Shown here in pieces: positions 1 through 64,000 of a stretch of DNA of 64,000 nucleotides. Both the position numbers and the translations under genes were made by a program. The DNA comes from Sporomusa sp. KB1 (GTDB lineage Bacteria; Bacillota; Negativicutes; Sporomusales; Sporomusaceae), in the NCBI RefSeq assembly GCF_007830295.1, contig NZ_VLKC01000002.1:2265776-2329775 (forward strand). Reading direction: 5' to 3'. The notes below the pieces were generated by a model. That model was not told the origin of the DNA and did not search any database. It saw only the letters and a list, made by a program, of their open reading frames with translations. Numbering within the stretch: position 1 is the stretch's first letter; each line of letters begins with the position of its first letter.

Positions 1-218
1 TATATAATGCGGTATTGGCTGCAAATCTTACAGTTACCGAGCGTCATCCTCATTCCCAACCGGTAAAATATGTGCCGCCAGGCAAGGATGCCACTACCTA
101 CACAGATAAGGATTTTCGCTTTATCAACACCACGCGCCATCGCCTGATAAGCCGTGTTTTTACTGATGAGACAGGTTCTCAGCTAACAGTGGAACTATGG
201 GGATTGCCTGACGTATAA
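1..218 (+). CDS. VanW domain protein, C-terminal end (5' truncated by window edge)
   Basis: The frame of position 3 is open from the left edge and ends at TAA 216-218. The peptide shows the end of a VanW domain: YNAVLAANL, then RHPHS, YVPPGKDAT and DFRF blocks spaced as in the YoaR/VanW family. Such proteins sit in the cell envelope and have no settled biochemical role; many also carry G5 or peptidoglycan-binding domains. Only about 70 residues are visible, so the signal peptide and other domains cannot be judged. The next gene on the same strand begins 42 bases later. Confidence 0.8.
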   Translation, partial: YNAVLAANLTVTERHPHSQPVKYVPPGKDATTYTDKDFRFINTTRHRLISRVFTDETGSQLTVELWGLPDV

Positions 219-243
219 GCTTGAAACTTTCCAGCCATACTAA
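213..243 (+). promoter_or_regulatory. weak sigma-E-like promoter before spoIID-like gene
   Basis: GTATAAG at 213-219 and CATACTAA at 236-243 loosely fit the sigma-E pattern (KMATATT, then CATACANT), but the 16-base spacer is long. The attraction is context: SpoIID proteins are normally made under sigma-E in the mother cell. The -10 box ends about 18 bases before the ATG at 261, leaving room only for the ribosome site. Confidence 0.25.
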
Positions 244-260
244 ACACGAGGTGGGAGCGC

Positions 261-1292
261 ATGAAAAACAAGACATGGAATACCGCACTAGTCGTAGGAA
301 TTTTGCTGGCATTTCTCACGGGAGCGTACACACTACTCAAGCCTCCCGCCCAAAAACCAACACCTGCACCAACACCGGCACCGACTGAGCAGGAACCGGC
401 CCCGGCGCCACCTGCGCCGGTACCACAGCCGATTCCAGGAGTTGCGCCTTTTGATGCAGCTAAATATGCTAATGAACCACAAATAAAAGTCTATCTGGCA
501 GACAAAGGCTCGATCGAGACTATGCCGCTAGAGAAGTACATTGAAGGGGTTATTGCCCAGGAGATGGAGCCGGATTGGCCGACAGAGGCCTTAGCGGCAC
601 AGGCCATTGCCTCACGTACCCTGACAATCAGTGCCATTGAGGCTGGGACAATAAAAAAACTACATAATGCCGATGTCAGTACAGCGAAAGAAGAGCTTCA
701 GGCTTTTGCTCCCCAGAAAGTCAACGACAGTGTGCGGCAGGCCGTGGCCCGGACACGCGGTGAAGTACTGTTATATGCCGGTGGACTTGTTAATGCAATC
801 TATAGTTCCTGCAATGGGCAAATTGGTGCTACCAGAGAAGAAAGCTTCCCTAAAGAAATTCCTCATGACACGCCATATTTCCAGCCTGTCAAAGATAACT
901 GCTTTACCTATGCCCCAGAACAAATAGAATCCTGGACAGTAAAAATTCCGGCTTCCCAGGTTGCAGCTGCCATCGGCTATACTGGTAACCCAGCCGATAT
1001 CCGTATTTTGGAGAAAGGGCCATCTGGTCGGATTCTCTATATTGGGGCTGGCAATAAAAAAATGTATGGTGCTGATTTCCGCAGAGCTATCGGCTATGAT
1101 GTTCTGAAATCCACCTTAGTTACGGAAATGAATGTGGAAGATGGTTACTTCATTTTTAAGGGCAACGGCTGGGGCAATGGTGTTGGTTTGTGCCAATGGG
1201 GCGCCTATACCTTTGCCAAAGAGGGCAAGCAGGCCGAGGATATTGTCAGGCATTATTATCCTGGCACGGAAGTGAAAAAACTATGGCAATGA
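261..1292 (+). CDS. SpoIID/LytB-family peptidoglycan lytic protein, membrane anchored
   Basis: A 343-residue protein with one N-terminal membrane segment (about residues 8-26), a proline/alanine-rich linker (about 28-62) and a SpoIID domain. The domain begins at IKVYLADKG, carries YIEGVIAQEM with Glu101 at the place of the catalytic glutamate of SpoIID lytic transglycosylases, and ends with WGNGVGLCQWGA and HYYPG. SpoIID cleaves glycan strands during engulfment in sporulation; some paralogues act in vegetative cells. The start follows a GAGGTGG ribosome site. A second SpoIID-like gene lies at 39038-40003 and is a lipoprotein without the long linker. Which of the two is the true engulfment SpoIID cannot be decided from sequence; no SpoIIM or SpoIIP gene is present here. 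Confidence 0.88.
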   Translation: MKNKTWNTALVVGILLAFLTGAYTLLKPPAQKPTPAPTPAPTEQEPAPAPPAPVPQPIPGVAPFDAAKYANEPQIKVYLADKGSIETMPLEKYIEGVIAQEMEPDWPTEALAAQAIASRTLTISAIEAGTIKKLHNADVSTAKEELQAFAPQKVNDSVRQAVARTRGEVLLYAGGLVNAIYSSCNGQIGATREESFPKEIPHDTPYFQPVKDNCFTYAPEQIESWTVKIPASQVAAAIGYTGNPADIRILEKGPSGRILYIGAGNKKMYGADFRRAIGYDVLKSTLVTEMNVEDGYFIFKGNGWGNGVGLCQWGAYTFAKEGKQAEDIVRHYYPGTEVKKLWQ

Positions 1293-1401
1293 TTTGTTAA
1301 AGAAAAGAAATTTATTCACTGACTTCATATTGGATGAATTTTATAGTAATTTCTGCATACATTAATTACGCGAGGTAGTATGGCGGCTACCTCCCGGGGA
1401 C

Positions 1402-1458
1402 TGCGCCGCTTGTCTGGTACGCACGGACAGGCGGCGCAATTTATTTTCTTGATTTTTT
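1402..1458 (+). terminator. terminator after spoIID-like gene
   Basis: Arms at 1402-1414 and 1426-1438 pair over 13 positions with one G-U, followed by a T-rich stretch. A second 7-bp hairpin (GAGGTAG 1372-1378 / CTACCTC 1387-1393) lies just upstream. Confidence 0.7.
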
Positions 1459-1480
1459 TGCAATATTGGTCTTATGAATA

Positions 1481-1509
1481 TTGGCAATAGCTTTCGACTA
1501 CGCTATAAT
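1481..1509 (+). promoter_or_regulatory. sigma-A promoter for the ywiB-argS pair
   Basis: TTGGCA at 1481-1486, a 17-base spacer and a perfect TATAAT at 1504-1509. Transcription would begin near 1516, giving the next gene a leader of about ten bases if its GTG at 1527 is used. Confidence 0.6.
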
Positions 1510-1526
1510 AATAAAGTTAAGGTTCT

Positions 1527-2009
1527 GTGAAGGGATTGAGTCTGATCGAACAGAGTAATACGGATATTAGCCATGTACTCATTTCTGTGAAGGGCTCACA
1601 ACAGGATGATCATGGCGAAGAAGATACAATTGAATTATTTACGCATGGGCGTCGGTATGCGAAAAATGGGGTCCACTACATCACGTATCAGGAAAGCGGG
1701 ATTAGTGGGATGGAAGGCGCCTCAACACTCTTAAAAGTCTACACAGATTATGTTATTCTGGTGCGTAGGGGCGGCGTTGACCAGCGGCAGGAATTTCGGG
1801 TTGGGCAGCGCTCACGTTCCAGGTATGTCACACCCTACGGCACAATGGAAATTAGTATACAAACAACCCGGCTGGCGATAACCCGTGCTGAGGATAATAG
1901 TCAGGTTACCGGAATACATATTGAGTATGAGCTGGAAATAGACGGACAGTGGCAAAGCACCAATAAACTTGCTGTCCTTATACAGGGGGATAAGAAGAAT
2001 GGACATTAA
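1527..2009 (+). CDS. ywiB: DUF1934 family protein (YwiB-like)
   Basis: A 160-residue protein of the DUF1934/YwiB family, small beta-barrel proteins of unknown role that regularly precede argS in Firmicutes. The family core is visible: HVLISVKGSQQ near the start, then YITYQES, and alternating beta-strand stretches ending in YELEIDGQW. The start is uncertain: GTG 1527 has only a weak AAGG four bases upstream, and a TTG at 1536 is possible. The predicted promoter would give a very short leader. The last 11 bases overlap argS, so the pair is probably translationally coupled. Confidence 0.78.
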   Translation: MKGLSLIEQSNTDISHVLISVKGSQQDDHGEEDTIELFTHGRRYAKNGVHYITYQESGISGMEGASTLLKVYTDYVILVRRGGVDQRQEFRVGQRSRSRYVTPYGTMEISIQTTRLAITRAEDNSQVTGIHIEYELEIDGQWQSTNKLAVLIQGDKKNGH

Positions 2010-3666
2010 ACAACAGCTAATTGCCGCTATTGGACAAGCAGCGAACAAAGCGATAGCGGATGGCGTATTTGTTGCCGAGCGTCTGCCTGAGATAACACTG
2101 GAAGTGCCGCCACAAAAGGAGTTTGGCGATTATGCGACTAATTTTGCCATGCAGTCGGCGAAAGCGGCTAAGATGAATCCGCGGGTGATTGCCCAGGCGA
2201 TTATCGACCGGCTTAATGAGCCATGGCTGGATAAAGCCTTGCTGGCTGGGCCGGGGTTTATTAACTTTTATCTTAAGTCAGATATCCTATACCAAGATTT
2301 AACGGATATATTGGCTGCCGGGGAAAATTTCGGCCAGACTAACGCCGGACAAGGTCAGCGGGTACAGGTAGAGTTTGTCAGTGCCAACCCCACCGGGCCA
2401 TTGCATGTTGGTCATGGCCGGGGGGCGGCCGTAGGCAGCGCCCTTGTTAATCTGCTTCGGGTAGCAGGTTACCAGGTGGAGGCGGAATTTTATATCAACG
2501 ATGCCGGCAATCAGATGGATAACCTGGCAGCTTCTGTCAACGCCCGGTATTTGGAGCTTATGGGGAAAGCAGTTGATTTTCCCGAAGATGGCTATCATGG
2601 CAGGGATATCATTGATACAGCTGAGAGGATTATTGACAAACATGGCGACAAATATCTCAGTATGCCGGAGGCAGAGCGTTTAGCCGCGTTCAAGGAAGTG
2701 GGACTAAAGGAAAAGCTGGCTGCGCTTAAAGACGATTTGGAACAGTTTGGCGTCAATTTTGACGTATGGTTTAGCGAACGCACACTACATAACAGTGGTT
2801 CTGTAGCAGCTACCTGTGAATTGTTAAAGGCCAATGGCAGTATCTATGAGAAAGATGGTGCCTTATGGTTAAAATCGACAGCCTATGGTGATGATAAAGA
2901 CCGGGTAGTGATTCGCGATAATGGGGTGCCTACCTATTTGGCTGCTGATATTGCCTATCATCGTGATAAATTTGCCCGTGGTTTTAACAAGGTTATTAAT
3001 ATTTGGGGGGCGGATCACCATGGTTACATTTGCCGGGTTAAGGCCGCGATTAGTGCCATGGGATATAATGCGGATAACCTGGAAGTAATGATTTTGCAGA
3101 TGGTAAGCCTATATCAAGATGGCCAGCTTGTCAAGATGTCCAAACGGACAGGGCAAGGCGTAACCTTGAGTGAACTTATTGAGGAAGTGGGGCGCGATGC
3201 CGCCCGGTATTTCTTCATTATGCGTTCCACTGACAGCCAGCTTGACTTTGATCTTGATTTGGCAAAATCTCATTCCAATGAGAATCCGGTGTATTACATC
3301 CAGTACGCTCATGCCCGGATATCCAGTATTTTTCGCCAAGTGGCAGATGCGGGCTTACCTGTTCCTGCTGTCTGGGACCAAAGTAAGCTGGAACTTTTAA
3401 CAGAGCAGGCAGAAATTGATTTAATCAAAAAAATGGCGATATTCCCAGAAGAGGTTGCCAGTGCTGCTTGTGAGCGTGCGCCGCACCGGATTGCCCGCTA
3501 TGCGCATGAATTAGCCAGCCTGTTCCATACCTTTTATAATCAATGCCGGATTATTGGCGTTGATCCTGACTTACAGGCCGCCCGTCTGGCACTTGTGACA
3601 GCGGTAAGGGCAACGGTAAAACAATCACTTGGTATCCTGGGGGTTGCTGCTCCCAACAAAATGTAA
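1999..3666 (+). CDS. argS: arginyl-tRNA synthetase
   Basis: Class I aminoacyl-tRNA synthetase charging tRNA-Arg in the cytosol. The 555-residue length is normal. The HIGH motif appears as HVGH at 136-139 inside FVSANPTGPLHVGHGRG and the KMSK loop at 379-382. The N-terminal Add-1 domain and C-terminal DALR anticodon-binding domain (about 440-555) are complete. ATG 1999 is chosen because an AGGGGGA ribosome site lies at the right distance and the peptide MDIKQQLI fits family starts; the frame is open 30 bases further upstream. It overlaps the end of ywiB by 11 bases. Confidence 0.97.
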   Translation: MDIKQQLIAAIGQAANKAIADGVFVAERLPEITLEVPPQKEFGDYATNFAMQSAKAAKMNPRVIAQAIIDRLNEPWLDKALLAGPGFINFYLKSDILYQDLTDILAAGENFGQTNAGQGQRVQVEFVSANPTGPLHVGHGRGAAVGSALVNLLRVAGYQVEAEFYINDAGNQMDNLAASVNARYLELMGKAVDFPEDGYHGRDIIDTAERIIDKHGDKYLSMPEAERLAAFKEVGLKEKLAALKDDLEQFGVNFDVWFSERTLHNSGSVAATCELLKANGSIYEKDGALWLKSTAYGDDKDRVVIRDNGVPTYLAADIAYHRDKFARGFNKVINIWGADHHGYICRVKAAISAMGYNADNLEVMILQMVSLYQDGQLVKMSKRTGQGVTLSELIEEVGRDAARYFFIMRSTDSQLDFDLDLAKSHSNENPVYYIQYAHARISSIFRQVADAGLPVPAVWDQSKLELLTEQAEIDLIKKMAIFPEEVASAACERAPHRIARYAHELASLFHTFYNQCRIIGVDPDLQAARLALVTAVRATVKQSLGILGVAAPNKM

Positions 3667-3764
3667 ATCGCTTACTTTCCAGGAATGTTTTACAGCAATC
3701 GGGAGGAATTTACCTCTGTGTGTTGAATATAAAACGCGGATTGTTAAGTGCGGAGGGTAAAATT

Positions 3765-4184
3765 ATGGCTATACCGAAGAATTCTATTGATGAAGTCGAT
3801 TCAGCATATCAGGTTTTAAAAGCAGCAGGACATCCGTTATATTACCGGGAATTAATTGATCAGGCCATCGCCGCCAGGGGGGGGACAGTACGTGCATCAG
3901 CCCATACTATTGCTGATGTACATACGCGGATTAATCTGGACAGCCGGTTTGTGCACACAGGCAAAAGTATGTGGGGCTTGAATGAATGGTCACCTCAGCG
4001 AATAAGTGTGACCGAAGCAGAAGAAACAGCAGCTGCCCAATCAGATATGCAAAGACGGGCTAAGTTGTTTGCTGCCATTCAACAGGATTTTGAAAATGAG
4101 GGAACTGCCAGTAACTCTGATCCTGACCAGCTGCTGGAAGACGAGACTGAATTAGAAGAAGAAAACGAAGAAACTGAGGTGTAG
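3765..4184 (+). CDS. rpoE: RNA polymerase delta subunit
   Basis: A 139-residue protein with an N-terminal HARE-HTH domain (about residues 8-75, with YQVLKAAGHPLYYRELI and SMWGLNEW) and an acidic C-terminal tail rich in Glu and Asp. This is the layout of RpoE, which binds RNA polymerase in Gram-positive bacteria, displaces nucleic acids and promotes recycling. The ATG at 3765 follows GGAGGG; an earlier in-frame start gives an unlikely extension. It directly precedes pyrG, as in Bacillus. Confidence 0.9.
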   Translation: MAIPKNSIDEVDSAYQVLKAAGHPLYYRELIDQAIAARGGTVRASAHTIADVHTRINLDSRFVHTGKSMWGLNEWSPQRISVTEAEETAAAQSDMQRRAKLFAAIQQDFENEGTASNSDPDQLLEDETELEEENEETEV

Positions 4185-4290
4185 TTGTAAGAAGCTGCTA
4201 CTCTCAGTCATCGGATAAAGAACTTGCATTTTTGGCATAATTAGGGATGTCAGACAGTTAATTGTGGGAAGTTAGTAGGAGGATTTTTAA

Positions 4291-5904
<1,614 letters not shown>

Positions 5905-5930
5905 TAGTAAGTCGCTAAGGGGATTATAAT

Positions 5931-5970
5931 AAAAGAAAGCTGTTGGAGATTATCCAACAGCTTTCTTTTA
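5931..5970 (+). terminator. terminator after pyrG
   Basis: Seventeen-base perfect stem (5931-5947 with 5953-5969), loop of five. A-run on the left and T-run on the right, so it could work in both directions. Confidence 0.92.
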
Positions 5971-6053
5971 CAAATAGTTATATTTTGCCTGAAAGAAGGT
6001 AGTAGTGCAGAGTCTTTACCATGTTGTATAAGTTACATAAGGGAGGTAAGCTT

Positions 6054-6983
6054 ATGTTTAAACGTTCAGTAGTTATCTTGCTGGTTGTTATTATTGGCAT
6101 ATCCATGTTAGGAGCAATGTTCATTGCCCCTAAGGTGAAACAGAGCAAACTGGCCAGCCATGATAAAATCGCCATTGTCTATGTTGATGGTGTGATTGTT
6201 GGTGGTCGGGGACAGGTTGGTTTATTTACCGAGGGCGGTGGGACCGATGCTCTCATTCGTCAGCTTCATCAGGCTCGTGATGATGCCTCTGTTAAGGCTA
6301 TTATCCTTAGAATTAACAGTCCTGGCGGCACAGTTCCGGCTTCGCAGGAAGTAGGTGAAGAACTAAAGAAAATTCGTGCTGCCGGCAAACCGGTCGTTAC
6401 TTCTATGGCTGACATGGCAGCCTCCGGTGGTTATTGGCTGGCTGCATGCACTGACAAAATATATGCCAATCCATCTACCATCACGGGAAGTCTTGGTGTA
6501 TATATGCCCTATTCTAACTGGGAGGAATTATACAAAAAAATTGGGGTCCGTCAGGAAAAAATTAAAAGCGGTCCGCATAAAGATATCTTATCACCAGATC
6601 GTCAGCTGACCGAGGAGGAAAGAGCCATTATTCAAGTTATGGTTGACGATATGTATAATCAGTTTGTCGAGGTCATTGCGGCAGGACGCCAACTGGACCC
6701 GGCCAAAGTGCGTGAGTTGGCTGATGGCCGTATTTATACTGGTCGCCAAGCCAAAGAAGCGGGGCTTGTTGATGAATTAGGCAATATGTATGATGCTATT
6801 GACGGGGCGGCCAATATGGTGGGTATTCAGGGTCAACCTGAAATTATTGAATATGGCAAGAAAAATGTCATTGAATCTTTGTTCGCTGCGCAAGATACTT
6901 ATAAACCCGAACAACTGATGCTTAAACAGCTTACAGAAATACTCTCTTCGGCCGGCCCTGCGGCCGCACCCCAGAGCTATTAA
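6054..6983 (+). CDS. sppA: signal peptide peptidase SppA
   Basis: Membrane-bound serine protease of family S49 that degrades cleaved signal peptides. The 309-residue short form has one N-terminal membrane segment (about 5-26). The nucleophile is Ser124 in ADMAASGGYWLA, and Lys171 in KSGPHKD fits the general base, about 47 residues later as in the B. subtilis enzyme. LRINSPGG (85-92) forms the oxyanion region. ATG 6054 follows GGGAGGT; an upstream in-frame ATG at 6021 has no ribosome site. The next gene begins 12 bases later, so the two are likely one transcript. Confidence 0.94.
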   Translation: MFKRSVVILLVVIIGISMLGAMFIAPKVKQSKLASHDKIAIVYVDGVIVGGRGQVGLFTEGGGTDALIRQLHQARDDASVKAIILRINSPGGTVPASQEVGEELKKIRAAGKPVVTSMADMAASGGYWLAACTDKIYANPSTITGSLGVYMPYSNWEELYKKIGVRQEKIKSGPHKDILSPDRQLTEEERAIIQVMVDDMYNQFVEVIAAGRQLDPAKVRELADGRIYTGRQAKEAGLVDELGNMYDAIDGAANMVGIQGQPEIIEYGKKNVIESLFAAQDTYKPEQLMLKQLTEILSSAGPAAAPQSY

Positions 6984-6995
6984 GGGGGGATTTAT

Positions 6996-7577
6996 ATGGG
7001 CAATTTTTTGGAAACTATTTATGATGTGTTATTTAAACCGAGAGCAGCTATGGAATACATTGCCGAAAAAAAACTAACCGGGCAGGCATTGGTCATGTTT
7101 ACCATTGGTATGCTTGTCCCGGTGTGGGCAATATATACGGGAATGAGAGGCTCGCCAGGTGTAGCGGCGTTAGGCAGTATGTTTGCCTTGCAATTTATTG
7201 GCAGTTTGTTTTTTTGGATACTGGGAGCTTCGGTATTGAATTTTATTGCTGAATTGGCAGGTGGCCGGGGAACGGCTACCGGCCTGTTTGCTGCCCTGGG
7301 TTTTTCACACTTGCCGCGGGTCGTCGTAATACCACTAGGCGTTATTGCTGCCTTATTGCCAGATGGCCTGAGTGGTGTAGCTTTTGGCATCATCGGTTTG
7401 ATTGTAGCTGTATGGACACTGCTTTTGACTGTAGCCGCTATTCGCGGCGCACATGGGCTATCTGGTTCTAAAGCCGTGCTTGTGCTCCTCGCTCCCCTGC
7501 TAGCGCTAATTGGCGTTACTATAGCGGCTGTTATTTTTCTCGGCTCAGCCTTAGTCCAACTTCCGTTTCATTTTTAG
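6996..7577 (+). CDS. Yip1-domain membrane protein
   Basis: A 193-residue protein with about five membrane segments. It opens with YDVLFKPRAAMEYIAEKK, the soluble N-terminal stretch typical of bacterial Yip1-family proteins, followed by helices with a conserved FSHLP. The family has no settled bacterial function. It follows sppA by 12 bases with a good GGGGGG ribosome site, so a link to membrane or secretion homeostasis is possible but unproven. Its stop codon overlaps the stop of the convergent minus-strand gene, with no room for a terminator between them. Confidence 0.7.
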   Translation: MGNFLETIYDVLFKPRAAMEYIAEKKLTGQALVMFTIGMLVPVWAIYTGMRGSPGVAALGSMFALQFIGSLFFWILGASVLNFIAELAGGRGTATGLFAALGFSHLPRVVVIPLGVIAALLPDGLSGVAFGIIGLIVAVWTLLLTVAAIRGAHGLSGSKAVLVLLAPLLALIGVTIAAVIFLGSALVQLPFHF

Positions 7578-9322
7578 CGTACCCGGTATAGGTAAATTTC
7601 CCAGACTGACCAGCCTTCACTAAAATGCTGTAAAAACTCAAGACCACTTTCCTGATAGTTTGTTATTTCGGCGGCGGATAAAATATATTCGCCGCCTAGC
7701 TTTCTAAAAGCCTGACTATCCAGCTCCAGATGATTGAGCTTTAATTGATAAGACTTTCGTACCTCATAGTACTCAAGTTCAGCGGGGAAGAGGTAGCAGG
7801 TTATACCCCAGTAATCAAAATATTTTTGCCAAAACTGGTTTTTATCTAATTCTCTGGCCATAATCTGGCGGAAGGCGTGCTTATAAGCGAGCGGGTAAAT
7901 ATTAAGCCGTCCGTCAAGGGTATAGAAGCCATGATATTGGGTTATAGCCGGATAAATGCCGATAGTCGCCACACGGTAGTCCTCTTTCGGACGGCCAATG
8001 TAGTTGTCTATTTTTTGAAATAGGCTGTCAGCAAAAAATTCGCCATAGCTAATGTTTTCGTAAAGCCAACCGTTTTCGATCACTGAGATGCCTGTTTGCT
8101 CTTTTAACACTAAGTCATACTCAATGTTATTGCCAAACAGAAATCCAAGTTGCAAAGTAATCAGGAGAACCGCCAGTAGTTTGCCAATATAGCGGATATT
8201 ATCGATAACCGCCAGGCATAAAGCAAAGATGGTATACCATAGCAGCGGGTGCAGCCAATGAAAGCGCTGAATTTGGAATGAATTTAAAAAGCTGTTGCCT
8301 GCTACAGCTGAAATAAAAAATTCTGAATAGCGAATTCCATAAAAAATCGATATACTGAGTGCGAGTGTCAGTAACAGCAATATACCTTTATATTCACGTT
8401 TTTGATGCCAGCCGGTAAAGAGCGCCAGTGGCACAGCGATACTTAGAATGTACTTATGCAGGCTGACGGCATGATATTGGCCATTAACCAAGTTGTCGAC
8501 AATAAGTGCTTGAACGCCGCTCCAGTCTTGGGCTTGTCCTAAGAGCAAACGGTTAATTTCCTCGCGGCTGGATAGGAAACCCGAGCTAAAAAAGGCATTA
8601 TAAATCAGCCATATTTCTGTTATAACATACGAACCGGTTAAAAGGGCGATCGCTCCCCAAAACTTCGGGCGCAGCCTGCGGTGGAGCCAGTAATCATAGA
8701 GAGCAGCTAGTCCAAGAGCTGCCAAAATAAAGACACCGGCAAGCGGCAATGATGAATACAATGCAAAAATAATTATAATGAAGACACTACCTGCTATTTT
8801 TTTATCATAATAGGCATTAAGCATAGCATAAAATAGTAAAGGCTGTCCGGCGATTGACAGGCCATAGACTGTATAAAAAGGGAGGGTAGCAAACGAAGCG
8901 GCACCGGCCCAAGCCAGCCAACGCTGATGGTTAGCTGGCAGGACATAATGCGTAAGCAAAAGATACATGCCAATGAAAGCAGTAAAATGAACAAGTAAGA
9001 GATTGATCAGGTATGCGCGGAAAGGAGGCAGGATAAGATAGAGCCAGGTAATTACATTAAACCCGCTGGGCAGACAATTGCGGGGCAGTTCTCCCAGCAT
9101 TTGATTGATGGTTCCGGTCAGTGCAAATACCTTACCGCTTTTGGCAAGCACTATCCAAGAGGTAATCCAGTCCAGGTTATCATTAATGGTAAAATGAGCA
9201 TTTTGCCGTAAAACAACAAAAGGTGTTACATAAGCAACTACCAGAAAAGAAAAAAACAAAGCCGATTTATGGCTGGTAAACCAGGATAACAGCTTGCGTA
9301 GTAATTGTAATTTGTTTTGCAT
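7574..9322 (-). CDS. large multi-pass membrane protein (DUF6044/YkoS-like)
   Basis: A 582-residue integral membrane protein with about 11-12 hydrophobic segments in the first 420 residues and a soluble C-terminal part. The N-terminal layout (a first helix, then a loop with NDNLDWITSW) resembles DUF6044/YkoS membrane proteins and more loosely GT-C glycosyltransferases, whose acidic pair follows the first helix. I see no proof of catalysis. The ATG at 9322 has a GAGGT site six bases upstream; a TTG at 9337 is the longer option. It is alone on its strand between plus-strand genes and converges on the Yip1 gene. Confidence 0.6.
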   Translation of the reverse strand: MQNKLQLLRKLLSWFTSHKSALFFSFLVVAYVTPFVVLRQNAHFTINDNLDWITSWIVLAKSGKVFALTGTINQMLGELPRNCLPSGFNVITWLYLILPPFRAYLINLLLVHFTAFIGMYLLLTHYVLPANHQRWLAWAGAASFATLPFYTVYGLSIAGQPLLFYAMLNAYYDKKIAGSVFIIIIFALYSSLPLAGVFILAALGLAALYDYWLHRRLRPKFWGAIALLTGSYVITEIWLIYNAFFSSGFLSSREEINRLLLGQAQDWSGVQALIVDNLVNGQYHAVSLHKYILSIAVPLALFTGWHQKREYKGILLLLTLALSISIFYGIRYSEFFISAVAGNSFLNSFQIQRFHWLHPLLWYTIFALCLAVIDNIRYIGKLLAVLLITLQLGFLFGNNIEYDLVLKEQTGISVIENGWLYENISYGEFFADSLFQKIDNYIGRPKEDYRVATIGIYPAITQYHGFYTLDGRLNIYPLAYKHAFRQIMARELDKNQFWQKYFDYWGITCYLFPAELEYYEVRKSYQLKLNHLELDSQAFRKLGGEYILSAAEITNYQESGLEFLQHFSEGWSVWEIYLYRVR

Positions 9323-9439
9323 ATAGCTACCTCGCAAATTGATTTCTCTACAAAGTTTAGCACAATTCTGCTGAATTTAGAAATTATTTCACAGAAATTA
9401 GAAAAAACAAAATAAATTTCCTATTTTTACCATGAATTA

Positions 9440-9466
9440 GCAGGATATTTTCAATTGACTACGAAT
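9440..9466 (+). promoter_or_regulatory. sigma-H-type promoter upstream of spo0F
   Basis: GCAGGATAT at 9440-9448 matches the sigma-H -35 consensus RNAGGAWWW fully. TACGAAT at 9460-9466 matches RNNGAAT in all but the first base, and the 11-base spacer is canonical. B. subtilis spo0F has a sigma-H promoter, which supports both calls. I found no convincing Spo0A box between it and the gene. Confidence 0.6.
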
Positions 9467-9531
9467 ATGATTAAATTAGGAAACAATAATTTAAATTTTC
9501 CGTCAAAACTGCGAGAAAGTAAGGTGGTTAC

Positions 9532-9936
9532 ATGAGCAATTCCCAAGCAACCATTCTGGTAATTGACGACCAACCTGGGATTCGGAGATTGCTGACTGAG
9601 GTTCTCCAGGACGAGGGTTATCAAGTGATTACAGCCACTAATGGCTACGAGGGTATACAGGCTGCACAGAATACTAATCCCAATGTTATATTGATGGATA
9701 TGAAGATGCCTGGCATGGATGGTATTACGGCGCTAAAAGAGCTGAAACGCCAGGGGCAGGGGGATCAGGTTATTATGATGACAGCGTATGGTGAGTTAGA
9801 CATGGTAAATGAGGCCCGGGAGATTGGCATGCGTGATTATATCACCAAACCATTTGACATTATGTCCCTATGCCAGATTATTCACGACAATATTAGTACT
9901 AGCTTTGGCGAAACTCGTCGGTGTATGATTGGCTGA
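9532..9936 (+). CDS. spo0F: Spo0F-like single-domain response regulator
   Basis: A 134-residue receiver with no output domain. It has the acidic pair Asp12/Asp13, phospho-acceptor Asp56 in ILMDMKMPG, Thr84 and Lys106 in TKPFD. Receivers of this form include Spo0F, which passes phosphate from sensor kinases to Spo0B in the sporulation phosphorelay, and CheY. Gene order (rpoE, pyrG, then this gene, then fsa and glpX) is that of spo0F in Bacillus, and a sigma-H-type promoter lies upstream. The protein is about ten residues longer than B. subtilis Spo0F. No spo0B is seen in this window, and many relatives of this group lack it. Confidence 0.82.
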   Translation: MSNSQATILVIDDQPGIRRLLTEVLQDEGYQVITATNGYEGIQAAQNTNPNVILMDMKMPGMDGITALKELKRQGQGDQVIMMTAYGELDMVNEAREIGMRDYITKPFDIMSLCQIIHDNISTSFGETRRCMIG

Positions 9937-9948
9937 AATAAACGGTAG

Positions 9949-9979
9949 ATAACCCCGGGGCACAGCTACCCGGGGTTAT
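9949..9979 (+). terminator. stem-loop after spo0F
   Basis: Eleven-base perfect GC-rich stem (9949-9959 with 9969-9979), loop of nine. It lacks a T-run, so termination may be weak or Rho-assisted. Confidence 0.5.
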
Positions 9980-10079
9980 TGCTGGTCACTCACTTTTCAC
10001 CTGATGTTGCTAAGTTGTAGTAAGTAGGCAGGATTTTTACCGTAGGTGGCGAAATACAGGAAGCAAAGGGGGGATATCC

Positions 10080-10715
10080 ATGGTCATTAGCGCTGTCTCT
10101 ACATTGGCGTTGTATTGTCCGCGATGTGGCAAAATTGAACTTCATAATGTCTCAAGGTTTGCGATCAATAATGCTGCATATCAACTTGTTTGCAGCTGCG
10201 GTCAAGTACAAGGGGCTATATCTAGTGCGGGACGGCGTCAATATCTGCTTGATATTCCTTGCGTAGTATGCGAAACCAATCACCTAATTTTCCTTGATAG
10301 TAACTTGTTTCGCCAGCCAAAAGTAAGTAAGATATATTGCGATCAGGCAAATCTTGAGCTGGGTTTTATTGGTAAAACGGAAGCGATTACTGCGACTATT
10401 GCCAAACATAAGCAAGAGGTTGCTAGCTTAGCCAGTGAAATGGCGGGGCAAGCAGATGGTTCAGGAATCGAAAATTCGCAAATTTTGCTGGAAATCTTAA
10501 ACAAGATTCATGATATTGCGGAGCAGGGGGGGGTATACTGCTCTTGTGGTAATACCGATGTTGATGTTGATGTGCTTGTCGACGCGGTTGAGCTGTCTTG
10601 CCCTCAGTGCGAAGGTAGACTGCTGATTTCAGCCAAGGATGAACAAGCTTTAGCGAGACTATCAGCTATGGAGGTTCTAGAAATAGCTCCTCTCAGGCGT
10701 ACCAGCCGTAAATGA
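10080..10715 (+). CDS. uncharacterised multi-cysteine (zinc-ribbon-like) protein
   Basis: A 211-residue cytosolic protein I do not recognise by name. It has five close cysteine pairs: Cys13/16, Cys38/40, Cys61/64, Cys154/156 and Cys174/177, plus Cys87. The N-terminal half (CPRC ... CSC ... CVVC) and C-terminal part (CSCG ... CPQC) look like zinc ribbons separated by a helical, possibly coiled region (about 100-150). It sits between spo0F and fsa, where Bacillus has fbaA. A GGGGGG-type ribosome site precedes ATG 10080. Position suggests a role linked to sporulation or regulation, but nothing in the sequence proves it. Confidence 0.65.
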   Translation: MVISAVSTLALYCPRCGKIELHNVSRFAINNAAYQLVCSCGQVQGAISSAGRRQYLLDIPCVVCETNHLIFLDSNLFRQPKVSKIYCDQANLELGFIGKTEAITATIAKHKQEVASLASEMAGQADGSGIENSQILLEILNKIHDIAEQGGVYCSCGNTDVDVDVLVDAVELSCPQCEGRLLISAKDEQALARLSAMEVLEIAPLRRTSRK

Positions 10716-10764
10716 ATAGGGGCGCTATTATAGACAATAATGAGAAAAGGTGAGTGAGTTACCT

Positions 10765-11409
10765 GTGAAATTTTTTCTCGATACAGCTAATATTGGCGAA
10801 ATCAAGGAAATTTTGCCAATGGGTGTTGTGGCCGGAGTAACTACCAATCCATCACTTATTGCCAAGGAAAAACAGGATATCAAGGAAGTAATCAAGGAGA
10901 TTGCCTCATTAATACCGGGGCCGGTAAGTGCAGAGGTTATCAGTACCGAGTTTGAAAAGATGCTGCCGGAAGCGCGTGAATTAGCCAAGCTTGGCGATAA
11001 TGTGGTAATCAAGGTTCCGGTAACGGTTGATGGCTTAAAAACAGCCAGTGCCTTGGCTGCTGAGGGCATTCGCACTAATGTTACGTTGATTTTTTCTGCA
11101 AATCAGGCGCTATTGGCCGCGCGGGCAGGAGCAGCTTTTGTCAGTCCTTTTGTTGGCCGGCTTGATGATATTAGTCAGGACGGTATTGCACTTATTAAGG
11201 ATACGGCTGATATTTTTGCCATTCATGGTATTGAGACCGAAATTATTGCTGCCAGTATCCGTCATCCCCTGCATGTTACCCAGGCGGCCCTGGCTGGAGC
11301 GCATATTGCTACTGTTCCCGCCAAGGTATTGAAGTCACTGCTATATCATCCGCTAACAGATGCGGGTATTAGACGTTTTCTTGAAGATTGGCAAAAAGCC
11401 AATAGGTAA
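10765..11409 (+). CDS. fsa: fructose-6-phosphate aldolase / transaldolase-like protein (TalC/YwjH type)
   Basis: A 214-residue small transaldolase-family protein. The Schiff-base lysine is Lys83 in VVIKVPVT, and the N-terminus [13 protein letters not shown] and TTNPS motif are diagnostic. Proteins of this length act either as fructose-6-phosphate aldolase or as transaldolase in the pentose phosphate pathway; sequence alone does not separate these. GTG 10765 is chosen because family members start here; AAAGGTGA lies 12 bases upstream, and GTG 10750 is the longer alternative. It pairs with glpX downstream, as in the Bacillus fsa-murAA-glpX region, but murAA is missing. Confidence 0.9.
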
Positions 11410-11511
11410 GATAACCTCGAGAGTAGCGTAACAAGCAATCTCAATATTGAGATATGCTGGCCGGGCAGGTGCCCGGTATAATTGTTTCTAGAATTAAGGA
11501 GATGTAGCATT

Positions 11512-12477
11512 ATGGAACGTGAATTGGCATTAGAATTTGTACGGGTTACCGAGTCTGCCGCAGTTGCCTGTGGCCGGTGGATGGGACGTGGTGATAAAAT
11601 TGCCGCTGACCAGGCGGCTGTAGATGCTATGCGTGCTGCTTTTGATATCGTTAGCATTAGTGGAAAGGTGGTTATCGGCGAAGGTGAGATGGATGAGGCG
11701 CCGATGCTGTACATTGGCGAAGAAGTAGGACATGGCGGTCCGGCAGTGGACATTGCTGTTGATCCATTGGAAGGCACTAACTTAGTAGCTAAAGGTTTGC
11801 CAGGCGCTATTGCTGTTTTGGCTATCGCCCCGCGCGGCCATCTGTTGCATGCGCCTGACATGTATATGGATAAGATTGCCGTTGGGCCGATGGCCAAAGG
11901 TAAAATAGACATTAATGCGCCAGTGACAGAAAATCTTAAAGCCGTTGCCGCTGCGCTTAACCGCTCGGTGGAAGACGTAACAGTGGTTATTCTTGACCGT
12001 CCGCGGCATGCTGCCATTATTAAAGAAGCCCGTGATGCTGGGGCGAGGATTAAACTGATTTCTGATGGTGATGTCTCTCCGGCGATCAATGCTGCTATTG
12101 AAGGTACAGGCGTACATATGCTATTGGGAATCGGCGGCGCTCCCGAGGGTGTATTGGCTGCTGCTGCTGTTAAATGCCTGGGCGGCGACATGCAAGGCAG
12201 ATTATGGCCGGAAGGCGATGACGATATTAAGCGGGCAAAAGCTATGGGGATTACTGATATAAATAAGGTATTTACCTTAGATGAACTGGTTCAGGGGGAT
12301 GATGTGATTTTTGCGGCAACAGCCATCACCCAGGGCGATCTTTTAAACGGAGTGCGTTACTTTGGCGGTGGTGCCCGCACGCATTCGCTTGTAATGCGCG
12401 GCACAACAGGTACTGTCCGGTTTGTTGACGCTATTCATAAGTTTGATAAAAAACCCATGCTTATTAAACGGGTATAA
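11512..12477 (+). CDS. glpX: class II fructose-1,6-bisphosphatase GlpX
   Basis: Hydrolyses fructose-1,6-bisphosphate to fructose-6-phosphate in gluconeogenesis. The 321-residue protein has the metal and substrate motifs [10 protein letters not shown] (56-65) and DPLEGT (84-89), followed by IGGAPEG and the C-terminal [12 protein letters not shown] 11512 follows AAGGAGAT. A short hairpin (11461-11466 with 11471-11476) lies between fsa and this gene without a T-run. Together with fsa it suggests sugar-phosphate supply during growth on non-sugar substrates. A strong terminator follows. Confidence 0.95.
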
Positions 12478-12487
12478 TTATTGTTAG

Positions 12488-12537
12488 AACCGAGATTGCT
12501 TCACTGCACTTGCAATGAAGCAATCTCGGTTTTTTTC
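12488..12537 (+). terminator. terminator after glpX, palindrome family B
   Basis: Sixteen-base perfect stem (12488-12503 with 12516-12531) and T-run. The stem contains GAGATTGCTTCA and the loop GCAATGA, related to the longer palindromes at 24283 and 25921. Confidence 0.92.
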
Positions 12538-12540
12538 TTC

Positions 12541-12568
12541 AGCACACGAGTCAAGACTTCCGCCTCTC
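12541..12568 (+). repeat. fragment of dispersed multi-hairpin repeat (family A)
   Basis: About 27 bases match the start of the full copy at 19066 (AGCACACGAGTCA, then CGCCTCT), after which similarity stops. The rest of 12569-12723 shows nothing I can name. Confidence 0.55.
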
Positions 12569-12723
12569 CGAAAACAACAGACGCTAGACAGATTTTCTGA
12601 AAAATAATCCAAGTTATGCATATTTTGTGGGCCTGTCGCTTATGCTAATACTGGGGATAATTCGTGTTGCCAGCTTATTTTACAAGCTGTAGCCAAAATT
12701 AGACCAGTAGCGAGGTGATATGT

Positions 12724-13608
12724 ATGCATCTGCCGAAATGCAAGGCCAGACAATGGGCTTATTTGGGAGGAATGGCAGTCTTGGCCGGTATATGGGCTTT
12801 TCCTGGCGGACCCAAGCCGGTGTTGCTGGAAACTATCAAGGCTCCGTCTGTAGCCGAAAATCAGATTATGGAGGCACCAGCAGCTGTTTCGCCGCCACAA
12901 GCTATGACTATCAGTCATTACATTGTGCAAGCTGGGGATACCTTATCCGGGATAGCTCAGCACTATGGTATTGATGTAGAAACATTGACGGCAGCCAACC
13001 CTGCTGTCAGCGAGCTTATTCACCCCGGTGACCAGTTAGTTATATTGCCTGCGAAAGGCGTTGTTCACCAGGTAAATACCGGGGATACCTTATGGGATAT
13101 TGCTTATACATATGGTATACAGGTAGAAACAATTAAATCGGCCAATGCTAAAGCCAGTGATCAGGTAGACGTTGGTGAAAAGCTTTTTATTCCTGGCGCG
13201 CGCTGGGGACGGGCTGACACAGCGGTAGCCCGCGCCTCGGCTAGCCGCTTTATTTGGCCAACCAAAGGTGAAATATCCTCATCGTTTGGCTGGCGGTGGG
13301 GACGGCTTCATGCGGGTGTTGATATTGCTAATGATATCGGCACCTATGTTATGTCTGCACGGGCTGGTCGGGTGATTTGGGCCGGCTGGCGAGGCGGCTA
13401 TGGTTATGCGGTAATGCTTGATCATGGCGGTGGCTATGTAAGTTTATATGGGCATTTGGATGATTACTTTGTTGAGATAGGTCAATATGTACGGGCTGGT
13501 CAACGAATTGCCTCTATGGGCAGTACCGGTAATTCCACAGGGCCGCATCTGCATTTTGAAATTCAAAGAGATGGCCAGCCGGTAGATCCAATGGGATTTT
13601 TGCCATAA
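12724..13608 (+). CDS. LysM-LysM-M23 peptidoglycan endopeptidase
   Basis: A 294-residue exported cell-wall hydrolase. It has an N-terminal membrane or signal segment (about 12-28), two LysM modules (about 63-107, HYIVQAGDTLSGIAQHYGI; about 113-156, HQVNTGDTLWDIAYTYGI), and a C-terminal M23 zinc metallopeptidase domain with HAGVDIA and HLHFEI as metal-ligand motifs. It probably cleaves peptide cross-links in peptidoglycan. ATG 12724 has GAGGTG seven bases upstream. The gene stands alone between two strong terminators, so it has its own promoter somewhere in 12569-12710, where I could not pick out a clear one. Confidence 0.9.
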   Translation: MHLPKCKARQWAYLGGMAVLAGIWAFPGGPKPVLLETIKAPSVAENQIMEAPAAVSPPQAMTISHYIVQAGDTLSGIAQHYGIDVETLTAANPAVSELIHPGDQLVILPAKGVVHQVNTGDTLWDIAYTYGIQVETIKSANAKASDQVDVGEKLFIPGARWGRADTAVARASASRFIWPTKGEISSSFGWRWGRLHAGVDIANDIGTYVMSARAGRVIWAGWRGGYGYAVMLDHGGGYVSLYGHLDDYFVEIGQYVRAGQRIASMGSTGNSTGPHLHFEIQRDGQPVDPMGFLP

Positions 13609-13653
13609 AAACAGAGAATGCCACGTCGCATGGACGTGGCATTCTCTGTTTTT
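13609..13653. terminator. bidirectional terminator between convergent genes
   Basis: Nineteen-base perfect stem (13609-13627 with 13633-13651) with A and T runs on its two sides, between the M23 gene and the convergent minus-strand gene. Confidence 0.93.
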
Positions 13654-13658
13654 ACTTT

Positions 13659-14642
13659 TTACGATTTAGTATTTTCGGTAAGTTTTTTTGTAGCTTCCAG
13701 GTGTTGCAAGGTTGCATCATGATAAGGCCAGGCGGCATCACTCATGTTTTTATCTGTCTTGGTGACAGTCATGTAATTATTGGCTGTATCAGTGTGGGTA
13801 AGAAACCATTTTTTCCCTATCTTTTCAAAGGTTAGATCGGTTTTACTTAGGCTGCTGCCGAACTTGCCGGGGGTGGCGGCTGTAACGCTAAATTTGGCAT
13901 GAGTGGCGGCATCAATGCCGTTGACTTGTAAGCCGTCATTTTTGACAACTATGATGGCATCAACCTTATTGCCGATTTTTTGAGTGACAGCGTCAATGGC
14001 TGGTTCAGGGTCCGTAAATTTGAGACCGGCATACCCGGCGGTGGCATCGGGACTGATAGACGAGGCGCCGATAATGCCAATACGGATTATTTCTTTCTTT
14101 TTGTCTTTGCCTACATTAATTTCTTTGATGATGTAGGGTTTAATGGCTGCCAAGGCTTTATCTGAAGTCTGGGCATTGGCTGACAATAACGGGAATCTGG
14201 CTAGCGGCAGTGTTTTTGTTAAGTAGGCCGGGCCATAGGCAAGCTCGCCTGTACCAAGCACTACGGCGTCATAACCCAGATAGTTATACATGGCGAACAT
14301 TGGATTAGGAAGCTTAGATGGTGTAGTCGCGAAGTAGTCGGTTAAGGCAGAACCTGAAAGCATGTTGCCTCCATCAACCAAGATGGTATAAGGATTACTC
14401 TGGCGTTGTTCTCTTACCAAACTTGAAACTCTTACCAGACCAAATTCAGCTACTCTGGGGAATTTATAATCCCAGTCAATAATATGGCCGTTCACCCTGG
14501 CTGTGGCCAGTAGCGTGACTTTAACCGGTGCTGGCGGTAGTTCAGGTTGTTTAGCTTTTGCCAGTGCCAGGACTGGCAGACACAAGATAACGATTAGCGC
14601 CAATGCTGCTAGGCGCAATAATGATTTGCAAGATTTCTGCAA
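13659..14642 (-). CDS. 5'-nucleotidase-like exported protein with degenerate metal site
   Basis: A 327-residue protein with a signal peptide (hydrophobic 8-28, ALA near the end) and the fold signature of the UshA/CpdB 5'-nucleotidase metallophosphatase domain. Landmarks remain (NGHI, GLVRVSSLVREQR, LVDGGNMLSGSAL, YLGYDAVVLGTGELAYG, FPLLSANAQ). The metal ligands are lost: the family TNDTHGH reads TARVNGH here, DAGD reads DGGN (Asp to Asn93), and GNHEFD reads GTGELA. The C-terminal nucleotide-binding domain is also absent. It is probably a non-catalytic binding protein. TTG 14642 is preferred because GGGAGGG lies seven bases upstream; TTG 14657 is the alternative. Confidence 0.75.
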   Translation of the reverse strand: MQKSCKSLLRLAALALIVILCLPVLALAKAKQPELPPAPVKVTLLATARVNGHIIDWDYKFPRVAEFGLVRVSSLVREQRQSNPYTILVDGGNMLSGSALTDYFATTPSKLPNPMFAMYNYLGYDAVVLGTGELAYGPAYLTKTLPLARFPLLSANAQTSDKALAAIKPYIIKEINVGKDKKKEIIRIGIIGASSISPDATAGYAGLKFTDPEPAIDAVTQKIGNKVDAIIVVKNDGLQVNGIDAATHAKFSVTAATPGKFGSSLSKTDLTFEKIGKKWFLTHTDTANNYMTVTKTDKNMSDAAWPYHDATLQHLEATKKLTENTKS

Positions 14643-14754
14643 GGTTATCCCTCCCAAATTATTGGTTTAGTATTTTCTACTAATTTCGCTATGATTGCAG
14701 GTTTTTCCTGTCACATATTAACTTATAAAATTAAAAATATTGGAACAGCCGTTT

Positions 14755-14785
14755 GTATACACAACTGTTTTTTCGGGGAATAATA
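14755..14785 (+). promoter_or_regulatory. sigma-F/sigma-G-type promoter for the prsW-like/fin operon
   Basis: GTATA at 14755-14759, then after 16 bases GGGAATAATA at 14776-14785, which fits the sigma-F -10 pattern GGNRANANTW at every defined position. In B. subtilis fin is transcribed under sigma-F and sigma-G, so the match agrees with the downstream gene. Predicted start is near 14792, about 64 bases before the first ATG. Confidence 0.6.
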
Positions 14786-14855
14786 AGTATAATCCTGGCG
14801 CCTGTACCTATATAAAAATCTACAGAGTGCATATACGCTGCTGCGAGGAAAAGCC

Positions 14856-15278
14856 ATGGACTATATTATTGCCATTCTTATGGCCGGGTTAAGTTTTTTG
14901 CTTAATCGTCTCTTTCTGCGTTACTTGGGGCCAGTAAGCATTATTAGTGCAGGTCCGGTTGTTGAGGAAGCTGCCAAAACGCTGTTTGCTTATTATCTGG
15001 GAGCTGATCTTATTACGGTACATATGGTATTTGGTGTTATTGAGGCTGGCTATGACTGGCAGCAGAAAAGTACAAGTGGAGGAATTACGGCACCGTTTTT
15101 AAGTATTGCCGGCCACAGTTTGTTCGGTGCCGGTAGTGCTGCAGTTCTCCTACTGACTAGTAGTCTGTGGTTAGGGTTAGCTGCCGGTATTGCACTTCAT
15201 TTGGCATATAATGTTGCTGTTGTTCGGCTATTAGCGGATAAAACGGCTAACAATTCAGGAAAGAGGGATAACCCATGA
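14856..15278 (+). CDS. small PrsW-like intramembrane protease
   Basis: A 140-residue protein, almost entirely membrane helices (about five). It carries a PrsW-type set of residues: EExxK at Glu37/Glu38/Lys41, Glu63 in GVIEAG, His87 in GHSLFGAG, and HxxxN at His115/Asn119. PrsW proteases cleave anti-sigma factors or sporulation membrane proteins, and full PrsW is larger, so this is a minimal form. The ATG overlaps nothing upstream; its stop overlaps the fin start by four bases (ATGA), so the two proteins are co-translated. A sigma-F-type promoter upstream would place it in the forespore. Its substrate is unknown. Confidence 0.65.
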   Translation: MDYIIAILMAGLSFLLNRLFLRYLGPVSIISAGPVVEEAAKTLFAYYLGADLITVHMVFGVIEAGYDWQQKSTSGGITAPFLSIAGHSLFGAGSAAVLLLTSSLWLGLAAGIALHLAYNVAVVRLLADKTANNSGKRDNP

Positions 15279-15526
15279 AAATTTTCTATCATTGTGAATA
15301 TTGCGGGGAACTAATTGATACATTAGAAGTAGAGGCAGTAGATGAGGTTAAGTTTGGTTTTGATTGCTTGACTGACCAGGAACGTCAGGATATAATTAAA
15401 ACTGACATTGCGCAAAATGCGATCTATGTAAAGGCACTGTGTGACAGCTGCATAACCGCTATAGGATTGGATGATGATACCGTTGCGCTAGGTATGTCAG
15501 CCATTAATAAAGGATATATTCACTAA
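15275..15526 (+). CDS. fin: anti-sigma-F factor Fin
   Basis: An 83-residue protein of the DUF2757/Fin (YabK) family. Two cysteine pairs, CEYC (8-11) and CDSC (56-59), would bind zinc, and LTDQERQDII in between matches the family. Fin binds sigma-F in the forespore to help the switch to sigma-G. It sits just before mfd, as in B. subtilis (yabK-mfd-spoVT). It is translationally coupled to the PrsW-like gene and followed by a terminator. Confidence 0.85.
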   Translation: MKIFYHCEYCGELIDTLEVEAVDEVKFGFDCLTDQERQDIIKTDIAQNAIYVKALCDSCITAIGLDDDTVALGMSAINKGYIH

Positions 15527-15572
15527 GATAGAGGTTCTTATGGTATTTGTATTAGATAAAAAATAAATATGT

Positions 15573-15602
15573 AAGGGCTTTAGCCTAGGCTAAAGCCCTT
15601 TT
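15573..15602 (+). terminator. terminator between fin and mfd
   Basis: Perfect 28-base palindrome (12-bp arms around CTAG) followed by a short T-run. Confidence 0.85.
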
Positions 15603-15629
15603 GGTACTACCAGGACGGATGAGGTTTTT

Positions 15630-18600
15630 ATGGGAGAAAAAACAAGTGTAAGGCTATTGACCGCTTTGACTGAGGACAAAGCATTACGCCAGGCTCAGGC
15701 CGCATTTGCATTACCTGATGCACAGAGTTTGATTTATGGTCTTACAGGTGCACAAAAGAGTGTGTTTCTTGCGGCTGCTTTTCAGGCAGCTGCGCGGCCA
15801 ACTATCATTATAGCAGCCAATCATGAAGCAATTGATGTGTTTAGAACTGACTTTGCGGTTCTCTTACCAGAGGTGCCGATAGTAGAACTGCCGGCCCTTG
15901 ATATGGTGACTTTTGCTGCTGCCGCCAAGAGTGTTGAACTGGCGGCAAAACGCATGGATGTTTTGAATCGTTTGGCCAGAGGCGAAAAGCTGATTGTTTT
16001 GGCTACCGCCGAAGCTGCGATGCAAAAGGTTCAGCCCAAACAAGAGTTTTTAAACAGCCGCATAACAATACATAGTGACAGTGCGGTAAGCCGGGAAGAG
16101 CTTATCGGCTCATTAGTTTCCTACAGCTATGAACGGGTCGACCAAGTAGATAGTGCTGGTCAGTTTAGTGTACGCGGCGGTATTATTGATATATTTGCTG
16201 TTAACCGGAGTTTACCACTCCGGCTTGAACTGTTTGGTGACGAGGTTGATTCACTGCGTGAATTTGATCCGGTTAGCCAGCGATCGGTAAAGGATCTGGT
16301 ATTGGCAGATATTATGCCGTTAACTCAAACCGAGCACACTGGAAAAGCGGCTGTATTTGTGTCTTATTTACCGGCAAGTGCTGCTATAATACTGGATGAG
16401 CCAGCACGGCTTAGGGAACAGATGACTAAGCTGGTTAAGGAAAATCCTGATAGTAAGCGGCGGGTTTTTGCCTGGGCCGAGCTGGTAGCTGCTTGCCAGG
16501 CATATAATGTAATTTATCTATCCTTATTGCTGCAAAAAATTCCTCATACGCAGCCGACCGAGATTATTAGCATTACAGCCAAGGGGATTGCGCCTTTTCA
16601 CCGTCAGATTGAGCTGCTGAGTGCAGAAATAAAAAGCTGGCAGGATAAACGGTATACTATTGTTATATTTATGTCCAGTCAGGATAAGGCCGTCATTATT
16701 GAGCGAAATCTAGCCGATGAGGGGCTTACCGCAATTATAGCTCAGTCCGGGCCCGTGCCGCTTATACCGGGTGCTGTTGTGGTACTTACAGGCGCGTTGT
16801 CAGGTGGCTTTGAATTCCCGCAGGCCAGGCTTGTGGTGCTGACTGAGTTTGATATCTTCGGACGCCAAAAGAAAAAGCGTCGGCTCCGTGTGGGCAAAGA
16901 GCAGCAAATTACTTATTTCCGTGATATCAATCTTGGTGACTATGTTGTTCATGTTAATCATGGTATTGGCAAGTATGTTGGGGTAGAAACACTGGAAGTG
17001 GGGGGGGTTCATAAGGACTATCTCCATATTCGCTACGCCGGCGATGATAAATTATATGTGCCCACCGATCAGGTGGGGCAGTTACAGAAGTATATTGGTT
17101 CTGAGGGCGAAGTGCCACGCCTTAGCAAGATGGGTGGCAGCGACTGGCTGAAGGTTAAGACCAAAGCTAAAGCGGCTGTAGCCGATATGGCCAAGGAGCT
17201 TATCGCACTTTACGCCCAGCGTCAGCTGCAGGTAGGGTATACTTTTGGCCCAGACACCCCTTGGCAGCGTGAATTTGAGGACGCGTTTGCTTATGAAGAA
17301 ACACCAGATCAACTGCAGGCTATTGCTGAGGTTAAGCATGATATGGAACAGTCGCGGCCTATGGATCGTCTGTTATGTGGTGATGTGGGCTTTGGCAAGA
17401 CGGAAGTGGCTATTCGCGCTGCCTTTAAAGCTGTTATGGGTGGCAAGCAAGTGGCGGTGCTAGTACCGACGACTGTGCTTGCACAGCAGCATTATCAGAC
17501 CTTTAGCTCACGCTTTGCCGATTTTGGTACTGTAGTTGACGTTATCAGCCGTTTTCGCAGCGCCCGCGAGCAAAAGGCTACTTTGCAAAAAGTGGCCCTG
17601 GGTCAAGTTGATGTCCTTATTGGCACGCACCGAATTTTGCAGTCAGATGTGATATTTAAGGATATTGGCCTCTTAATTGTTGATGAAGAACAGCGTTTTG
17701 GTGTGGCGCAAAAGGAAAAGATGAAAAGATGGCGTGCTAATCTGGATGTGCTTACGCTAAGTGCTACCCCCATCCCACGTACATTGCATATGTCATTGGT
17801 GGGTGCGAGGGATATGAGTATTATTGAAACTCCACCCGAAGATCGGTTTCCGGTGCAAAGCTATGTTGTTGAATATAATGAGGAAATTATTCGTGAGGCC
17901 ATTGTCCGCGAATTGAAACGCGGCGGGCAAGTGTATTTTGTTTATAACCGGGTACAGACTATTGATAAAATACGTCAGCGTCTGACAGAAATATTGCCAG
18001 ACGCCACCATTAAAACAGGTCATGGTCAGATGCCGGAGGAACTCTTAGAGCAGGTTATGCTTGATTTTTATGAAGGTCATGACGATGTCTTACTATGCAC
18101 AAGCATTATTGAAAATGGATTAGATGTATCTAATGCCAATACCATTATTATCTATGATGCCGATCATTTCGGTTTATCCCAGCTGTATCAAATGCGCGGG
18201 CGGGTTGGCCGCTCACACCGGATGGCATATGCTTACTTTACCTATCGCCAGGATAAAGTATTAACTGAGGTAGCCGAAAAACGGCTTCAGGCCATCAAAG
18301 AGTTTGCTGAGCTTGGTTCGGGTTTTAAAATCGCCATGCGGGATTTGGAGATACGGGGGGCCGGTAATCTCTTAGGACGAGAGCAGCATGGCCATATTGT
18401 CAGTGTCGGATTTGAGATGTACTGCCGGTTGTTAGATGAAGCTGTTGAGGAGCTAAAAACAGGTAAAATAGTCTTGCCGCCGCCTGAGCCGACAATTGAA
18501 CTTACGCTTGATGCTTATCTTACCGGTGATTATATCAGTGATGCTATGCATAAGATTGAAATATACCAGCGTATCGCAGCTATTCGCCAGGAAGAGCATT

Positions 18601-18938
18601 TGACTGAACTTATTGATGAGCTTATTGATCGCTTTGGCGAGCCGCCGCTGCCTGTTACCAATCTTTTAGGTGTTGCCCGGATCAAGAACTTGGCACGTCA
18701 GTTGGGTGTTCGATTGATCGCCGAACGGGGTGGGCGTGTGGAAATTTCTTTTGGTGATACGCCTAATGTGACTGACGACGGCTTAGTCAAAGCCAGGGAA
18801 CTTTTTCCCGGCAAATTGTCCTTTCTTCCCGGACCGCCGGATACCATGCGCCTTGCTACTTCCCGCCTAAACCTGCCGCTAATAGAGGTATTAACGAAGT
18901 TACTTACCTGTTTGTCAGGAGTTACAGATTCGAAATAA
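15630..18938 (+). CDS. mfd: transcription-repair coupling factor Mfd
   Basis: A 1102-residue DNA translocase that removes RNA polymerase stalled at lesions and recruits UvrA. Domains in order: UvrB-like N-terminal part (about 20-340), RNA-polymerase-interacting CarD-like domain (about 425-500, with [14 protein letters not shown]), helicase domains with Walker A GDVGFGKT (584-591) and DEEQ (685-688), TRG motif region, and the C-terminal regulatory domain. Length is slightly short of the B. subtilis protein. ATG 15630 follows GATGAGG. In many Firmicutes a prsA/surA-like gene follows; here the next gene is spoVT. Confidence 0.96.
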
Positions 18939-18974
18939 GTGTTAATTTATACGCTGGTTTTGCAGGCAGAAAAA

Positions 18975-19005
18975 TGAATAAAACACATCACCCAGATATA
19001 TACTA
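18975..19005 (+). promoter_or_regulatory. candidate sigma-G promoter for spoVT
   Basis: TGAATA at 18975-18980 is the sigma-G -35 consensus. After 18 bases TATACTA at 18999-19005 matches CATACTA in six of seven positions. B. subtilis spoVT is sigma-G dependent. If used, the leader would be about 215 bases long and would include the family A repeat. Confidence 0.5.
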
Positions 19006-19065
19006 CTATCAATGAACGAGTAATATATTTACTGTCGCCTTGCAAGGTGTAAGCTAATTTATCTT

Positions 19066-19171
19066 AGCACACGAGTCATGACTCTCGCCTCTATAGGCGG
19101 CGTTAGTTCAAGTGGAGTAGACTCTCCACCTGAACCCCCGATGTTTCAGCTTTTGCTGAAACAAGTTCACT
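19066..19171 (+). repeat. dispersed multi-hairpin repeat, family A, full copy
   Basis: A string of four short hairpins: GAGTC-AT-GACTC, CGCC-TCTATA-GGCG, a GTGGAG/CTCTCCAC stem inside TTCA/TGAA, and GTTTCAGC/GCTGAAAC, ending in AGTTCACT. A second full copy at 45709-45808 matches at roughly 85-90% by eye, with partly compensated changes in the third stem. Confidence 0.8.
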
Positions 19172-19228
19172 CTTCAAACTGTCTCGAGTCAAGGTTAGTT
19201 TGCAAAAGCTATAGAAAGGGGGATACTG

Positions 19229-19795
19229 GTGAAGGCAACCGGAATTGTACGCAGAATTGATGATCTAGGCCGGGTTGTAATACCCAAAGAAATTAGACGA
19301 ACTCTTAGAATCCGTGAAGGCGATCCTCTGGAAATATATGTCGACCGTGAGGGTGAGGTTATTCTGAAGAAATACTCTCTGGTCGGGGAATTGGGGGATT
19401 TTGCCAAGGAATATGCAGAATCCTTGTTTGAGGCTATTGGACATATTATTTTGATTGCAGATCGTGATAATGTAGTCGCAGTTGCGGGTGGCGCTAAAAA
19501 GGAGTTTTTGAGTAAGCCTCTCGGCCCAGCAGTGGAGAAAGTAATGGAGGAGCGTAAAACTGTTTTAATCAGCAATCCTGGTGAGTCCAAACATTGTCAG
19601 GATTGCGCCTCCCAATGCGAAGACGATGAAACCTGTAAATTCACAGCTGAAGTCATTGCCCCCATTCTTGTGGAAGGGGATGCCATTGGTGCAGTTATTA
19701 TCTGCTCCAAGGAACCGGGAATACAAATGACCGATATGGAGGTTAAGCTAGCCGAAACAGCAGCAGGATTTTTAGCAAAACAAATGGCCCAATAA
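19229..19795 (+). CDS. spoVT: stage V sporulation transcription regulator SpoVT
   Basis: A 188-residue regulator. Residues 1-50 are an AbrB-type swapped-hairpin DNA-binding domain (MKATGIVRRIDDLGRVVIPK, almost identical to B. subtilis). Residues about 55-185 are a GAF-like domain. SpoVT adjusts sigma-G-dependent genes in the forespore. Unlike the B. subtilis protein as I recall it, the GAF domain carries a cysteine cluster (Cys123, 126, 130, 136; spacing C-x2-C-x3-C-x5-C). The GTG start has AAAGGGGG upstream. A terminator follows. Position after mfd and before the SpoVB-like gene matches Bacillus. Confidence 0.95.
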   Translation: MKATGIVRRIDDLGRVVIPKEIRRTLRIREGDPLEIYVDREGEVILKKYSLVGELGDFAKEYAESLFEAIGHIILIADRDNVVAVAGGAKKEFLSKPLGPAVEKVMEERKTVLISNPGESKHCQDCASQCEDDETCKFTAEVIAPILVEGDAIGAVIICSKEPGIQMTDMEVKLAETAAGFLAKQMAQ

Positions 19796-19812
19796 TAGTT
19801 ACACAATAGGCG

Positions 19813-19860
19813 AAGTAGCGGACAATAACACTCCTGTTAAGTTCGCTACTTTTATATTAT
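19813..19860 (+). terminator. terminator after spoVT
   Basis: AAGTAGCG at 19813-19820 pairs with CGCTACTT at 19844-19851 (extendable by two weak pairs), followed by TTTATATTATTTTT. Confidence 0.75.
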
Positions 19861-19913
19861 TTTTGCGTATTCATTACGGTTCGCTAATTATGGTTTTAAT
19901 GACAGGTAGATTT

Positions 19914-19922
19914 TGCTATAAT
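19914..19922 (+). promoter_or_regulatory. extended -10 promoter before the SpoVB-like gene
   Basis: TGCTATAAT (TGn plus perfect TATAAT) lies about 50 bases before the start codon. No good -35 box is present (TTTTAA at 17 bases), as is common with extended -10 promoters. Confidence 0.4.
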
Positions 19923-19970
19923 AGGTAAAGTGGTCAACAGAGACCAGATTTGGAGAGGAATGACTCGGTA

Positions 19971-21572
19971 TTGAGCAAAGATACATTTTTAAAAGGTGCG
20001 TTGATTTTGACAGTAGCCGGAATTGTTGTAAAAATTATCGGCTCGGTTAACCGCATTTTACTATCCCGTCTGTTGGGCGGCGAGGGGGTAGGCCTGTACC
20101 AAATGGCTTATCCTATTTACTTATTGGCGCTCAGTATCTCATCAGCCGGTATTCCGGTGGCTATTTCCATCATTGTGGCTGAAAAACTGGCTCGCAGTGA
20201 TTACCGTGGCGCAAATCGCGTTTTTCGGATTTCGTTAGGGGTATTGGCGATTACCGGCATTGTGTTTACCTTTCTTTTGTACTATGGCGCCGGGTGGCTG
20301 ATTGAACATCATTTTGTCCGTGATGCCCGTGCTTACTATGCCATTGCTGCATTGGCTCCAGCCATCTTCTTTGTAACCGTACTATCCAGTTATCGAGGTT
20401 ATTTTCAGGGGCTGCAAATGATGACACCCACGGCGGTTTCTCAGATTTTTGAGCAGCTTTTCCGGGTTGTCACAATGATTGCTTTTGCCTATATTCTGAT
20501 GCCGCATGGTCTGGAGTTTGCCGCAGCCGGAGCGAGCTTTGGGGCTGGTCCTGGTGCTGCCGCCGGACTGTTGGTACTATTATATTTTTATTGGCGGCAT
20601 AAACCTGGTTTTAAGCATAAGATGAAAACCCAGCCGATGGTTATCCAGGAATCTAGTGTTAGTATTGTCAGCCGGATTGTGAAACTGGCGTTACCAGTAT
20701 CACTAGCGAATATCATGCTGCCAGTGGTATCTAATATTGATCTTTTAATTGTGCCAGCCAGATTAGAAGTGGCCGGTTATACTGTAGAGCAGGCTACCGA
20801 GTTGTTTGGTTATCTCACCGGTATGGCGGTGCCACTGGTTAATTTGGCAACAATTTTGACGGCATCGCTTGCCGCAAGTTTGGTGCCGGCTGTATCGGAG
20901 GCCTATACACTTTGTGATAAGCAGCTGATTTATCAGCGGATATCCACAGCAATGCGTATTTCCAACCTGATTACCATTCCAAGCTTTGTGGGATTGTTTT
21001 TACTAGCTACACCTATTTCACTGATGTTGTATGGCACGCCGAATGCGGGCACGTCTATTGCCATTTTAGCGGTCGGTATTTTTCTTCTAGGCATACATCA
21101 GGTAACAACCGGCGTGCTGCAGGGGCTGGGTCATACGGCTATTCCTGTTATCAATATGGGCATTTCGGCTGTAGTAAAAATCATTATGAGTTGGACACTT
21201 ACTGCTATACCGGCCTTGGGTATTATGGGGGCCGCCTGGGCCACGGTTGCTGATTTTGGCGTGGCAGCACTTTTAAATATGGTTTTCGTTTACCGGTATG
21301 TCGGCTTTAGTCTCAATATCAGGGATGCTTTTAAAACTATCATAGCCTCTGCTGTCATGGGGGCTGTTGTGCTCTTAAGCTATGATGCTATAATGAGCCA
21401 AACACTCCATAATAGCGTGGCTACATTAGGAGCTATTAGTGTGGGTGGGATGGTATTCGGTATTGTTATTTTATTGGTTGGCGGGGTTGCGGTCCGCGAT
21501 ATTGAACAACTACCACGGGTAGGTGGAAAATTGGCGGTTATTTTAACGAAATTCAGACTGTTGAGGCGATAA
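19971..21572 (+). CDS. spoVB: SpoVB/MurJ-like polysaccharide flippase
   Basis: A 533-residue membrane protein of the MOP/MATE exporter superfamily with about 14 helices. It starts SKDTFLKGALILTVAGIVVK and has the RLLGGEGVGLYQMAYPIY stretch typical of SpoVB and YabM-type flippases. These move lipid-linked wall precursors; SpoVB acts in spore cortex synthesis. The order spoVT, this gene, mazG is that of B. subtilis. TTG 19971 is chosen because family members start at this serine-lysine; GGAGAGG is 12 bases upstream, and TTG 19950 is the alternative. MurJ-type function in growth is possible. Confidence 0.82.
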   Translation: MSKDTFLKGALILTVAGIVVKIIGSVNRILLSRLLGGEGVGLYQMAYPIYLLALSISSAGIPVAISIIVAEKLARSDYRGANRVFRISLGVLAITGIVFTFLLYYGAGWLIEHHFVRDARAYYAIAALAPAIFFVTVLSSYRGYFQGLQMMTPTAVSQIFEQLFRVVTMIAFAYILMPHGLEFAAAGASFGAGPGAAAGLLVLLYFYWRHKPGFKHKMKTQPMVIQESSVSIVSRIVKLALPVSLANIMLPVVSNIDLLIVPARLEVAGYTVEQATELFGYLTGMAVPLVNLATILTASLAASLVPAVSEAYTLCDKQLIYQRISTAMRISNLITIPSFVGLFLLATPISLMLYGTPNAGTSIAILAVGIFLLGIHQVTTGVLQGLGHTAIPVINMGISAVVKIIMSWTLTAIPALGIMGAAWATVADFGVAALLNMVFVYRYVGFSLNIRDAFKTIIASAVMGAVVLLSYDAIMSQTLHNSVATLGAISVGGMVFGIVILLVGGVAVRDIEQLPRVGGKLAVILTKFRLLRR

Positions 21573-21574
21573 CT

Positions 21575-23044
21575 ATGGGAATCACTATTGTCGGACTTGG
21601 TCCTGGCAGCTTTAAGCACATAACACTGGAAACATGGGAACTATTGAACGGGAACAGAACGCTATTGTTACGTACGGCCAAGCATCCTTGTGTAGATACG
21701 CTCAAAGCGCGCGGGGTTAGCTTTTCCAGCTTTGACTATTTGTATGAGCAGGCCGAAGACTTTGCCAGTCTGTATCAGCAAATTGCTGCTGCTGTGATTG
21801 AAAAAGCAAAACGAGGGCAGGATATTGTATATGCTGTTCCCGGCAGTCCGCTGGTAGCGGAAAAGACGGTAGAGTTAATTAGTGCACAGGCCGGAGAAGC
21901 CGGGGTAAGCCTTACTATTATTCCGGCCATGAGTTTTTTAGAGATACTGTATACAAGACTGGGTGTAGATCCAATCACTGGTGTAACCATTGTGGATGCG
22001 GCTGATTTGACGCTTTTACCGCCTGATCTTGTGACTGGTTTAATTATTACCCAGGTATATAGCCGCCAGGTAGCGTCAGATGCTAAGTTAGCACTAATGG
22101 ATTATTTGGGAGACGAATACCAGGTTACTGTTGTCCGTCATCTGGGTTTGCCGGAAGAACAGATAACCAAGGTAATGTTGTTTGAACTTGACCGGCTTGA
22201 AGGCATTGATCATCTTACGAGTGTATATGTACCGCATCGTCCGGCGCGCAGTAAGCTATTTTCGCTTGATCCGGTGGTGGATGTAATGGCCCGCCTGCGC
22301 TCGCCTGGCGGATGTATCTGGGATATTGAACAGACACATCTTAGTCTGCGCCGTTATATTGTGGAGGAGGTGTATGAAGTACTGGAAGCCATTGAACTGG
22401 CTGACGGTGTTAAGTTATGTGAAGAACTTGGCGATTTATTGCTCCAGATTGTATTCCATGCGCGTTTGGCCGAAGAAAGCGGTGGTTTTACCATGCAGGA
22501 GGTGGTGGATACAGTTACCGAGAAAATGGTGCGTCGCCATCCCCATGTGTTTGGGAAAATAACCGTGCGTGATGCGGCTGAAGTTGTTGTTAATTGGGAC
22601 CAAATTAAAAAACGGGAAAAGGCTGGTGAAAGGATAGGGGTGCTTGATGGTATTCCTATCGGCCTGCCTACCCTTATGGCGGCTTACAAACTGCAAGCCA
22701 AAGCGGCTAAGGTTGGTTTTGACTGGGATGATATTGGCCCGGTATGGGACAAGATAGCAGAAGAACTTGACGAATTGAAAGAAGCAGCAGCGCTGCCTGA
22801 AGCTGAGCGTGCTCAGAAGATGGAAGACGAATTAGGTGATGTGTTATTTGCTGTTGTCAATTTGGCCCGGTTTATGGGGATCGATCCAGAGACCGCACTT
22901 AACCGCACAAATAATAAATTCAGGCGGCGGTTTAATTATATTGAGGCTAGGCTCAAAGAGCAAGGCATAGCCTGGGAAAGCACGATTTTAGCTGATTTGG
23001 ATGTGTTGTGGGAAGAAGCCAAGAAAAAAGAGAGCGCTGGATGA
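21575..23044 (+). CDS. mazG: tetrapyrrole methylase-MazG nucleotide pyrophosphohydrolase fusion (YabN)
   Basis: A 489-residue two-domain protein. Residues 1 to about 220 form a tetrapyrrole (SAM-dependent) methylase-like domain starting ITIVGLGPGS. The rest is a tandem MazG all-alpha NTP pyrophosphohydrolase with EELGDLLLQIVFHARLAEE (metal-binding Glu/Asp) and a second set EDELGDVLFAVVNLARF. MazG cleans non-canonical NTPs; the role of the methylase half is unknown. It begins two bases after the SpoVB-like stop with a GAGGCGATAA ribosome site inside that gene. Confidence 0.93.
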   Translation: MGITIVGLGPGSFKHITLETWELLNGNRTLLLRTAKHPCVDTLKARGVSFSSFDYLYEQAEDFASLYQQIAAAVIEKAKRGQDIVYAVPGSPLVAEKTVELISAQAGEAGVSLTIIPAMSFLEILYTRLGVDPITGVTIVDAADLTLLPPDLVTGLIITQVYSRQVASDAKLALMDYLGDEYQVTVVRHLGLPEEQITKVMLFELDRLEGIDHLTSVYVPHRPARSKLFSLDPVVDVMARLRSPGGCIWDIEQTHLSLRRYIVEEVYEVLEAIELADGVKLCEELGDLLLQIVFHARLAEESGGFTMQEVVDTVTEKMVRRHPHVFGKITVRDAAEVVVNWDQIKKREKAGERIGVLDGIPIGLPTLMAAYKLQAKAAKVGFDWDDIGPVWDKIAEELDELKEAAALPEAERAQKMEDELGDVLFAVVNLARFMGIDPETALNRTNNKFRRRFNYIEARLKEQGIAWESTILADLDVLWEEAKKKESAG

Positions 23045-23138
23045 GTTTTTTTGCCATTTTTTTTAATCATAGCAGGAATAAAATATTACGTAGCGAATAA
23101 AGCTAATCGTAATCGATTTACGTTAGGGGGACACGATT

Positions 23139-23414
23139 GTGAACAAAACTGACCTGGTTAAAGCAGTAGCCCAAAAAGCTGATATGACTCAAAAGGATGC
23201 CGAGAAAGCTATTAATTCTGTATTCGCCGCTATTGAAGAAGCCTTAGCCAATGATGATAAAGTGCAAATTATTGGATTTGGCACTTTTGAAGTGAAGACT
23301 CGCGAGGAACGCAAAGGACGTAATCCACAAACTGGCAACGAGATTACAATTCCAGCTTCCAAGAACCCGGTATTCAAAGCAGGTAAGGGGTTAAAAGATA
23401 CTGTAAACATGTAA
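23139..23414 (+). CDS. hup: DNA-binding protein HU
   Basis: A 91-residue HU/IHF-family protein: MNKTDLVKAVA start, GFGTFEV and the DNA-binding arm RKGRNPQTGNEITIPAS. HU bends and compacts DNA as a dimer. GTG 23139 follows AGGGGGA. In related genomes the order mazG-hup is followed by an S4-domain gene (rqcP/yabO) and yabP; here a terminator and a 16.9-kb block follow instead. Confidence 0.96.
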   Translation: MNKTDLVKAVAQKADMTQKDAEKAINSVFAAIEEALANDDKVQIIGFGTFEVKTREERKGRNPQTGNEITIPASKNPVFKAGKGLKDTVNM

Positions 23415-23438
23415 AGAGTAAGTGGACAAGACTACAAT

Positions 23439-23466
23439 AAACCAGGTTTTTTGAACCTGGTTTTTG
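23439..23466 (+). terminator. terminator after hup
   Basis: Ten-base stem (23439-23448 with 23454-23463), loop of five, T-run. Confidence 0.9.
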
Positions 23467-23497
23467 CTTTATCCAGTAATGAGGAGAGACATCATTT

Positions 23498-24199
23498 ATG
23501 ACAGGTAAGATTTTGATAGTAGATGATGAAATTAATATCCGTGAACTTATAAAGTTCACTTTGGAAAAGTCAGGCTATAAGATCATTGAGGCTGGTGATG
23601 GACAGGCGGCTGTAACTATGGCTAAAACCGAAAAGCCGGAGCTTATTGTGCTTGACCTAATGCTGCCAGGCATGGATGGTCTTGAAGTATGCCGAATTGT
23701 GAAAAACTCCCGGGAAACAGCCGCTGTTCCTATTATTATGCTTACCGCTAAAAGTGAGGAAATCGATAAAGTAATTGGGCTTGAACTAGGGGCAGATGAT
23801 TACATCACCAAGCCATTTAGCCCGCGCGAACTCTTGGCCAGAATTAAAGCTGTCCTCAGGCGCAGCAACAAAGAAAGCGCAGTCGGTGGCGAATTGGTAC
23901 TGGGTAAGCTTAGACTTAATTTTAGTCGTTATGAAGCCTATTTAGGGGCGGTCAAGCTGGAGCTTACTCCCAAAGAATATGAAATGCTCAAGTTGTTTGC
24001 AACAAATACCGGCAAAGTATTTACCAGGGAACAACTGCTGGAAAAGGTATGGGGCTACGAATATTTTGGTGATACCAGAACTGTTGATGTACATGTGCGG
24101 CATTTAAGGGTAAAATTGGGCCAAGAGAATGAAGTTGCTGAGGCCATTGAAACCGTACGCGGGGTTGGGTATCGGTTTAAGGATTTGTCAGAGAACTAA
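23498..24199 (+). CDS. phoP: PhoP/PhoB-type response regulator
   Basis: A 233-residue OmpR-family regulator. The receiver has Asp9/Asp10, phospho-acceptor Asp53 in IVLDLMLPG and TKPFSP; the winged helix C-terminal domain has LELTPKEYEMLKLF and the end RTVDVHVRHLRVKLG. It is called the phosphate regulator because the next genes are pstB and phoU, with a Pho box between, and a PhoR-type kinase lies at 30941-32734. The usual phoP-phoR adjacency is broken. The ATG follows GAGGAGAG. Confidence 0.85.
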   Translation: MTGKILIVDDEINIRELIKFTLEKSGYKIIEAGDGQAAVTMAKTEKPELIVLDLMLPGMDGLEVCRIVKNSRETAAVPIIMLTAKSEEIDKVIGLELGADDYITKPFSPRELLARIKAVLRRSNKESAVGGELVLGKLRLNFSRYEAYLGAVKLELTPKEYEMLKLFATNTGKVFTREQLLEKVWGYEYFGDTRTVDVHVRHLRVKLGQENEVAEAIETVRGVGYRFKDLSEN

Positions 24200-24282
24200 G
24201 TCGCGGTAGAACATGTTAGCTGCATAGATTTTATAGTAAAAAAGGCTGACAAACTTGTTAACACATTGTATATAGTATAAGG

Positions 24283-24374
24283 GGCGAAATTGCCACACTG
24301 CGCTCGCAATGACGATGGAATTGAGTTTCCACTGCGTCATTGCAGACGTAGGTGAAGCATTTCGCCTTTTTTTT
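24283..24374 (+). terminator. terminator after phoP, palindrome family B
   Basis: Outer stem 24283-24290 with 24359-24366, inner stem GCAATGACG 24306-24314 with CGTCATTGC 24335-24343, then eight T. Same family as 25921-26003. The rest of 24200-24475 holds only the Pho box promoter. Confidence 0.8.
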
Positions 24375-24397
24375 AGGGGTATAAATTTTAAAAAATT

Positions 24398-24441
24398 TTA
24401 ACAAGATGTTAACATTCAGCTGCCTATTTTTATGTTATATT
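24398..24441 (+). promoter_or_regulatory. Pho box and promoter of pstB-phoU
   Basis: TTAACA at 24398-24403 and 24409-24414, an 11-base period as in PhoP binding sites, with a weaker TTTAAA one period upstream. A -10 box TATATT lies at 24436-24441, 21 bases after the last repeat, the same geometry as at pstC. No -35 box is needed for PhoP-activated promoters. Confidence 0.75.
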
Positions 24442-24475
24442 GCATATGAGAAACTACAGGAGGCAAAACTGGCTT

Positions 24476-25231
24476 ATGAGATATAAAATCCAGGTAAATA
24501 AGTTGAAGCTGTATTATGGTGATGTTCTGGCCCTAAAAAAGATCTCAATTGATATTGCGGAAAACAGTGTGTTGGCGTTAATCGGCCCATCGGGCTGTGG
24601 TAAATCGACCTTTCTCAAAACACTTAACCGTATGAATGATTTGATTGAAAGTGTAAAAATTGAGGGCGAGGTATTGCTTGACGGCGAGAATATATATCAC
24701 CCCAAAATCGACACAGTTATGCTGCGGAAACGGGTGGGCATGGTTTTTCAGCGCCCCAATCCATTTCCAATGTCCATTTATGACAATATTGCCTACGGAC
24801 CGCGTATTCATGGGCAATCCAACCGCGCGCTATTGAATGAAATTGTCGAGAGGAGTCTGACTGGTTCGGCACTTTGGGATGAGGTTAAAGACCGGCTGCA
24901 TTCCTCAGCAATGGGATTATCCGGTGGTCAGCAGCAACGGCTTTGTATTGCGCGTTTGCTAGCCGTTGAACCTGAGGTACTGTTAATGGATGAGCCTTGC
25001 TCTGCGCTGGACCCGATATCGACGATGAAGATTGAAGAATTAGTAACTGAGCTGAAATCACAATATACGATTGTCATGGTTACGCATAACATGCAACAGG
25101 CAGCGCGGGTATCTGATTATACCGGCTTTTTCTTAAATGGCGATTTGGTGGAGCAAGATAAAACTGACAATATTTTTACTCGCCCACAGGATAAGCGAAC
25201 GGAAGATTATATTACTGGACGTTTTGGGTAA
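24476..25231 (+). CDS. pstB: phosphate ABC transporter ATP-binding protein
   Basis: A 251-residue ABC ATPase of the Pst high-affinity phosphate importer. It has Walker [10 protein letters not shown] (37-45), the Q-loop [17 protein letters not shown] specific for PstB, signature LSGGQQQR, Walker B LLMDEP and the switch histidine in VTHNM. ATG 24476 follows AGGAGG by 12 bases; earlier in-frame ATGs at 24440 and 24446 fall within or just after the promoter. Its membrane partners pstC/pstA and binding protein pstS are 8 kb away, an unusual split. Confidence 0.95.
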
Positions 25232-25247
25232 AAGGAGGGATTGAAAA

Positions 25248-25904
25248 ATGGTAACAAGACAAAGTTATGATCAGGAACTGGCGGACCTGCGCCAGGCCTT
25301 GCTAAATATGGGCAAGGCGGTAGACCGAGCAATTGATGAAGCCGTAATTTCGCTGGCTCAACAGGACAACGAATTGGCTCGTAAGGTTATGGATTCTGAT
25401 GATGAAATTGATCAGATGGAAATTGATATTGAAGATAAGTGCATGGTGCTGATCGCCAGACAGCAGCCCTTGGCCCGCGATTTGCGGATTATCGGCACTG
25501 GCCTTAAAATTACTACTGATTTGGAACGAATGGGTGATCATGCCTATGATATAGCCAAAATAGCGTTGGCCATGAATAAGCAATCCTTGATTAAACCGCT
25601 TGTTGATATTCCCCGTATGGCGCAAATGGCGCAAAAAATGCTTAAGGATTCTCTGGAAGCCTATACTACTCTTGATATTACGCTGGCTGAACAGGTGTGT
25701 TTAAACGATGATGAGGTTGATAATATCTATTATCAGGTATTTAGAGAACTGTTGACTTATATGATGGAAGACCCCACAACTATTAGCCAGGCCACAGAGC
25801 TTATCTTTGTTGCTCGCTATCTGGAACGAATTGCTGACCATGCCACTAATATTGCAGAATGGACCGTGTATTTGGTAACAGGGCAGCGACGGCGGAAAAA
25901 ATAG
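25248..25904 (+). CDS. phoU: phosphate signalling protein PhoU
   Basis: A 218-residue protein of two three-helix bundles with the E/DxxxD metal-binding patterns of PhoU (DLERMGDHAYDIA and YLERIADHATNIAEW). PhoU links the Pst transporter to the PhoR kinase and represses the regulon when phosphate is plentiful. It starts 16 bases after pstB with AAAGGAGG. A terminator follows. Confidence 0.95.
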   Translation: MVTRQSYDQELADLRQALLNMGKAVDRAIDEAVISLAQQDNELARKVMDSDDEIDQMEIDIEDKCMVLIARQQPLARDLRIIGTGLKITTDLERMGDHAYDIAKIALAMNKQSLIKPLVDIPRMAQMAQKMLKDSLEAYTTLDITLAEQVCLNDDEVDNIYYQVFRELLTYMMEDPTTISQATELIFVARYLERIADHATNIAEWTVYLVTGQRRRKK

Positions 25905-25920
25905 TATGTAGTGCAATAAG

Positions 25921-26003
25921 AACAGGCGAGATTTGCTACGCTGTTGCTCGCAATGACCAGGGACGTCATTGCGGACAACGCGAAGTAATCTCGCCTGTTT
26001 TAT
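25921..26003 (+). terminator. terminator after phoU, palindrome family B
   Basis: Outer 13-bp perfect stem (25921-25933 with 25987-25999) and inner GCAATGAC 25950?-25957/GTCATTGC 25965-25972 pairing (inner left arm at about 25950-25958), followed by TTTATTT. Confidence 0.8.
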
Positions 26004-26108
26004 TTAAAAAATCAGACTAGAATAGAGAAGTACAAAAGGGATGCATCTTTTGAGGTAACTTTATTGTGAATCGTAAACATATAAAAACTAAATAGGTCAT
26101 TTATTTTG

Positions 26109-26137
26109 TTGACTTATGTTTGGTTATATATTATTAT
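26109..26137 (+). promoter_or_regulatory. sigma-A promoter upstream of the riboswitch
   Basis: TTGACT at 26109-26114, 17-base spacer, TATTAT at 26132-26137. Transcription from near 26144 would give about 140 bases before the riboswitch. An imperfect hairpin (GATAAAAATC/GATTTTATC) lies near 26190-26215. Confidence 0.55.
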
Positions 26138-26285
26138 TTATGTAAAATATACCACTAAATATATAAATAGTAAATTTTGTTATGATTTGATAAAAATCAT
26201 CAGATTTTATCGAGGAATTTATTAAAAATCTTTGCGCCAAATAGCAGATCTATTGGGCAGGGTAAAAATATATTCAAGAATAAAA

Positions 26286-26313
26286 GGAGTCAAAGAATTG
26301 TTTCTTTGACTCC
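26286..26313 (+). other. strong hairpin directly before the riboswitch
   Basis: Twelve-base perfect stem (26286-26297 with 26302-26313), loop of four, no T-run. It may isolate or help fold the aptamer that follows. Confidence 0.6.
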
Positions 26314-26396
26314 CATAGTTAGCAAACTTATCGAAAGGTAAGGACGCAAAGCCATGGGTCTATTGTACCACGGGTACTATGATTGCCAGGTTGCCG
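26314..26396 (+). ncRNA. GEMM-I (cyclic dinucleotide) riboswitch aptamer
   Basis: The GEMM-I core is clear: GCAAA, a 6-bp stem CTTATC/GGTAAG closed by a GAAA tetraloop (26327-26342), then GGACGCAAAGCC, a GTACC/GGTAC stem and the 3' GCCAGGTTGCC. Class members sense cyclic di-GMP; a subclass senses cyclic AMP-GMP. Counting from Vc2, the specificity base (position 20) is A26321 here, where the usual class has G. The aptamer controls the chemoreceptor gene downstream, a common target of this class. The terminator at 26420-26454 is the likely expression platform. Confidence 0.88.
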
Positions 26397-26419
26397 TTTT
26401 AGTTTCACTAAAATGTTTT

Positions 26420-26454
26420 AAACCAGACTAAAGCGAAGTCTGGTTTTGTTTTTG
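26420..26454 (+). terminator. riboswitch-associated terminator
   Basis: Ten-base stem (26420-26429 with 26437-26446) followed by TGTTTTTG, 24 bases after the aptamer. A weaker TTTTAGT/ACTAAAA hairpin (about 26397-26413) lies between, and could be the antiterminator or part of the switch. The stretch 26461-26735 before the chemoreceptor contains no convincing gene. Confidence 0.8.
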
Positions 26455-26735
26455 TAGGGGAACAAATAATAGAATCAAAAAATGGTGATATGAGTGAGTC
26501 AAAGAGGGAGAAAAGCACAGAAGAAATTGAGAAAATTATGACGAAAGGTGAATGAGTTAATTTGTATTGAAGTCTTTTGTGCTCTAGAGTGGCATAGATA
26601 TGTGCTGCTGAAAGGGGGGAGTATCATCATGTAATTTGTAGTTGCCTGTAATTTAGTAGTAAAACAAAATAATCTTAAAGACAACGGTTTCATTCCGATT
26701 TGTGCTTTAAGTGGATCGAGGGGTATGGTTATAAG

Positions 26736-28769
26736 ATGAAGGTTACCAGTATTAAAGTAAAACTACTTTTAATTTTTTTGCCATTTGTTATAGTATCTTT
26801 TGCTATTTTGTCTGGTATAAGTTACTTTATATCCCGGCAGGCTTTAAACCAGAGCGTGGAAGATACTGCTATGTCAATAGGAGCCGATTACTCTCATCGT
26901 ATTGAAAGTCAAATTAATGGTGCAAGAGTTCAGTTAGAATCATTTTCCAGTGTTAGTCCGATATACAATCCTGTTGATAAACAGACACTTGTAAAAAATT
27001 TAAATGATTGTTCCAAACATTTAGATGGCTTAGCTAATATAATATACCTTTATCCTAGTGGTTCAGGATTACGTCCAGATGGCAGCAAAGTTGAAGCTGG
27101 TGACAGGGAATATTTTAAAAAAACAATAGCAAATTGCAAGCCTGTTGTTTCAGATGTGATAGTCAGTAGAACCACTGGGAAAGTGGGCATCAATGTTGCC
27201 GTTCCTGTTCTCAATCAGGGACAAATAACCGGTGTGCTTACAGGCTCTATGGCTATGGATAGTCTTGCTGAACTGGTGAAAGAGCTGCAATTTGAGGATT
27301 CAGGATATGGGTATATTCTTGATTCGACAGGTACTATCATTGTAAATCCTCACAATAAGGATATTGAAGGAAAATTAACTCTTAGCAGTAAGACTATTAA
27401 TCCAGATTTGAATTTAAAAGTAACAGAACTAGATAATAACTTAGTAAATTTATTTAATAAAGCTGCCTCTTCAGGAAACCAGGTACGAGGGGAATACATT
27501 TCCGAGGAGGGGGTTAATGTCATTGGTATAATAACTCCAATTAATCTAGCAGGCGGGAACCGCTGGTTCATGGTGGTGAATGCCCCGAAAGAAGAGGCAC
27601 TGCACGAAGTCAATGCGTTAATGTGGGCAATGTTGTCAGTATCAATTGTTTGCCTGGTGGCGGCAATCTTATTTGTTATAATAATTAGTCGACGTATTGC
27701 TAACCCCATAGCGTTAATTAGGGATGAATGCTTACTATTAGCAAATGGTGATTTAAGAGAACGTGAAAGGACGATTGTTTCGCATGATGAAATTGGTCAG
27801 TTGGTCAATGGGTTTGCGGATATGCGGAACAATCTATATGCGCTGATTTTAAAAATAAAAGATTCAACAAACCAAATGGCTGATATCTCGTGCAATATGG
27901 CGGAAGGGGCAAACCAGAATGGCGAGACTGCCAATAAGATCGCTATAACTATAACCGAAATAGCTGAAGGGGCCACACAACAGAATAAGCAAATTATTGA
28001 AATTCGAGAGAAAGTGGAAGCTACTAGAGAACATGTTCATGCCGGCCTTGCAGAAGCAGTTGCAACACTGGAGTATGCCACCGGGACTTCACAGGCTACC
28101 AATGAAGGAATAAAATCATTGCAAGCAGCAACTGGTCAGCTGACTTGTTTACAAGATATTGTTAAATCTGCAACTGGATCAATGCAAAACCTGGGCCGAC
28201 GGTCACACGAAATCAGCAGTATAGTGGACATTATTACCAGTATTGCGGGACAGACCAACCTATTGTCCCTCAATGCGGCCATTGAGGCAGCAAGGGCAGG
28301 GGAGCATGGCAGAGGCTTTGGTGTCGTAGCAGAAGAAGTTCGGAAACTGGCCGAACAATCAGCCCATGCGGCAACGCAAATTAGTAACCTTGTACAAGAT
28401 ATCCAATCTGAAACAGATGCTACGGTTCGTATTATGGAAGACAGTATGACGCAGGTTGATTTGCAGGTAAGTAATTTTGAGAATGTTGGGGAAGTCATAA
28501 AAAAAGCGACCAATGCAATTGTGCAGTCAGAACGCAATATTAGCAGTTTGCAAAATCATTTAGAAATTCTAGAAAAATATTCGATAAGCGTTCAGGAGGC
28601 CGTTATGACTATTGCTGAGGTTGTTGAAGGAACAGCAGATGCAACTGGGGAAGTTGCCGCAACGTCAGAAGAGCAATCCGCCTCAACAGAGGAAATTTCA
28701 GCCTTAAGTAAAAATATAGCCGACATAGCCGAAGAACTAAAAGTACTTATTAATAAATTTCGAGTCTAA
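26736..28769 (+). CDS. methyl-accepting chemotaxis protein with Cache sensor domain
   Basis: A 677-residue membrane chemoreceptor: TM1 (about 9-33), extracytoplasmic double-Cache sensor (about 40-285, with GDREYFKK and a ligand-pocket-like [11 protein letters not shown]), TM2 (about 292-316), HAMP, and a cytoplasmic signalling domain with the conserved hairpin tip region [20 protein letters not shown]. It would pass signals to CheA/CheW. The ligand is unknown; dCache domains often bind amino acids or organic acids. ATG 26736 has GAGGGG 12 bases upstream. Expression is under the cyclic dinucleotide riboswitch. Confidence 0.93.
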
Positions 28770-28847
28770 AAGCTAAGGTGAGTTGATTTGTAAATAATGA
28801 TGAATTTTGCCAGTATAACGTTTTAATGCTGCAGAGGGGGATGGGAT

Positions 28848-29207
28848 TTGCCAAAAAATTTTGTTTCGATTCTTGCAATCGGCTTTGTTGGCGGCATGTG
28901 GAGTGGTTTTCTGGGACTAGGCGGAGGTGTAGTGTTGTTAGCAATCATGGTGACTTGCTGGAAGGTGGAGCAGCATGTTGCCAATGCTACTTCATTAGCT
29001 GTGATCTTTCCAACAGCAATTGTGGGAAGTTTGCTGTATCAGCACCAGGGATTTTTGGATATGATGCTTGCAGCAAAAATCGCGGTTGGTTGTATTGTCG
29101 GCGCGTACTTGGGCTCAACATTAGCATGCCGGTTACCAGCAGCTACCTTAAAAAAATATCTCTCTGGCGCACTGATCATAGTTGGAATATGGATGGTGAT
29201 TGGATGA
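28848..29207 (+). CDS. half-size TauE/SafE-family permease, first subunit
   Basis: A 119-residue protein with about four membrane helices: one repeat unit of the TauE/SafE (DUF81, TSUP) anion exporter family, with the hallmark SGFLGLGGGVVLL near the N-terminus. Full-length members have two such units in about 250 residues. TTG 28848 follows GAGGGGGA. Its stop TGA overlaps the ATG of the next half-size gene (ATGA). The two halves probably pair in the membrane. The substrate may be sulfite, sulfonate or another organic anion. Confidence 0.8.
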   Translation: MPKNFVSILAIGFVGGMWSGFLGLGGGVVLLAIMVTCWKVEQHVANATSLAVIFPTAIVGSLLYQHQGFLDMMLAAKIAVGCIVGAYLGSTLACRLPAATLKKYLSGALIIVGIWMVIG

Positions 29208-29605
29208 TACTGTTTTTATTGGGCTTGGTCATGGGCTTTCTCAGCGGCTTAATGGGTATTGGCGGCGGAATTATTATAGTACCTGCTCTCGTTCTTGGCT
29301 TTGGTATGTCACAGCACGCAGCCCAGGGAATATCATTGATGCTCATTATTCCCACTGTTCTATCAGGATTGATTACTTATCACCGCAAAGGCTTTGTTGA
29401 CTATCGAATGGCAGGGCTACTGGCCGTAGGCTCTTTAGGCGGTGCTATCTTCGGAGCCAGTTATGTTCAATACATCCCAGCTTTTATACTGAAAAAAATA
29501 TTTGGGGCAGTTCTCGCTTTGCTTGGGTATAAAATGTATCGCGATGTTTCTAAACGCTTCATCCTGAAGGGTAATGCAGTGGAACTAATGGACGAAGCAA
29601 AATAA
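29204..29605 (+). CDS. half-size TauE/SafE-family permease, second subunit
   Basis: A 133-residue protein with about four helices and its own hallmark SGLMGIGGGIIIVP, then a short cytosolic tail. It begins in the ATGA overlap with the first half, or at ATG 29189. The combined length of the two genes (252 residues) equals one normal TauE/SafE protein, so a split or frameshifted gene is the main alternative. Both halves carry their own N-terminal-type motif, which favours two real subunits. A CoA-transferase gene follows 21 bases later. Confidence 0.8.
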   Translation: MILFLLGLVMGFLSGLMGIGGGIIIVPALVLGFGMSQHAAQGISLMLIIPTVLSGLITYHRKGFVDYRMAGLLAVGSLGGAIFGASYVQYIPAFILKKIFGAVLALLGYKMYRDVSKRFILKGNAVELMDEAK

Positions 29606-29626
29606 TTCGAACAGTAGGAGGAAAAA

Positions 29627-30805
29627 ATGCCATTAAAGAATATTGTTGTTTTAGATTTGACGCGGGTGTTGGCTGGACCATTTGCAACTTCGATGTTAGC
29701 AGATTTCGGCGCTACGATTATTAAAGTGGAGCCTCCCGGGGGCGATGATGCGCGAGGCTATGGTCCTTTTATAGGTACAGAGAGCCGCTATTTTATGGGA
29801 CTCAATCGGGGCAAGCAGTCGATGACCCTTAATCTGAAAAATCCTCAGGGACAAGCTGTACTAAAGGAAATGGTTCAACAAGTAGATGTGCTTATTGAAA
29901 ATTACCGTCCGGGAGTGATGGAAAAATTTGGCCTGGGCTATGAAACACTTAAAAAAATCAATCCAAAGCTCATTTATGCAGCCTGCTCGGGTTTTGGCCA
30001 GACTGGCCCATACCGGAATAAATCAGCCTATGATATAACTGTTCAGGGAATTGGCGGTATTATGAGTGTAACCGGTCAGGAAACTGGCGAACCCACGCGG
30101 GTGGGGATTCCGTTCGGTGATATTCTGCCTGGACTGTATATTGTTAATGGAATACTCTTGGCTTTGTATCATCGCCAGCAAACAGGTAAAGGACAGATGG
30201 TAGATGTATCGATGCTTGATTGTCAGGTAGCGGTCATGGATTCACATATCGGCAAATATTTTGCTACTGGGGTGGTGCAAAAACCGATTGGCAACCGGCA
30301 TCCGACAGTCACTCCGCTGGAATCGTTTAAGACGCAAGACGGCTATGTTATCGTTGCTGCAGGCAACGAAAAAACCTGGGAGAAATTCTGCTTGTTGCTT
30401 GACTGTCCGCAATTACTAGCTGACGAACGTTTTTTATCTAATAATTTAAGGACTCAAAACCGCGATGAACTCAAGCAGCCGTTGGACGCAGTTTTCATAA
30501 CTAAGACCTCCGAAGAATGGATAAAGCTATTGGAGGCGGCGGGTATTCCCTGTGGCATAATCAATACCATTGATAAGGTCGTAGAAGACCCACAGGTATT
30601 GGCTAGAAAGATGATTGTTGAAGTTAACCACTCGGTTGCTGGTAAGGTCAAACTGGCAGGCACTCCCATTAAAATGTCTGAATCTCCTGGGTGTATCCGT
30701 GATGCTTCGCCATTATTAGGCGAGCATACAAACAAGATTCTCCAACATTTTTTAGGAATGGACACTCAGAAAATAGCTGAGCTACGGGAAAAGCAAATAA
30801 TTTAA
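29627..30805 (+). CDS. class III (CaiB/BaiF) acyl-CoA transferase
   Basis: A 392-residue family III CoA-transferase. The N-terminus has DLTRVLAGPFATSMLADFGA and KVEPPGGDD; Asp165 in GIPFGDILPG matches the Asp that forms the aspartyl-CoA anhydride in formyl-CoA transferase. Family members move CoA between carboxylic acids (oxalate/formate, carnitine, mesaconate and others). The gene shares a transcript with two half-size anion permeases, so uptake or export of the same acid is plausible. AGTAGGAGG precedes the ATG and a strong terminator follows. Confidence 0.88.
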   Translation: MPLKNIVVLDLTRVLAGPFATSMLADFGATIIKVEPPGGDDARGYGPFIGTESRYFMGLNRGKQSMTLNLKNPQGQAVLKEMVQQVDVLIENYRPGVMEKFGLGYETLKKINPKLIYAACSGFGQTGPYRNKSAYDITVQGIGGIMSVTGQETGEPTRVGIPFGDILPGLYIVNGILLALYHRQQTGKGQMVDVSMLDCQVAVMDSHIGKYFATGVVQKPIGNRHPTVTPLESFKTQDGYVIVAAGNEKTWEKFCLLLDCPQLLADERFLSNNLRTQNRDELKQPLDAVFITKTSEEWIKLLEAAGIPCGIINTIDKVVEDPQVLARKMIVEVNHSVAGKVKLAGTPIKMSESPGCIRDASPLLGEHTNKILQHFLGMDTQKIAELREKQII

Positions 30806-30858
30806 ATTAGTAGAAAACATAAGAACAGCTCAGTTTACTTGTTTTTATTCTTAACGCG

Positions 30859-30898
30859 CTATGAGTCGAGGAATGGTTCCTCGACTCATAGTTTTTTT
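30859..30898 (+). terminator. terminator after CoA-transferase gene
   Basis: Fifteen-base perfect stem (30859-30873 with 30877-30891), three-base loop, seven T. Confidence 0.94.
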
Positions 30899-30940
30899 GT
30901 ATAGACCAGCTAGTAGAGCGGTGATGTCCATCTGACACTA

Positions 30941-32734
30941 TTATTGACTCAGCTTTTCAGTACCTGGGAGAGTTATCGTAAAGGTTGTTCCCACATCAAG
31001 CTTGCTTTGAACCGTAATGTGGCCACCTAGCATCTCGATAATAAACTTTACAATAGCCAAACCAAGGCCAGTGCCGCCAGCCGAACGGGTGCGGGCTTTG
31101 TCTACCCGGTAAAACCGGTCAAAGATCAGAGGCAGGTCTTTAGCCGGGATACCAATGCCTGAATCTTGGACAGCAATGTGTACCTGATTATTTTCGGACC
31201 AGCAGGTAAGGATAATTTTCCTTGTTGCCGGAGTATACTTAATGCTGTTTTCGAGTAAATTTACAATAACTTGTTTGAACCAGTCGGGATGAGCCAACGC
31301 AGTGAGGGGTGCTTGACTGTATTCTAAGGTAACTGTTTGGTTTTTTTGTTGCCAACGCGGTGCCATATCCTGCTTGGCCGCAGTCAACACGGCGATAATA
31401 TCAATTGATTCTAACTTGATTTGTTCGCGGTATTCTTGGGCATTTAGCCGGGCTAACTGGAGTAAATCCTGGATAAGGCGATGCATACGGTCAGATTCGT
31501 TGTAGATAATGCGTACAAATTTTTCCCTTAGTTCAGGCTGCGCCAGTGCACCGTCAAGCAGGGTTTCAGCAAAGCCTTTGATGGCAGTAAGCGGCGTAGC
31601 TAGTTCATGTGAAGCATTGGTAACAAAATCAGCCTGGCGGTCATGGATTTCCTGGAGGGTTGTTATATCATGAAAAACAGTTAATATGCCTGTAGAATCG
31701 TTCTCAGCACTGATGATGGGGGCCAGGAATACCTGAAATACCCGCTTTTTGCCGTGAATATTTGTCTTTAGGTCAATAAGCTTGTTTTCTTGCAGCTGCA
31801 GAGTACCTTGGATTGCCTGGTCAAGCAGGCTATTGCCGATAACCTGAATATTGTGTTGGCCCATCATTTGCTCGGTTATACCGAAAGTGGTTATTGCTGT
31901 TTTGTTGGCGGTTGTTACCTTGCCAAATCGGTCTAGCAGGATAACGGGATCACCCATATTTTGAAGAATGAGCTCCAGCTTATGTTTTTGGGCAATGATG
32001 TCATTGACTTTGTCTTCCAGACTGGAGGTTAGGTTGTTGAGGGCATGAGCTAAGATTTCCAACTCATCTCCTGTCTTGATAAATACCCGCTTACTCAGTT
32101 GACCTTGCGCGATTTCATTGGCAGTTTCAATAATTTTTTCGAGCGGACGGGTGTATTTATAGGCTAAGGCCAGACTAAAGGCGATAGCTACCAGGAAGGT
32201 CAGGCAGCTGGTCGCCAAAAGCGCTGATAATATCTTGCGGTAGCCTGCATCAACATGATCAAGGGGCATGGCCACACGGACAACCCCGGTAATCTCATCA
32301 TGGTAAAAAACAGGTGTGGACACATAAAGTAAGGACTTGTCCTGGGTAGTGCTTGTCCGAATGCTGTAGCCATTGTTGCCGATAAGTGCTGCAGCTATCT
32401 CAGACCGGTCCAGGTGGTTTTCCATGAGTTCTGGATTTTGCTGAGAGTCGGCAATGACAACGCCGGTGGTATCAACAACTGTGACCCGCAGGTCAATACG
32501 GGAGCTGAGCTCCTTAATTTTTTCATCAATTTGCCCTTTTTGGATCGGGCCGGACATATCCCGGTAGATTAACTCTTCAATGATTTTAGCCTGGTTAAGC
32601 ATGGCAGAATCGAGACTGGCAATATTGTGTTGGTAAAAAAACCATAGTATATAGCTTCCAAGCGCTACCAATGTAAAGAGAATGAGTGCTAAAAAGGATA
32701 AAACCAGCCGGTTGCGAAGGTTGCGGGTAAGCAT
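30941..32734 (-). CDS. phoR: PhoR-type sensor histidine kinase
   Basis: A 597-residue membrane kinase: TM1 (about 11-33), extracytoplasmic sensor (about 35-165), TM2 (about 167-190), HAMP, PAS (about 255-355), HisKA with His376 in NASHELATPLT, and HATPase with the N, G1 (DSGIGIP) and G2 (GGTGLGLAI) boxes. Domain order matches PhoR. It faces away from pstS across a shared region with a Pho box, and phoP is 7 kb upstream on the other strand. An AAGGAGGT ribosome site precedes the ATG. Confidence 0.87.
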   Translation of the reverse strand: MLTRNLRNRLVLSFLALILFTLVALGSYILWFFYQHNIASLDSAMLNQAKIIEELIYRDMSGPIQKGQIDEKIKELSSRIDLRVTVVDTTGVVIADSQQNPELMENHLDRSEIAAALIGNNGYSIRTSTTQDKSLLYVSTPVFYHDEITGVVRVAMPLDHVDAGYRKILSALLATSCLTFLVAIAFSLALAYKYTRPLEKIIETANEIAQGQLSKRVFIKTGDELEILAHALNNLTSSLEDKVNDIIAQKHKLELILQNMGDPVILLDRFGKVTTANKTAITTFGITEQMMGQHNIQVIGNSLLDQAIQGTLQLQENKLIDLKTNIHGKKRVFQVFLAPIISAENDSTGILTVFHDITTLQEIHDRQADFVTNASHELATPLTAIKGFAETLLDGALAQPELREKFVRIIYNESDRMHRLIQDLLQLARLNAQEYREQIKLESIDIIAVLTAAKQDMAPRWQQKNQTVTLEYSQAPLTALAHPDWFKQVIVNLLENSIKYTPATRKIILTCWSENNQVHIAVQDSGIGIPAKDLPLIFDRFYRVDKARTRSAGGTGLGLAIVKFIIEMLGGHITVQSKLDVGTTFTITLPGTEKLSQ

Positions 32735-32819
32735 GTATGGAATACCTCCTTACAACAAAATACGTTATCTATAGCACCATCATACCGTATTTGGTGTCTG
32801 GAAACCAACTTGTTTTTCT

Positions 32820-32873
32820 TTAACATTCTCTTAACATTTCCTTAACACAATAACATGTAAAGTGATTTACAAT
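32820..32873 (+). promoter_or_regulatory. Pho box and promoter of pstS
   Basis: Three TTAACA repeats at 32820, 32831 and 32842, exactly 11 bases apart, then TACAAT at 32868-32873. Located between divergent phoR and pstS, so it could regulate both. Confidence 0.82.
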
Positions 32874-32917
32874 AAATACATCAAAAGTACAAACTTCGAG
32901 GAGGTCAATAAATAATC

Positions 32918-33781
32918 ATGAAACTTTCGAAAAAAATGCTAACCGGTGCGTTGGCTATGGTGCTGGGAGTAAGCTTACTGGCTGGCTGCGGTGGTCAAAA
33001 AGAGGCTCCTAAAGAAGCAGGCACAGCGCAGGCAGAATTATCTGGTACGGTAACTGCTTCTGGTTCGACAGCTCTCTTACCGTTCTTAAAACCGGCTCAA
33101 GAAGAATTTCAGAAGAAAAATGCCAAAGTAACGGTTAATATTGCCGGCGGTGGTTCGTTTACCGGTCAAAACCAAGTGGGTGCCGGTTCGGTGAATATCG
33201 GTAACTCTGATGTGCCCTTGCAAGATAGTCTCAAAGATAAAGGGCTTGTAGAAACCAAGCTTGTCGGTATTCCGTTTGTATTCATTGTCAACTCCGATGT
33301 TTCTGTTGACAATCTGACACAACAACAATACGTTGATATCCTCACCGGCAAGGTGACTAACTGGAACGAGGTTGGCGGCAAGGATCAAAAAATTACCCTT
33401 ATCCACCGGGCCAAATCTTCCGGCTCACGTGGGGCCATTGCTGAAATTGTGCTTAAAGGCGCAGCTTTCACCGATAATGCGGTTATTCAAGACTCCAATG
33501 GTGCTGTAAGGGCTGCTATTGCCAGTACTCCGGGCGCTATTGGTTATGTTGATGCCGCTTATGCCGACCAGTCCGTAAAAGCTCTGGCCTATAATGGCGT
33601 TAAGTATAGTATCAATGACGTGATCAGCGGCAAATATCCGGTATTTACCTATGGTCGCATGTTTACCAAAGGTGCGCCCACTGGTGCAGTAAAAGCCTTC
33701 ATTGATTATGCAACAAGCAAAGAATTCCAGGAGGCTTATGCTGAGAAAAACGGGTTTGTGCCTATTACTAAAATGAAGTAG
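32918..33781 (+). CDS. pstS: phosphate-binding lipoprotein PstS
   Basis: A 287-residue periplasmic-type binding protein with a lipoprotein signal (LLAGC, Cys24). Phosphate-binding motifs are visible: TASGSTALLPF, IGNSDVPL and RAKSSGSRGAI. It delivers phosphate to PstCA-PstB. The ATG is preceded by GAGGAGG. A Pho box lies upstream and a stem-loop follows. Confidence 0.95.
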   Translation: MKLSKKMLTGALAMVLGVSLLAGCGGQKEAPKEAGTAQAELSGTVTASGSTALLPFLKPAQEEFQKKNAKVTVNIAGGGSFTGQNQVGAGSVNIGNSDVPLQDSLKDKGLVETKLVGIPFVFIVNSDVSVDNLTQQQYVDILTGKVTNWNEVGGKDQKITLIHRAKSSGSRGAIAEIVLKGAAFTDNAVIQDSNGAVRAAIASTPGAIGYVDAAYADQSVKALAYNGVKYSINDVISGKYPVFTYGRMFTKGAPTGAVKAFIDYATSKEFQEAYAEKNGFVPITKMK

Positions 33782-33813
33782 TTTGTTAAAAAAGACAACT
33801 GAATAGTTTGTAA

Positions 33814-33849
33814 CCAAAAGCCTTGAACCTTGTGGTTCAAGGCTTTTGG
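33814..33849 (+). terminator. stem-loop between pstS and pstC
   Basis: Sixteen-base perfect stem (33814-33829 with 33834-33849), loop of four, no T-run. It may stabilise pstS mRNA and reduce read-through, giving more PstS than permease. Confidence 0.65.
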
Positions 33850-33902
33850 CTCAAATCCATCTCTTTTGCCACAGACCTGCAAGCCGTGTATTCTGTATAA
33901 CC

Positions 33903-33957
33903 TTAACACAATCTTAACATGGCATTAACAAAAATGGAGATGCTAGTGAAGTATAAT
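33903..33957 (+). promoter_or_regulatory. Pho box and promoter of pstCA
   Basis: Three perfect TTAACA repeats at 33903, 33914 and 33925 (11-base period) and a perfect TATAAT at 33952-33957, 21 bases after the last repeat. Confidence 0.88.
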
Positions 33958-33997
33958 TGAGAAAAGGACTATATTAGACAGGATGTGACTTTTGGTA

Positions 33998-34891
33998 ATG
34001 GCAACAACTGCTGACAACCGGGAGCATCAGCGAAAGCTGCTATATGACAGGTATGTACGCTATCTATTTATTACCAGTGCTTTTCTTATGACGGTAATTA
34101 TTTTATCAATCATTATTTTCGTAGGACAGCAAGGGCTGGCCACCTTTAAAGAAATCAGTCCAATGGAATTTTTCCTATCCTCAAAATGGGACCCGACAGA
34201 AAACCAATATGGTGCTTTGAGCTTTATTACGGGTTCGGTGTATGTAACCATACTGGCTGTATTGTTTGGTGCACCCTTGGGTCTGGCTGGAGCCATTTTT
34301 ATGGCTAAGATTGCGCCAGAGTGGCTGCGGGAGATCATGCGTCCAGCCACAGATTTATATGTTGCTATTCCCTCGGTTGTATATGGCTATGTTGGGCTGA
34401 CGGTGTTAGTTCCCTTTATTCGTGAGTTTTTCCATGTCAATACAGGATTTGGCTTATTTGCAGCTTCACTTATTCTAGCCATTATGATATTGCCGACAAT
34501 TATCAGTATTTCCGAAGATGCCCTTAGGGCTGTGCCCAAGACCTTGGAAGAAGCTTCGCTGGCCTTGGGGGCTACTCGCTGGCAGACCATCGCTAAGGTG
34601 CTATTGCCTTCTGCATTGCCAGGAATTTTGACGGCTATTATTTTAGCTATGGCCAGAGCTATTGGGGAGACCATGGCAGTGCAAATGGTAATTGGCAATA
34701 CGCCACAAATGGCAAAATCGCTGTTTACGCCAACATCGACTCTTCCTAGTGAAATTGTTGTTGAAATGGGTAATACACCCTTTGGATCGGCCTGGGGGAA
34801 TTCGCTATTTTTAATGGCGCTGGTTCTGCTAATTATATCGTTGGCAATGATTTTGCTTATTAGGCAGATTGCGGCAAGGAGGATGGCATAA
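33998..34891 (+). CDS. pstC: phosphate ABC transporter permease PstC
   Basis: A 297-residue permease with six helices and the binding-protein-dependent transport signature EEASLALGATRWQTIAKVLLP. It forms the phosphate channel with PstA. ATG 33998 is chosen; TTG 33992 has better spacing to AGGATGTGA and may be used instead. The stop overlaps the pstA start by one base. Confidence 0.95.
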   Translation: MATTADNREHQRKLLYDRYVRYLFITSAFLMTVIILSIIIFVGQQGLATFKEISPMEFFLSSKWDPTENQYGALSFITGSVYVTILAVLFGAPLGLAGAIFMAKIAPEWLREIMRPATDLYVAIPSVVYGYVGLTVLVPFIREFFHVNTGFGLFAASLILAIMILPTIISISEDALRAVPKTLEEASLALGATRWQTIAKVLLPSALPGILTAIILAMARAIGETMAVQMVIGNTPQMAKSLFTPTSTLPSEIVVEMGNTPFGSAWGNSLFLMALVLLIISLAMILLIRQIAARRMA

Positions 34892-35754
34892 TGTCGTCAG
34901 CACAAAGTCAGGATAAAATGGCAACCGCGCTTATGTGGTTGGCTGGTATGCTTATTTTACTCATATTGGTTGCTTTTCTAGGCTACATGCTGATCAAAGG
35001 CTTACCGGTTCTGACCTGGGATTTTATCACAGGTCAATCTAGTGACATCAATGCCGGTGGTGGTGTTGGGGCGCAGTTATTCAATTCTTTCTATATACTC
35101 GGACTATCGATGCTATTTTCCCTTCCTGCTGCGGTGGGTGCGGGCATATATCTGGCCGAATATGCCGGTAATAACCGGCTGACAAATATGATTCGCTTAA
35201 GTACGGAAAGCTTGGCAACAGTACCTTCGATTGTGCTGGCTTTGTTCGGCATGATTATCTTTGTTAATATGTTTGGCATGGGGTTTAGTATCATTGGTGG
35301 TTCGCTTACCTTGATGCTGCTTAATTTGCCGGTGCTGGTACGGGTAACTGAAGAATCAATTCGTACTGTACCTGCATATTATCGTGAAGCCAGCCTGGCA
35401 CTGGGGGCAACCAAATGGCAGACTATCTGGCAGGTGGTACTGCCGAATGCTATGCCGGGAATTATTACCGGTATCACTCTGACGGCTGGCCGGGCGCTGG
35501 GAGAAACGGCTATTTTGATATTTACTGCCGGGACTACGGTATCACGCAGCATGCCTGATTTTAATGTTATGGCTGGCGGCGAAACACTGGCGGTGCATAT
35601 GTGGTATGTTATGGCGGTTGGCCTTGTACCTGACCGGGTTGCAATTGCCGATGGTATAGGAGCATTGTTAATTATTACAATTTTGATTTTCAACCTGATG
35701 TTTACACTTCCCGGTAAATATATCCAACGGAAAATGGCTGGCAGCGGTCAGTAA
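34891..35754 (+). CDS. pstA: phosphate ABC transporter permease PstA
   Basis: A 287-residue permease with six helices and the EAA-type loop REASLALGATKWQTIWQVVLP. Its ATG shares one base with the pstC stop. The expected next gene, pstB, is absent here and found at 24476; a terminator follows at once. Confidence 0.95.
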   Translation: MSSAQSQDKMATALMWLAGMLILLILVAFLGYMLIKGLPVLTWDFITGQSSDINAGGGVGAQLFNSFYILGLSMLFSLPAAVGAGIYLAEYAGNNRLTNMIRLSTESLATVPSIVLALFGMIIFVNMFGMGFSIIGGSLTLMLLNLPVLVRVTEESIRTVPAYYREASLALGATKWQTIWQVVLPNAMPGIITGITLTAGRALGETAILIFTAGTTVSRSMPDFNVMAGGETLAVHMWYVMAVGLVPDRVAIADGIGALLIITILIFNLMFTLPGKYIQRKMAGSGQ

Positions 35755-35760
35755 CAAAAA

Positions 35761-35790
35761 AAGTCCTGAGCTTATAGCTCAGGACTTCTT
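35761..35790. terminator. bidirectional terminator between pstA and the CYTH-CHAD gene
   Basis: Eleven-base stem (35761-35771 with 35777-35787), A-run before and T-rich after. It overlaps the last codons of the minus-strand gene. Confidence 0.82.
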
Positions 35791-37370
35791 TTGTTACTGT
35801 CAGTATTCTCGAGTGTTTTTAGTTTTTTTGCTTTTGCTGCTGCTTTTTTTACTTTAGCCCAAGCTGTATCCCAGCTCTCCATGGCGGCGGTTGCTCTGGC
35901 TAATTGCCAACCGGTGATCAGGCCGGCATCATGGTGGGTGAGGCGGCTGGCGGAGGCTTTGACAAGCTCTTGCAACAGCTGTGGAGTAAAGGCAGTGTCC
36001 TGAATTTGGCCTAACAGATCTTGTAGTTGTTCCAACCGTTTGGCAAGTAAGCGGGTATTGTCAGGCAGGATAGGCGCCAGCGATTCCAGTGTATACCGTA
36101 GGCGCTTGCTGGCAATTCGCAGCTCGTGGGCGGCACTCAGGTCATTAATATCCAACTCATCGCCTTGCTTGAGAAAGCGGGCAAGCCAGTAGGTTAAGCG
36201 TTCCAGGACAAACTTTTTACAGGTTGGCTGCGGCTCAGTGGCAGCTTGGGCGGGGCAATTTTCGATAAACGACCATAAACCCAATAATACAGGTGTGCAT
36301 TGACCAGTGGCAATTTCGGTATAGAGGTTGGCTCTTGCTGATTGGCATTTGTCAGCAATTAAGGCTGTCAAAGCAGGTTTGCTTGCTTGATGGGGAAGTA
36401 TAGTTGTTACAGCACAAGTTATTTCGTTCCAGGTTAGACTAAATACATCAAGATCGCGAACCTGGGCCAGCTTATAACTCCAGGTAGTGAGTTTGGTTTG
36501 CCAAGCGGTATATTCCTCGTTTGGCAGCAGCGGCTTGACAAGCTGTACCAGGGCGCGTAGTCTACGAAAAGCTACGCGGAAATCGTGTACTTCTTCTATA
36601 CCATCAGGATTGATTAAATAAGCTTGTTGCGCTCTGATTATTGCATGCAGGTTATAGATAATCATTTGGCCGAGTACTTGATGAGCTGGCCGGGATCCAC
36701 TGGATTTTTTCAAGGGAGAAGGGAGCGCGTTATCTTGTCCAAGTCCATCAGCTATACCAGACAACATAGCTGCCCGGTATAGCTTGCTATCTTGCTCTGG
36801 TAATAGCGGAAACTCTTCAGCTAAAGCCGCTCCCAGCCAAATCAAGGCTTGCGGCTGTCCGGCCTTTAATTCCAGTTCAAGCTCCAGTAACTTCTGTTGT
36901 TTATCACCAGCTAAAATCTCACCATCATCTAACGCCAATTCAATCTTGCTGCCGTCTGGGGCAGTAAGATTCAGTATGTGGCGTTCAAACCGGGTACGGA
37001 AAATTGGTTCGAGTGGCATTTCTCCCACCGCCGCGGTTAGCCGGGCGCCGATATCGGTAAGCATAAAAGGCATGAGGGTGGGGAGCGGGGTGGCTACATC
37101 CATATTATATTCAGCGCGCTGGTGAAGTCCGCCGTCACTCGTACCATCAGCTTTAACTGTGGCTGTCCACTTGCTGTCTGCTAACCGTAAGCGGTAAGAC
37201 AGGCGTGATTTCAGTAATCGCTGATCAGGAGTATCATAATAGGTGGTATCAAGCAGTTGTTTGTAGACTGGCTGAGTTGACAGTTCCTTTAACACAGAGG
37301 AATTGAGTAGGGTATTCAGGCAGGTTGGATCAGCTAGCCGCAATTTCAGTTCTGCTTCCGTGTTTGACAT
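35772..37370 (-). CDS. CYTH-CHAD domain protein
   Basis: A 532-residue protein. The N-terminal CYTH domain (about 1-200) has the ExExK signature at Glu5/Glu7/Lys9 and the tunnel-type charged strands of triphosphate-binding enzymes. The CHAD domain (about 230-510) has the paired basic helices HDFRVAFRRLRAL and HELRIASKRLRYTLE. CHAD domains bind polyphosphate, and CYTH enzymes hydrolyse inorganic triphosphate or related substrates. Its place next to the pst genes fits phosphate storage. AAGGAGGTG precedes the ATG. Confidence 0.9.
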   Translation of the reverse strand: MSNTEAELKLRLADPTCLNTLLNSSVLKELSTQPVYKQLLDTTYYDTPDQRLLKSRLSYRLRLADSKWTATVKADGTSDGGLHQRAEYNMDVATPLPTLMPFMLTDIGARLTAAVGEMPLEPIFRTRFERHILNLTAPDGSKIELALDDGEILAGDKQQKLLELELELKAGQPQALIWLGAALAEEFPLLPEQDSKLYRAAMLSGIADGLGQDNALPSPLKKSSGSRPAHQVLGQMIIYNLHAIIRAQQAYLINPDGIEEVHDFRVAFRRLRALVQLVKPLLPNEEYTAWQTKLTTWSYKLAQVRDLDVFSLTWNEITCAVTTILPHQASKPALTALIADKCQSARANLYTEIATGQCTPVLLGLWSFIENCPAQAATEPQPTCKKFVLERLTYWLARFLKQGDELDINDLSAAHELRIASKRLRYTLESLAPILPDNTRLLAKRLEQLQDLLGQIQDTAFTPQLLQELVKASASRLTHHDAGLITGWQLARATAAMESWDTAWAKVKKAAAKAKKLKTLENTDSNKRSPEL

Positions 37371-37436
37371 GGAAAAACACCTCCTTGAGCTGTTATGTAC
37401 TTATTCGCCAAATAAAGCAAAAACGCCTTTTATAAG

Positions 37437-37475
37437 AAACCGGCTCTTTTGACATAGTGTCAAAAGAACCGGTTT
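37437..37475 (-). terminator. terminator of the minus-strand glycosyltransferase gene
   Basis: Stem of 17 pairs with one mismatch (37437-37454 with 37458-37475). On the minus strand it follows the gene ending at 37538. Confidence 0.75.
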
Positions 37476-37537
37476 TACGACTTGTTATGTGTGCCGCTGA
37501 CAGAAAAGGCGGTTAAAAGAAGCGGCACGCTGATAAG

Positions 37538-38701
37538 TCAGCGTGATAGTGCAGTATCGGTTTGAAACAGCTCCTGCCAGAGGGTGGTGGCAATTGTTTG
37601 GGAAGCTGTTGGATGAGCAATTAAGGCAGCCATTTCACGCATATAGTCAAGCTGCGCCGGGTTTGTAAGGAGTGTTTGGACAGTGGTAGCGAGAGTCTGG
37701 CTGTTATGGGCCCACTGTGCCGCCCCTTTCCGGGTCAAATAAGCAGCATTTTCTTCTTCATGACCGGGGATGGCCTGATATAAGAGTTGGGGCAGTCTCA
37801 TGGAAAGAGCTTCACTGATGGTAAGGGCTCCTGGTTTAGTAATTAGGAGATCGGCAACTGACATAAGTTCGGGAACATGCCGGGTATAGCCAAATACTTT
37901 GAGCGGGTGGGCACAAGAGTATGTCTTGGCTAAAAGCCTACGGCGCAGGTTTGCATTGCGTCCGGCTACCACCACTAGGTTAAAGGGTAATAACAAAGTA
38001 TCAAGGGCTAGTACCGCTTGTTCAAGATCGCCTAATCCTAATCCTCCGCCCATGATGAGTAATATCGGCTGATTATTGGAAAAACCTAGCTGCTGGCGAA
38101 GAATAGCTAATTCGGCTTGCTCAGGAATATAGCTGAATTTGGGATTAACAGGTATGCCAGTGGCGTGAATGCGCGGTAGGCTAATGCCTTGGGTTGCTAA
38201 TTTTTCTTTGAGTTCCGGGGTAGCGACAAAATACATATCTGTTTCGTTATAACGCCAGAAACGGTGAATGGCAAAATCGGTAATAACACCAATAAGAGGC
38301 TGAGTAATTCTGTGGGTACGTTTAAGGTAGGCCGCAGCACCACAGGGAAAGGGATGGGTACAGATTATGGCATCCGGACGGTGGGTATTAATCAGCGTAA
38401 GCATACTACGCTTCATGGATATAGCCATAAGGCTTTGGACTTTACTTCCTGGCGGCATTTGTGAAAAGCGGTATAAGAGGTCATACATATCAGGGAAAAT
38501 ATCGATAAGTTTGAGGTAAACGTCTTTTACTAGCGTATTAAGATATGAGTTTTCACCTGCCATAAAATCAACCACTTGCACGGTGGTGGCTGGCGCGTGG
38601 TTTTCTATAGCTGCTTTGATGGCTAGGGCGGCTTGGGTATGTCCATCACCGACAGATGCTGAGACTAATAAGATTTTTACTGGTTTATTTATAGACGACA
38701 A
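37538..38701 (-). CDS. MGDG synthase/UgtP-type glycosyltransferase
   Basis: A 387-residue GT-B (GT28-like) glycosyltransferase. The N-terminal domain has VSASVGDGHTQAA and DFMAG, and the C-terminal donor-site domain has LLIMGGGLGLGD, GYTRHVPELM and TKPGALTISEAL. The family includes diacylglycerol glucosyl/galactosyltransferases and MurG-like enzymes, so a membrane glycolipid product is likely. TTG 38701 is preferred because GAGGTG lies six bases upstream; the open frame reaches a GTG at 38767 without a ribosome site. Confidence 0.82.
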   Translation of the reverse strand: MSSINKPVKILLVSASVGDGHTQAALAIKAAIENHAPATTVQVVDFMAGENSYLNTLVKDVYLKLIDIFPDMYDLLYRFSQMPPGSKVQSLMAISMKRSMLTLINTHRPDAIICTHPFPCGAAAYLKRTHRITQPLIGVITDFAIHRFWRYNETDMYFVATPELKEKLATQGISLPRIHATGIPVNPKFSYIPEQAELAILRQQLGFSNNQPILLIMGGGLGLGDLEQAVLALDTLLLPFNLVVVAGRNANLRRRLLAKTYSCAHPLKVFGYTRHVPELMSVADLLITKPGALTISEALSMRLPQLLYQAIPGHEEENAAYLTRKGAAQWAHNSQTLATTVQTLLTNPAQLDYMREMAALIAHPTASQTIATTLWQELFQTDTALSR

Positions 38702-38827
38702 AGTGATCACCTCGTCATTAACCTCAATATAATTGTTTTTTTGCCCGCAAAAGATGGTTAGTGCCACGTTAATGGGGCGTTAGCAATATTTTCCGGGGGG
38801 AGTACTGTTTTTTATCTGGATAAAAAA

Positions 38828-38881
38828 ACGCGCGCGTTCATTGCGAAATGGGCTTGCAATATCGGCGCGACGCGTTGCGTC
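38828..38881. other. two GC-rich hairpins in the 38.70-39.04 kb gap
   Basis: CGCGC/GCGCG enclosing ATTGC/GCAAT, followed by GACGC-GTT-GCGTC. Nothing else in this 336-base gap could be named; the second spoIID-like gene must have its promoter in 38890-39020, where no clear match to a known sigma factor was found. Confidence 0.4.
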
Positions 38882-39037
38882 TTACTTTATTACTATTATC
38901 CATGTATCATTGTACGCTTTATAGTTATCAAGGTCAAGCTCCATAACCGCAAAAGGTTCTGAAATGCATGTAACTGACATCCAATTGCCATAATAATAAA
39001 AGTATGCAAAAGAAAATGTTTAGTGAGGTGGCTTAGG

Positions 39038-40003
39038 ATGAATAGGAAGAGTATTGGTTATTTAGTGTTACTGGTATTTTTGTGCATGGCGCTCCTTGGT
39101 TGTAATAATCAACCACAGAAAAAGCCAGAAATGCCTCAGGCCCCATTGGATCAGAAGCAGGCAGTCCGGCAAAATGAACCAGAGATTACTGTGTTTATGC
39201 ATGAAACAGGCGAAAAGAAAACCATGAAGATGGAAGAATATCTTGCCGGAGTAGTGGCCGGAGAGATGAAAACCGAGTGGCCGGTAGAAGCCCTGGCGGC
39301 GCAAGCCATTATTGCCCGTACTTTTACGGTGGAGGCCATAGAAACCAAAGGCGGTGTTCCTGAGCGTGGCACCCAGGCTTCCACAGATATTAAGGAATTC
39401 CAAGCGTATAATGCCAAGGCTGTCAATGACAATGTCAAAAAGGCTGTGGAAATGACGCGCGGCATGATTATAACTTACCAGGGTAAACCCATAAAAGGTT
39501 GGTTCCACGCATCAGCAGGCGGCATTACCGCAACAGCAAAAGAAGGGCTTAACTACCGGGATGCCGAGCCGGCATATATCCAGTCAGTGCAGTCGCCGGA
39601 CGACCTGGCGCCTGAAGACGTAAAAAATTGGACAGTTGCTTTTTCTAAAGAAGATGTCATAAGTGCAATGGCTAAAATGGGGAAAAAAGTAAATGATATC
39701 AGCAGCGTAGAAATTACTCAAAAGGGTCCGTCAGGGCGGGCGACAGTACTTATGATTAATAAAGAAGTTGAGGTATCCGGACCGGAGCTTAGAGTGGCAT
39801 TAGACAGCACAAAACTAAAGTCAATGCTGCTAGATAAGGTTATGGTAAGCGAGGAAAGTGTAACCTTTGTAGGTAAGGGCTATGGCCATGGTGTCGGCAT
39901 GTCTCAATGGGGAGCAAACCGGATGGCCAAAGATGGTAAGAAGCCGGAAGAAATTGTTACCTATTACTTCAAAGGGGTACAAGTAGAAAAACGTTGGAAT
40001 TAA
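39038..40003 (+). CDS. SpoIID/LytB-family lipoprotein
   Basis: A 321-residue protein with a lipoprotein signal (ALLGC, Cys22), a short linker and a full SpoIID domain: ITVFMHETG, YLAGVVAGEM with the candidate catalytic Glu, HASAGG, and the C-terminal GYGHGVGMSQWGA and YYFKGV. It is a paralogue of 261-1292, sharing the domain but not the linker or anchor type. GAGGTGG lies upstream of ATG 39038. A terminator hairpin follows at 40086, so it is probably not co-transcribed with yabP. Confidence 0.88.
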   Translation: MNRKSIGYLVLLVFLCMALLGCNNQPQKKPEMPQAPLDQKQAVRQNEPEITVFMHETGEKKTMKMEEYLAGVVAGEMKTEWPVEALAAQAIIARTFTVEAIETKGGVPERGTQASTDIKEFQAYNAKAVNDNVKKAVEMTRGMIITYQGKPIKGWFHASAGGITATAKEGLNYRDAEPAYIQSVQSPDDLAPEDVKNWTVAFSKEDVISAMAKMGKKVNDISSVEITQKGPSGRATVLMINKEVEVSGPELRVALDSTKLKSMLLDKVMVSEESVTFVGKGYGHGVGMSQWGANRMAKDGKKPEEIVTYYFKGVQVEKRWN

Positions 40004-40085
40004 CAGTCGGGCGGCAGGCACTGTTAGCATAGGTATGCTGGTATAAGTTAAACAGGCTGTAGTAAAAAGCCATAACCAAGCGTAG

Positions 40086-40110
40086 CGGCGGCATAAAATG
40101 CCGCCGTTTT
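40086..40110 (+). terminator. terminator between the SpoIID-like gene and yabP
   Basis: Nine-base GC-rich stem (40086-40094 with 40098-40106), three-base loop, four T. A second hairpin GCAGGCA/TGCCTGC follows. The 311-base gap to yabP otherwise holds the candidate sigma-E promoter. Confidence 0.75.
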
Positions 40111-40244
40111 GCAGGCAAAATTGGCTTCGTGCCTGCAAGCATTATGGTGATCCGAAACTCCAGACAAGCACCCAGGAAACAATAGCAGGTGAAAAATACG
40201 ATACCACTTTTGCAGTTTCGAAAAAGATGCTAGGGCAATCGTTG

Positions 40245-40274
40245 TACTATTACTCTGCTTTGCGGCATATACAT
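40245..40274 (+). promoter_or_regulatory. candidate sigma-E promoter for yabP operon
   Basis: TACTATT at 40245-40251 matches the sigma-E -35 pattern KMATATT in six of seven positions; after 14 bases CATATACA fits CATACANT in six of eight. yabP-yabQ are sigma-E genes in B. subtilis. Confidence 0.45.
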
Positions 40275-40314
40275 AACTTGATTTGAAATAGCATTGGCTA
40301 GGAGGGAGAAGTTT

Positions 40315-40596
40315 ATGCCGATAGATAACAAGACTCCTAAATGGCGGCATCAGTTAACGCTGGTTGACAGGGAGGAACTCAATGTGGATGGGGTTGTTAG
40401 CCTGGGCAGCTATGATGAAAAAGAAATTGTCATGGAAACCGAGAAGGGTGTATTGATCATTAAAGGCGAAAGCCTTAATATTAAGCAGCTCAATCTGGAG
40501 CAAGGTAACATTATTATAGAAGGAGCAATCAAGGGCATGTACTACGAAGAAGAGTCACGTCAGAAAAAAGGTCTGCTGGAACGGTTTTTGAAGTAA
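40315..40596 (+). CDS. yabP: sporulation protein YabP
   Basis: A 93-residue protein of the YabP/YqfC family: LTLVDREELNVDGVVSLGSYDEKEIVMET, then GVLIIKGESLNIKQLNLEQG. It is needed for spore cortex formation in B. subtilis and made in the mother cell. ATG 40315 follows AGGAGGG. It begins the yabP / transglycosylase / yabQ / divIC run. Confidence 0.93.
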   Translation: MPIDNKTPKWRHQLTLVDREELNVDGVVSLGSYDEKEIVMETEKGVLIIKGESLNIKQLNLEQGNIIIEGAIKGMYYEEESRQKKGLLERFLK

Positions 40597-40597
40597 A

Positions 40598-41326
40598 GTG
40601 CGCAGCCGGGCATTGTCGCTGTGGCTGTTCTTGCTGTCTGTATTTGTAGTTCAGGTTGTGGCATTTAGTCTGGCAAGCATTCTGGTCGACTATAGCCGTG
40701 GCGCTCTATATGTAAGATTTACAGCAGAAGCAGCGAGCCCACAAGAAGTGAAAGACCTGCCTTATGCGGCGATCATTAACCAGGCTGGCACAAAGTATGG
40801 GGTTAGTCCAGGGCTTATTGCTGCTGTAATTAAGGCCGAGAGTTCGTTCGACCCCCGGGCACTGTCTAAGGCTGGGGCTTATGGACTTATGCAGGTTATG
40901 CCAGGTACCTGGCGGTTGGTCAATCGCCAGGCGTTAGTTTGCAGCGGCCGCCATGAAGGGGAATGTGGCAGTAATTGTTTTTATAATCCCGAACTTAATA
41001 TTGCGATTGGTGCTTGCTATTTAAGTCAACTGGCTAAACGCTATGAGAGCCACACAGAATGGGCAGTAGCAGCCTATAATGCCGGGCCGGGAGCTGTTGA
41101 TAGGTATGGCGGAATTCCGCCCTATGCTGAGACAACTGAATATGTGGCAAGAGTAGTTGACTATTGGTATCAGCTAAGCGGACGATTACCGCCAACGGGG
41201 TTAACAGCTGAAAACTGGATAAAGGTCGCGCAGGTGCTGGGTTGGAGCAGCGTGATGACTGCCTTTGCGCTATTGTTATTGGGCAGAAATTTATTTCGGC
41301 GGTACCGGGGGTTCCACTGGCGATAA
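40598..41326 (+). CDS. membrane-anchored lytic transglycosylase (SLT domain)
   Basis: A 242-residue protein with an N-terminal membrane segment (about 8-30), an SLT domain with catalytic Glu81 in ESSFDP, GLMQVMPGTW and AAYNAGPGAV, and a second hydrophobic segment near the C-terminus. It cuts glycan strands in peptidoglycan. A three-cysteine insertion (Cys115, 123, 127) sits between the core motifs. GTG 40598 starts one base after the yabP stop with only a weak ribosome site, so coupled translation is likely. This gene does not occur between yabP and yabQ in B. subtilis. Confidence 0.88.
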   Translation: MRSRALSLWLFLLSVFVVQVVAFSLASILVDYSRGALYVRFTAEAASPQEVKDLPYAAIINQAGTKYGVSPGLIAAVIKAESSFDPRALSKAGAYGLMQVMPGTWRLVNRQALVCSGRHEGECGSNCFYNPELNIAIGACYLSQLAKRYESHTEWAVAAYNAGPGAVDRYGGIPPYAETTEYVARVVDYWYQLSGRLPPTGLTAENWIKVAQVLGWSSVMTAFALLLLGRNLFRRYRGFHWR

Positions 41327-41397
41327 AGTTCAATACCTCTTGTCCTGTTGTCATGGTGAAAAGATAATACTCAGTACACCAGTCAGGGGGTGAGAAG

Positions 41398-41886
41398 ATG
41401 GAGTTTTCGACGCAGGTTAAGACGTTTTGGGTTATCATGGCTACTGGCATAATTCTCGGCGTACTTTTTGATACCTATAGGATATTGCGATGGCGGTTCC
41501 GGCCGCCCTTGTTAATAACCTCAGTTACAGATTTAATTTATTGCCTGCTTGCAGCGGCAATTGCATTTGCAGCACTACTTATTAGCAACTGGGGGGAACT
41601 CCGATTATATGTGGTAATTGCGTTATTTGCCGGACTATTTTTTTATTACCGTCTAGCCAGCCGCCATGTTATGAAGCTTGTTATAAGCTTGTTTAAACTC
41701 ACGGCCAAAGTTTTACATATGGCTAAAAGAATAGTTGCTTTTATTTTTATCAGGCCGTTGGTTGTTATTCTGCGACTGTTTTTTTCCCCCGTTAAAATTA
41801 TGGGAAGGAAGTATAAAGACTGGTACAAAAGATGGCGGTCGCCACCGCCGCCACCGCCGCCACCCGAGGAAATACTGCCACCATGA
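41398..41886 (+). CDS. yabQ: spore cortex biosynthesis protein YabQ
   Basis: A 162-residue membrane protein with three to four helices. The family start STQVKTFWVIMATGIILGVLFDTYR and the loop before TDLIYC are visible. YabQ is a mother-cell membrane protein needed for cortex formation. The C-terminus is unusual: a basic stretch, then eight consecutive prolines. ATG 41398 follows AGGGGGTGA. Confidence 0.88.
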   Translation: MEFSTQVKTFWVIMATGIILGVLFDTYRILRWRFRPPLLITSVTDLIYCLLAAAIAFAALLISNWGELRLYVVIALFAGLFFYYRLASRHVMKLVISLFKLTAKVLHMAKRIVAFIFIRPLVVILRLFFSPVKIMGRKYKDWYKRWRSPPPPPPPPEEILPP

Positions 41887-41976
41887 CTAGTGATCAGAAT
41901 TATTTATATAAATTTCCAGCACTAAGAGGATTTGTTATATAAAGAGCGAATATAATAATAATCAAGGAATATGGTG

Positions 41977-42270
41977 ATGTGTATGAACAAAAAATGCAGG
42001 ACATCAAGACAATTTAGCTGGTTTCGATTATGTATTGCGGTTATGGTCGGATACTTTTGCTATGTCTTTATTGGTCAACAAACTGAGCTTTCTAAAATTC
42101 GTCAAGAATCTCAGCTAGTGAATGCCCGCATGACTAATGCGGTTGAGATCAATAATACTCTGACTGCAGAAAAAGAGAAGCTAAGTACAGCTGCCTATAT
42201 TGAAAAGGTGGCCCGCGAACAGTTAGGTTTGGTAAAGCCGGGAGAAGTGCCCTATATTCCTTCCCGGTAA
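41977..42270 (+). CDS. divIC: septum formation initiator DivIC/FtsL-like
   Basis: A 97-residue bitopic protein: short cytosolic N-terminus, one membrane segment (about 14-33), a coiled-coil (about 35-70) and the family end YIEKVAREQLGLVKPGEVPY. DivIC works with FtsL and DivIB at the division septum. Several in-frame starts lie close together (41971, 41974, 41977, 41983); 41977 has the best spacing to AAGGA. Confidence 0.88.
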   Translation: MCMNKKCRTSRQFSWFRLCIAVMVGYFCYVFIGQQTELSKIRQESQLVNARMTNAVEINNTLTAEKEKLSTAAYIEKVAREQLGLVKPGEVPYIPSR

Positions 42271-42376
42271 ACGTCATTCTTGACACATTTTCATTGGCAA
42301 GAGTATAATATGGATTGCGGGTTCCAAAAATAAATAAAAAAAGTACGAGAGATTTTAAGGAGGAAATTTGATTAGT

Positions 42377-42817
42377 ATGTCCATTGAAGTTGGCAGTGTT
42401 GTTGAGGGAGTTGTGACCGGCATAACTAACTTTGGCGCTTTTGTCGAGTTGCCGGGTGGAAAGGTAGGTTTAATTCACATCTCCGAGGTTGCTGACGTAT
42501 ACGTCCGCGATGTTAAGGATTTTTTAAAAGAGCAGGACAAGGTTAAAGTTAAGGTCTTATCAGTAGATGATCGCGGTAAAATCGGCCTTTCTATTAAGCA
42601 ACTGCAACCTCCTGCGCCAAGAAAACCGCATACCAACGATTTCCGTCGTTCTAATAGAGTTAATAGTTTGACATTTGAGGATAAGCTGAGTAAGTTTTTA
42701 AAAGACAGTGACGAGCGTCAGTCTGATTTGAAGCGCAGTACTGATTCTAAACGTGGCGGCAGTGGCGGTCGCGGCGGTGCTGGCGGTGGCGCCGGTGCTG
42801 GTGGAGTTGCGTATTAG
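42377..42817 (+). CDS. yabR: S1 RNA-binding domain protein (YabR-like)
   Basis: A 146-residue protein with one S1 domain (about 3-75: VGSVVEGVVTGITNFGAFVEL, GLIHISEVA, KVLSVDDRGKIGLSIKQ), then a charged linker and a glycine-rich tail (GGSGGRGGAGGG type). YabR follows divIC in many Firmicutes; S1 proteins of this type bind RNA or ribosomes. ATG 42377 fits family starts; TTG 42368 is closer to the AAGGAGG site. Confidence 0.9.
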   Translation: MSIEVGSVVEGVVTGITNFGAFVELPGGKVGLIHISEVADVYVRDVKDFLKEQDKVKVKVLSVDDRGKIGLSIKQLQPPAPRKPHTNDFRRSNRVNSLTFEDKLSKFLKDSDERQSDLKRSTDSKRGGSGGRGGAGGGAGAGGVAY

Positions 42818-42882
42818 GGCGTAGTCGTAGTGAGTTGTCTTTATCGACAAAAAATGGAATAATTAATGATAATATAAGCAGG

Positions 42883-42917
42883 AACCACCTGGCGATGAGT
42901 AGCCAGGTGGTTTTTTG
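42883..42917 (+). terminator. terminator after yabR
   Basis: Eleven-base stem (42883-42893 with 42902-42912), eight-base loop, T-run. Confidence 0.92.
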
Positions 42918-42968
42918 GCATTTGTATTGAATTTATGTCAGATTATTTTATTATATCGGTGGCGTAAA

Positions 42969-43002
42969 TAGACAAACCTCTTGATGGTAATTTATGTAAA
43001 AT
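42969..43002 (+). promoter_or_regulatory. candidate Spo0A-dependent promoter of spoIIE
   Basis: TAGACA at 42969-42974 and TAAAAT at 42997-43002 are separated by 22 bases, recalling the over-long spacing of Spo0A-activated sigma-A promoters such as B. subtilis spoIIE and spoIIG. On the minus strand the same -35 region reads GTTTGTCTA, close to a Spo0A box (TTTGTCRAA). Weak evidence. Confidence 0.35.
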
Positions 43003-43044
43003 CTTAATTGGGCGTAAAACACTTTTTTACAGGGGTGAAGAACC

Positions 43045-45498
43045 ATGCCAAAAGTATCTGTTATTACTCTGCCTGAAGAAATTCTTCAGGCACCACCGAT
43101 GAGGCCGTCAGCGGAATTGAGGCAAGAGGAGAAGCCGGTTTTTCAGGAATTTTTTGATTGGGTGAGGACCAGAGGAAAGGATCTGGTTTATCAGAACAAT
43201 TTGCCGCTGCATATCCTGGCACTCCTGCTTGGGCGGGTATCGTTACTGGGTGAGATGGCTCCATTCGGGCTAGCGCTCTTTGCTGCTGTTGCCAGTTTGG
43301 CCAGAGAGCGGGCAGCGGCTGTTGGGATTTGGGCTTTGGTCGGTGTGTTGAGTGCAGGTTTTTACCAGGAGGCGATCATATATCTGCTATCAATACTTTT
43401 ATATTGGCGTTTATCAGACAAGCTGACGCGGTATGAGAAAAAAATACAGGCTGTGCCGTTGTTTTTGTTTGGGTGCATGTTTTTAAGCGGTGCAGCACTT
43501 ATGCCGTGGCGGGATTTAAGTTTATACGGTATGTTGCTGGTGGTTTTGGATGCAACATTATGTATGATAGTGGCTTTTATTTTTCGTTATGGTGTGCCGT
43601 TATTTCTTACCAATACAAAGGAACAGCAGATCGAGTCTGAAAATCTGCTTGGTGGCACAATTATGCTGGCCATAGCGGTTGCTGGGTTGGGCAGTTTAAC
43701 GATATATGACTATAGTTTACGCAATATTGCAGGCTCACTTATTGCTATGACGCTGGCCTTTAGCGGTGGTTCGGGTGTGGGTGCTGCAGTGGGGGTGATT
43801 ACCGGACTGGTTATTGGGTTAAGTGATGGTGATGCGGCCACGGCCATTGCTATGTATGCTGTGGCAGGAATGATTGGCGGGGTATTCCGGGAACTGGGAA
43901 AACCGGCAGTGCTGCTTGGGTTTATGCTTGGGAGTGCCATCGCTGTGCTATATTTGGGACAACCAAGTCAGTTGTTGTTGGTTCTGATCGAGGTAACAGT
44001 TGCCGGAGCAGTCTTTATGTTGGTACCTGCTGCGAAACTGAGCCAGTGGCGGGAAAAATGTCTTGATGAGGTAGATGAGGGTAAGGTTGCCCAGCAAATG
44101 ATTTATGCAGCTGTAGGAAAACTGAATAATATTTCCTGTATTTTTGGTGATTTAGCCAAAACCTGCAGTGCTGACAGTGACGAGGAAGCGGCTGCTTATA
44201 ATGAAAAAATTAAAGAGGGACAATTAGCGCACCTGCTTACAGCTGTTGGAGAACGGATTTGCGGCCCCTGTGTACGGAGAAGTGAGTGCTGGGACCAGAA
44301 TTTTTATCTAACATATCAAGCTATGCTGGATATGCTAGCCTTAGCTGAAGCTGGGAAACTTAGAAATGGGACAATACCTGATATCATCAAAAGCTCGTGT
44401 GTTAACCGGCAAGTGCTATTTGAACTTATTAATCAGGCCGCAGAAACCAACCAGACCCATTGGTATTGGCACAAAAAAATAGCAGAGTGCCGTCAGACGG
44501 CTGTAGAGCAACTGCAAGCAACAGGAGTAATTATTGGCAATCTGGTACAAGAACTGAAAAGGGGGCCACAGACAGACAGGGAGGTTGCTGAGATGCTGGC
44601 AGACCAGGCTGCTGAGCTAGGGTGTCCGCTTAGCGCAGTACAGGTAATTAGTGAACAAGGCAAGGTTATGGTAGCAGCACAAAAAACGGCCTGTGATGGG
44701 ACACGGGAATGTATCAATACGATATTGCCGGTAACGTCCAATTTGTTACAGGAGAAAATGATATTACATGCCGACTGTGGCAATAAAATTCGGCATAAAA
44801 ATTGTAAACTAACTATGGAACTGGATGAACGGTATCATGTGGAAACTGGTATGGCGACAGCCGCCAAAGCTGAAAGCCAGGTTTCTGGCGATACCTGTGT
44901 GGTTCAGTCAGTCAGTCGGGGTCGAACAGCACTTATTTTGAGTGATGGAATGGGTAGTGGTGAAGCCGCCGCTAACAGTAGTGGTCAGGCTGTTAGCTTT
45001 TTGCAGCGATTATTGGCAGCAGGCTTTGATGTAGATACGGCTGTAAAGATGGTTAATTCGATGTTGCTGATAAAAATGCCAGGTGATACCTTTGCTACTG
45101 TTGATATGGCAGTAGTCGACACATTTACCGGCAAAACTGAGTTCTTGAAGGTCGGTTCGGCTCCCAGTTATATTAAACGAGTCCGGGAGGTGACGACAAT
45201 TAACCCGGTATCGCCACCTATAGGGATATTAGAGCATGTCGAAATTGAGCCTGTTAGACGCGTATTGGCTCCAGGTGATATTGTGATTATGGTGAGTGAT
45301 GGTGTTACAGATGCTGTCCATGGTACTGATAACGACTGCTGGGTAGCTAATTTCCTGCGTCGCACAGGCAGTGAACGTCCGCAAGATATTGCTGATAGGC
45401 TGTTACGGCAGGCCATTCACTTATCTGGCGGTATAGCAAAGGATGATATGGCTGTGCTGGTAGCCAGGGTAACAGACAGGCCAGGAATTGTTCAATAA
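43045..45498 (+). CDS. spoIIE: stage II sporulation protein E (PP2C phosphatase)
   Basis: An 817-residue protein. Residues about 50-330 hold ten membrane helices, the middle region (about 340-590) corresponds to the FtsZ-interacting and regulatory part and has a cysteine group (CGPCVRRSEC), and the C-terminal PP2C-type phosphatase carries LSDGMGSGEAA (about 631) and VSDGVTDAV. SpoIIE dephosphorylates SpoIIAA to free sigma-F in the forespore and helps place the polar septum. ATG 43045 follows AGGGGTGA. Confidence 0.95.
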   Translation: MPKVSVITLPEEILQAPPMRPSAELRQEEKPVFQEFFDWVRTRGKDLVYQNNLPLHILALLLGRVSLLGEMAPFGLALFAAVASLARERAAAVGIWALVGVLSAGFYQEAIIYLLSILLYWRLSDKLTRYEKKIQAVPLFLFGCMFLSGAALMPWRDLSLYGMLLVVLDATLCMIVAFIFRYGVPLFLTNTKEQQIESENLLGGTIMLAIAVAGLGSLTIYDYSLRNIAGSLIAMTLAFSGGSGVGAAVGVITGLVIGLSDGDAATAIAMYAVAGMIGGVFRELGKPAVLLGFMLGSAIAVLYLGQPSQLLLVLIEVTVAGAVFMLVPAAKLSQWREKCLDEVDEGKVAQQMIYAAVGKLNNISCIFGDLAKTCSADSDEEAAAYNEKIKEGQLAHLLTAVGERICGPCVRRSECWDQNFYLTYQAMLDMLALAEAGKLRNGTIPDIIKSSCVNRQVLFELINQAAETNQTHWYWHKKIAECRQTAVEQLQATGVIIGNLVQELKRGPQTDREVAEMLADQAAELGCPLSAVQVISEQGKVMVAAQKTACDGTRECINTILPVTSNLLQEKMILHADCGNKIRHKNCKLTMELDERYHVETGMATAAKAESQVSGDTCVVQSVSRGRTALILSDGMGSGEAAANSSGQAVSFLQRLLAAGFDVDTAVKMVNSMLLIKMPGDTFATVDMAVVDTFTGKTEFLKVGSAPSYIKRVREVTTINPVSPPIGILEHVEIEPVRRVLAPGDIVIMVSDGVTDAVHGTDNDCWVANFLRRTGSERPQDIADRLLRQAIHLSGGIAKDDMAVLVARVTDRPGIVQ

Positions 45499-45504
45499 CT
45501 ATGG

Positions 45505-45700
45505 AAAAGAAGGGGCTGTCGCAAAATACTTTTTAAGTTATCCACAGCCCTTAAAATTAATGATAATACTGAAAAAGTGGTATAAATTTAGCTTTTAAAT
45601 CGCTATTTATACCACTTTTCCTATTATTTATAGTTTCATTTTATATAATTAAGCCATTATTTATGGAAGATTTTGTCTTAGTGCGACAGCCTCTTCTTTA
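45505..45700. mobile_element. MITE-like non-autonomous element
   Basis: About 196 bases bounded by 19-base inverted repeats (45505-45523 and 45682-45700, 17 matches) containing GGCTGTCGCA, a sequence style seen at insertion-sequence ends. Inside is a second palindrome, AAAAGTGGTATAAAT at 45573-45587 with its complement at 45605-45619. There is no open frame. No clear target duplication could be seen. It sits directly after spoIIE, so part of it may also act as a terminator. Confidence 0.6.
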
Positions 45701-45708
45701 TCTTGGAT

Positions 45709-45808
45709 ACGAGTCAAGACTCCCGCCTCTATAGGCGGCGTTAATTCAGGTGGAGTAGACTCTCCAACTGAATCTCCAATGTTTCAGCTATGCTGAAACG
45801 AGTTCACT
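45709..45808 (+). repeat. dispersed multi-hairpin repeat, family A, full copy
   Basis: Second full copy of the repeat at 19066-19171, same orientation, starting ACGAGTCA and ending AGTTCACT. It lies between the MITE-like element and the stop codon of the minus-strand gene, overlapping that stop by a few bases. Confidence 0.8.
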
Positions 45809-46424
45809 GCAAATTAGCAGTGAACGGGTCTGGCTTCTCAAAGCCTGCAAGCGGAATGCGTTTATAAGGTAACTTTACTAACATTTGCTCTGTAAGATCT
45901 TTAAAAATTATATCTATATTTGTGTCAATGCTTTCTGACTCTCTATCGTATTTAACTACTTTAATCATGTCAAATCTGTCTAATAGGGAAGAGTAAGCGT
46001 AACATTTCAACACAATATCAGATTCAATATATGTTTCATCAAACCAAAAGGTATGCATTCTGTCCTGCCGGACTTGCGACAATTCAACAACAACGACAAG
46101 GTCGGCAGATAAATTAGCCGCAAGTTTGGCCAAGACTTTTTCATCAGTTAGGCGGGAAGTTTTATGTTCAGCCAAATAGGTTTTGGCAGCTTTTTGCACT
46201 GTATCAGCAGGGAGCAATGAATAATAGGGGTACTTGAAAGGTTTTATTATGGTGCTTTGTATTACATGAATATCATCCAGATAACGAAAGTTGGCTGTGT
46301 TAATTGGCGGTAAAACGGCCACATTGATAGGTTTTATCGCAAAGGTGGGAAACGGAACAGCACAAAGGACTAGCAATAAGAGCAATAGCTTAACAAAAAA
46401 TATCTCAGTTTGCCGAATAGACAT
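45804..46424 (-). CDS. exported protein of unknown function
   Basis: A 206-residue protein with a clear signal peptide (hydrophobic about 10-26, then FAIKP). I do not recognise it securely. The mature part starts INVAVLPPINT, a strand-turn pattern found in secreted CsgG/GNA1162-like proteins and other envelope factors, followed by mixed alpha/beta sequence. No catalytic motif is evident. An AAAGGA site lies 13 bases before the ATG. It is the only minus-strand gene between 38.7 kb and the right end, bordered by a MITE-like element and a repeat, so it may be a later arrival. Confidence 0.55.
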   Translation of the reverse strand: MSIRQTEIFFVKLLLLLLVLCAVPFPTFAIKPINVAVLPPINTANFRYLDDIHVIQSTIIKPFKYPYYSLLPADTVQKAAKTYLAEHKTSRLTDEKVLAKLAANLSADLVVVVELSQVRQDRMHTFWFDETYIESDIVLKCYAYSSLLDRFDMIKVVKYDRESESIDTNIDIIFKDLTEQMLVKLPYKRIPLAGFEKPDPFTANLQ

Positions 46425-46668
46425 AGGTAAATTCAGTCCTTTCGTAGGTATTTGGGCTAGTTGCTTATTATATTATACAGTATTATGCAAGCTACTGATG
46501 CATAATTCTGAAACATTGTGCCATACTAGGAATTGCAGATGGGTCTAAGTGGCAACTACTATGCAGCAGAAACAAAGTAATTGCAGTTTTGATTGACGTC
46601 AAGGAGTTGATTAACTTGAAAATATATCTGATTATACTGCCGGCAGCCTTATGTACAGGTCTGAGAAT

Positions 46669-47577
46669 ATGAGCCTGCGTGTGGGAGTGCCGCAAGGGTT
46701 ATTACATTTCCAGTATGGAACTGTATGGGAACGGTTTTTGTCTGAATTAGGAGCTGAAGTGGTACTATCTGGTGAAACCTCGCGGCATACACTTGATTGT
46801 GGGAGTGTTCTTGATGAGATGTGTCTGCCGGCAAAGGTTTTTTTCGGCCATGCCTATCAGTTGCGTGATAAGGTAGACTATTTGTTTTTGCCGCGAATTG
46901 TTAGCATTCGGCAGGGGCAGTACACTTGTCCGAAGATTATTGGCATGCCTGATGTGCTGAGAAATAATGTGGGTCAGCTGCCGCCCATTATTGATACAAA
47001 TATCGATATGCGGAAAAAAAGCAGGCCGTTGTACCAAGCTATTGTTACAATCGGACAGTTGTTTGGCTGCGGTGTAGTCGCAAGTCTGTATGCCTGGTTT
47101 AGGGCGTGGCAGTACCGGGCACGAACACAGCCTGTGGGATGGGCTTATGATGGGCGTCCACGGCTTGCTCTTATTGGTCACCCCTATATCATCTATGATC
47201 GCCAGGTTAGTCTTGATACTTTGAAAAAACTCAGCAGACTAGGGATGCAGGTTGTTACTCCGGAAATGGTGGAACCCGAAGAAATTAACCGTGCTGCGGC
47301 AAAACTGGAGAAAAAAATTTTTTGGTCTAATAGTCATACGCTTGCTGGTGCGGCTATGGCACTCATGTCAGGGAGCCGCTCCTTAAGCGGCATTATTTTC
47401 ATGACCTGCTTTGCATGTGGACCAGATGCGTTGGTAGGGGAACTTATTCGGCAACAAGCCAGCCAGCTAAATATTCCCTGCCTGCAGCTGTCACTTGATG
47501 AGCATACGGCAGAGGCCGGTTTAATTACACGGCTGGAGGCCTTTAGCGACATGGTTAAGCGGAGGCAAAATACATGA
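46669..47577 (+). CDS. acyl-CoA dehydratase activase-related protein (DUF2229), first of pair
   Basis: A 302-residue protein of the DUF2229 type, a domain found in large fusions with the ATP-dependent activator of 2-hydroxyacyl-CoA dehydratases. It starts VGVPQGLLHFQYGTVWERFLSELG and has cysteines in DCGSVLDEMCLP (Cys44, Cys52), YTCPK (Cys87) and TCFACGPDA, which could bind an iron-sulfur cluster. The ATPase activator domain is absent. Start chosen at ATG 46669 by family similarity; ATG 46651 is possible. Its stop overlaps the next start (ATGA). Confidence 0.75.
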   Translation: MSLRVGVPQGLLHFQYGTVWERFLSELGAEVVLSGETSRHTLDCGSVLDEMCLPAKVFFGHAYQLRDKVDYLFLPRIVSIRQGQYTCPKIIGMPDVLRNNVGQLPPIIDTNIDMRKKSRPLYQAIVTIGQLFGCGVVASLYAWFRAWQYRARTQPVGWAYDGRPRLALIGHPYIIYDRQVSLDTLKKLSRLGMQVVTPEMVEPEEINRAAAKLEKKIFWSNSHTLAGAAMALMSGSRSLSGIIFMTCFACGPDALVGELIRQQASQLNIPCLQLSLDEHTAEAGLITRLEAFSDMVKRRQNT

Positions 47578-48689
47578 TTGTAACTTTTCCCCATATGGGA
47601 ACGCTGAGTATTGTCTTAAAAGCATTATTTACTCAGCTGGGATGTCAGGTTTTGGTGCCGCCGCCCATTACGAAACACACGATGGAGCTTGGGACAAGGG
47701 TATCGCCTGAAACGGTATGTCTGCCATTTAAGCTGACCTTAGGCAACTTTATTGAGGCCCTGGAGCAAGGAGCCGATACGTTGGTAACTTGTGGCGGCGA
47801 CGGCCCTTGCCGTCTTGGCTATTATGGGGTTATTCAAAAAAGAATTTTGGAACAGTTAGGCTATCAGTTCAGGATGATTACAGTGGAGCCTAACTTGATA
47901 GAATCTTACCGGCAGCTAAAGTTTGTTGCTCCCCATACAAGCTGGCACCAACTATATAAGGCATTTCAACTGGCGGGTGCTAAGATGAATCTTTTGGATG
48001 ATATTAGTTGCGAGGCTAATCGTCTCAGGGCTGGTGAGTCTGTACGCGGTTCCGTAAATCTACTATGGGAACAGGCTGTCAGGGAGATTGATCTAGCAGA
48101 AAGCTGCCTGGCGCTCAAGGGCTTGCGGGAAGATTTGTTGCAAAAATTACAGGCGGTAAGGGTAGTGCAACCGTTAAATCCCCTGCGGGTTGCTATTGTG
48201 GGGGAGATATATGTAATGCTTGAACCTTTTGTCAATCAGAATCTGGAGCGCCGCCTTGGTGACATGGGGGTTGAGGTCTCGAAGACATTGCTTTTAAGCG
48301 ATTATGTTAAAGGACATTTGTTGCGCCGGCAAAGCTATTTGGAACTTTATAAAAAGCTGTCGACTATAGCGGCACCTTATCTTGGTCACTATGTTGGCGG
48401 GCACGGTCTGAAAAGTATTGCGTATACTATTTTAAAAAAGCAACAAGGTTTTGATGGAATTATTCAGGTCTATCCATTTACCTGTATGCCGGAAGTGGTA
48501 GCCAAGAATATTTTGCCCAAGGTTAGTCAAGACATAGACATGCCAGTACTTACGCTTGCCTATGATGAGCAGACTGGTGAGGCTGGTGTTATGACAAGAC
48601 TGGAAGCTTTTATTGATTTATTAAAATATCGGCAGACTAAGCTGCGACAGACTATCAAAATCGACAGTGAACTATCGATTCTGCATTAA
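47574..48689 (+). CDS. acyl-CoA dehydratase activase-related protein (DUF2229), second of pair
   Basis: A 371-residue relative of the preceding gene, coupled by a four-base overlap. Cysteines occur at matching places: VCLPFKL (Cys49), TCGGDGPCRLGYY (Cys73, Cys79) and PFTCMPE. The shared E-x-CLP motif suggests a common metal site, and the two proteins probably form a complex. No dehydratase alpha/beta genes or activator ATPase lie nearby, so the target reaction is unknown. A terminator follows. Confidence 0.75.
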   Translation: MIVTFPHMGTLSIVLKALFTQLGCQVLVPPPITKHTMELGTRVSPETVCLPFKLTLGNFIEALEQGADTLVTCGGDGPCRLGYYGVIQKRILEQLGYQFRMITVEPNLIESYRQLKFVAPHTSWHQLYKAFQLAGAKMNLLDDISCEANRLRAGESVRGSVNLLWEQAVREIDLAESCLALKGLREDLLQKLQAVRVVQPLNPLRVAIVGEIYVMLEPFVNQNLERRLGDMGVEVSKTLLLSDYVKGHLLRRQSYLELYKKLSTIAAPYLGHYVGGHGLKSIAYTILKKQQGFDGIIQVYPFTCMPEVVAKNILPKVSQDIDMPVLTLAYDEQTGEAGVMTRLEAFIDLLKYRQTKLRQTIKIDSELSILH

Positions 48690-48711
48690 CAAAGGTCAAG
48701 AGCACTGAATT

Positions 48712-48740
48712 ACAGGGCGAATACGCCCTGTTCCTTTTTT
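48712..48740 (+). terminator. terminator before tilS
   Basis: Eight-base stem (48712-48719 with 48724-48731), four-base loop, then TCCTTTTTT. Confidence 0.85.
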
Positions 48741-48853
48741 GCTAGGTATAGGGATAATGGTTAATTAAGGCAGGAGATTTCGCTTTGCGGCGCGAATGAA
48801 AAACTAAAATGCCAACAAAGACTAACACAAGTAGGAAGCCGGGGATAGTAAAA

Positions 48854-50245
48854 ATGCTTGATAAGGTAAAAACATGGATTAACAACTACCGGCTCGTTAA
48901 GCCAGGCGGTCGAATTTTGGCCGCCTGTTCGGGTGGGCCGGATTCGCTGGCCCTGGTTCACATTCTACATAGGCTGAAAGACGAGCATGGTTTTAGTTTG
49001 GCTGTGGCCCATGTAAATCACATGCTGCGCCCGGAAGCGCCCGAGGAAGCCGAATTTGTTGAGGCTTTTTCAACTAGCCTTGGATTAAAGTGTTTCGTTA
49101 CGGCTATCGATGTATCAGCCTATAGTAAGGCTAATAAAATATCATCACAGGAGGAGGCCGCGCGGCTACTTAGATATCAGTGCTTGCGCAGTATTGCCGC
49201 CGCGTGGGGCGGTGCACAGATTGCTACAGGCCATCACCGCGATGACCAAGTGGAAACCGTACTGCTTAATTTCTTGCGCGGGGCAGGTAGTGGTGGGCTT
49301 AGGGGGATGAAACCTTTAAACGGTGATGTTATGCGCCCACTGCTTGCGGTCAGTCGTCCGGAGATTGAGGCTTATTGTGAGGAACAGGGGTTGCAGCCAC
49401 GGCGTGACAGCTCAAATTTTACGACAGAGTATCGGAGGAATCGGATTAGATTAGAGCTATTGCCTGTTTTGGAGAAAAGTTACAATCCGGCCATTCGGGA
49501 GGCCATCTGGCGGTTGGCTTCGTTGGCAGGTGATGAACACGACTATATTCGCGGGGAAGCTGCCAAGCTATGGGGCAAAGTGGCGATAGCGGGCGACTGC
49601 GTAGCTATTGAAAGCCAGGGATTAGCCGCGTTACCCACAGCCTTGCAGCGAGAGTTAATCAGGCAGGCAATTGAGAAAAAACGTGGTGCCCTGACAGGAA
49701 TAAGCTTTGAGCATGTGGAAAAATTACTTACTATGGCACTTTTCGGCACAGTAGGTTCTTTGTTGACCTTACCTGGCGGTTTTATTGCCAGAAAAACATA
49801 TGCAGGTCTTGTGGTGGAGAATGGCGCTTTGTATCAATCTAAGCCTGTGCGTACAAAAAAGCTTGAACCAGTAACGGTTGTGATACCTGGTAGTACCACT
49901 ATTGGTAGCAGTACAATAGTGGCAGAGCTGGTGACAGCATTGCCGCTAAAAAAAGGAAAAAATAGTGCAGTCTTTGATTTTGTAAAGTTGACCTTGCCGC
50001 TCATTGTGCGGTCAAGAGTGCCTGGGGATAGATTTCGTCCAGCAGGACTTAATGGCAGCAAAAAACTCAAAAATTTCTTTATTGATTATAAGGTTCCAGA
50101 AGCGGTGCGGGACTATGTTCCCATTGTTGCTGACCAACAAGAAATTATCTGGGTTGCCGGTTATCGCCAAAGTGAGCATGCCCGGATTACTGAAACTACG
50201 AAAAAAATCTTGCAGCTTACCATTACTAAACAGGAGGAATTTTGA
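48854..50245 (+). CDS. tilS: tRNA(Ile)-lysidine synthase
   Basis: Modifies C34 of tRNA-Ile(CAU) to lysidine so that AUA is read as isoleucine; essential. The 463-residue protein has the PP-loop SGGPDS (26-31), the ATGHHRDDQVETVL motif, a TilS substrate-binding middle domain and a C-terminal domain ending in GYRQSEHARIT. ATG 48854 is preceded by GGGGATAG; the frame is open to 48809. It is followed by hpt and ftsH as in Bacillus. Confidence 0.95.
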   Translation: MLDKVKTWINNYRLVKPGGRILAACSGGPDSLALVHILHRLKDEHGFSLAVAHVNHMLRPEAPEEAEFVEAFSTSLGLKCFVTAIDVSAYSKANKISSQEEAARLLRYQCLRSIAAAWGGAQIATGHHRDDQVETVLLNFLRGAGSGGLRGMKPLNGDVMRPLLAVSRPEIEAYCEEQGLQPRRDSSNFTTEYRRNRIRLELLPVLEKSYNPAIREAIWRLASLAGDEHDYIRGEAAKLWGKVAIAGDCVAIESQGLAALPTALQRELIRQAIEKKRGALTGISFEHVEKLLTMALFGTVGSLLTLPGGFIARKTYAGLVVENGALYQSKPVRTKKLEPVTVVIPGSTTIGSSTIVAELVTALPLKKGKNSAVFDFVKLTLPLIVRSRVPGDRFRPAGLNGSKKLKNFFIDYKVPEAVRDYVPIVADQQEIIWVAGYRQSEHARITETTKKILQLTITKQEEF

Positions 50246-50247
50246 AT

Positions 50248-50799
50248 ATGAGTAATAATATGATGGATGATCTGGAGAAGATATTATTTAGTGAGACAGA
50301 TGTGGCTAGCCGGATTAAAGAATTGGGCGAAGCAATTACCCAAGATTATGCAGGCAAAGAAATATTGATGATTGGTGTTTTGCGGGGCGCGGTAATCTTT
50401 ATGGCTGATTTGGCTCGGGCTATCAAGTTGCCGGTAGCCATTGACTTTATGGCTGTATCGAGCTATGGCTCTACTACTTCCTCAAGCGGCGTTGTTAGGA
50501 TTTTAAAGGATCTTGATGAGGATGTGGAGAATAAGCATGTGCTTATCGTAGAAGACATTATTGACTCAGGGTTGACGTTAAACTATCTCATGGAAAATTT
50601 GTGGTCCCGTAAACCAGCCAGTATTAAGATCTGTACGCTCTTAAATAAGCCTGATCGCCGGAAGGTGGAGGTGCCGATTGCTTACAATGGTTTTACTATT
50701 CCTGACTACTTTGTTGTTGGCTATGGACTAGACTTTGCGGAAAAATATCGCAACTTCCCTTTTATCGGGGTACTAAAACCAGAAACGTACGAGGGATAA
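50248..50799 (+). CDS. hpt: hypoxanthine phosphoribosyltransferase
   Basis: A 183-residue purine salvage enzyme making IMP/GMP from base and PRPP. The PRPP-binding motif is VLIVEDIIDSGLTL and the C-terminal YVVGYGLDFAEKYRN-type stretch is present (here YFVVGYGLDF). ATG 50248 has AGGAGG ten bases upstream, inside the end of tilS. The tilS-hpt-ftsH order is typical. Confidence 0.96.
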   Translation: MSNNMMDDLEKILFSETDVASRIKELGEAITQDYAGKEILMIGVLRGAVIFMADLARAIKLPVAIDFMAVSSYGSTTSSSGVVRILKDLDEDVENKHVLIVEDIIDSGLTLNYLMENLWSRKPASIKICTLLNKPDRRKVEVPIAYNGFTIPDYFVVGYGLDFAEKYRNFPFIGVLKPETYEG

Positions 50800-50813
50800 A
50801 TGTTTTTCCTTAA

Positions 50814-50842
50814 TTGTCAATTTTTATTTAGTATGCTATAAT
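50814..50842 (+). promoter_or_regulatory. sigma-A promoter of ftsH
   Basis: TTGTCA at 50814-50819, 17-base spacer and TATAAT at 50837-50842 with an upstream TGC (extended -10). Gives a leader of about 60 bases. Confidence 0.72.
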
Positions 50843-50909
50843 TATGCGATATGAATGGTAACAGGTCTCTAATGCCGTTTGTGTGGTCCAGCGAGAGGAG
50901 GGCTACTTG

Positions 50910-52829
50910 TTGAACAAGTTTTTTCGAAATGTCAGTTTTTACTTGTTGATTATCATTATAGCCATATCGATAATCGACTACTATTCATCACGGACGACAC
51001 CCAAGCAGGAAGTTAGTTACACTCAATTCCTGAAACAAGTTGAAGAGCAAAAGGTTGAGCGGGTAACCATTGTCGACAATACTATTCGCGGCAAACTACA
51101 GGATGGTCAGGAGTTCTCTACCATTACTCCAAACGATCCGACGCTAATCAACCAGCTTAGGGAAAAAGGTGTTGATATTAAGGCGGAACAGCCGCCGCAG
51201 CCACCGTGGTGGACAACAATTTTTTCATCTATTTTGCCAATTCTCTTGTTAATTGGTGTGTGGTTTTTTATCATGCAGCAGACACAAGGTGGCGGTAACC
51301 GGGTTATGTCTTTTGGTAAATCCCGGGCTAAACTGCATGGTGAGGATAAGACTAAGGTCACATTTAGTGATGTGGCTGGAGCTGATGAAGCCAAGCAGGA
51401 TCTGGAAGAGGTCGTTGAATTCTTAAAGCATCCCAAGAAATTCAATGATTTAGGGGCGCGTATCCCTAAAGGTGTACTCTTATTTGGGCCGCCAGGCACA
51501 GGTAAAACGTTACTAGCTCGTGCAGTAGCCGGTGAAGCGGGTGTACCCTTCTTTAGTATTAGTGGTTCCGACTTTGTGGAAATGTTTGTCGGTGTTGGTG
51601 CGTCCAGGGTGCGGGACTTGTTTGAACAAGCTAAGAAAAGTGCTCCCTGTATTGTGTTTATTGACGAAATTGATGCTGTTGGCCGCCAGCGGGGCGCAGG
51701 TCTGGGCGGTGGTCATGACGAGCGTGAACAGACTCTAAACCAGCTGCTTGTTGAAATGGATGGTTTTGGGGTTAATGAAGGCATTATTATTATTGCTGCC
51801 ACCAACCGCCCTGATATTCTTGACCCGGCACTCTTGCGTCCTGGGCGGTTTGACCGCCAGATTGTGGTTGATCGTCCTGATGTCAAAGGTCGTCAGGAAA
51901 TACTTAAGGTGCATACCAAAGGCAAGCCTGTCGGCGAGAATGTTGATCTGGATGTTTTGGCGCGGCGCACCCCTGGTTTTACTGGCGCTGACTTAAGCAA
52001 CCTGGTTAACGAAGCAGCGTTATTAGCAGCTAGACGCAGTAAACGGCGTATTGAAATGCCGGAAATGGAAGAAGCCGTTGAGCGGGTCGTAGCAGGACCT
52101 GAACGCAAATCTAAGGTCATTAGTGATAAAGAAAAAAGGCTGACTGCTTATCATGAAGCTGGTCATGCTCTTGTTGGCATGATGCTTACCCATACTGATC
52201 CTGTGCATAAAGTATCTATTATTCCTCGCGGACGGGCAGGCGGTTATACACTGATGCTGCCGAAGGAAGACCGTTACTATGCTACCAAGACTGAGCTTTT
52301 AGAGCAACTTAATACACTCCTTGGTGGGCGCGTTGCTGAGGCTGTTGTATTGGGTGAAATCAGCACTGGCGCGCAAAATGATTTGGAACGTGCTACTGAT
52401 TTGACACGTAAGATGATTACCGAGTACGGTATGAGTGAAGTTTTAGGTCCGATTACCTTTGGTCGCCGCCAGGAACAACAAGTTTTCCTGGGACGGGATA
52501 TTTCCCGTGATCGCAATTATAGCGAAGAAGTAGCTTCTTCAATTGATAAGGAAGTTAGGCGGTTGATTGATGCGGCCTATGCTAAAACCGAAGAGATGCT
52601 TAGAGATAATATTGATAAGCTGCATCTAGTTGCCGAGGCTCTTTTAGAACGTGAAACCCTCGAAGGTGAGGAATTAGCGCAACTGCTTAACCAAGGAAAA
52701 ATAACTAAAAAGCAAAATGATAGTGATGATAATTCGCCGCCTGCTGATATACCACCAGTTACGGCACAAACTGATCCAGATACCGAAACGGGACCCAAAA
52801 TTGTCTATAGTTTTGGTTTGGCTGAATAA
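50910..52829 (+). CDS. ftsH: ATP-dependent zinc metalloprotease FtsH
   Basis: A 639-residue membrane AAA+ protease that removes damaged membrane proteins and regulatory factors. Two N-terminal membrane segments (about 6-24 and 108-128) flank the extracytoplasmic domain. The AAA domain has Walker A GPPGTGKT (193-200) and [13 protein letters not shown]; the protease has HEAGH (415-419). TTG 50910 is chosen since AGGAGGG is seven bases upstream and [12 protein letters not shown] matches family starts; GTG 50883 opens the frame earlier. Confidence 0.96.
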
Positions 52830-52843
52830 CGCTATTGATGTCA

Positions 52844-52882
52844 AATAACAGCAGGGGGATATTCCCTGCTGTTATTGTTATT
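52844..52882 (+). terminator. terminator after ftsH
   Basis: Thirteen-base stem (52844-52856 with 52864-52876) followed by GTTATTT. Confidence 0.85.
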
Positions 52883-52905
52883 TAAAATTAGACTGGAGGG
52901 CTAAT

Positions 52906-54009
52906 TTGAAAAAGCTGCTTTTATTAGTTCTTATTACTATGATTACTATGTTATTGCTCCCCAGCATTTTACAGGCTGCGCCAGCCGTTTCGCCTGTGGA
53001 GTATGAAAAGGGTGTTGTGATATTTGTTGGACCATTTGATCAGTCTATGCAGAAACAGTATCAGATGGGTAAGGGCGAACTGGTCACTATTCAGTTGACC
53101 AGTGGTCCAGAGACTGGCAAAGTTGTGGATACATTCAACTTTGTATCAGAACGTTCCCCGTATGAAATCAGAGTCAAAGCCGGCGATAAGGTTATTGTCG
53201 CAGTCACCCATGATTTTGGTAAAATTAATTATCATGTCAGCGATTTTGACCGTTTTGATTATGTATATCTATTGGTTGGGTTATTTGTATTGGTACTGGT
53301 GGTATTTGGCCGTTTCATCGGGGCCAAGTCGGTGTTGGTCATTGCATTTTCTATGCTGGTGATTTTTAAGTTTTTTATTGGCCAAGTGATGAATAACCAA
53401 TACAGTCTGACACTGCTAACACTGGTAGTAGCGGCTATTATTGCTGTGGCTACACAGCTTGTGGTAAGCGGCTTTTCCAAAAAGACATTGGCTGCTGTAT
53501 TGGGTACTATCGGTGGGGTGGCCGTAGCTGGCCTGTTATCAATGTTGTCCATTAAAGTTATGCATTTGACCGGCTTAGATTCGGAAGAGGCTATGTTGCT
53601 AAAAGCAGCGGTACTATCGCAGATTGATTTTCAAGGAGTGCTTTTTGCTGGCATGGTTTTTGGCGCCCTGGGGGCTGTTATGGATGTCACCATCTCTATT
53701 GCTTCGGCGGTGTATGAAGTGAAATATGTCCAACCGGCCATCAGTTTTAAAGAACTGGTCCAGGCGGGCATGAATGTCGGACGGGATATCATGGGTACCA
53801 TGTCCAATACCCTAATTCTAGCCTATGCGGGCAGTTCTTTGCCGCTCATGCTGCTTATTGCTTCTCAACAGAATGCGCCTATGCTAAAAATACTAAACTT
53901 AAACATGATTGTAACCGAGTTTGCCCGGGCGCTAACTGGCAGTATCGGTCTTATTTGCGCGATACCACTAACCGCAATAATCACAGCGATGTTGTTGAAT
54001 AGAAAGTAA
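52906..54009 (+). CDS. YibE/F-family membrane protein
   Basis: A 367-residue protein with a signal-type N-terminal helix, an extracytoplasmic domain (about 25-120) and about seven C-terminal membrane helices. The YibE/F hallmarks YVYLLVGLFVLVLVVFGRFIGAKS and LFAGMVFGALGAVMDVTISIAS are present. The family is widespread in Firmicutes and of unproven function; transport has been suggested. TTG 52906 follows GGAGGGC. It may share a transcript with the next gene, 19 bases later. Confidence 0.85.
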   Translation: MKKLLLLVLITMITMLLLPSILQAAPAVSPVEYEKGVVIFVGPFDQSMQKQYQMGKGELVTIQLTSGPETGKVVDTFNFVSERSPYEIRVKAGDKVIVAVTHDFGKINYHVSDFDRFDYVYLLVGLFVLVLVVFGRFIGAKSVLVIAFSMLVIFKFFIGQVMNNQYSLTLLTLVVAAIIAVATQLVVSGFSKKTLAAVLGTIGGVAVAGLLSMLSIKVMHLTGLDSEEAMLLKAAVLSQIDFQGVLFAGMVFGALGAVMDVTISIASAVYEVKYVQPAISFKELVQAGMNVGRDIMGTMSNTLILAYAGSSLPLMLLIASQQNAPMLKILNLNMIVTEFARALTGSIGLICAIPLTAIITAMLLNRK

Positions 54010-54028
54010 AGAACAGGGGGGAGAAATT

Positions 54029-55093
54029 ATGGATTGGATAAAACCATGCCGGGCTACGGGGCTTGGCAGTTTGCCGTATCAGGATGAATTGGCAGCAATC
54101 AAGCTAATTGCCGCGGCGATGCCGCATTGGCCGCACTGGCCACAGCTGCCGACCAAGATTCCGGAACAGGGCTTTCTTGTGCAATATGTACAGCCGCTCA
54201 TTAAACTAGGAGTATTAACGGTTCAACCATTAAAAGACCCTGTATTTTGCCGCCAGGAAGCTGATTGGGATACGAAAGCAGCGAACTTTTATGAAAAATA
54301 TTTGGAATTTATCGAGGAACAGCCTGCTGCCACACAGACGTTTGCGCTGACAGGGGAAGCCTTTGCTGGTATGGAGTATTTTTTGAGTAACTTCGCTAGT
54401 TATTTTCCGCAAGCAGAAGGTGTGAAGGGGCATGTTAGCGGACCTTTGACAGTGGGACTACAGATTAAAGATGAGCGGGGACGGGCTTGTTTTTATGATG
54501 AAACACTGCGAGATATCTTGATAAAGTGCTTGGCTGTTGAGGCCGTATTTGAGGCCAGACGTCTCAAAACCCTTGGGTTACCAGTAATGATTTTTATTGA
54601 TGATCCGTCTTTATTCCTCATAGGGTCATCTAGCTATATTACGTTGACCAAGGAAGTGGCTTCGGCTGGCTTGGCCACTATTATAGAGGCTTTGCATGCC
54701 GAAGATGTCAAAGTAGGGGTGCATGCCTGTGCCGGTATTGATTGGTCCATTTTGTTTGAATTACCAGTTGATGTAATAAGTTTTGATGCCTATCATTACT
54801 TTACAGGTATGGCGTTACAGGCAGAGGGTTTGGCAGGATATTTGAGTCGGGGTGGGAAGCTGGCTTGGGGACTTGTACCAACTTCTGATGAAGCGTGGCA
54901 GGAAACACCGGAATCCATCCTGGCGCGGTTTGAACATCAATGCACAGAACTGGCTAATCGAGGCATTGACAGCATTGTTTTGCGCCAAAATATAATTTGG
55001 ACGCCTAGCTGTGGAACAGGGGCGCTGCCGGTGCCGTTAGCGGAACATATCTATAATTTGATTAAAGAAATTGTTGTCAGGCTACAGGCATGA
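54029..55093 (+). CDS. MetE/uroporphyrinogen decarboxylase-superfamily protein (core-MetE-like)
   Basis: A 354-residue single-barrel protein of the UROD/MetE superfamily. The start ATGLGSLPYQDEL, HACAGIDWSIL (His-x-Cys zinc-ligand type) and C-terminal PSCGTGALP supply the His, Cys and Cys ligands expected for a zinc methyltransferase. The length matches the catalytic half of cobalamin-independent methionine synthase without its N-terminal barrel. Such core proteins in anaerobes use methylcobalamin or corrinoid proteins as methyl donor instead of folate. The exact substrate cannot be read here. ATG 54029 follows AGGGGGGAG. Confidence 0.72.
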   Translation: MDWIKPCRATGLGSLPYQDELAAIKLIAAAMPHWPHWPQLPTKIPEQGFLVQYVQPLIKLGVLTVQPLKDPVFCRQEADWDTKAANFYEKYLEFIEEQPAATQTFALTGEAFAGMEYFLSNFASYFPQAEGVKGHVSGPLTVGLQIKDERGRACFYDETLRDILIKCLAVEAVFEARRLKTLGLPVMIFIDDPSLFLIGSSSYITLTKEVASAGLATIIEALHAEDVKVGVHACAGIDWSILFELPVDVISFDAYHYFTGMALQAEGLAGYLSRGGKLAWGLVPTSDEAWQETPESILARFEHQCTELANRGIDSIVLRQNIIWTPSCGTGALPVPLAEHIYNLIKEIVVRLQA

Positions 55094-55142
55094 AAAAAGT
55101 TCATTGTTTAGGATAACAATAAACATTTTGGGGGATTAAACA

Positions 55143-56135
55143 TTGCGGACAGCTATACTTGAATTACTCAAGCATAATGCAGGCCAATATATCTCTGGAG
55201 AGGAAATTTCGCGCAACCTAAACGTCTCACGAACGGCAGTGTGGAAGCATATTCGGGCATTGAAACAGTCTGGTTATGACATTGAAGCCCATTCACGGCT
55301 TGGTTATGCGCTGCGGCAAAACACCGACAGATTGTTACCTGCTGAGATTAGAGCACAGCTAACCAGCGCAGTGCTCGGGCAGGAAATTCACTATTTCAGT
55401 GAAGTGGATTCAACCAACAATGAAGCTAAAAAGCTAGCCGCAAACGGTTGCCCGGAAGGGACCATCGTTGTGGCTGAAACCCAGGCTGCTGGCCGCGGAC
55501 GTCTTGCCAGGGGCTGGTTTTCACCTTTTGGCCAGGGGATTTGGCTGTCTGTCGTGCTGCGGCCACCGTTTGGTCCCATGGATGCTGCCAAATGTACGCT
55601 GATGGCAGCTATCGGTGTAAATCGCGCTATCGGTGTAAATCGCGCTATCAATGCGGTGACAGGTGTAGACTGCGGCATTAAGTGGCCTAATGATATCTTG
55701 TGGAATAATCGCAAGGTTGTGGGGATTCTTACTGAAATGAGCGCCGAAATCGATGTTATCAATTATGTGGTTATCGGTATGGGGATTAACGTCTCTATTG
55801 AGCATTTCCCGAGCGAGCTTGCGCCGATAGCGGCCTCACTGTCGGTTGCAACCGGCCGCTCAATTTCGCGGGTGAAGTTATTGACAGCCATCCTGGCTGA
55901 ATTAGAAAATGTGTATAAACTTGTCAAGAAGTCCGGTTTTGCGCCAGTGCTTGCGGCTTGGCGCAAAGAATCAATTACGCTGGGACGTCAAGTGGATGTT
56001 CGGGGATTTGATCGCAGCTTCAGTGGTGTGGCCATAGATATTGATGCCGATGGTGCGCTGTTAGTAAAGACACCACAGGGTATTGAACGGGTATTAGCAG
56101 GTGATGTGTCTATCAGTCCTGTTGTATTCAGGTAG
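55143..56135 (+). CDS. birA: bifunctional biotin ligase/biotin operon repressor BirA
   Basis: A 330-residue BirA with an N-terminal winged helix (about 1-60, ISRNLNVSRTAVWKHIRALK), a ligase domain with GRGRLARGW and KWPNDILWNNRKVVGILTE, and an SH3-like C-terminal domain. It attaches biotin to carboxylase subunits and represses biotin genes. An in-frame 18-base tandem duplication at 55608-55643 repeats the six residues AIGVNR directly before the KWPND active-site region. TTG 55143 follows GGGGGA. Confidence 0.94.
   Translation: MRTAILELLKHNAGQYISGEEISRNLNVSRTAVWKHIRALKQSGYDIEAHSRLGYALRQNTDRLLPAEIRAQLTSAVLGQEIHYFSEVDSTNNEAKKLAANGCPEGTIVVAETQAAGRGRLARGWFSPFGQGIWLSVVLRPPFGPMDAAKCTLMAAIGVNRAIGVNRAINAVTGVDCGIKWPNDILWNNRKVVGILTEMSAEIDVINYVVIGMGINVSIEHFPSELAPIAASLSVATGRSISRVKLLTAILAELENVYKLVKKSGFAPVLAAWRKESITLGRQVDVRGFDRSFSGVAIDIDADGALLVKTPQGIERVLAGDVSISPVVFR
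55608..55643 (+). repeat. 18-base tandem duplication inside birA
   Basis: Two identical 18-base units in direct succession, followed by the first six bases of a third. The reading frame is kept. Confidence 0.95.
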
Positions 56136-56263
56136 CGGTCAAGGAATTACTAGGAGGGGTATATTTACAACTCCCTTGCTTTTAGGTACAATTATAGCGA
56201 TTAAGGAGCAAGGCTGTTTCACGTTAGTTGCAGCCAGGTAGTTCATACAGGGGGATTTTTTTA

Positions 56264-57028
56264 ATGTTGTTAGTATTTGATGTTGGCAATACCAATATCG
56301 TTTTAGGAGTTTACGAGGATGATGAGCTTCGTTATCATTGGCGGGTTTCAACAGATAAGCAAAAGACCGGTGATGAATATGGTGTGCTGATTTACAATCT
56401 GTTTACTTATCGCGGCCTGAAGATGGAGGACGTGGAAGCTATCGTGATTTCTTCCGTTGTGCCACCACTTGTTGTGCCTTTAACTAGAATGTGTCAGCGA
56501 TATTTTAATGTTGAACCGCTTGTCGTAGGGCCAGGGATTAAGACTGGTATTTGTATAAAATATGAAAATCCGCGTGAAGTGGGCGCAGACCGGATTGTTA
56601 ATGCCATTGCAGCGTATGACAAATATGGCGGGCCGCTTATTATTGTTGATTTTGGTACTGCTACGACGTTTTGTGCTTTAGCTGAAAATGGTGACTATTT
56701 GGGCGGGGCCATTGCACCCGGTATTTGGATTTCCACCGAGGCTTTGTTCCAACAGGCGGCTAAATTGCCCCGTATCGAGCTTATTAAGCCTAAGACTGTT
56801 ATTTGTCGTAACACGATAAGCAGTATGCAGTCAGGTATTATTTACGGGTTTGTGGGACAAGTAGATGAGATTGTTCGCCGGATGCGTGCCGAACTGTCTC
56901 AGGAGGCTATTGTTGTGGCTACAGGTGGTTTGGCTAATCTGATTGCCCAGGAGTCGCATACGATTGATAAAGTAGACACCTTTTTGACATTAGATGGTCT
57001 TAGGCTTATTCACGAACGTAATCGTTAG
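56264..57028 (+). CDS. coaX: type III pantothenate kinase
   Basis: Phosphorylates pantothenate, the first step of CoA synthesis. The 254-residue protein has DVGNTN at residues 6-11 (ATP site), the pantothenate motif GADRIVN and [11 protein letters not shown] 56264 is preceded by AGGGGGA; a longer open frame begins at 56228. coaX after birA is common in Firmicutes. Confidence 0.95.
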
Positions 57029-57099
57029 AATTTTTATAGGTGTAGTTCGCGAGGCGGTCAATTATGGCCGCTTTTCTTTTACTTGCCGAGGAGGGACCT

Positions 57100-58068
57100 A
57101 TGCATATCGGTAAAATTTTACTGGCAAATCCGGTTATTCTGGCCCCGATGGCCGGGGTTACTGATTTGCCCTTTCGTTTGCTGGCTAAAGAGATGGGCTG
57201 TGGCTTAGTGTACTCTGAGATGGTAAGCGATAAAGGACTAATTTATGATAATGTCCATACAAAAAAAATGTTGGCAATCGAAGAGCAAGAGCGGCCAGTG
57301 GCTTTGCAGATTTTTGGTTCAGAGCCCGAAAGTATGGGGCGGGCGGCCAAAATTGTTGCTGCCGCCGGGGCCGATATTATTGACATTAACATGGGCTGTC
57401 CGACACTTAAAATTGTTAAAAATGGTGAGGGCTCAGCGTTGATGCGAAAACCTGAGCTTGCACACCAGATTATTGCTGCTGTAGTGACTGCGGCAGGCGA
57501 TGTTCCAGTTACTGTAAAGTTTCGTAAGGGTTGGGACGAAAAATCAGTGAATGCTGTAGAGATTGCCAAGCTGGCAGAGCAAGCCGGAGCGGCAGCTGTC
57601 AGTGTTCATGGGCGTACCCGGGAACAATTTTATTCTGGCTCTGCAGATTGGAATATTATCAGGGAAGTAAAAGCGGCTGTTCACATTCCTGTCATTGGTA
57701 ATGGCGATATCCGTACACCGCAAGATGCCAAGCGTATGTTGACTGAAACTGGCTGTGATGGCATAATGATAGGGCGGGGAGCCCAGGGGAATCCCTGGAT
57801 ATTCCGTCAAGTTGCCCAGTACCTTGCAACAGGCGAAATTCTGCCATCACCTGAACTAAATGAGCGGATCGACATGCTGCTTAGACATCTCGACCTGCTT
57901 GTTGAACACAAAGGGGAATACATCGGCATCCGCGAAATGCGCAGTCATGCCGCCTGGTACACCAAAGGCCTGCCCAAATCAGCCGAACTAAGGCTAAGAT
58001 TTAACCAGGCAACCAGCAGAGAAGATTTTATTCGCATTATGGAAAATTACCGTGATGGTATAACTTAA
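57100..58068 (+). CDS. dusB: tRNA-dihydrouridine synthase B
   Basis: A 322-residue FMN enzyme reducing uridines in the tRNA D-loop. It has LAPMAGVTDLPFR at the start, the catalytic Cys100 in DINMGCP, HGRTREQ and IGRGAQGNPW. ATG 57100 follows GAGGAGGG; the frame is open from 57064. In Bacillus dusB also precedes lysS, with a small HTH gene beside it. Confidence 0.95.
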   Translation: MHIGKILLANPVILAPMAGVTDLPFRLLAKEMGCGLVYSEMVSDKGLIYDNVHTKKMLAIEEQERPVALQIFGSEPESMGRAAKIVAAAGADIIDINMGCPTLKIVKNGEGSALMRKPELAHQIIAAVVTAAGDVPVTVKFRKGWDEKSVNAVEIAKLAEQAGAAAVSVHGRTREQFYSGSADWNIIREVKAAVHIPVIGNGDIRTPQDAKRMLTETGCDGIMIGRGAQGNPWIFRQVAQYLATGEILPSPELNERIDMLLRHLDLLVEHKGEYIGIREMRSHAAWYTKGLPKSAELRLRFNQATSREDFIRIMENYRDGIT

Positions 58069-58090
58069 AAAATATTATTGTGCAAAGACC

Positions 58091-58216
58091 GGAAAACGAT
58101 TAGAAATGTCCAGATGCGAGGCGCGACGAGGACGTGACCGCAGTCGTACTGGGAAGTACGTCGGAGGGAACGCCCGCAGGAGCAACGAAGCAGATGGGCG
58201 TTTATAATCGTTTTCC
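58091..58216 (+). repeat. GC-rich imperfect hairpin element, probably a dispersed repeat
   Basis: Perfect 12-base inverted repeats at the ends (58091-58102 and 58205-58216) continue inward as a wobble-rich stem to about 22 pairs. At the centre is CGTACT-GGGA-AGTACG (58145-58160). Base composition is clearly richer in G+C than the flanks, and the style matches repeats I recall from related Firmicute genomes. It ends 13 bases before the next start codon and abuts its ribosome site. Confidence 0.65.
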
Positions 58217-58229
58217 GCAGGGGGATAAG

Positions 58230-59192
58230 ATGCATATGCTCATAATGCCTGTCGCTAACGGCGTATTGCCAAGGCCACAGGGTGGAACGATTACCGGTAT
58301 GTTTATTATCGAAAACGGCGGTCAGTTACTGCTGGATGTGGGGGTGGGACGAGAAATCCTTATTTGTCCCTGGATTGTTGAAGAACAAGCCTTATACCCT
58401 ATTGGTGTAATTGTCCGCATTATGAACATTTGGAGTCAGACGGCTGTAGATAATAATAATGTCGAAACGCCGGTACTTATGGCTAAATTGGAAGGTAGAG
58501 GCCATGCCCGCTGGTATACTATGCGGACAGCGGGCAGTTATCTTTACTCAAATGATATCGAATACATCAACCTAAAAAAGATGCGTAAGGAATATCCAGT
58601 TATCTCCGGCGCTGGGTGGGCACCTCAAGGAGGATACACTGAATTTCGCGATAAAAGTGATATCCCTGTAACAATTTACGGCTCAGATCTTGAGACAGGC
58701 GAGCAAGTCAGCATAACGGCTAATTTAGGTGGTTTGGTTGAGCTTGAACAGGCTCATACGATTGAGCACTCGGTTATCAGGGCTTTGACTACCTATGGGT
58801 TATGCACGGCACGAACGTTGGTGGAAGCTATGGGCCGAGAGACTGATGAGTTAAAAAAATCAGTGGAGTTTAGTATTAAACATACCATGCCGGAAGCATT
58901 GGGTTTGACAGCCAGCGGGGCTTGTGGGAATCCGATGACTAATTTAGCCCAATTTTATTTGGCGCAAGAGTTTGTTAACAACATTGAGGCAGGTAAGTCA
59001 CTGAATGAGTCTATTGACAAAGCTCGTCGTGCTACTATGTCTCAGCTTACTGATGATATTGGTATTACCATGAATCAGGGCATCCGGGTGCTGCAAGGAC
59101 TCAAAAAGGGTATGGCTCATGATGATACCGTATTGAAGCTGGAAACTTATAAAAGAGTAATTAGCCGTTTTCCTTTTGAACCTTGGGAATAA
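58230..59192 (+). CDS. uncharacterised protein with HxxEH motif
   Basis: A 320-residue cytosolic protein I cannot assign to a named family. The N-terminal half is beta-rich (MLIMPVANGVLPRPQGG, then GVIVRIMNIW). The C-terminal half is helical and has HTIEH at 176-180, a metal-binding pattern seen in M16 peptidases and in LuxS (HTLEH type), with Cys232 in GACGNPM further on as a possible third ligand. ATG 58230 follows AGGGGGA; the open frame extends back to 58134 through the hairpin element, which is unlikely to be coding. It precedes the HTH regulator by 117 bases. Confidence 0.65.
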   Translation: MHMLIMPVANGVLPRPQGGTITGMFIIENGGQLLLDVGVGREILICPWIVEEQALYPIGVIVRIMNIWSQTAVDNNNVETPVLMAKLEGRGHARWYTMRTAGSYLYSNDIEYINLKKMRKEYPVISGAGWAPQGGYTEFRDKSDIPVTIYGSDLETGEQVSITANLGGLVELEQAHTIEHSVIRALTTYGLCTARTLVEAMGRETDELKKSVEFSIKHTMPEALGLTASGACGNPMTNLAQFYLAQEFVNNIEAGKSLNESIDKARRATMSQLTDDIGITMNQGIRVLQGLKKGMAHDDTVLKLETYKRVISRFPFEPWE

Positions 59193-59230
59193 CGGCTTTT
59201 CTTCTGCCCGGTTTCTATTTCGTGGTAAAC

Positions 59231-59282
59231 TTGTTATTTAGTAAAGATAATGTTAAAATATGCATGTACACAATAGTGTGCA
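59231..59282 (+). promoter_or_regulatory. promoter with overlapping dyad before the HTH regulator
   Basis: TTGTTA at 59231-59236, 17 bases, TAAAAT at 59254-59259. Just downstream TGTACAC (59265-59271) and GTGTGCA (59276-59282) form a 7-base dyad with one mismatch around AATA, over the expected transcription start. This is a good position for a repressor, most simply the HTH protein encoded next. Confidence 0.55.
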
Positions 59283-59309
59283 CATATACTAAGGGGAGAT
59301 GAGCGCGCC

Positions 59310-59831
59310 GTGTTGCTTCGTATTGGCGACAAGATTGTTGATCGACAGAAAATTCATCATACTGTTGACCGAATTCTTGAATTGCGGCGAGATGGCTTAT
59401 CACAGCAAGAGGTGGCAGGCCAAACTGGTGTTGATCGCACCTTTGTTTCGCGTCTCGAAACCATTGGCGAGATTCGTAAAGGCGGCCGTGTAGCGCTAAT
59501 AGGCTTTCCAATAAAAAATTGTCAAGAGATATATACTGTTGCCAGGCAAGAAGGTGTTGACTTTTGCCTTGTTTTATCTGATCAGGAACGCTTAGATTTT
59601 GTTCAAACCAAAAGCGGAGTAGAATTATTTAACACTATTATGGAAATAATATCCAACGTCCATAAGTATGATATAGTAATTATTATTGGCTCAAATATGC
59701 GCATTAAACTAATGGAAGCCTTACTAGACAAAACAGTAATTGGTGTACAAATTGGAGAATCGCCAATTTCTGAAGATAAATATGTCAATCCGGAAGATAT
59801 TTGTGCGCTTATCAGGCAGCTGAGGTTTTAG
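59310..59831 (+). CDS. HTH transcription regulator with alpha/beta ligand-like domain
   Basis: A 173-residue protein. Residues about 15-60 form an XRE-like helix-turn-helix (LELRRDGLSQQEVAGQTGVDRTFVSRLE). Residues about 65-173 are alternating beta and alpha stretches (RVALIGFPIKN, DFCLVLSDQERLDF, YDIVIIIGSNMRIK), suggesting a Rossmann-like sensing domain. GTG 59310 has AGGGGAG 11 bases upstream. It heads a likely operon with the next two genes (gaps of 16 and 14 bases) and may sense a product or substrate of those enzymes. Confidence 0.75.
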   Translation: MLLRIGDKIVDRQKIHHTVDRILELRRDGLSQQEVAGQTGVDRTFVSRLETIGEIRKGGRVALIGFPIKNCQEIYTVARQEGVDFCLVLSDQERLDFVQTKSGVELFNTIMEIISNVHKYDIVIIIGSNMRIKLMEALLDKTVIGVQIGESPISEDKYVNPEDICALIRQLRF

Positions 59832-59847
59832 CCAGGAGGATACAAGG

Positions 59848-60750
59848 ATGAAACAGGTGGTAAGCATCAGTCTGGGTTCATCAAATCGTAACAGCACGAT
59901 TATTACTGAATTTGGTGGTCAACAGTTTCAAATTAAGAGAATCGGAACTGATGGGAATAAACAGGTAGCAGCAGATCTTATCCGTGAACTGGATGGTCAG
60001 GTGGATGCAATTGGTCTTGGTGGTACTGATTTATATATTTATGCTGGTAAAAAGCGGTATACCTTCCGGGAATCAGCGGTATTAGCTGCTAATGCCAAAA
60101 TAACACCAGTAGTTGATGGCAGCACCATTAAGAATACATTGGAGCGGCGGGTAATACCTTATCTTATTAACAAATATGGTTTTGAATTCAAAGATAAACA
60201 GGCGCTTATTGTATGTGCTGTTGACCGGTTCGGATTAGCTGAAGCTTTGGCAGGCGCGGGCTGTAAAACCGTGTTTGGCGATCTGATGTTTGGCCTGGGC
60301 TTGCCAATACCCATTACGACCTTAGACAGCCTGAATCGATTGGCTAATCTGGTAGCTCCTGTTATTACCAAATTGCCTGTTAGTTTGTTCTATCCTACAG
60401 GCAATAAGCAAACCCAGATGACCCCTAAATTTGCGAAGTATTTTCACCGTGCGTCGATTGTTGCTGGTGATTTTCATTTTATTAGGCGCTACATGCCAGA
60501 TACTATGAAAGATAAGTTGATTATTACCAACACAGTAACACAAGAGGATGAAGTTTTGCTAAAAGAGCGGGGGGTTACTACCTTAGTAACAACTACACCG
60601 GAAATGGGTGGCCGATCTTTCGGGACTAACCTATTAGAAGGAATGCTGACGGCCTTATCCGGCAAACATCCAGCTCAGCTAACGGTAGAAAATTATATTG
60701 ATCTTATTGAACAAGCTGGGATTGAGCCAAGGTTTAAAAAACTTACATAA
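59848..60750 (+). CDS. uncharacterised protein (of a type often labelled quinate 5-dehydrogenase)
   Basis: A 300-residue cytosolic protein. Homologues next to COG5322 genes are often labelled quinate 5-dehydrogenase, but I see no glycine-rich NAD(P) motif of the usual form to support this. Visible features: an N-terminal VVSISLGSSNRNSTI, AIGLGGTDLYIYAG, ALIVCAVDRFGLAEAL, and a C-terminal region ending EMGGRSFGTNLLEGMLTALSG. Strong AGGAGGAT ribosome site; 14 bases separate it from the reductase-like gene. The two proteins probably act together. Confidence 0.6.
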   Translation: MKQVVSISLGSSNRNSTIITEFGGQQFQIKRIGTDGNKQVAADLIRELDGQVDAIGLGGTDLYIYAGKKRYTFRESAVLAANAKITPVVDGSTIKNTLERRVIPYLINKYGFEFKDKQALIVCAVDRFGLAEALAGAGCKTVFGDLMFGLGLPIPITTLDSLNRLANLVAPVITKLPVSLFYPTGNKQTQMTPKFAKYFHRASIVAGDFHFIRRYMPDTMKDKLIITNTVTQEDEVLLKERGVTTLVTTTPEMGGRSFGTNLLEGMLTALSGKHPAQLTVENYIDLIEQAGIEPRFKKLT

Positions 60751-60764
60751 GGAGGCGCTTGTAT

Positions 60765-61859
60765 TTGCAAAAGTTTGCTTTTGTAGTTCATCCTTTGGAA
60801 GCTAGCGATTTTAGCCGGAAGTTTTCTTTTACCCGTAACTGGCCTGATAGGTTAGTAGAAGGTATTATCAAATACATACCGCCGTTCAAAGTCTCTCACA
60901 TTAGTGGTATTGATTCCGGACATAATAAGGCAGAAGGCTGGTTTGTCGGGTGTCCTCTGACGTCACGGCAAATGGTTGCCATGCCTGAACCGTATGTAAT
61001 TAATAAAATCATAAAGACCGGTAAGGTAGCTGAAAAACTCGGAGCTAAAATTATGGGTCTTGGTGCTTTTACATCTGTTGTTGGTGACGCAGGCATAACA
61101 GTAGCTAAAAACTTAAAAATTGCCGTAACAACAGGCAACAGTTACACCGTAGCTACCGCGCTAGAAGGTACACGCCAAGCTGCCAAAGCAATGGGGATTG
61201 ACTTATCGCGGACTAATGTGCTTATCTTAGGAGCTACTGGGTCTATTGGCGCGGCTTGCGCTCAGATTTTAGCCCGGGAAGTGCGCTACTTGACACTGGC
61301 GGCCCGGGATGAGGTCAAACTAGAAAAACTTTCCAAACAGATTTTGAAAACTACAGGATTAGCTGTTCGGGTAACGGCAAATACTAAACAGGCCATTAGA
61401 AATGCCGACATTGTGGTAGCTGTAACCAGCGCTATTGATAGCATAATTGAGCCTGAGGACCTAAAGCCGGGAGCTATTGTCTGTGATGTGGCCAGACCAC
61501 GTAATGTTTCACGCCGCGTAGCGGAAATACGCAATGATGTACTTGTGCTTGAGGGCGGGGTTGTGGAGGTTCCGGGGGATGTACAATTTGGACTGAATTT
61601 TGGGTTTCCGCCGCAAACAGCTTATGCGTGTATGGCTGAAACCATGATATTAGCGTTAGAGGGGCGCTATGAGAACTTTACGCTAGGGCGGGACTTAACG
61701 GTTAAGCAAGTGGAAATCATTGATAGACTAGCGGCTAAGCATGGCTTCAAATTGGCAGGGTTTCGCAGCTTTGAACGAGCTGTTACTTCACAGGAACTTG
61801 CGTCTATTAAAGCCAATGCACTTGCAAAAACTTTGCAGATTTCGAAAGGAGTGCTTTAG
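60765..61859 (+). CDS. COG5322-type dehydrogenase resembling acyl-ACP reductase
   Basis: A 364-residue NAD(P)-dependent protein. The Rossmann motif is GATGSIG (156-162). Several blocks follow the order of cyanobacterial acyl-ACP reductase (AAR): GLGAFTSVVG, TTGNSYTVA, the Rossmann motif, VARPRNVS, VLEGGVVEVPGD, and YACMAETMILALEGRYENFT, with Cys289 in the position of the catalytic cysteine of AAR. AAR makes fatty aldehydes for alkane synthesis; whether this protein does so is unknown. TTG 60765 has GGAGG nine bases upstream; TTG 60759 is possible. It ends the HTH-led operon. Confidence 0.78.
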   Translation: MQKFAFVVHPLEASDFSRKFSFTRNWPDRLVEGIIKYIPPFKVSHISGIDSGHNKAEGWFVGCPLTSRQMVAMPEPYVINKIIKTGKVAEKLGAKIMGLGAFTSVVGDAGITVAKNLKIAVTTGNSYTVATALEGTRQAAKAMGIDLSRTNVLILGATGSIGAACAQILAREVRYLTLAARDEVKLEKLSKQILKTTGLAVRVTANTKQAIRNADIVVAVTSAIDSIIEPEDLKPGAIVCDVARPRNVSRRVAEIRNDVLVLEGGVVEVPGDVQFGLNFGFPPQTAYACMAETMILALEGRYENFTLGRDLTVKQVEIIDRLAAKHGFKLAGFRSFERAVTSQELASIKANALAKTLQISKGVL

Positions 61860-61865
61860 AAAATA

Positions 61866-61894
61866 TTGACAAAGGACCTATTTATGCCTATAAT
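61866..61894 (+). promoter_or_regulatory. perfect-consensus sigma-A promoter of greA
   Basis: TTGACA at 61866-61871, exactly 17 bases, TATAAT at 61889-61894. Predicted start near 61901, giving greA a leader of about 215 bases. Confidence 0.85.
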
Positions 61895-61948
61895 AATGAA
61901 AAATAGAGGATGCTGCACACAATGTTCAGATATCTCTTACCATAAAAC

Positions 61949-61980
61949 AGTGTCAAGTTCTACTTGGCACTATTTATATT
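61949..61980 (+). terminator. hairpin in the greA leader, possible attenuator
   Basis: Ten-base stem with one G-U (61949-61958 with 61962-61971), three-base loop, followed by ATTTATATT. The T-rich tail is modest. Confidence 0.45.
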
Positions 61981-62116
61981 GTCTAATTCCTAGATATGAA
62001 GATTTTTTCATCAGAAGGGCAATTTTAAGAGCAAACTGAATACACTATTTACAAAGAAAAATTTATAATATTTGCAAAATATTTTTGGCAAATAGCTAAT
62101 AAGAGGAGAATGAACC

Positions 62117-62596
62117 ATGGAAAAAGATGTTATGCTTACCATTGACGGACTGAAGAAGTTAGAGCAGAAGCTTGACCATCTAAAGTCAGTTCGCCGCCGG
62201 GAGGTAGCTGAACGTATTAAGCAAGCAATTGAATTTGGCGACATCAGTGAAAACTCGGAGTACGAAGATGCCAAGAATGAACAAGCCTTTATCGAAGGCG
62301 ACATTCTTACTTTGGAAAAAATGTTGCGTAATGCCAAGGTGATTGATGAAGGGGAAGTGGGCACAGATATTGTTGCTTTGGGCTCAACTGTTAAACTTAA
62401 GGATTTGGAGTTTGACGATGAACTCGAATATACTATTGTTGGTTCAGCTGAGGCTGACCCGACCGAACTTAAAATTTCCAACGAATCGCCGGTTGGGCAG
62501 GCTATAATTGGCCAAAGGGTCGGCAGCGTTGTAGAAGTTAATGTACCAGCAGGTATGCTTAAATATGAAATTATGGAGATTAGACGTCACCATTAA
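62117..62596 (+). CDS. greA: transcription elongation factor GreA
   Basis: A 159-residue factor that rescues backtracked RNA polymerase by stimulating transcript cleavage. The N-terminal coiled coil ends in the acidic tip motif [13 protein letters not shown], and the C-terminal FKBP-like domain has GSAEADP and [16 protein letters not shown] 62117 follows AAGAGGAG. It lies 33 bases before lysS; greA-lysS is a frequent pair. Confidence 0.96.

Positions 62597-64000
<1,404 letters not shown>

Follow-up and report, generated by a model that had tools for sequence, protein, structure and literature searches.

The locus considered here raises the question of what an anaerobe could do with an acyl aldehyde. 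It lies in the window, a stretch of 64,000 nucleotides from Sporomusa sp. KB1, and includes a gene (P0003) whose product had been likened, in a sequence-only reading of this DNA, to the acyl-ACP reductase (AAR) of cyanobacteria. For the use of the aldehyde, which that reading had left as a question, the data favour its transamination into a long-chain amine. The best explanation overall, which we regard as reasonably probable, is that P0003 would form the aldehyde, a transaminase would convert it into the amine and the amine would enter a lipid of the N-glyceroyl alkylamine type, under control of an HTH regulator and with a further cassette protein (P0002) acting in the same lipid. If this is true, candidate genes are named for the first two steps of alkylamine-lipid formation together with the associated P0002, the role of an AAR-like enzyme in an anaerobe is explained and a genomic marker for alkylamine lipids is obtained.

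Organization and conservation of the cassette

An ORF check of the window has found the three genes exactly where they had been placed before, in an operon-like arrangement with its own regulator. These genes, all on the forward strand and separated by gaps of 16 nt and 14 nt, encode the HTH regulator (59310..59831, 173 aa, GTG start), P0002 (59848..60750, an uncharacterised protein of 300 aa) and P0003 (60765..61859, 364 aa, a putative acyl-thioester reductase of the AAR/PigE type). The ORF caller opens P0003 at TTG 60759, but orthologues with their own ATG begin at the position of 60765 (MEKFAF...) and an AGGAGG motif ends 9 bases ahead of it, so that 60765, the start chosen originally, is the better one.

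The cassette is located upstream of greA-lysS, as had been described, but not directly after dusB, because an additional gene (58134-59192), for which the profile search found no Pfam or NCBIfam family, lies between. The greA gene is served by its own promoter, a perfect match to the consensus (61866-61894), and greA-lysS is therefore probably a separate unit. The dusB-greA-lysS neighbourhood, previously offered as a clue to function, was rejected as such since these are housekeeping genes and their location says little.

A match to P0003 was found in 36 of 41 genomes, Sporomusa sp. KB1 included, a degree of conservation that chance does not come near to explaining. In 35 of them identity was 70-100% across most of the P0003 length, with the copy of G022 in two pieces, and in the remaining genome (G032) the match reached only 7e-6. 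The gene order HTH regulator, P0002 and P0003 was kept in all 20 loci read from this search. P0003-like sequence was present in 217/348 genomes of the phylum, which agrees with the earlier suggestion of a conserved system; that the system is also undescribed is in line with the open-licence PMC literature, where no description was found. The whole cassette is present in Moorella sulfitireducens (L167). Carriers in Armatimonadota speak against sporulation as the common link.

P0002 was found in 256/348 genomes of the phylum, including 214 of the 217 that match P0003. The other 42 of these 256 genomes had no P0003 match, and P0002 is thus not specific to a reductase-transaminase pathway; a profile search for P0003 in 19 of the 42 gave three weak partial matches, the best being a degenerate locus copy in G168. 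Profile searches revealed no credible Pfam or NCBIfam family for P0002 and no PDB relative, and no match to it was found on plasmids. The reductase is almost always accompanied by P0002, whose place in the lipid pathway is probably a later or a more general step.

A conserved operator upstream of the regulator gene

In the alignment, the HTH regulator displays a helix-turn-helix at about residues 20-55 and, at its C-terminal end, a conserved domain of about 110 aa; its match to HTH_31 (E 3.4e-4) is under the model cut-off. A palindrome of 20 bp, TGTACACAATAGTGTGCACA, is located at 59265..59284 (no strand assigned) and is a candidate site for this protein. Of the 75 loci scored, 70 had the pattern TGWRCACANNNNTGTGCACA, with up to two mismatches allowed, ahead of the HTH gene, as against none of 375 shuffles; the pattern had been derived from the same loci, and the shuffle was a crude one in two-base blocks. 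In all 25 genomes tested (own, family and order) an operator with 0-1 mismatches preceded P0003 by about 1.5 kb; a single further site of this quality was found among them, in G009, with one mismatch and next to what we take to be dnaA. With essentially one site per genome in these 25 genomes, the operator reveals no regulon. It is probably the target of the cassette's own HTH regulator, and a conserved operator with essentially a single site in the genomes tested is new.

A promoter-like site on the forward strand (TTGTTA-17-TAAAAT, 59231..59259) has a TG ahead of the second hexamer and 9/12 matches. Such sites were not enriched regionally (9 found, 11.0 expected), and the support for this one is therefore its position just upstream of the conserved operator.

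P0003 is related to AAR and to the reductase half of PigE

The five AAR-like blocks on which the original comparison was built are all present in the P0003 translation, and phmmer aligned the protein to AAR (PDB 6jzq) over residues 15-331 with an E value of 3.6e-28. The predicted catalytic residue Cys289 (codon TGT, 61629..61631, forward strand) was aligned on the catalytic Cys294 of AAR, the equivalence that had been claimed. Of the 79 rows with 50% identity or more in which the column is present, 78 have a Cys there. The NADP(H)-binding loop GxxGxxG is present as GATGSIG (residues 156-162, 61230..61250, forward strand), aligned to GATGDIG of AAR. Both proteins are free-standing and of about 340-365 aa. 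In contrast to these similarities, P0003 shows 30% identity to AAR in the alignment, stands on a long separate branch of the tree and has a transaminase as its apparent partner.

The resemblance to AAR thus holds for the alignment, the Cys and the NADP loop, but not for membership of the AAR family itself, which was rejected because the score on the long-chain acyl-ACP reductase model TIGR04058 (126.3 bits) does not reach the curated cut-off (449.7). A higher score was obtained with the PigE model of prodigiosin biosynthesis (NF053554, PDB 4ppm; 214.1 bits, cut-off 850), the best family model for P0003, where residues 55-353 match the reductase half, that is, profile positions 58-356 of 837 only; a Pfam search found no transaminase domain in P0003. 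PigE is a single protein with the reductase first, whereas the P0003 system consists of separate genes or of a fusion in the opposite order, and no pigment cluster was seen with it.

Identity as a shikimate/quinate or amino-acid dehydrogenase, the placement named earlier as a refutation, was also rejected. PF01488 exceeds its cut-off (47.2 bits, cut-off 24.3) on residues 141-259, the Rossmann part only, several further dehydrogenase domains do likewise on the same part, and the shikimate dehydrogenase equivalog NF001319 is not reached (26.4 bits against 252).

Many diverged copies of P0003 lack the Cys and/or the NADP loop and are still kept between P0002 and greA or lysS, which a purely catalytic role leaves unexplained. 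Repeated loss of this kind would fit a P0003 that now assists P0002 chiefly in a non-catalytic or regulatory way; we consider this very improbable, however, given that the Cys is kept in nearly all close copies, that fusion-type rows retain both Cys and NADP loop in the alignment, and that the window protein falls in the motif-intact group.

A class III transaminase as probable partner of the reductase

The reductase is linked to a class III transaminase through fusions, through neighbouring genes and through co-occurrence. Transaminase-reductase fusions of about 850-1030 aa are found in many Bacillota, and the fusion gene lies directly 3' of P0002 in L166, L169 (= L225), L229 and L071; L158 was left out of this count, its transaminase gene being interrupted by a contig end. 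In L272 (Kyrpidia) the order is transaminase, SRPBCC (lipid-transport-type) gene and P0003, and in L274 (a Syntrophomonadaceae genome) the transaminase adjoins P0003. A separate transaminase of the full type was present in 26/26 genomes with a separate conserved P0003 and in 5/57 others (Fisher p 7e-17, a test in which the kinship of the genomes is ignored). Exceptions to this rule are G032 and G066, which have the transaminase without P0003, G132, G321 and G108, which have a separate transaminase alongside a fusion, and G378, where the two halves occupy adjacent, different frames; G043 is borderline. On these sequence relationships, P0003 most likely serves a pathway from acyl thioester to amine.

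The Bacillota fusions, which can stand in for the two separate proteins, share the transaminase-reductase order and the catalytic residues with TamH, KecF, PpKTFusion, TmFusion, TsFusion and TfFusion; those of Thermaerobacter and Thermincola are themselves from Bacillota. P0003 differs from TamH/KecF-type fusions in that it is not fused and its gene stands in a row with those of P0002 and a regulator. As transaminases, the fusions from Thermaerobacter, Thermincola and P. putida favour long or aliphatic aldehydes, and a physiological function for those of Bacillota is absent from the available text of the same source (PMC10829540). PtTamH is described as converting C12 aldehyde into C12 amine and as working in a cascade with TamA, which carries an ACP; from C12-CoA it formed no C12 amine (PMC9594044).

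The Sporomusa transaminase gene (C1:4547515-4548702) lies at another locus than the cassette, and an SRPBCC gene of the lipid-transport type follows it. Its best matches are putrescine aminotransferase models (540 bits, cut-off 612), with the PigE model second (434), so that this enzyme may act on putrescine; the separate transaminases in L233 and L236 score highest with the PigE model (515.5 and 512.1 bits). The putrescine resemblance, together with the many superfamily families acting on semialdehydes among the transaminase model matches, would suit a non-fatty substrate: an acyl-CoA, either short or dicarboxylic, would be reduced to a semialdehyde, and this would be transaminated to give an omega-amino acid or polyamine precursor, for example by a beta-alanine route. 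This appears quite unlikely, since the AAR alignment takes in the N-terminal domain from residue 15, a lipid-transport-type gene separates transaminase and P0003 in L272, and the characterised fusion transaminases prefer long or aliphatic aldehydes (PMC10829540).

The same genes would also fit a catabolic direction, from amines to aldehydes by the transaminase and then by P0003 oxidation to acyl-CoA, and putrescine aminotransferases are catabolic. There is very little probability in this reading: the operator search found the Sporomusa transaminase, at another locus, to be without the cassette operator, and AAR is described as reductive (PMC10829540).

A possible link to alkylamine lipids

The pathway most likely yields the alkylamine found in N-glyceroyl alkylamine phosphoglycolipids, which occur in Deinococcus-Thermus and Bacillota. 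These are a lipid and not a gene family; the predicted pathway would supply their alkylamine, and the reported producers overlap the gene carriers, at the genus level for Moorella and at the phylum level for Deinococcota. Alkylamine phosphoglycolipids reportedly dominate the lipidome in several Bacillota, according to a 2025 paper. N-glyceroyl alkylamines are listed for Moorella thermoacetica (PMC13274423), the marker lipid of Deinococcus-Thermus includes an alkylamine (PMC3035268), and alkylamine-bearing phosphoglycolipids of Deinococcus have been on record since the 1980s (PMC3398001). TIGR04058 matched 3 of 14 control genomes, those of Synechococcus elongatus, Thermus composti and Deinobacterium chartae, the last two belonging to that lineage and identified by model score. 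Among the open-licence PMC papers listed, none reported alkylamine lipids from Sporomusa and none assigned genes to such lipids, and PMC9636437 gives the enzymes for the third hydrophobic chain of T. thermophilus as not identified as of 2022.

In the proposed mechanism, a long-chain acyl group would be transferred from ACP (or CoA) onto Cys289 of P0003, where its reduction by NAD(P)H would yield the aldehyde. From this the class III PLP transaminase, whose gene in Sporomusa lies at another locus, would produce the long-chain primary amine; other lineages have the two enzymes as adjacent genes or as a single fused protein. The amine would most likely be built in through an amide bond, as the third chain of an aminolipid of the same type as the N-glyceroyl alkylamine phosphoglycolipids. 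The HTH protein would bind the palindrome, which overlies the beginning of its operon, and tune expression, the signal probably being an intermediate of the pathway. Homology, catalytic residues, transaminase fusion or adjacency, co-occurrence and operator are read from the sequences, and we infer the chain length, the direction of the reaction, the lipid product, the step of P0002 and the binding of the operator. More tentatively, and with the odds rather against it, the cassette and the separate transaminase could be the missing alkylamine branch of the pathway by which Bacillota, Armatimonadota and Deinococcota would make N-glyceroyl alkylamine phosphoglycolipids. P0002 would then be a new family of enzymes that either couples the amine to a glyceroyl unit, for which an activated phosphoglycerate might be the donor, or works on the glyceroyl head group.

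The amine might instead be destined for a secondary metabolite, a signal or release as free amine. The closest characterised relatives, PigE, TamH and KecF, lead to pyrrole and tetrahydropyridine alkaloids (PMC8341465, PMC9594044, PMC6498172), and antiSMASH predicted NRP/PKS clusters in three thermophile genomes (PMC10829540). We find such a destination unlikely, although less so than the other alternatives, because the cassette adjoins housekeeping genes and is kept across many families and because lipid-handling genes are among the subset of transaminase neighbours that were identified: SRPBCC in 8/20 loci and ABC1/UbiB in 2/20.

Organization of the locus

On the plus strand the gene order was coaX, dusB, an unnamed gene, the HTH regulator (59310-59831), P0002 (300-aa protein, 59848-60750), P0003 (364-aa AAR/PigE-type reductase, 60765-61859), greA and lysS, the names coaX, dusB, greA and lysS being assigned here from the sequences. 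The sequence-only reading had placed the cassette between dusB and greA-lysS; greA and lysS do follow it, but the unnamed gene (58134-59192, plus strand) separates it from dusB. Homologues of the unnamed protein (42-46%) are found in the same place in loci L021, L022 and L023 and begin about 33 residues later, so its true start is probably near 58230. No family was found for this protein in Pfam and NCBIfam, and a 40% relative occurs in locus L036. A promoter-like site of the cassette is located at 59231-59259, a perfect consensus promoter of greA at 61866-61894 and a terminator-like hairpin at 61949-61971.

A palindrome with consensus TGWRCACANNNNTGTGCACA is located between the cassette promoter and the HTH gene. 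Of the 125 loci taken, 75 qualified for scoring by an identified HTH start, 90 nt or more of sequence before it and an upstream region not identical to another; two or fewer mismatches were counted in 70, three in 1 and 6-7 in 4, including L155, which has a similar palindrome with different spacing. As a control, two or fewer mismatches were found in 0 of 375 two-base-block shuffles. A search to 2 mismatches in 25 genomes from this order revealed a site with 0-1 mismatches about 1.5 kb upstream of P0003 in all of them, and one extra 1-mismatch site in G009 (L227, about 4416-4435) adjoining a gene taken for dnaA; two-mismatch sites were common, in some genomes nearly as common as in the control. 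From position and co-conservation, we infer that the HTH protein binds the palindrome.

Relationship of P0003 with AAR and PigE

P0003 matched the model NF053554 of the prodigiosin enzyme PigE with 214.1 bits over profile positions 58-356, corresponding to the reductase half, and both this score and the AAR score are under the curated cut-offs (850 bits for NF053554). The likeness to cyanobacterial acyl-ACP reductase (AAR) proposed from the sequence was recovered as a TIGR04058 match of 126.3 bits, followed by generic dehydrogenases, but this match misses the cut-off of 449.7 bits. The best solved structures were 4ppm (PigE, 4.6e-32) and 6jzq (AAR, 3.6e-28). Cys289, proposed from the sequence as the equivalent cysteine, aligned with AAR Cys294; in an excerpt of PMC10829540, C294 of AAR carries the acyl group and GATGDIG (162-168) forms the loop for NADP(H). 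In a 35-row tree, with bootstrap not yet settled, AAR (branch 4.66) and the PigE group (3.84) were far removed, the Bacillota fusions formed one group (100/99) that included Leisingera, and the separate P0003-type proteins did not resolve as one clade.

Distribution of P0003 and P0002

Among 348 phylum genomes with completeness of 90 or more, P0003 matches, counting fusions and diverged copies, reached E 1e-20 or better in 217, and P0002 matches (E 1e-15) were found in 256. Both were present in 214 genomes, P0003 alone in 3 and P0002 alone in 42, so the reductase almost never occurs without P0002, the converse being untrue. Carriers among the best 80 loci included Sporomusa, Anaerospora, Propionispora, Moorella, Heliobacterium, Thermoanaerobacterium, Tepidanaerobacter and Halonatronum, and MAGs of Syntrophomonadaceae, Armatimonadota and Sumerlaeota. 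When 21 named-carrier genomes were queried, P0003 was matched somewhere in 19, four of these having the match within a fusion-type frame of 748-918 aa, and no match was found in the L139 and L154 genomes. P0003 (42-56%) was not beside the P0002 of the listed locus in six: Armatimonadota (L119, L129, L146), Hebobacteria (L163), Zipacnadia (L168) and Kyrpidia (L142); the L104 genome showed a weak match alone (1.2e-16). A P0003 profile search took in 19 of the 42 P0002-only genomes, the L139 and L154 genomes and four others, and in the former 21 it revealed nothing beyond weak partial matches (G168, 9.9e-11, a degenerate locus copy; G134, 2.6e-7; G274, 8.9e-7). The same profile gave 4e-130 in G132, which has a known fusion, and 8e-7 in G029, which has neither protein.

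Association with a class III transaminase

For the TRANSAMINASE link, the transaminase part of the G296 fusion served as query in 83 genomes (23 + 25 + 35), selected by reductase state and not at random. A separate transaminase was considered present when a non-fusion match extended from residue 8 or earlier to residue 400 or later with E no higher than 1e-70; this threshold was chosen post hoc. In this chosen set it was present in all 26 genomes with a separate conserved P0003, namely 21 from the first batch (23), G147 from the second and G040, G035, G033 and G030 from the third, the Cys being read in 11 and the others classed by a full-length match of 51% or more. Among the other fusion-type genomes it occurred in 3 of 26 (G132, G321, G108); it was further present in 2 of 23 genomes without P0003 (G032 and G066, G043 narrowly missing the threshold) and in 0 of 8 with P0002 but without intact P0003; in the third batch (35 genomes), none of 15 P0003-less Negativicutes besides G032 had it. 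For these picked genomes, uncorrected for kinship, Fisher p was 7e-17 (26/26 vs 5/57), or 1.8e-15, equally uncorrected, with G378 and G043 taken as present.

At two P0003 loci apart from P0002, the genes for transaminase, SRPBCC and P0003 form a row (L272, Kyrpidia) or transaminase and P0003 are adjacent (L274, Syntrophomonadaceae). Neighbours at 20 separate-transaminase loci were SRPBCC-type in 8 (PF03364 in the one protein tested), ABC1/UbiB in 2 and GT4 glycosyltransferases in 3, one of the latter with monoglucosyldiacylglycerol synthase as best model, under cut-off. In NCBIfam, the L233 and L236 transaminases were nearest PigE, and those of G000 (the Sporomusa genome itself) and L250 nearest putrescine aminotransferase.

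Thirty genomes picked for a weak or absent P0003 match were re-searched at E 1e-8, and 22 showed a match, 20 of them having one in a frame of 867-1033 aa that was also matched by the transaminase query. The fusion is directly 3' of P0002 in L166 (= G236), L169 (= L225, G108), L229 (G321) and L071 (G356); L158 has a transaminase gene after P0002 that is truncated at the edge of the contig. DegV-type genes were seen near the fusion in 3 of 20 loci (L079:4574-5434, PF02645; L080:4466-5308; L087:8833-9708). A 4188-bp gene of a Leisingera plasmid (L253:2594-6781), annotated as class III aminotransferase and with a reductase-type domain near the middle, adjoins genes for an MMPL transporter and an outer-membrane lipoprotein-sorting protein; this is perhaps an aminolipid or polyketide locus.

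Conservation and loss of catalytic residues

Residues were counted in a homologue alignment from which rows identical across the last 200 residues had been removed. At 50% identity to P0003 or more (82 rows), Cys was found in 78 of the 79 rows with the column, the exception being G108 (C to S, damaged loop, fusion elsewhere in the genome); below 50% (31 rows), in 6 of 27. Cys and loop were kept in 25/25 fusion-type rows, including a second copy of G155, with transaminase part not demonstrated, and G378, with its halves in adjacent different frames. The separate copy was often damaged where a fusion was present (G051, G158, G183, G108; loop alone in G143/G208). Cys was also lost in f87 genomes and others, where no fusion was seen, and in G147 an intact separate copy stands beside a diverged fusion. 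Both forms may also occur in the genus Thermaerobacter, in which MAG L137 has an intact separate copy and T. marianensis a published fusion.

At L224:6180-9987 (minus strand) a fusion is in tandem with a separate reductase whose NADP loop is damaged. G108, a genome with 7% contamination listed, has two cassettes, one of fusion type with its own HTH-P0002 (L225:4911-9035) and another (C54) with the C to S reductase. A fast-evolving protein of 295-383 aa, without Cys or NADP loop, occupies the place of P0003 in L031:6476-7510, L037:6876-7763 and L040:5916-6806, and also in L111 and L140; it is possibly a pseudo-enzyme of P0003 descent.

Possible product and lipid link

Deinococcus-Thermus phosphoglycolipids carry an alkylamine. 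The idea of a lipid link arose from this alkylamine and from a conserved Deinococcus-Thermus protein that bears the annotation quinate 5-dehydrogenase, as given in part of PMC9425974. Quinate 5-dehydrogenase is also a name used for P0002, and the two may be the same protein. Excerpts of the literature describe the N-glyceroyl alkylamine structure in Thermus, Meiothermus and Deinococcus (PMC3035268, PMC3398001) and list Moorella thermoacetica for it, citing Bale et al. 2025 (PMC13274423); a passage of PMC9636437 states that no enzymes had been identified for formation of the third chain in T. thermophilus. In the part of PMC10829540 on four fusions, of which Thermaerobacter and Thermincola supplied three, the transaminases favour long/aliphatic aldehydes and the reductase half is assigned from structure only. 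An excerpt of PMC9594044 reports that PtTamH yielded no C12 amine when supplied with C12-CoA and was afterwards run in cascade with TamA.

The AAR model matched in 3 of 14 control genomes, Synechococcus elongatus, Thermus composti and Deinobacterium chartae (Deinobacterium being a member of Deinococcota), and its cut-off was exceeded in one of the three.
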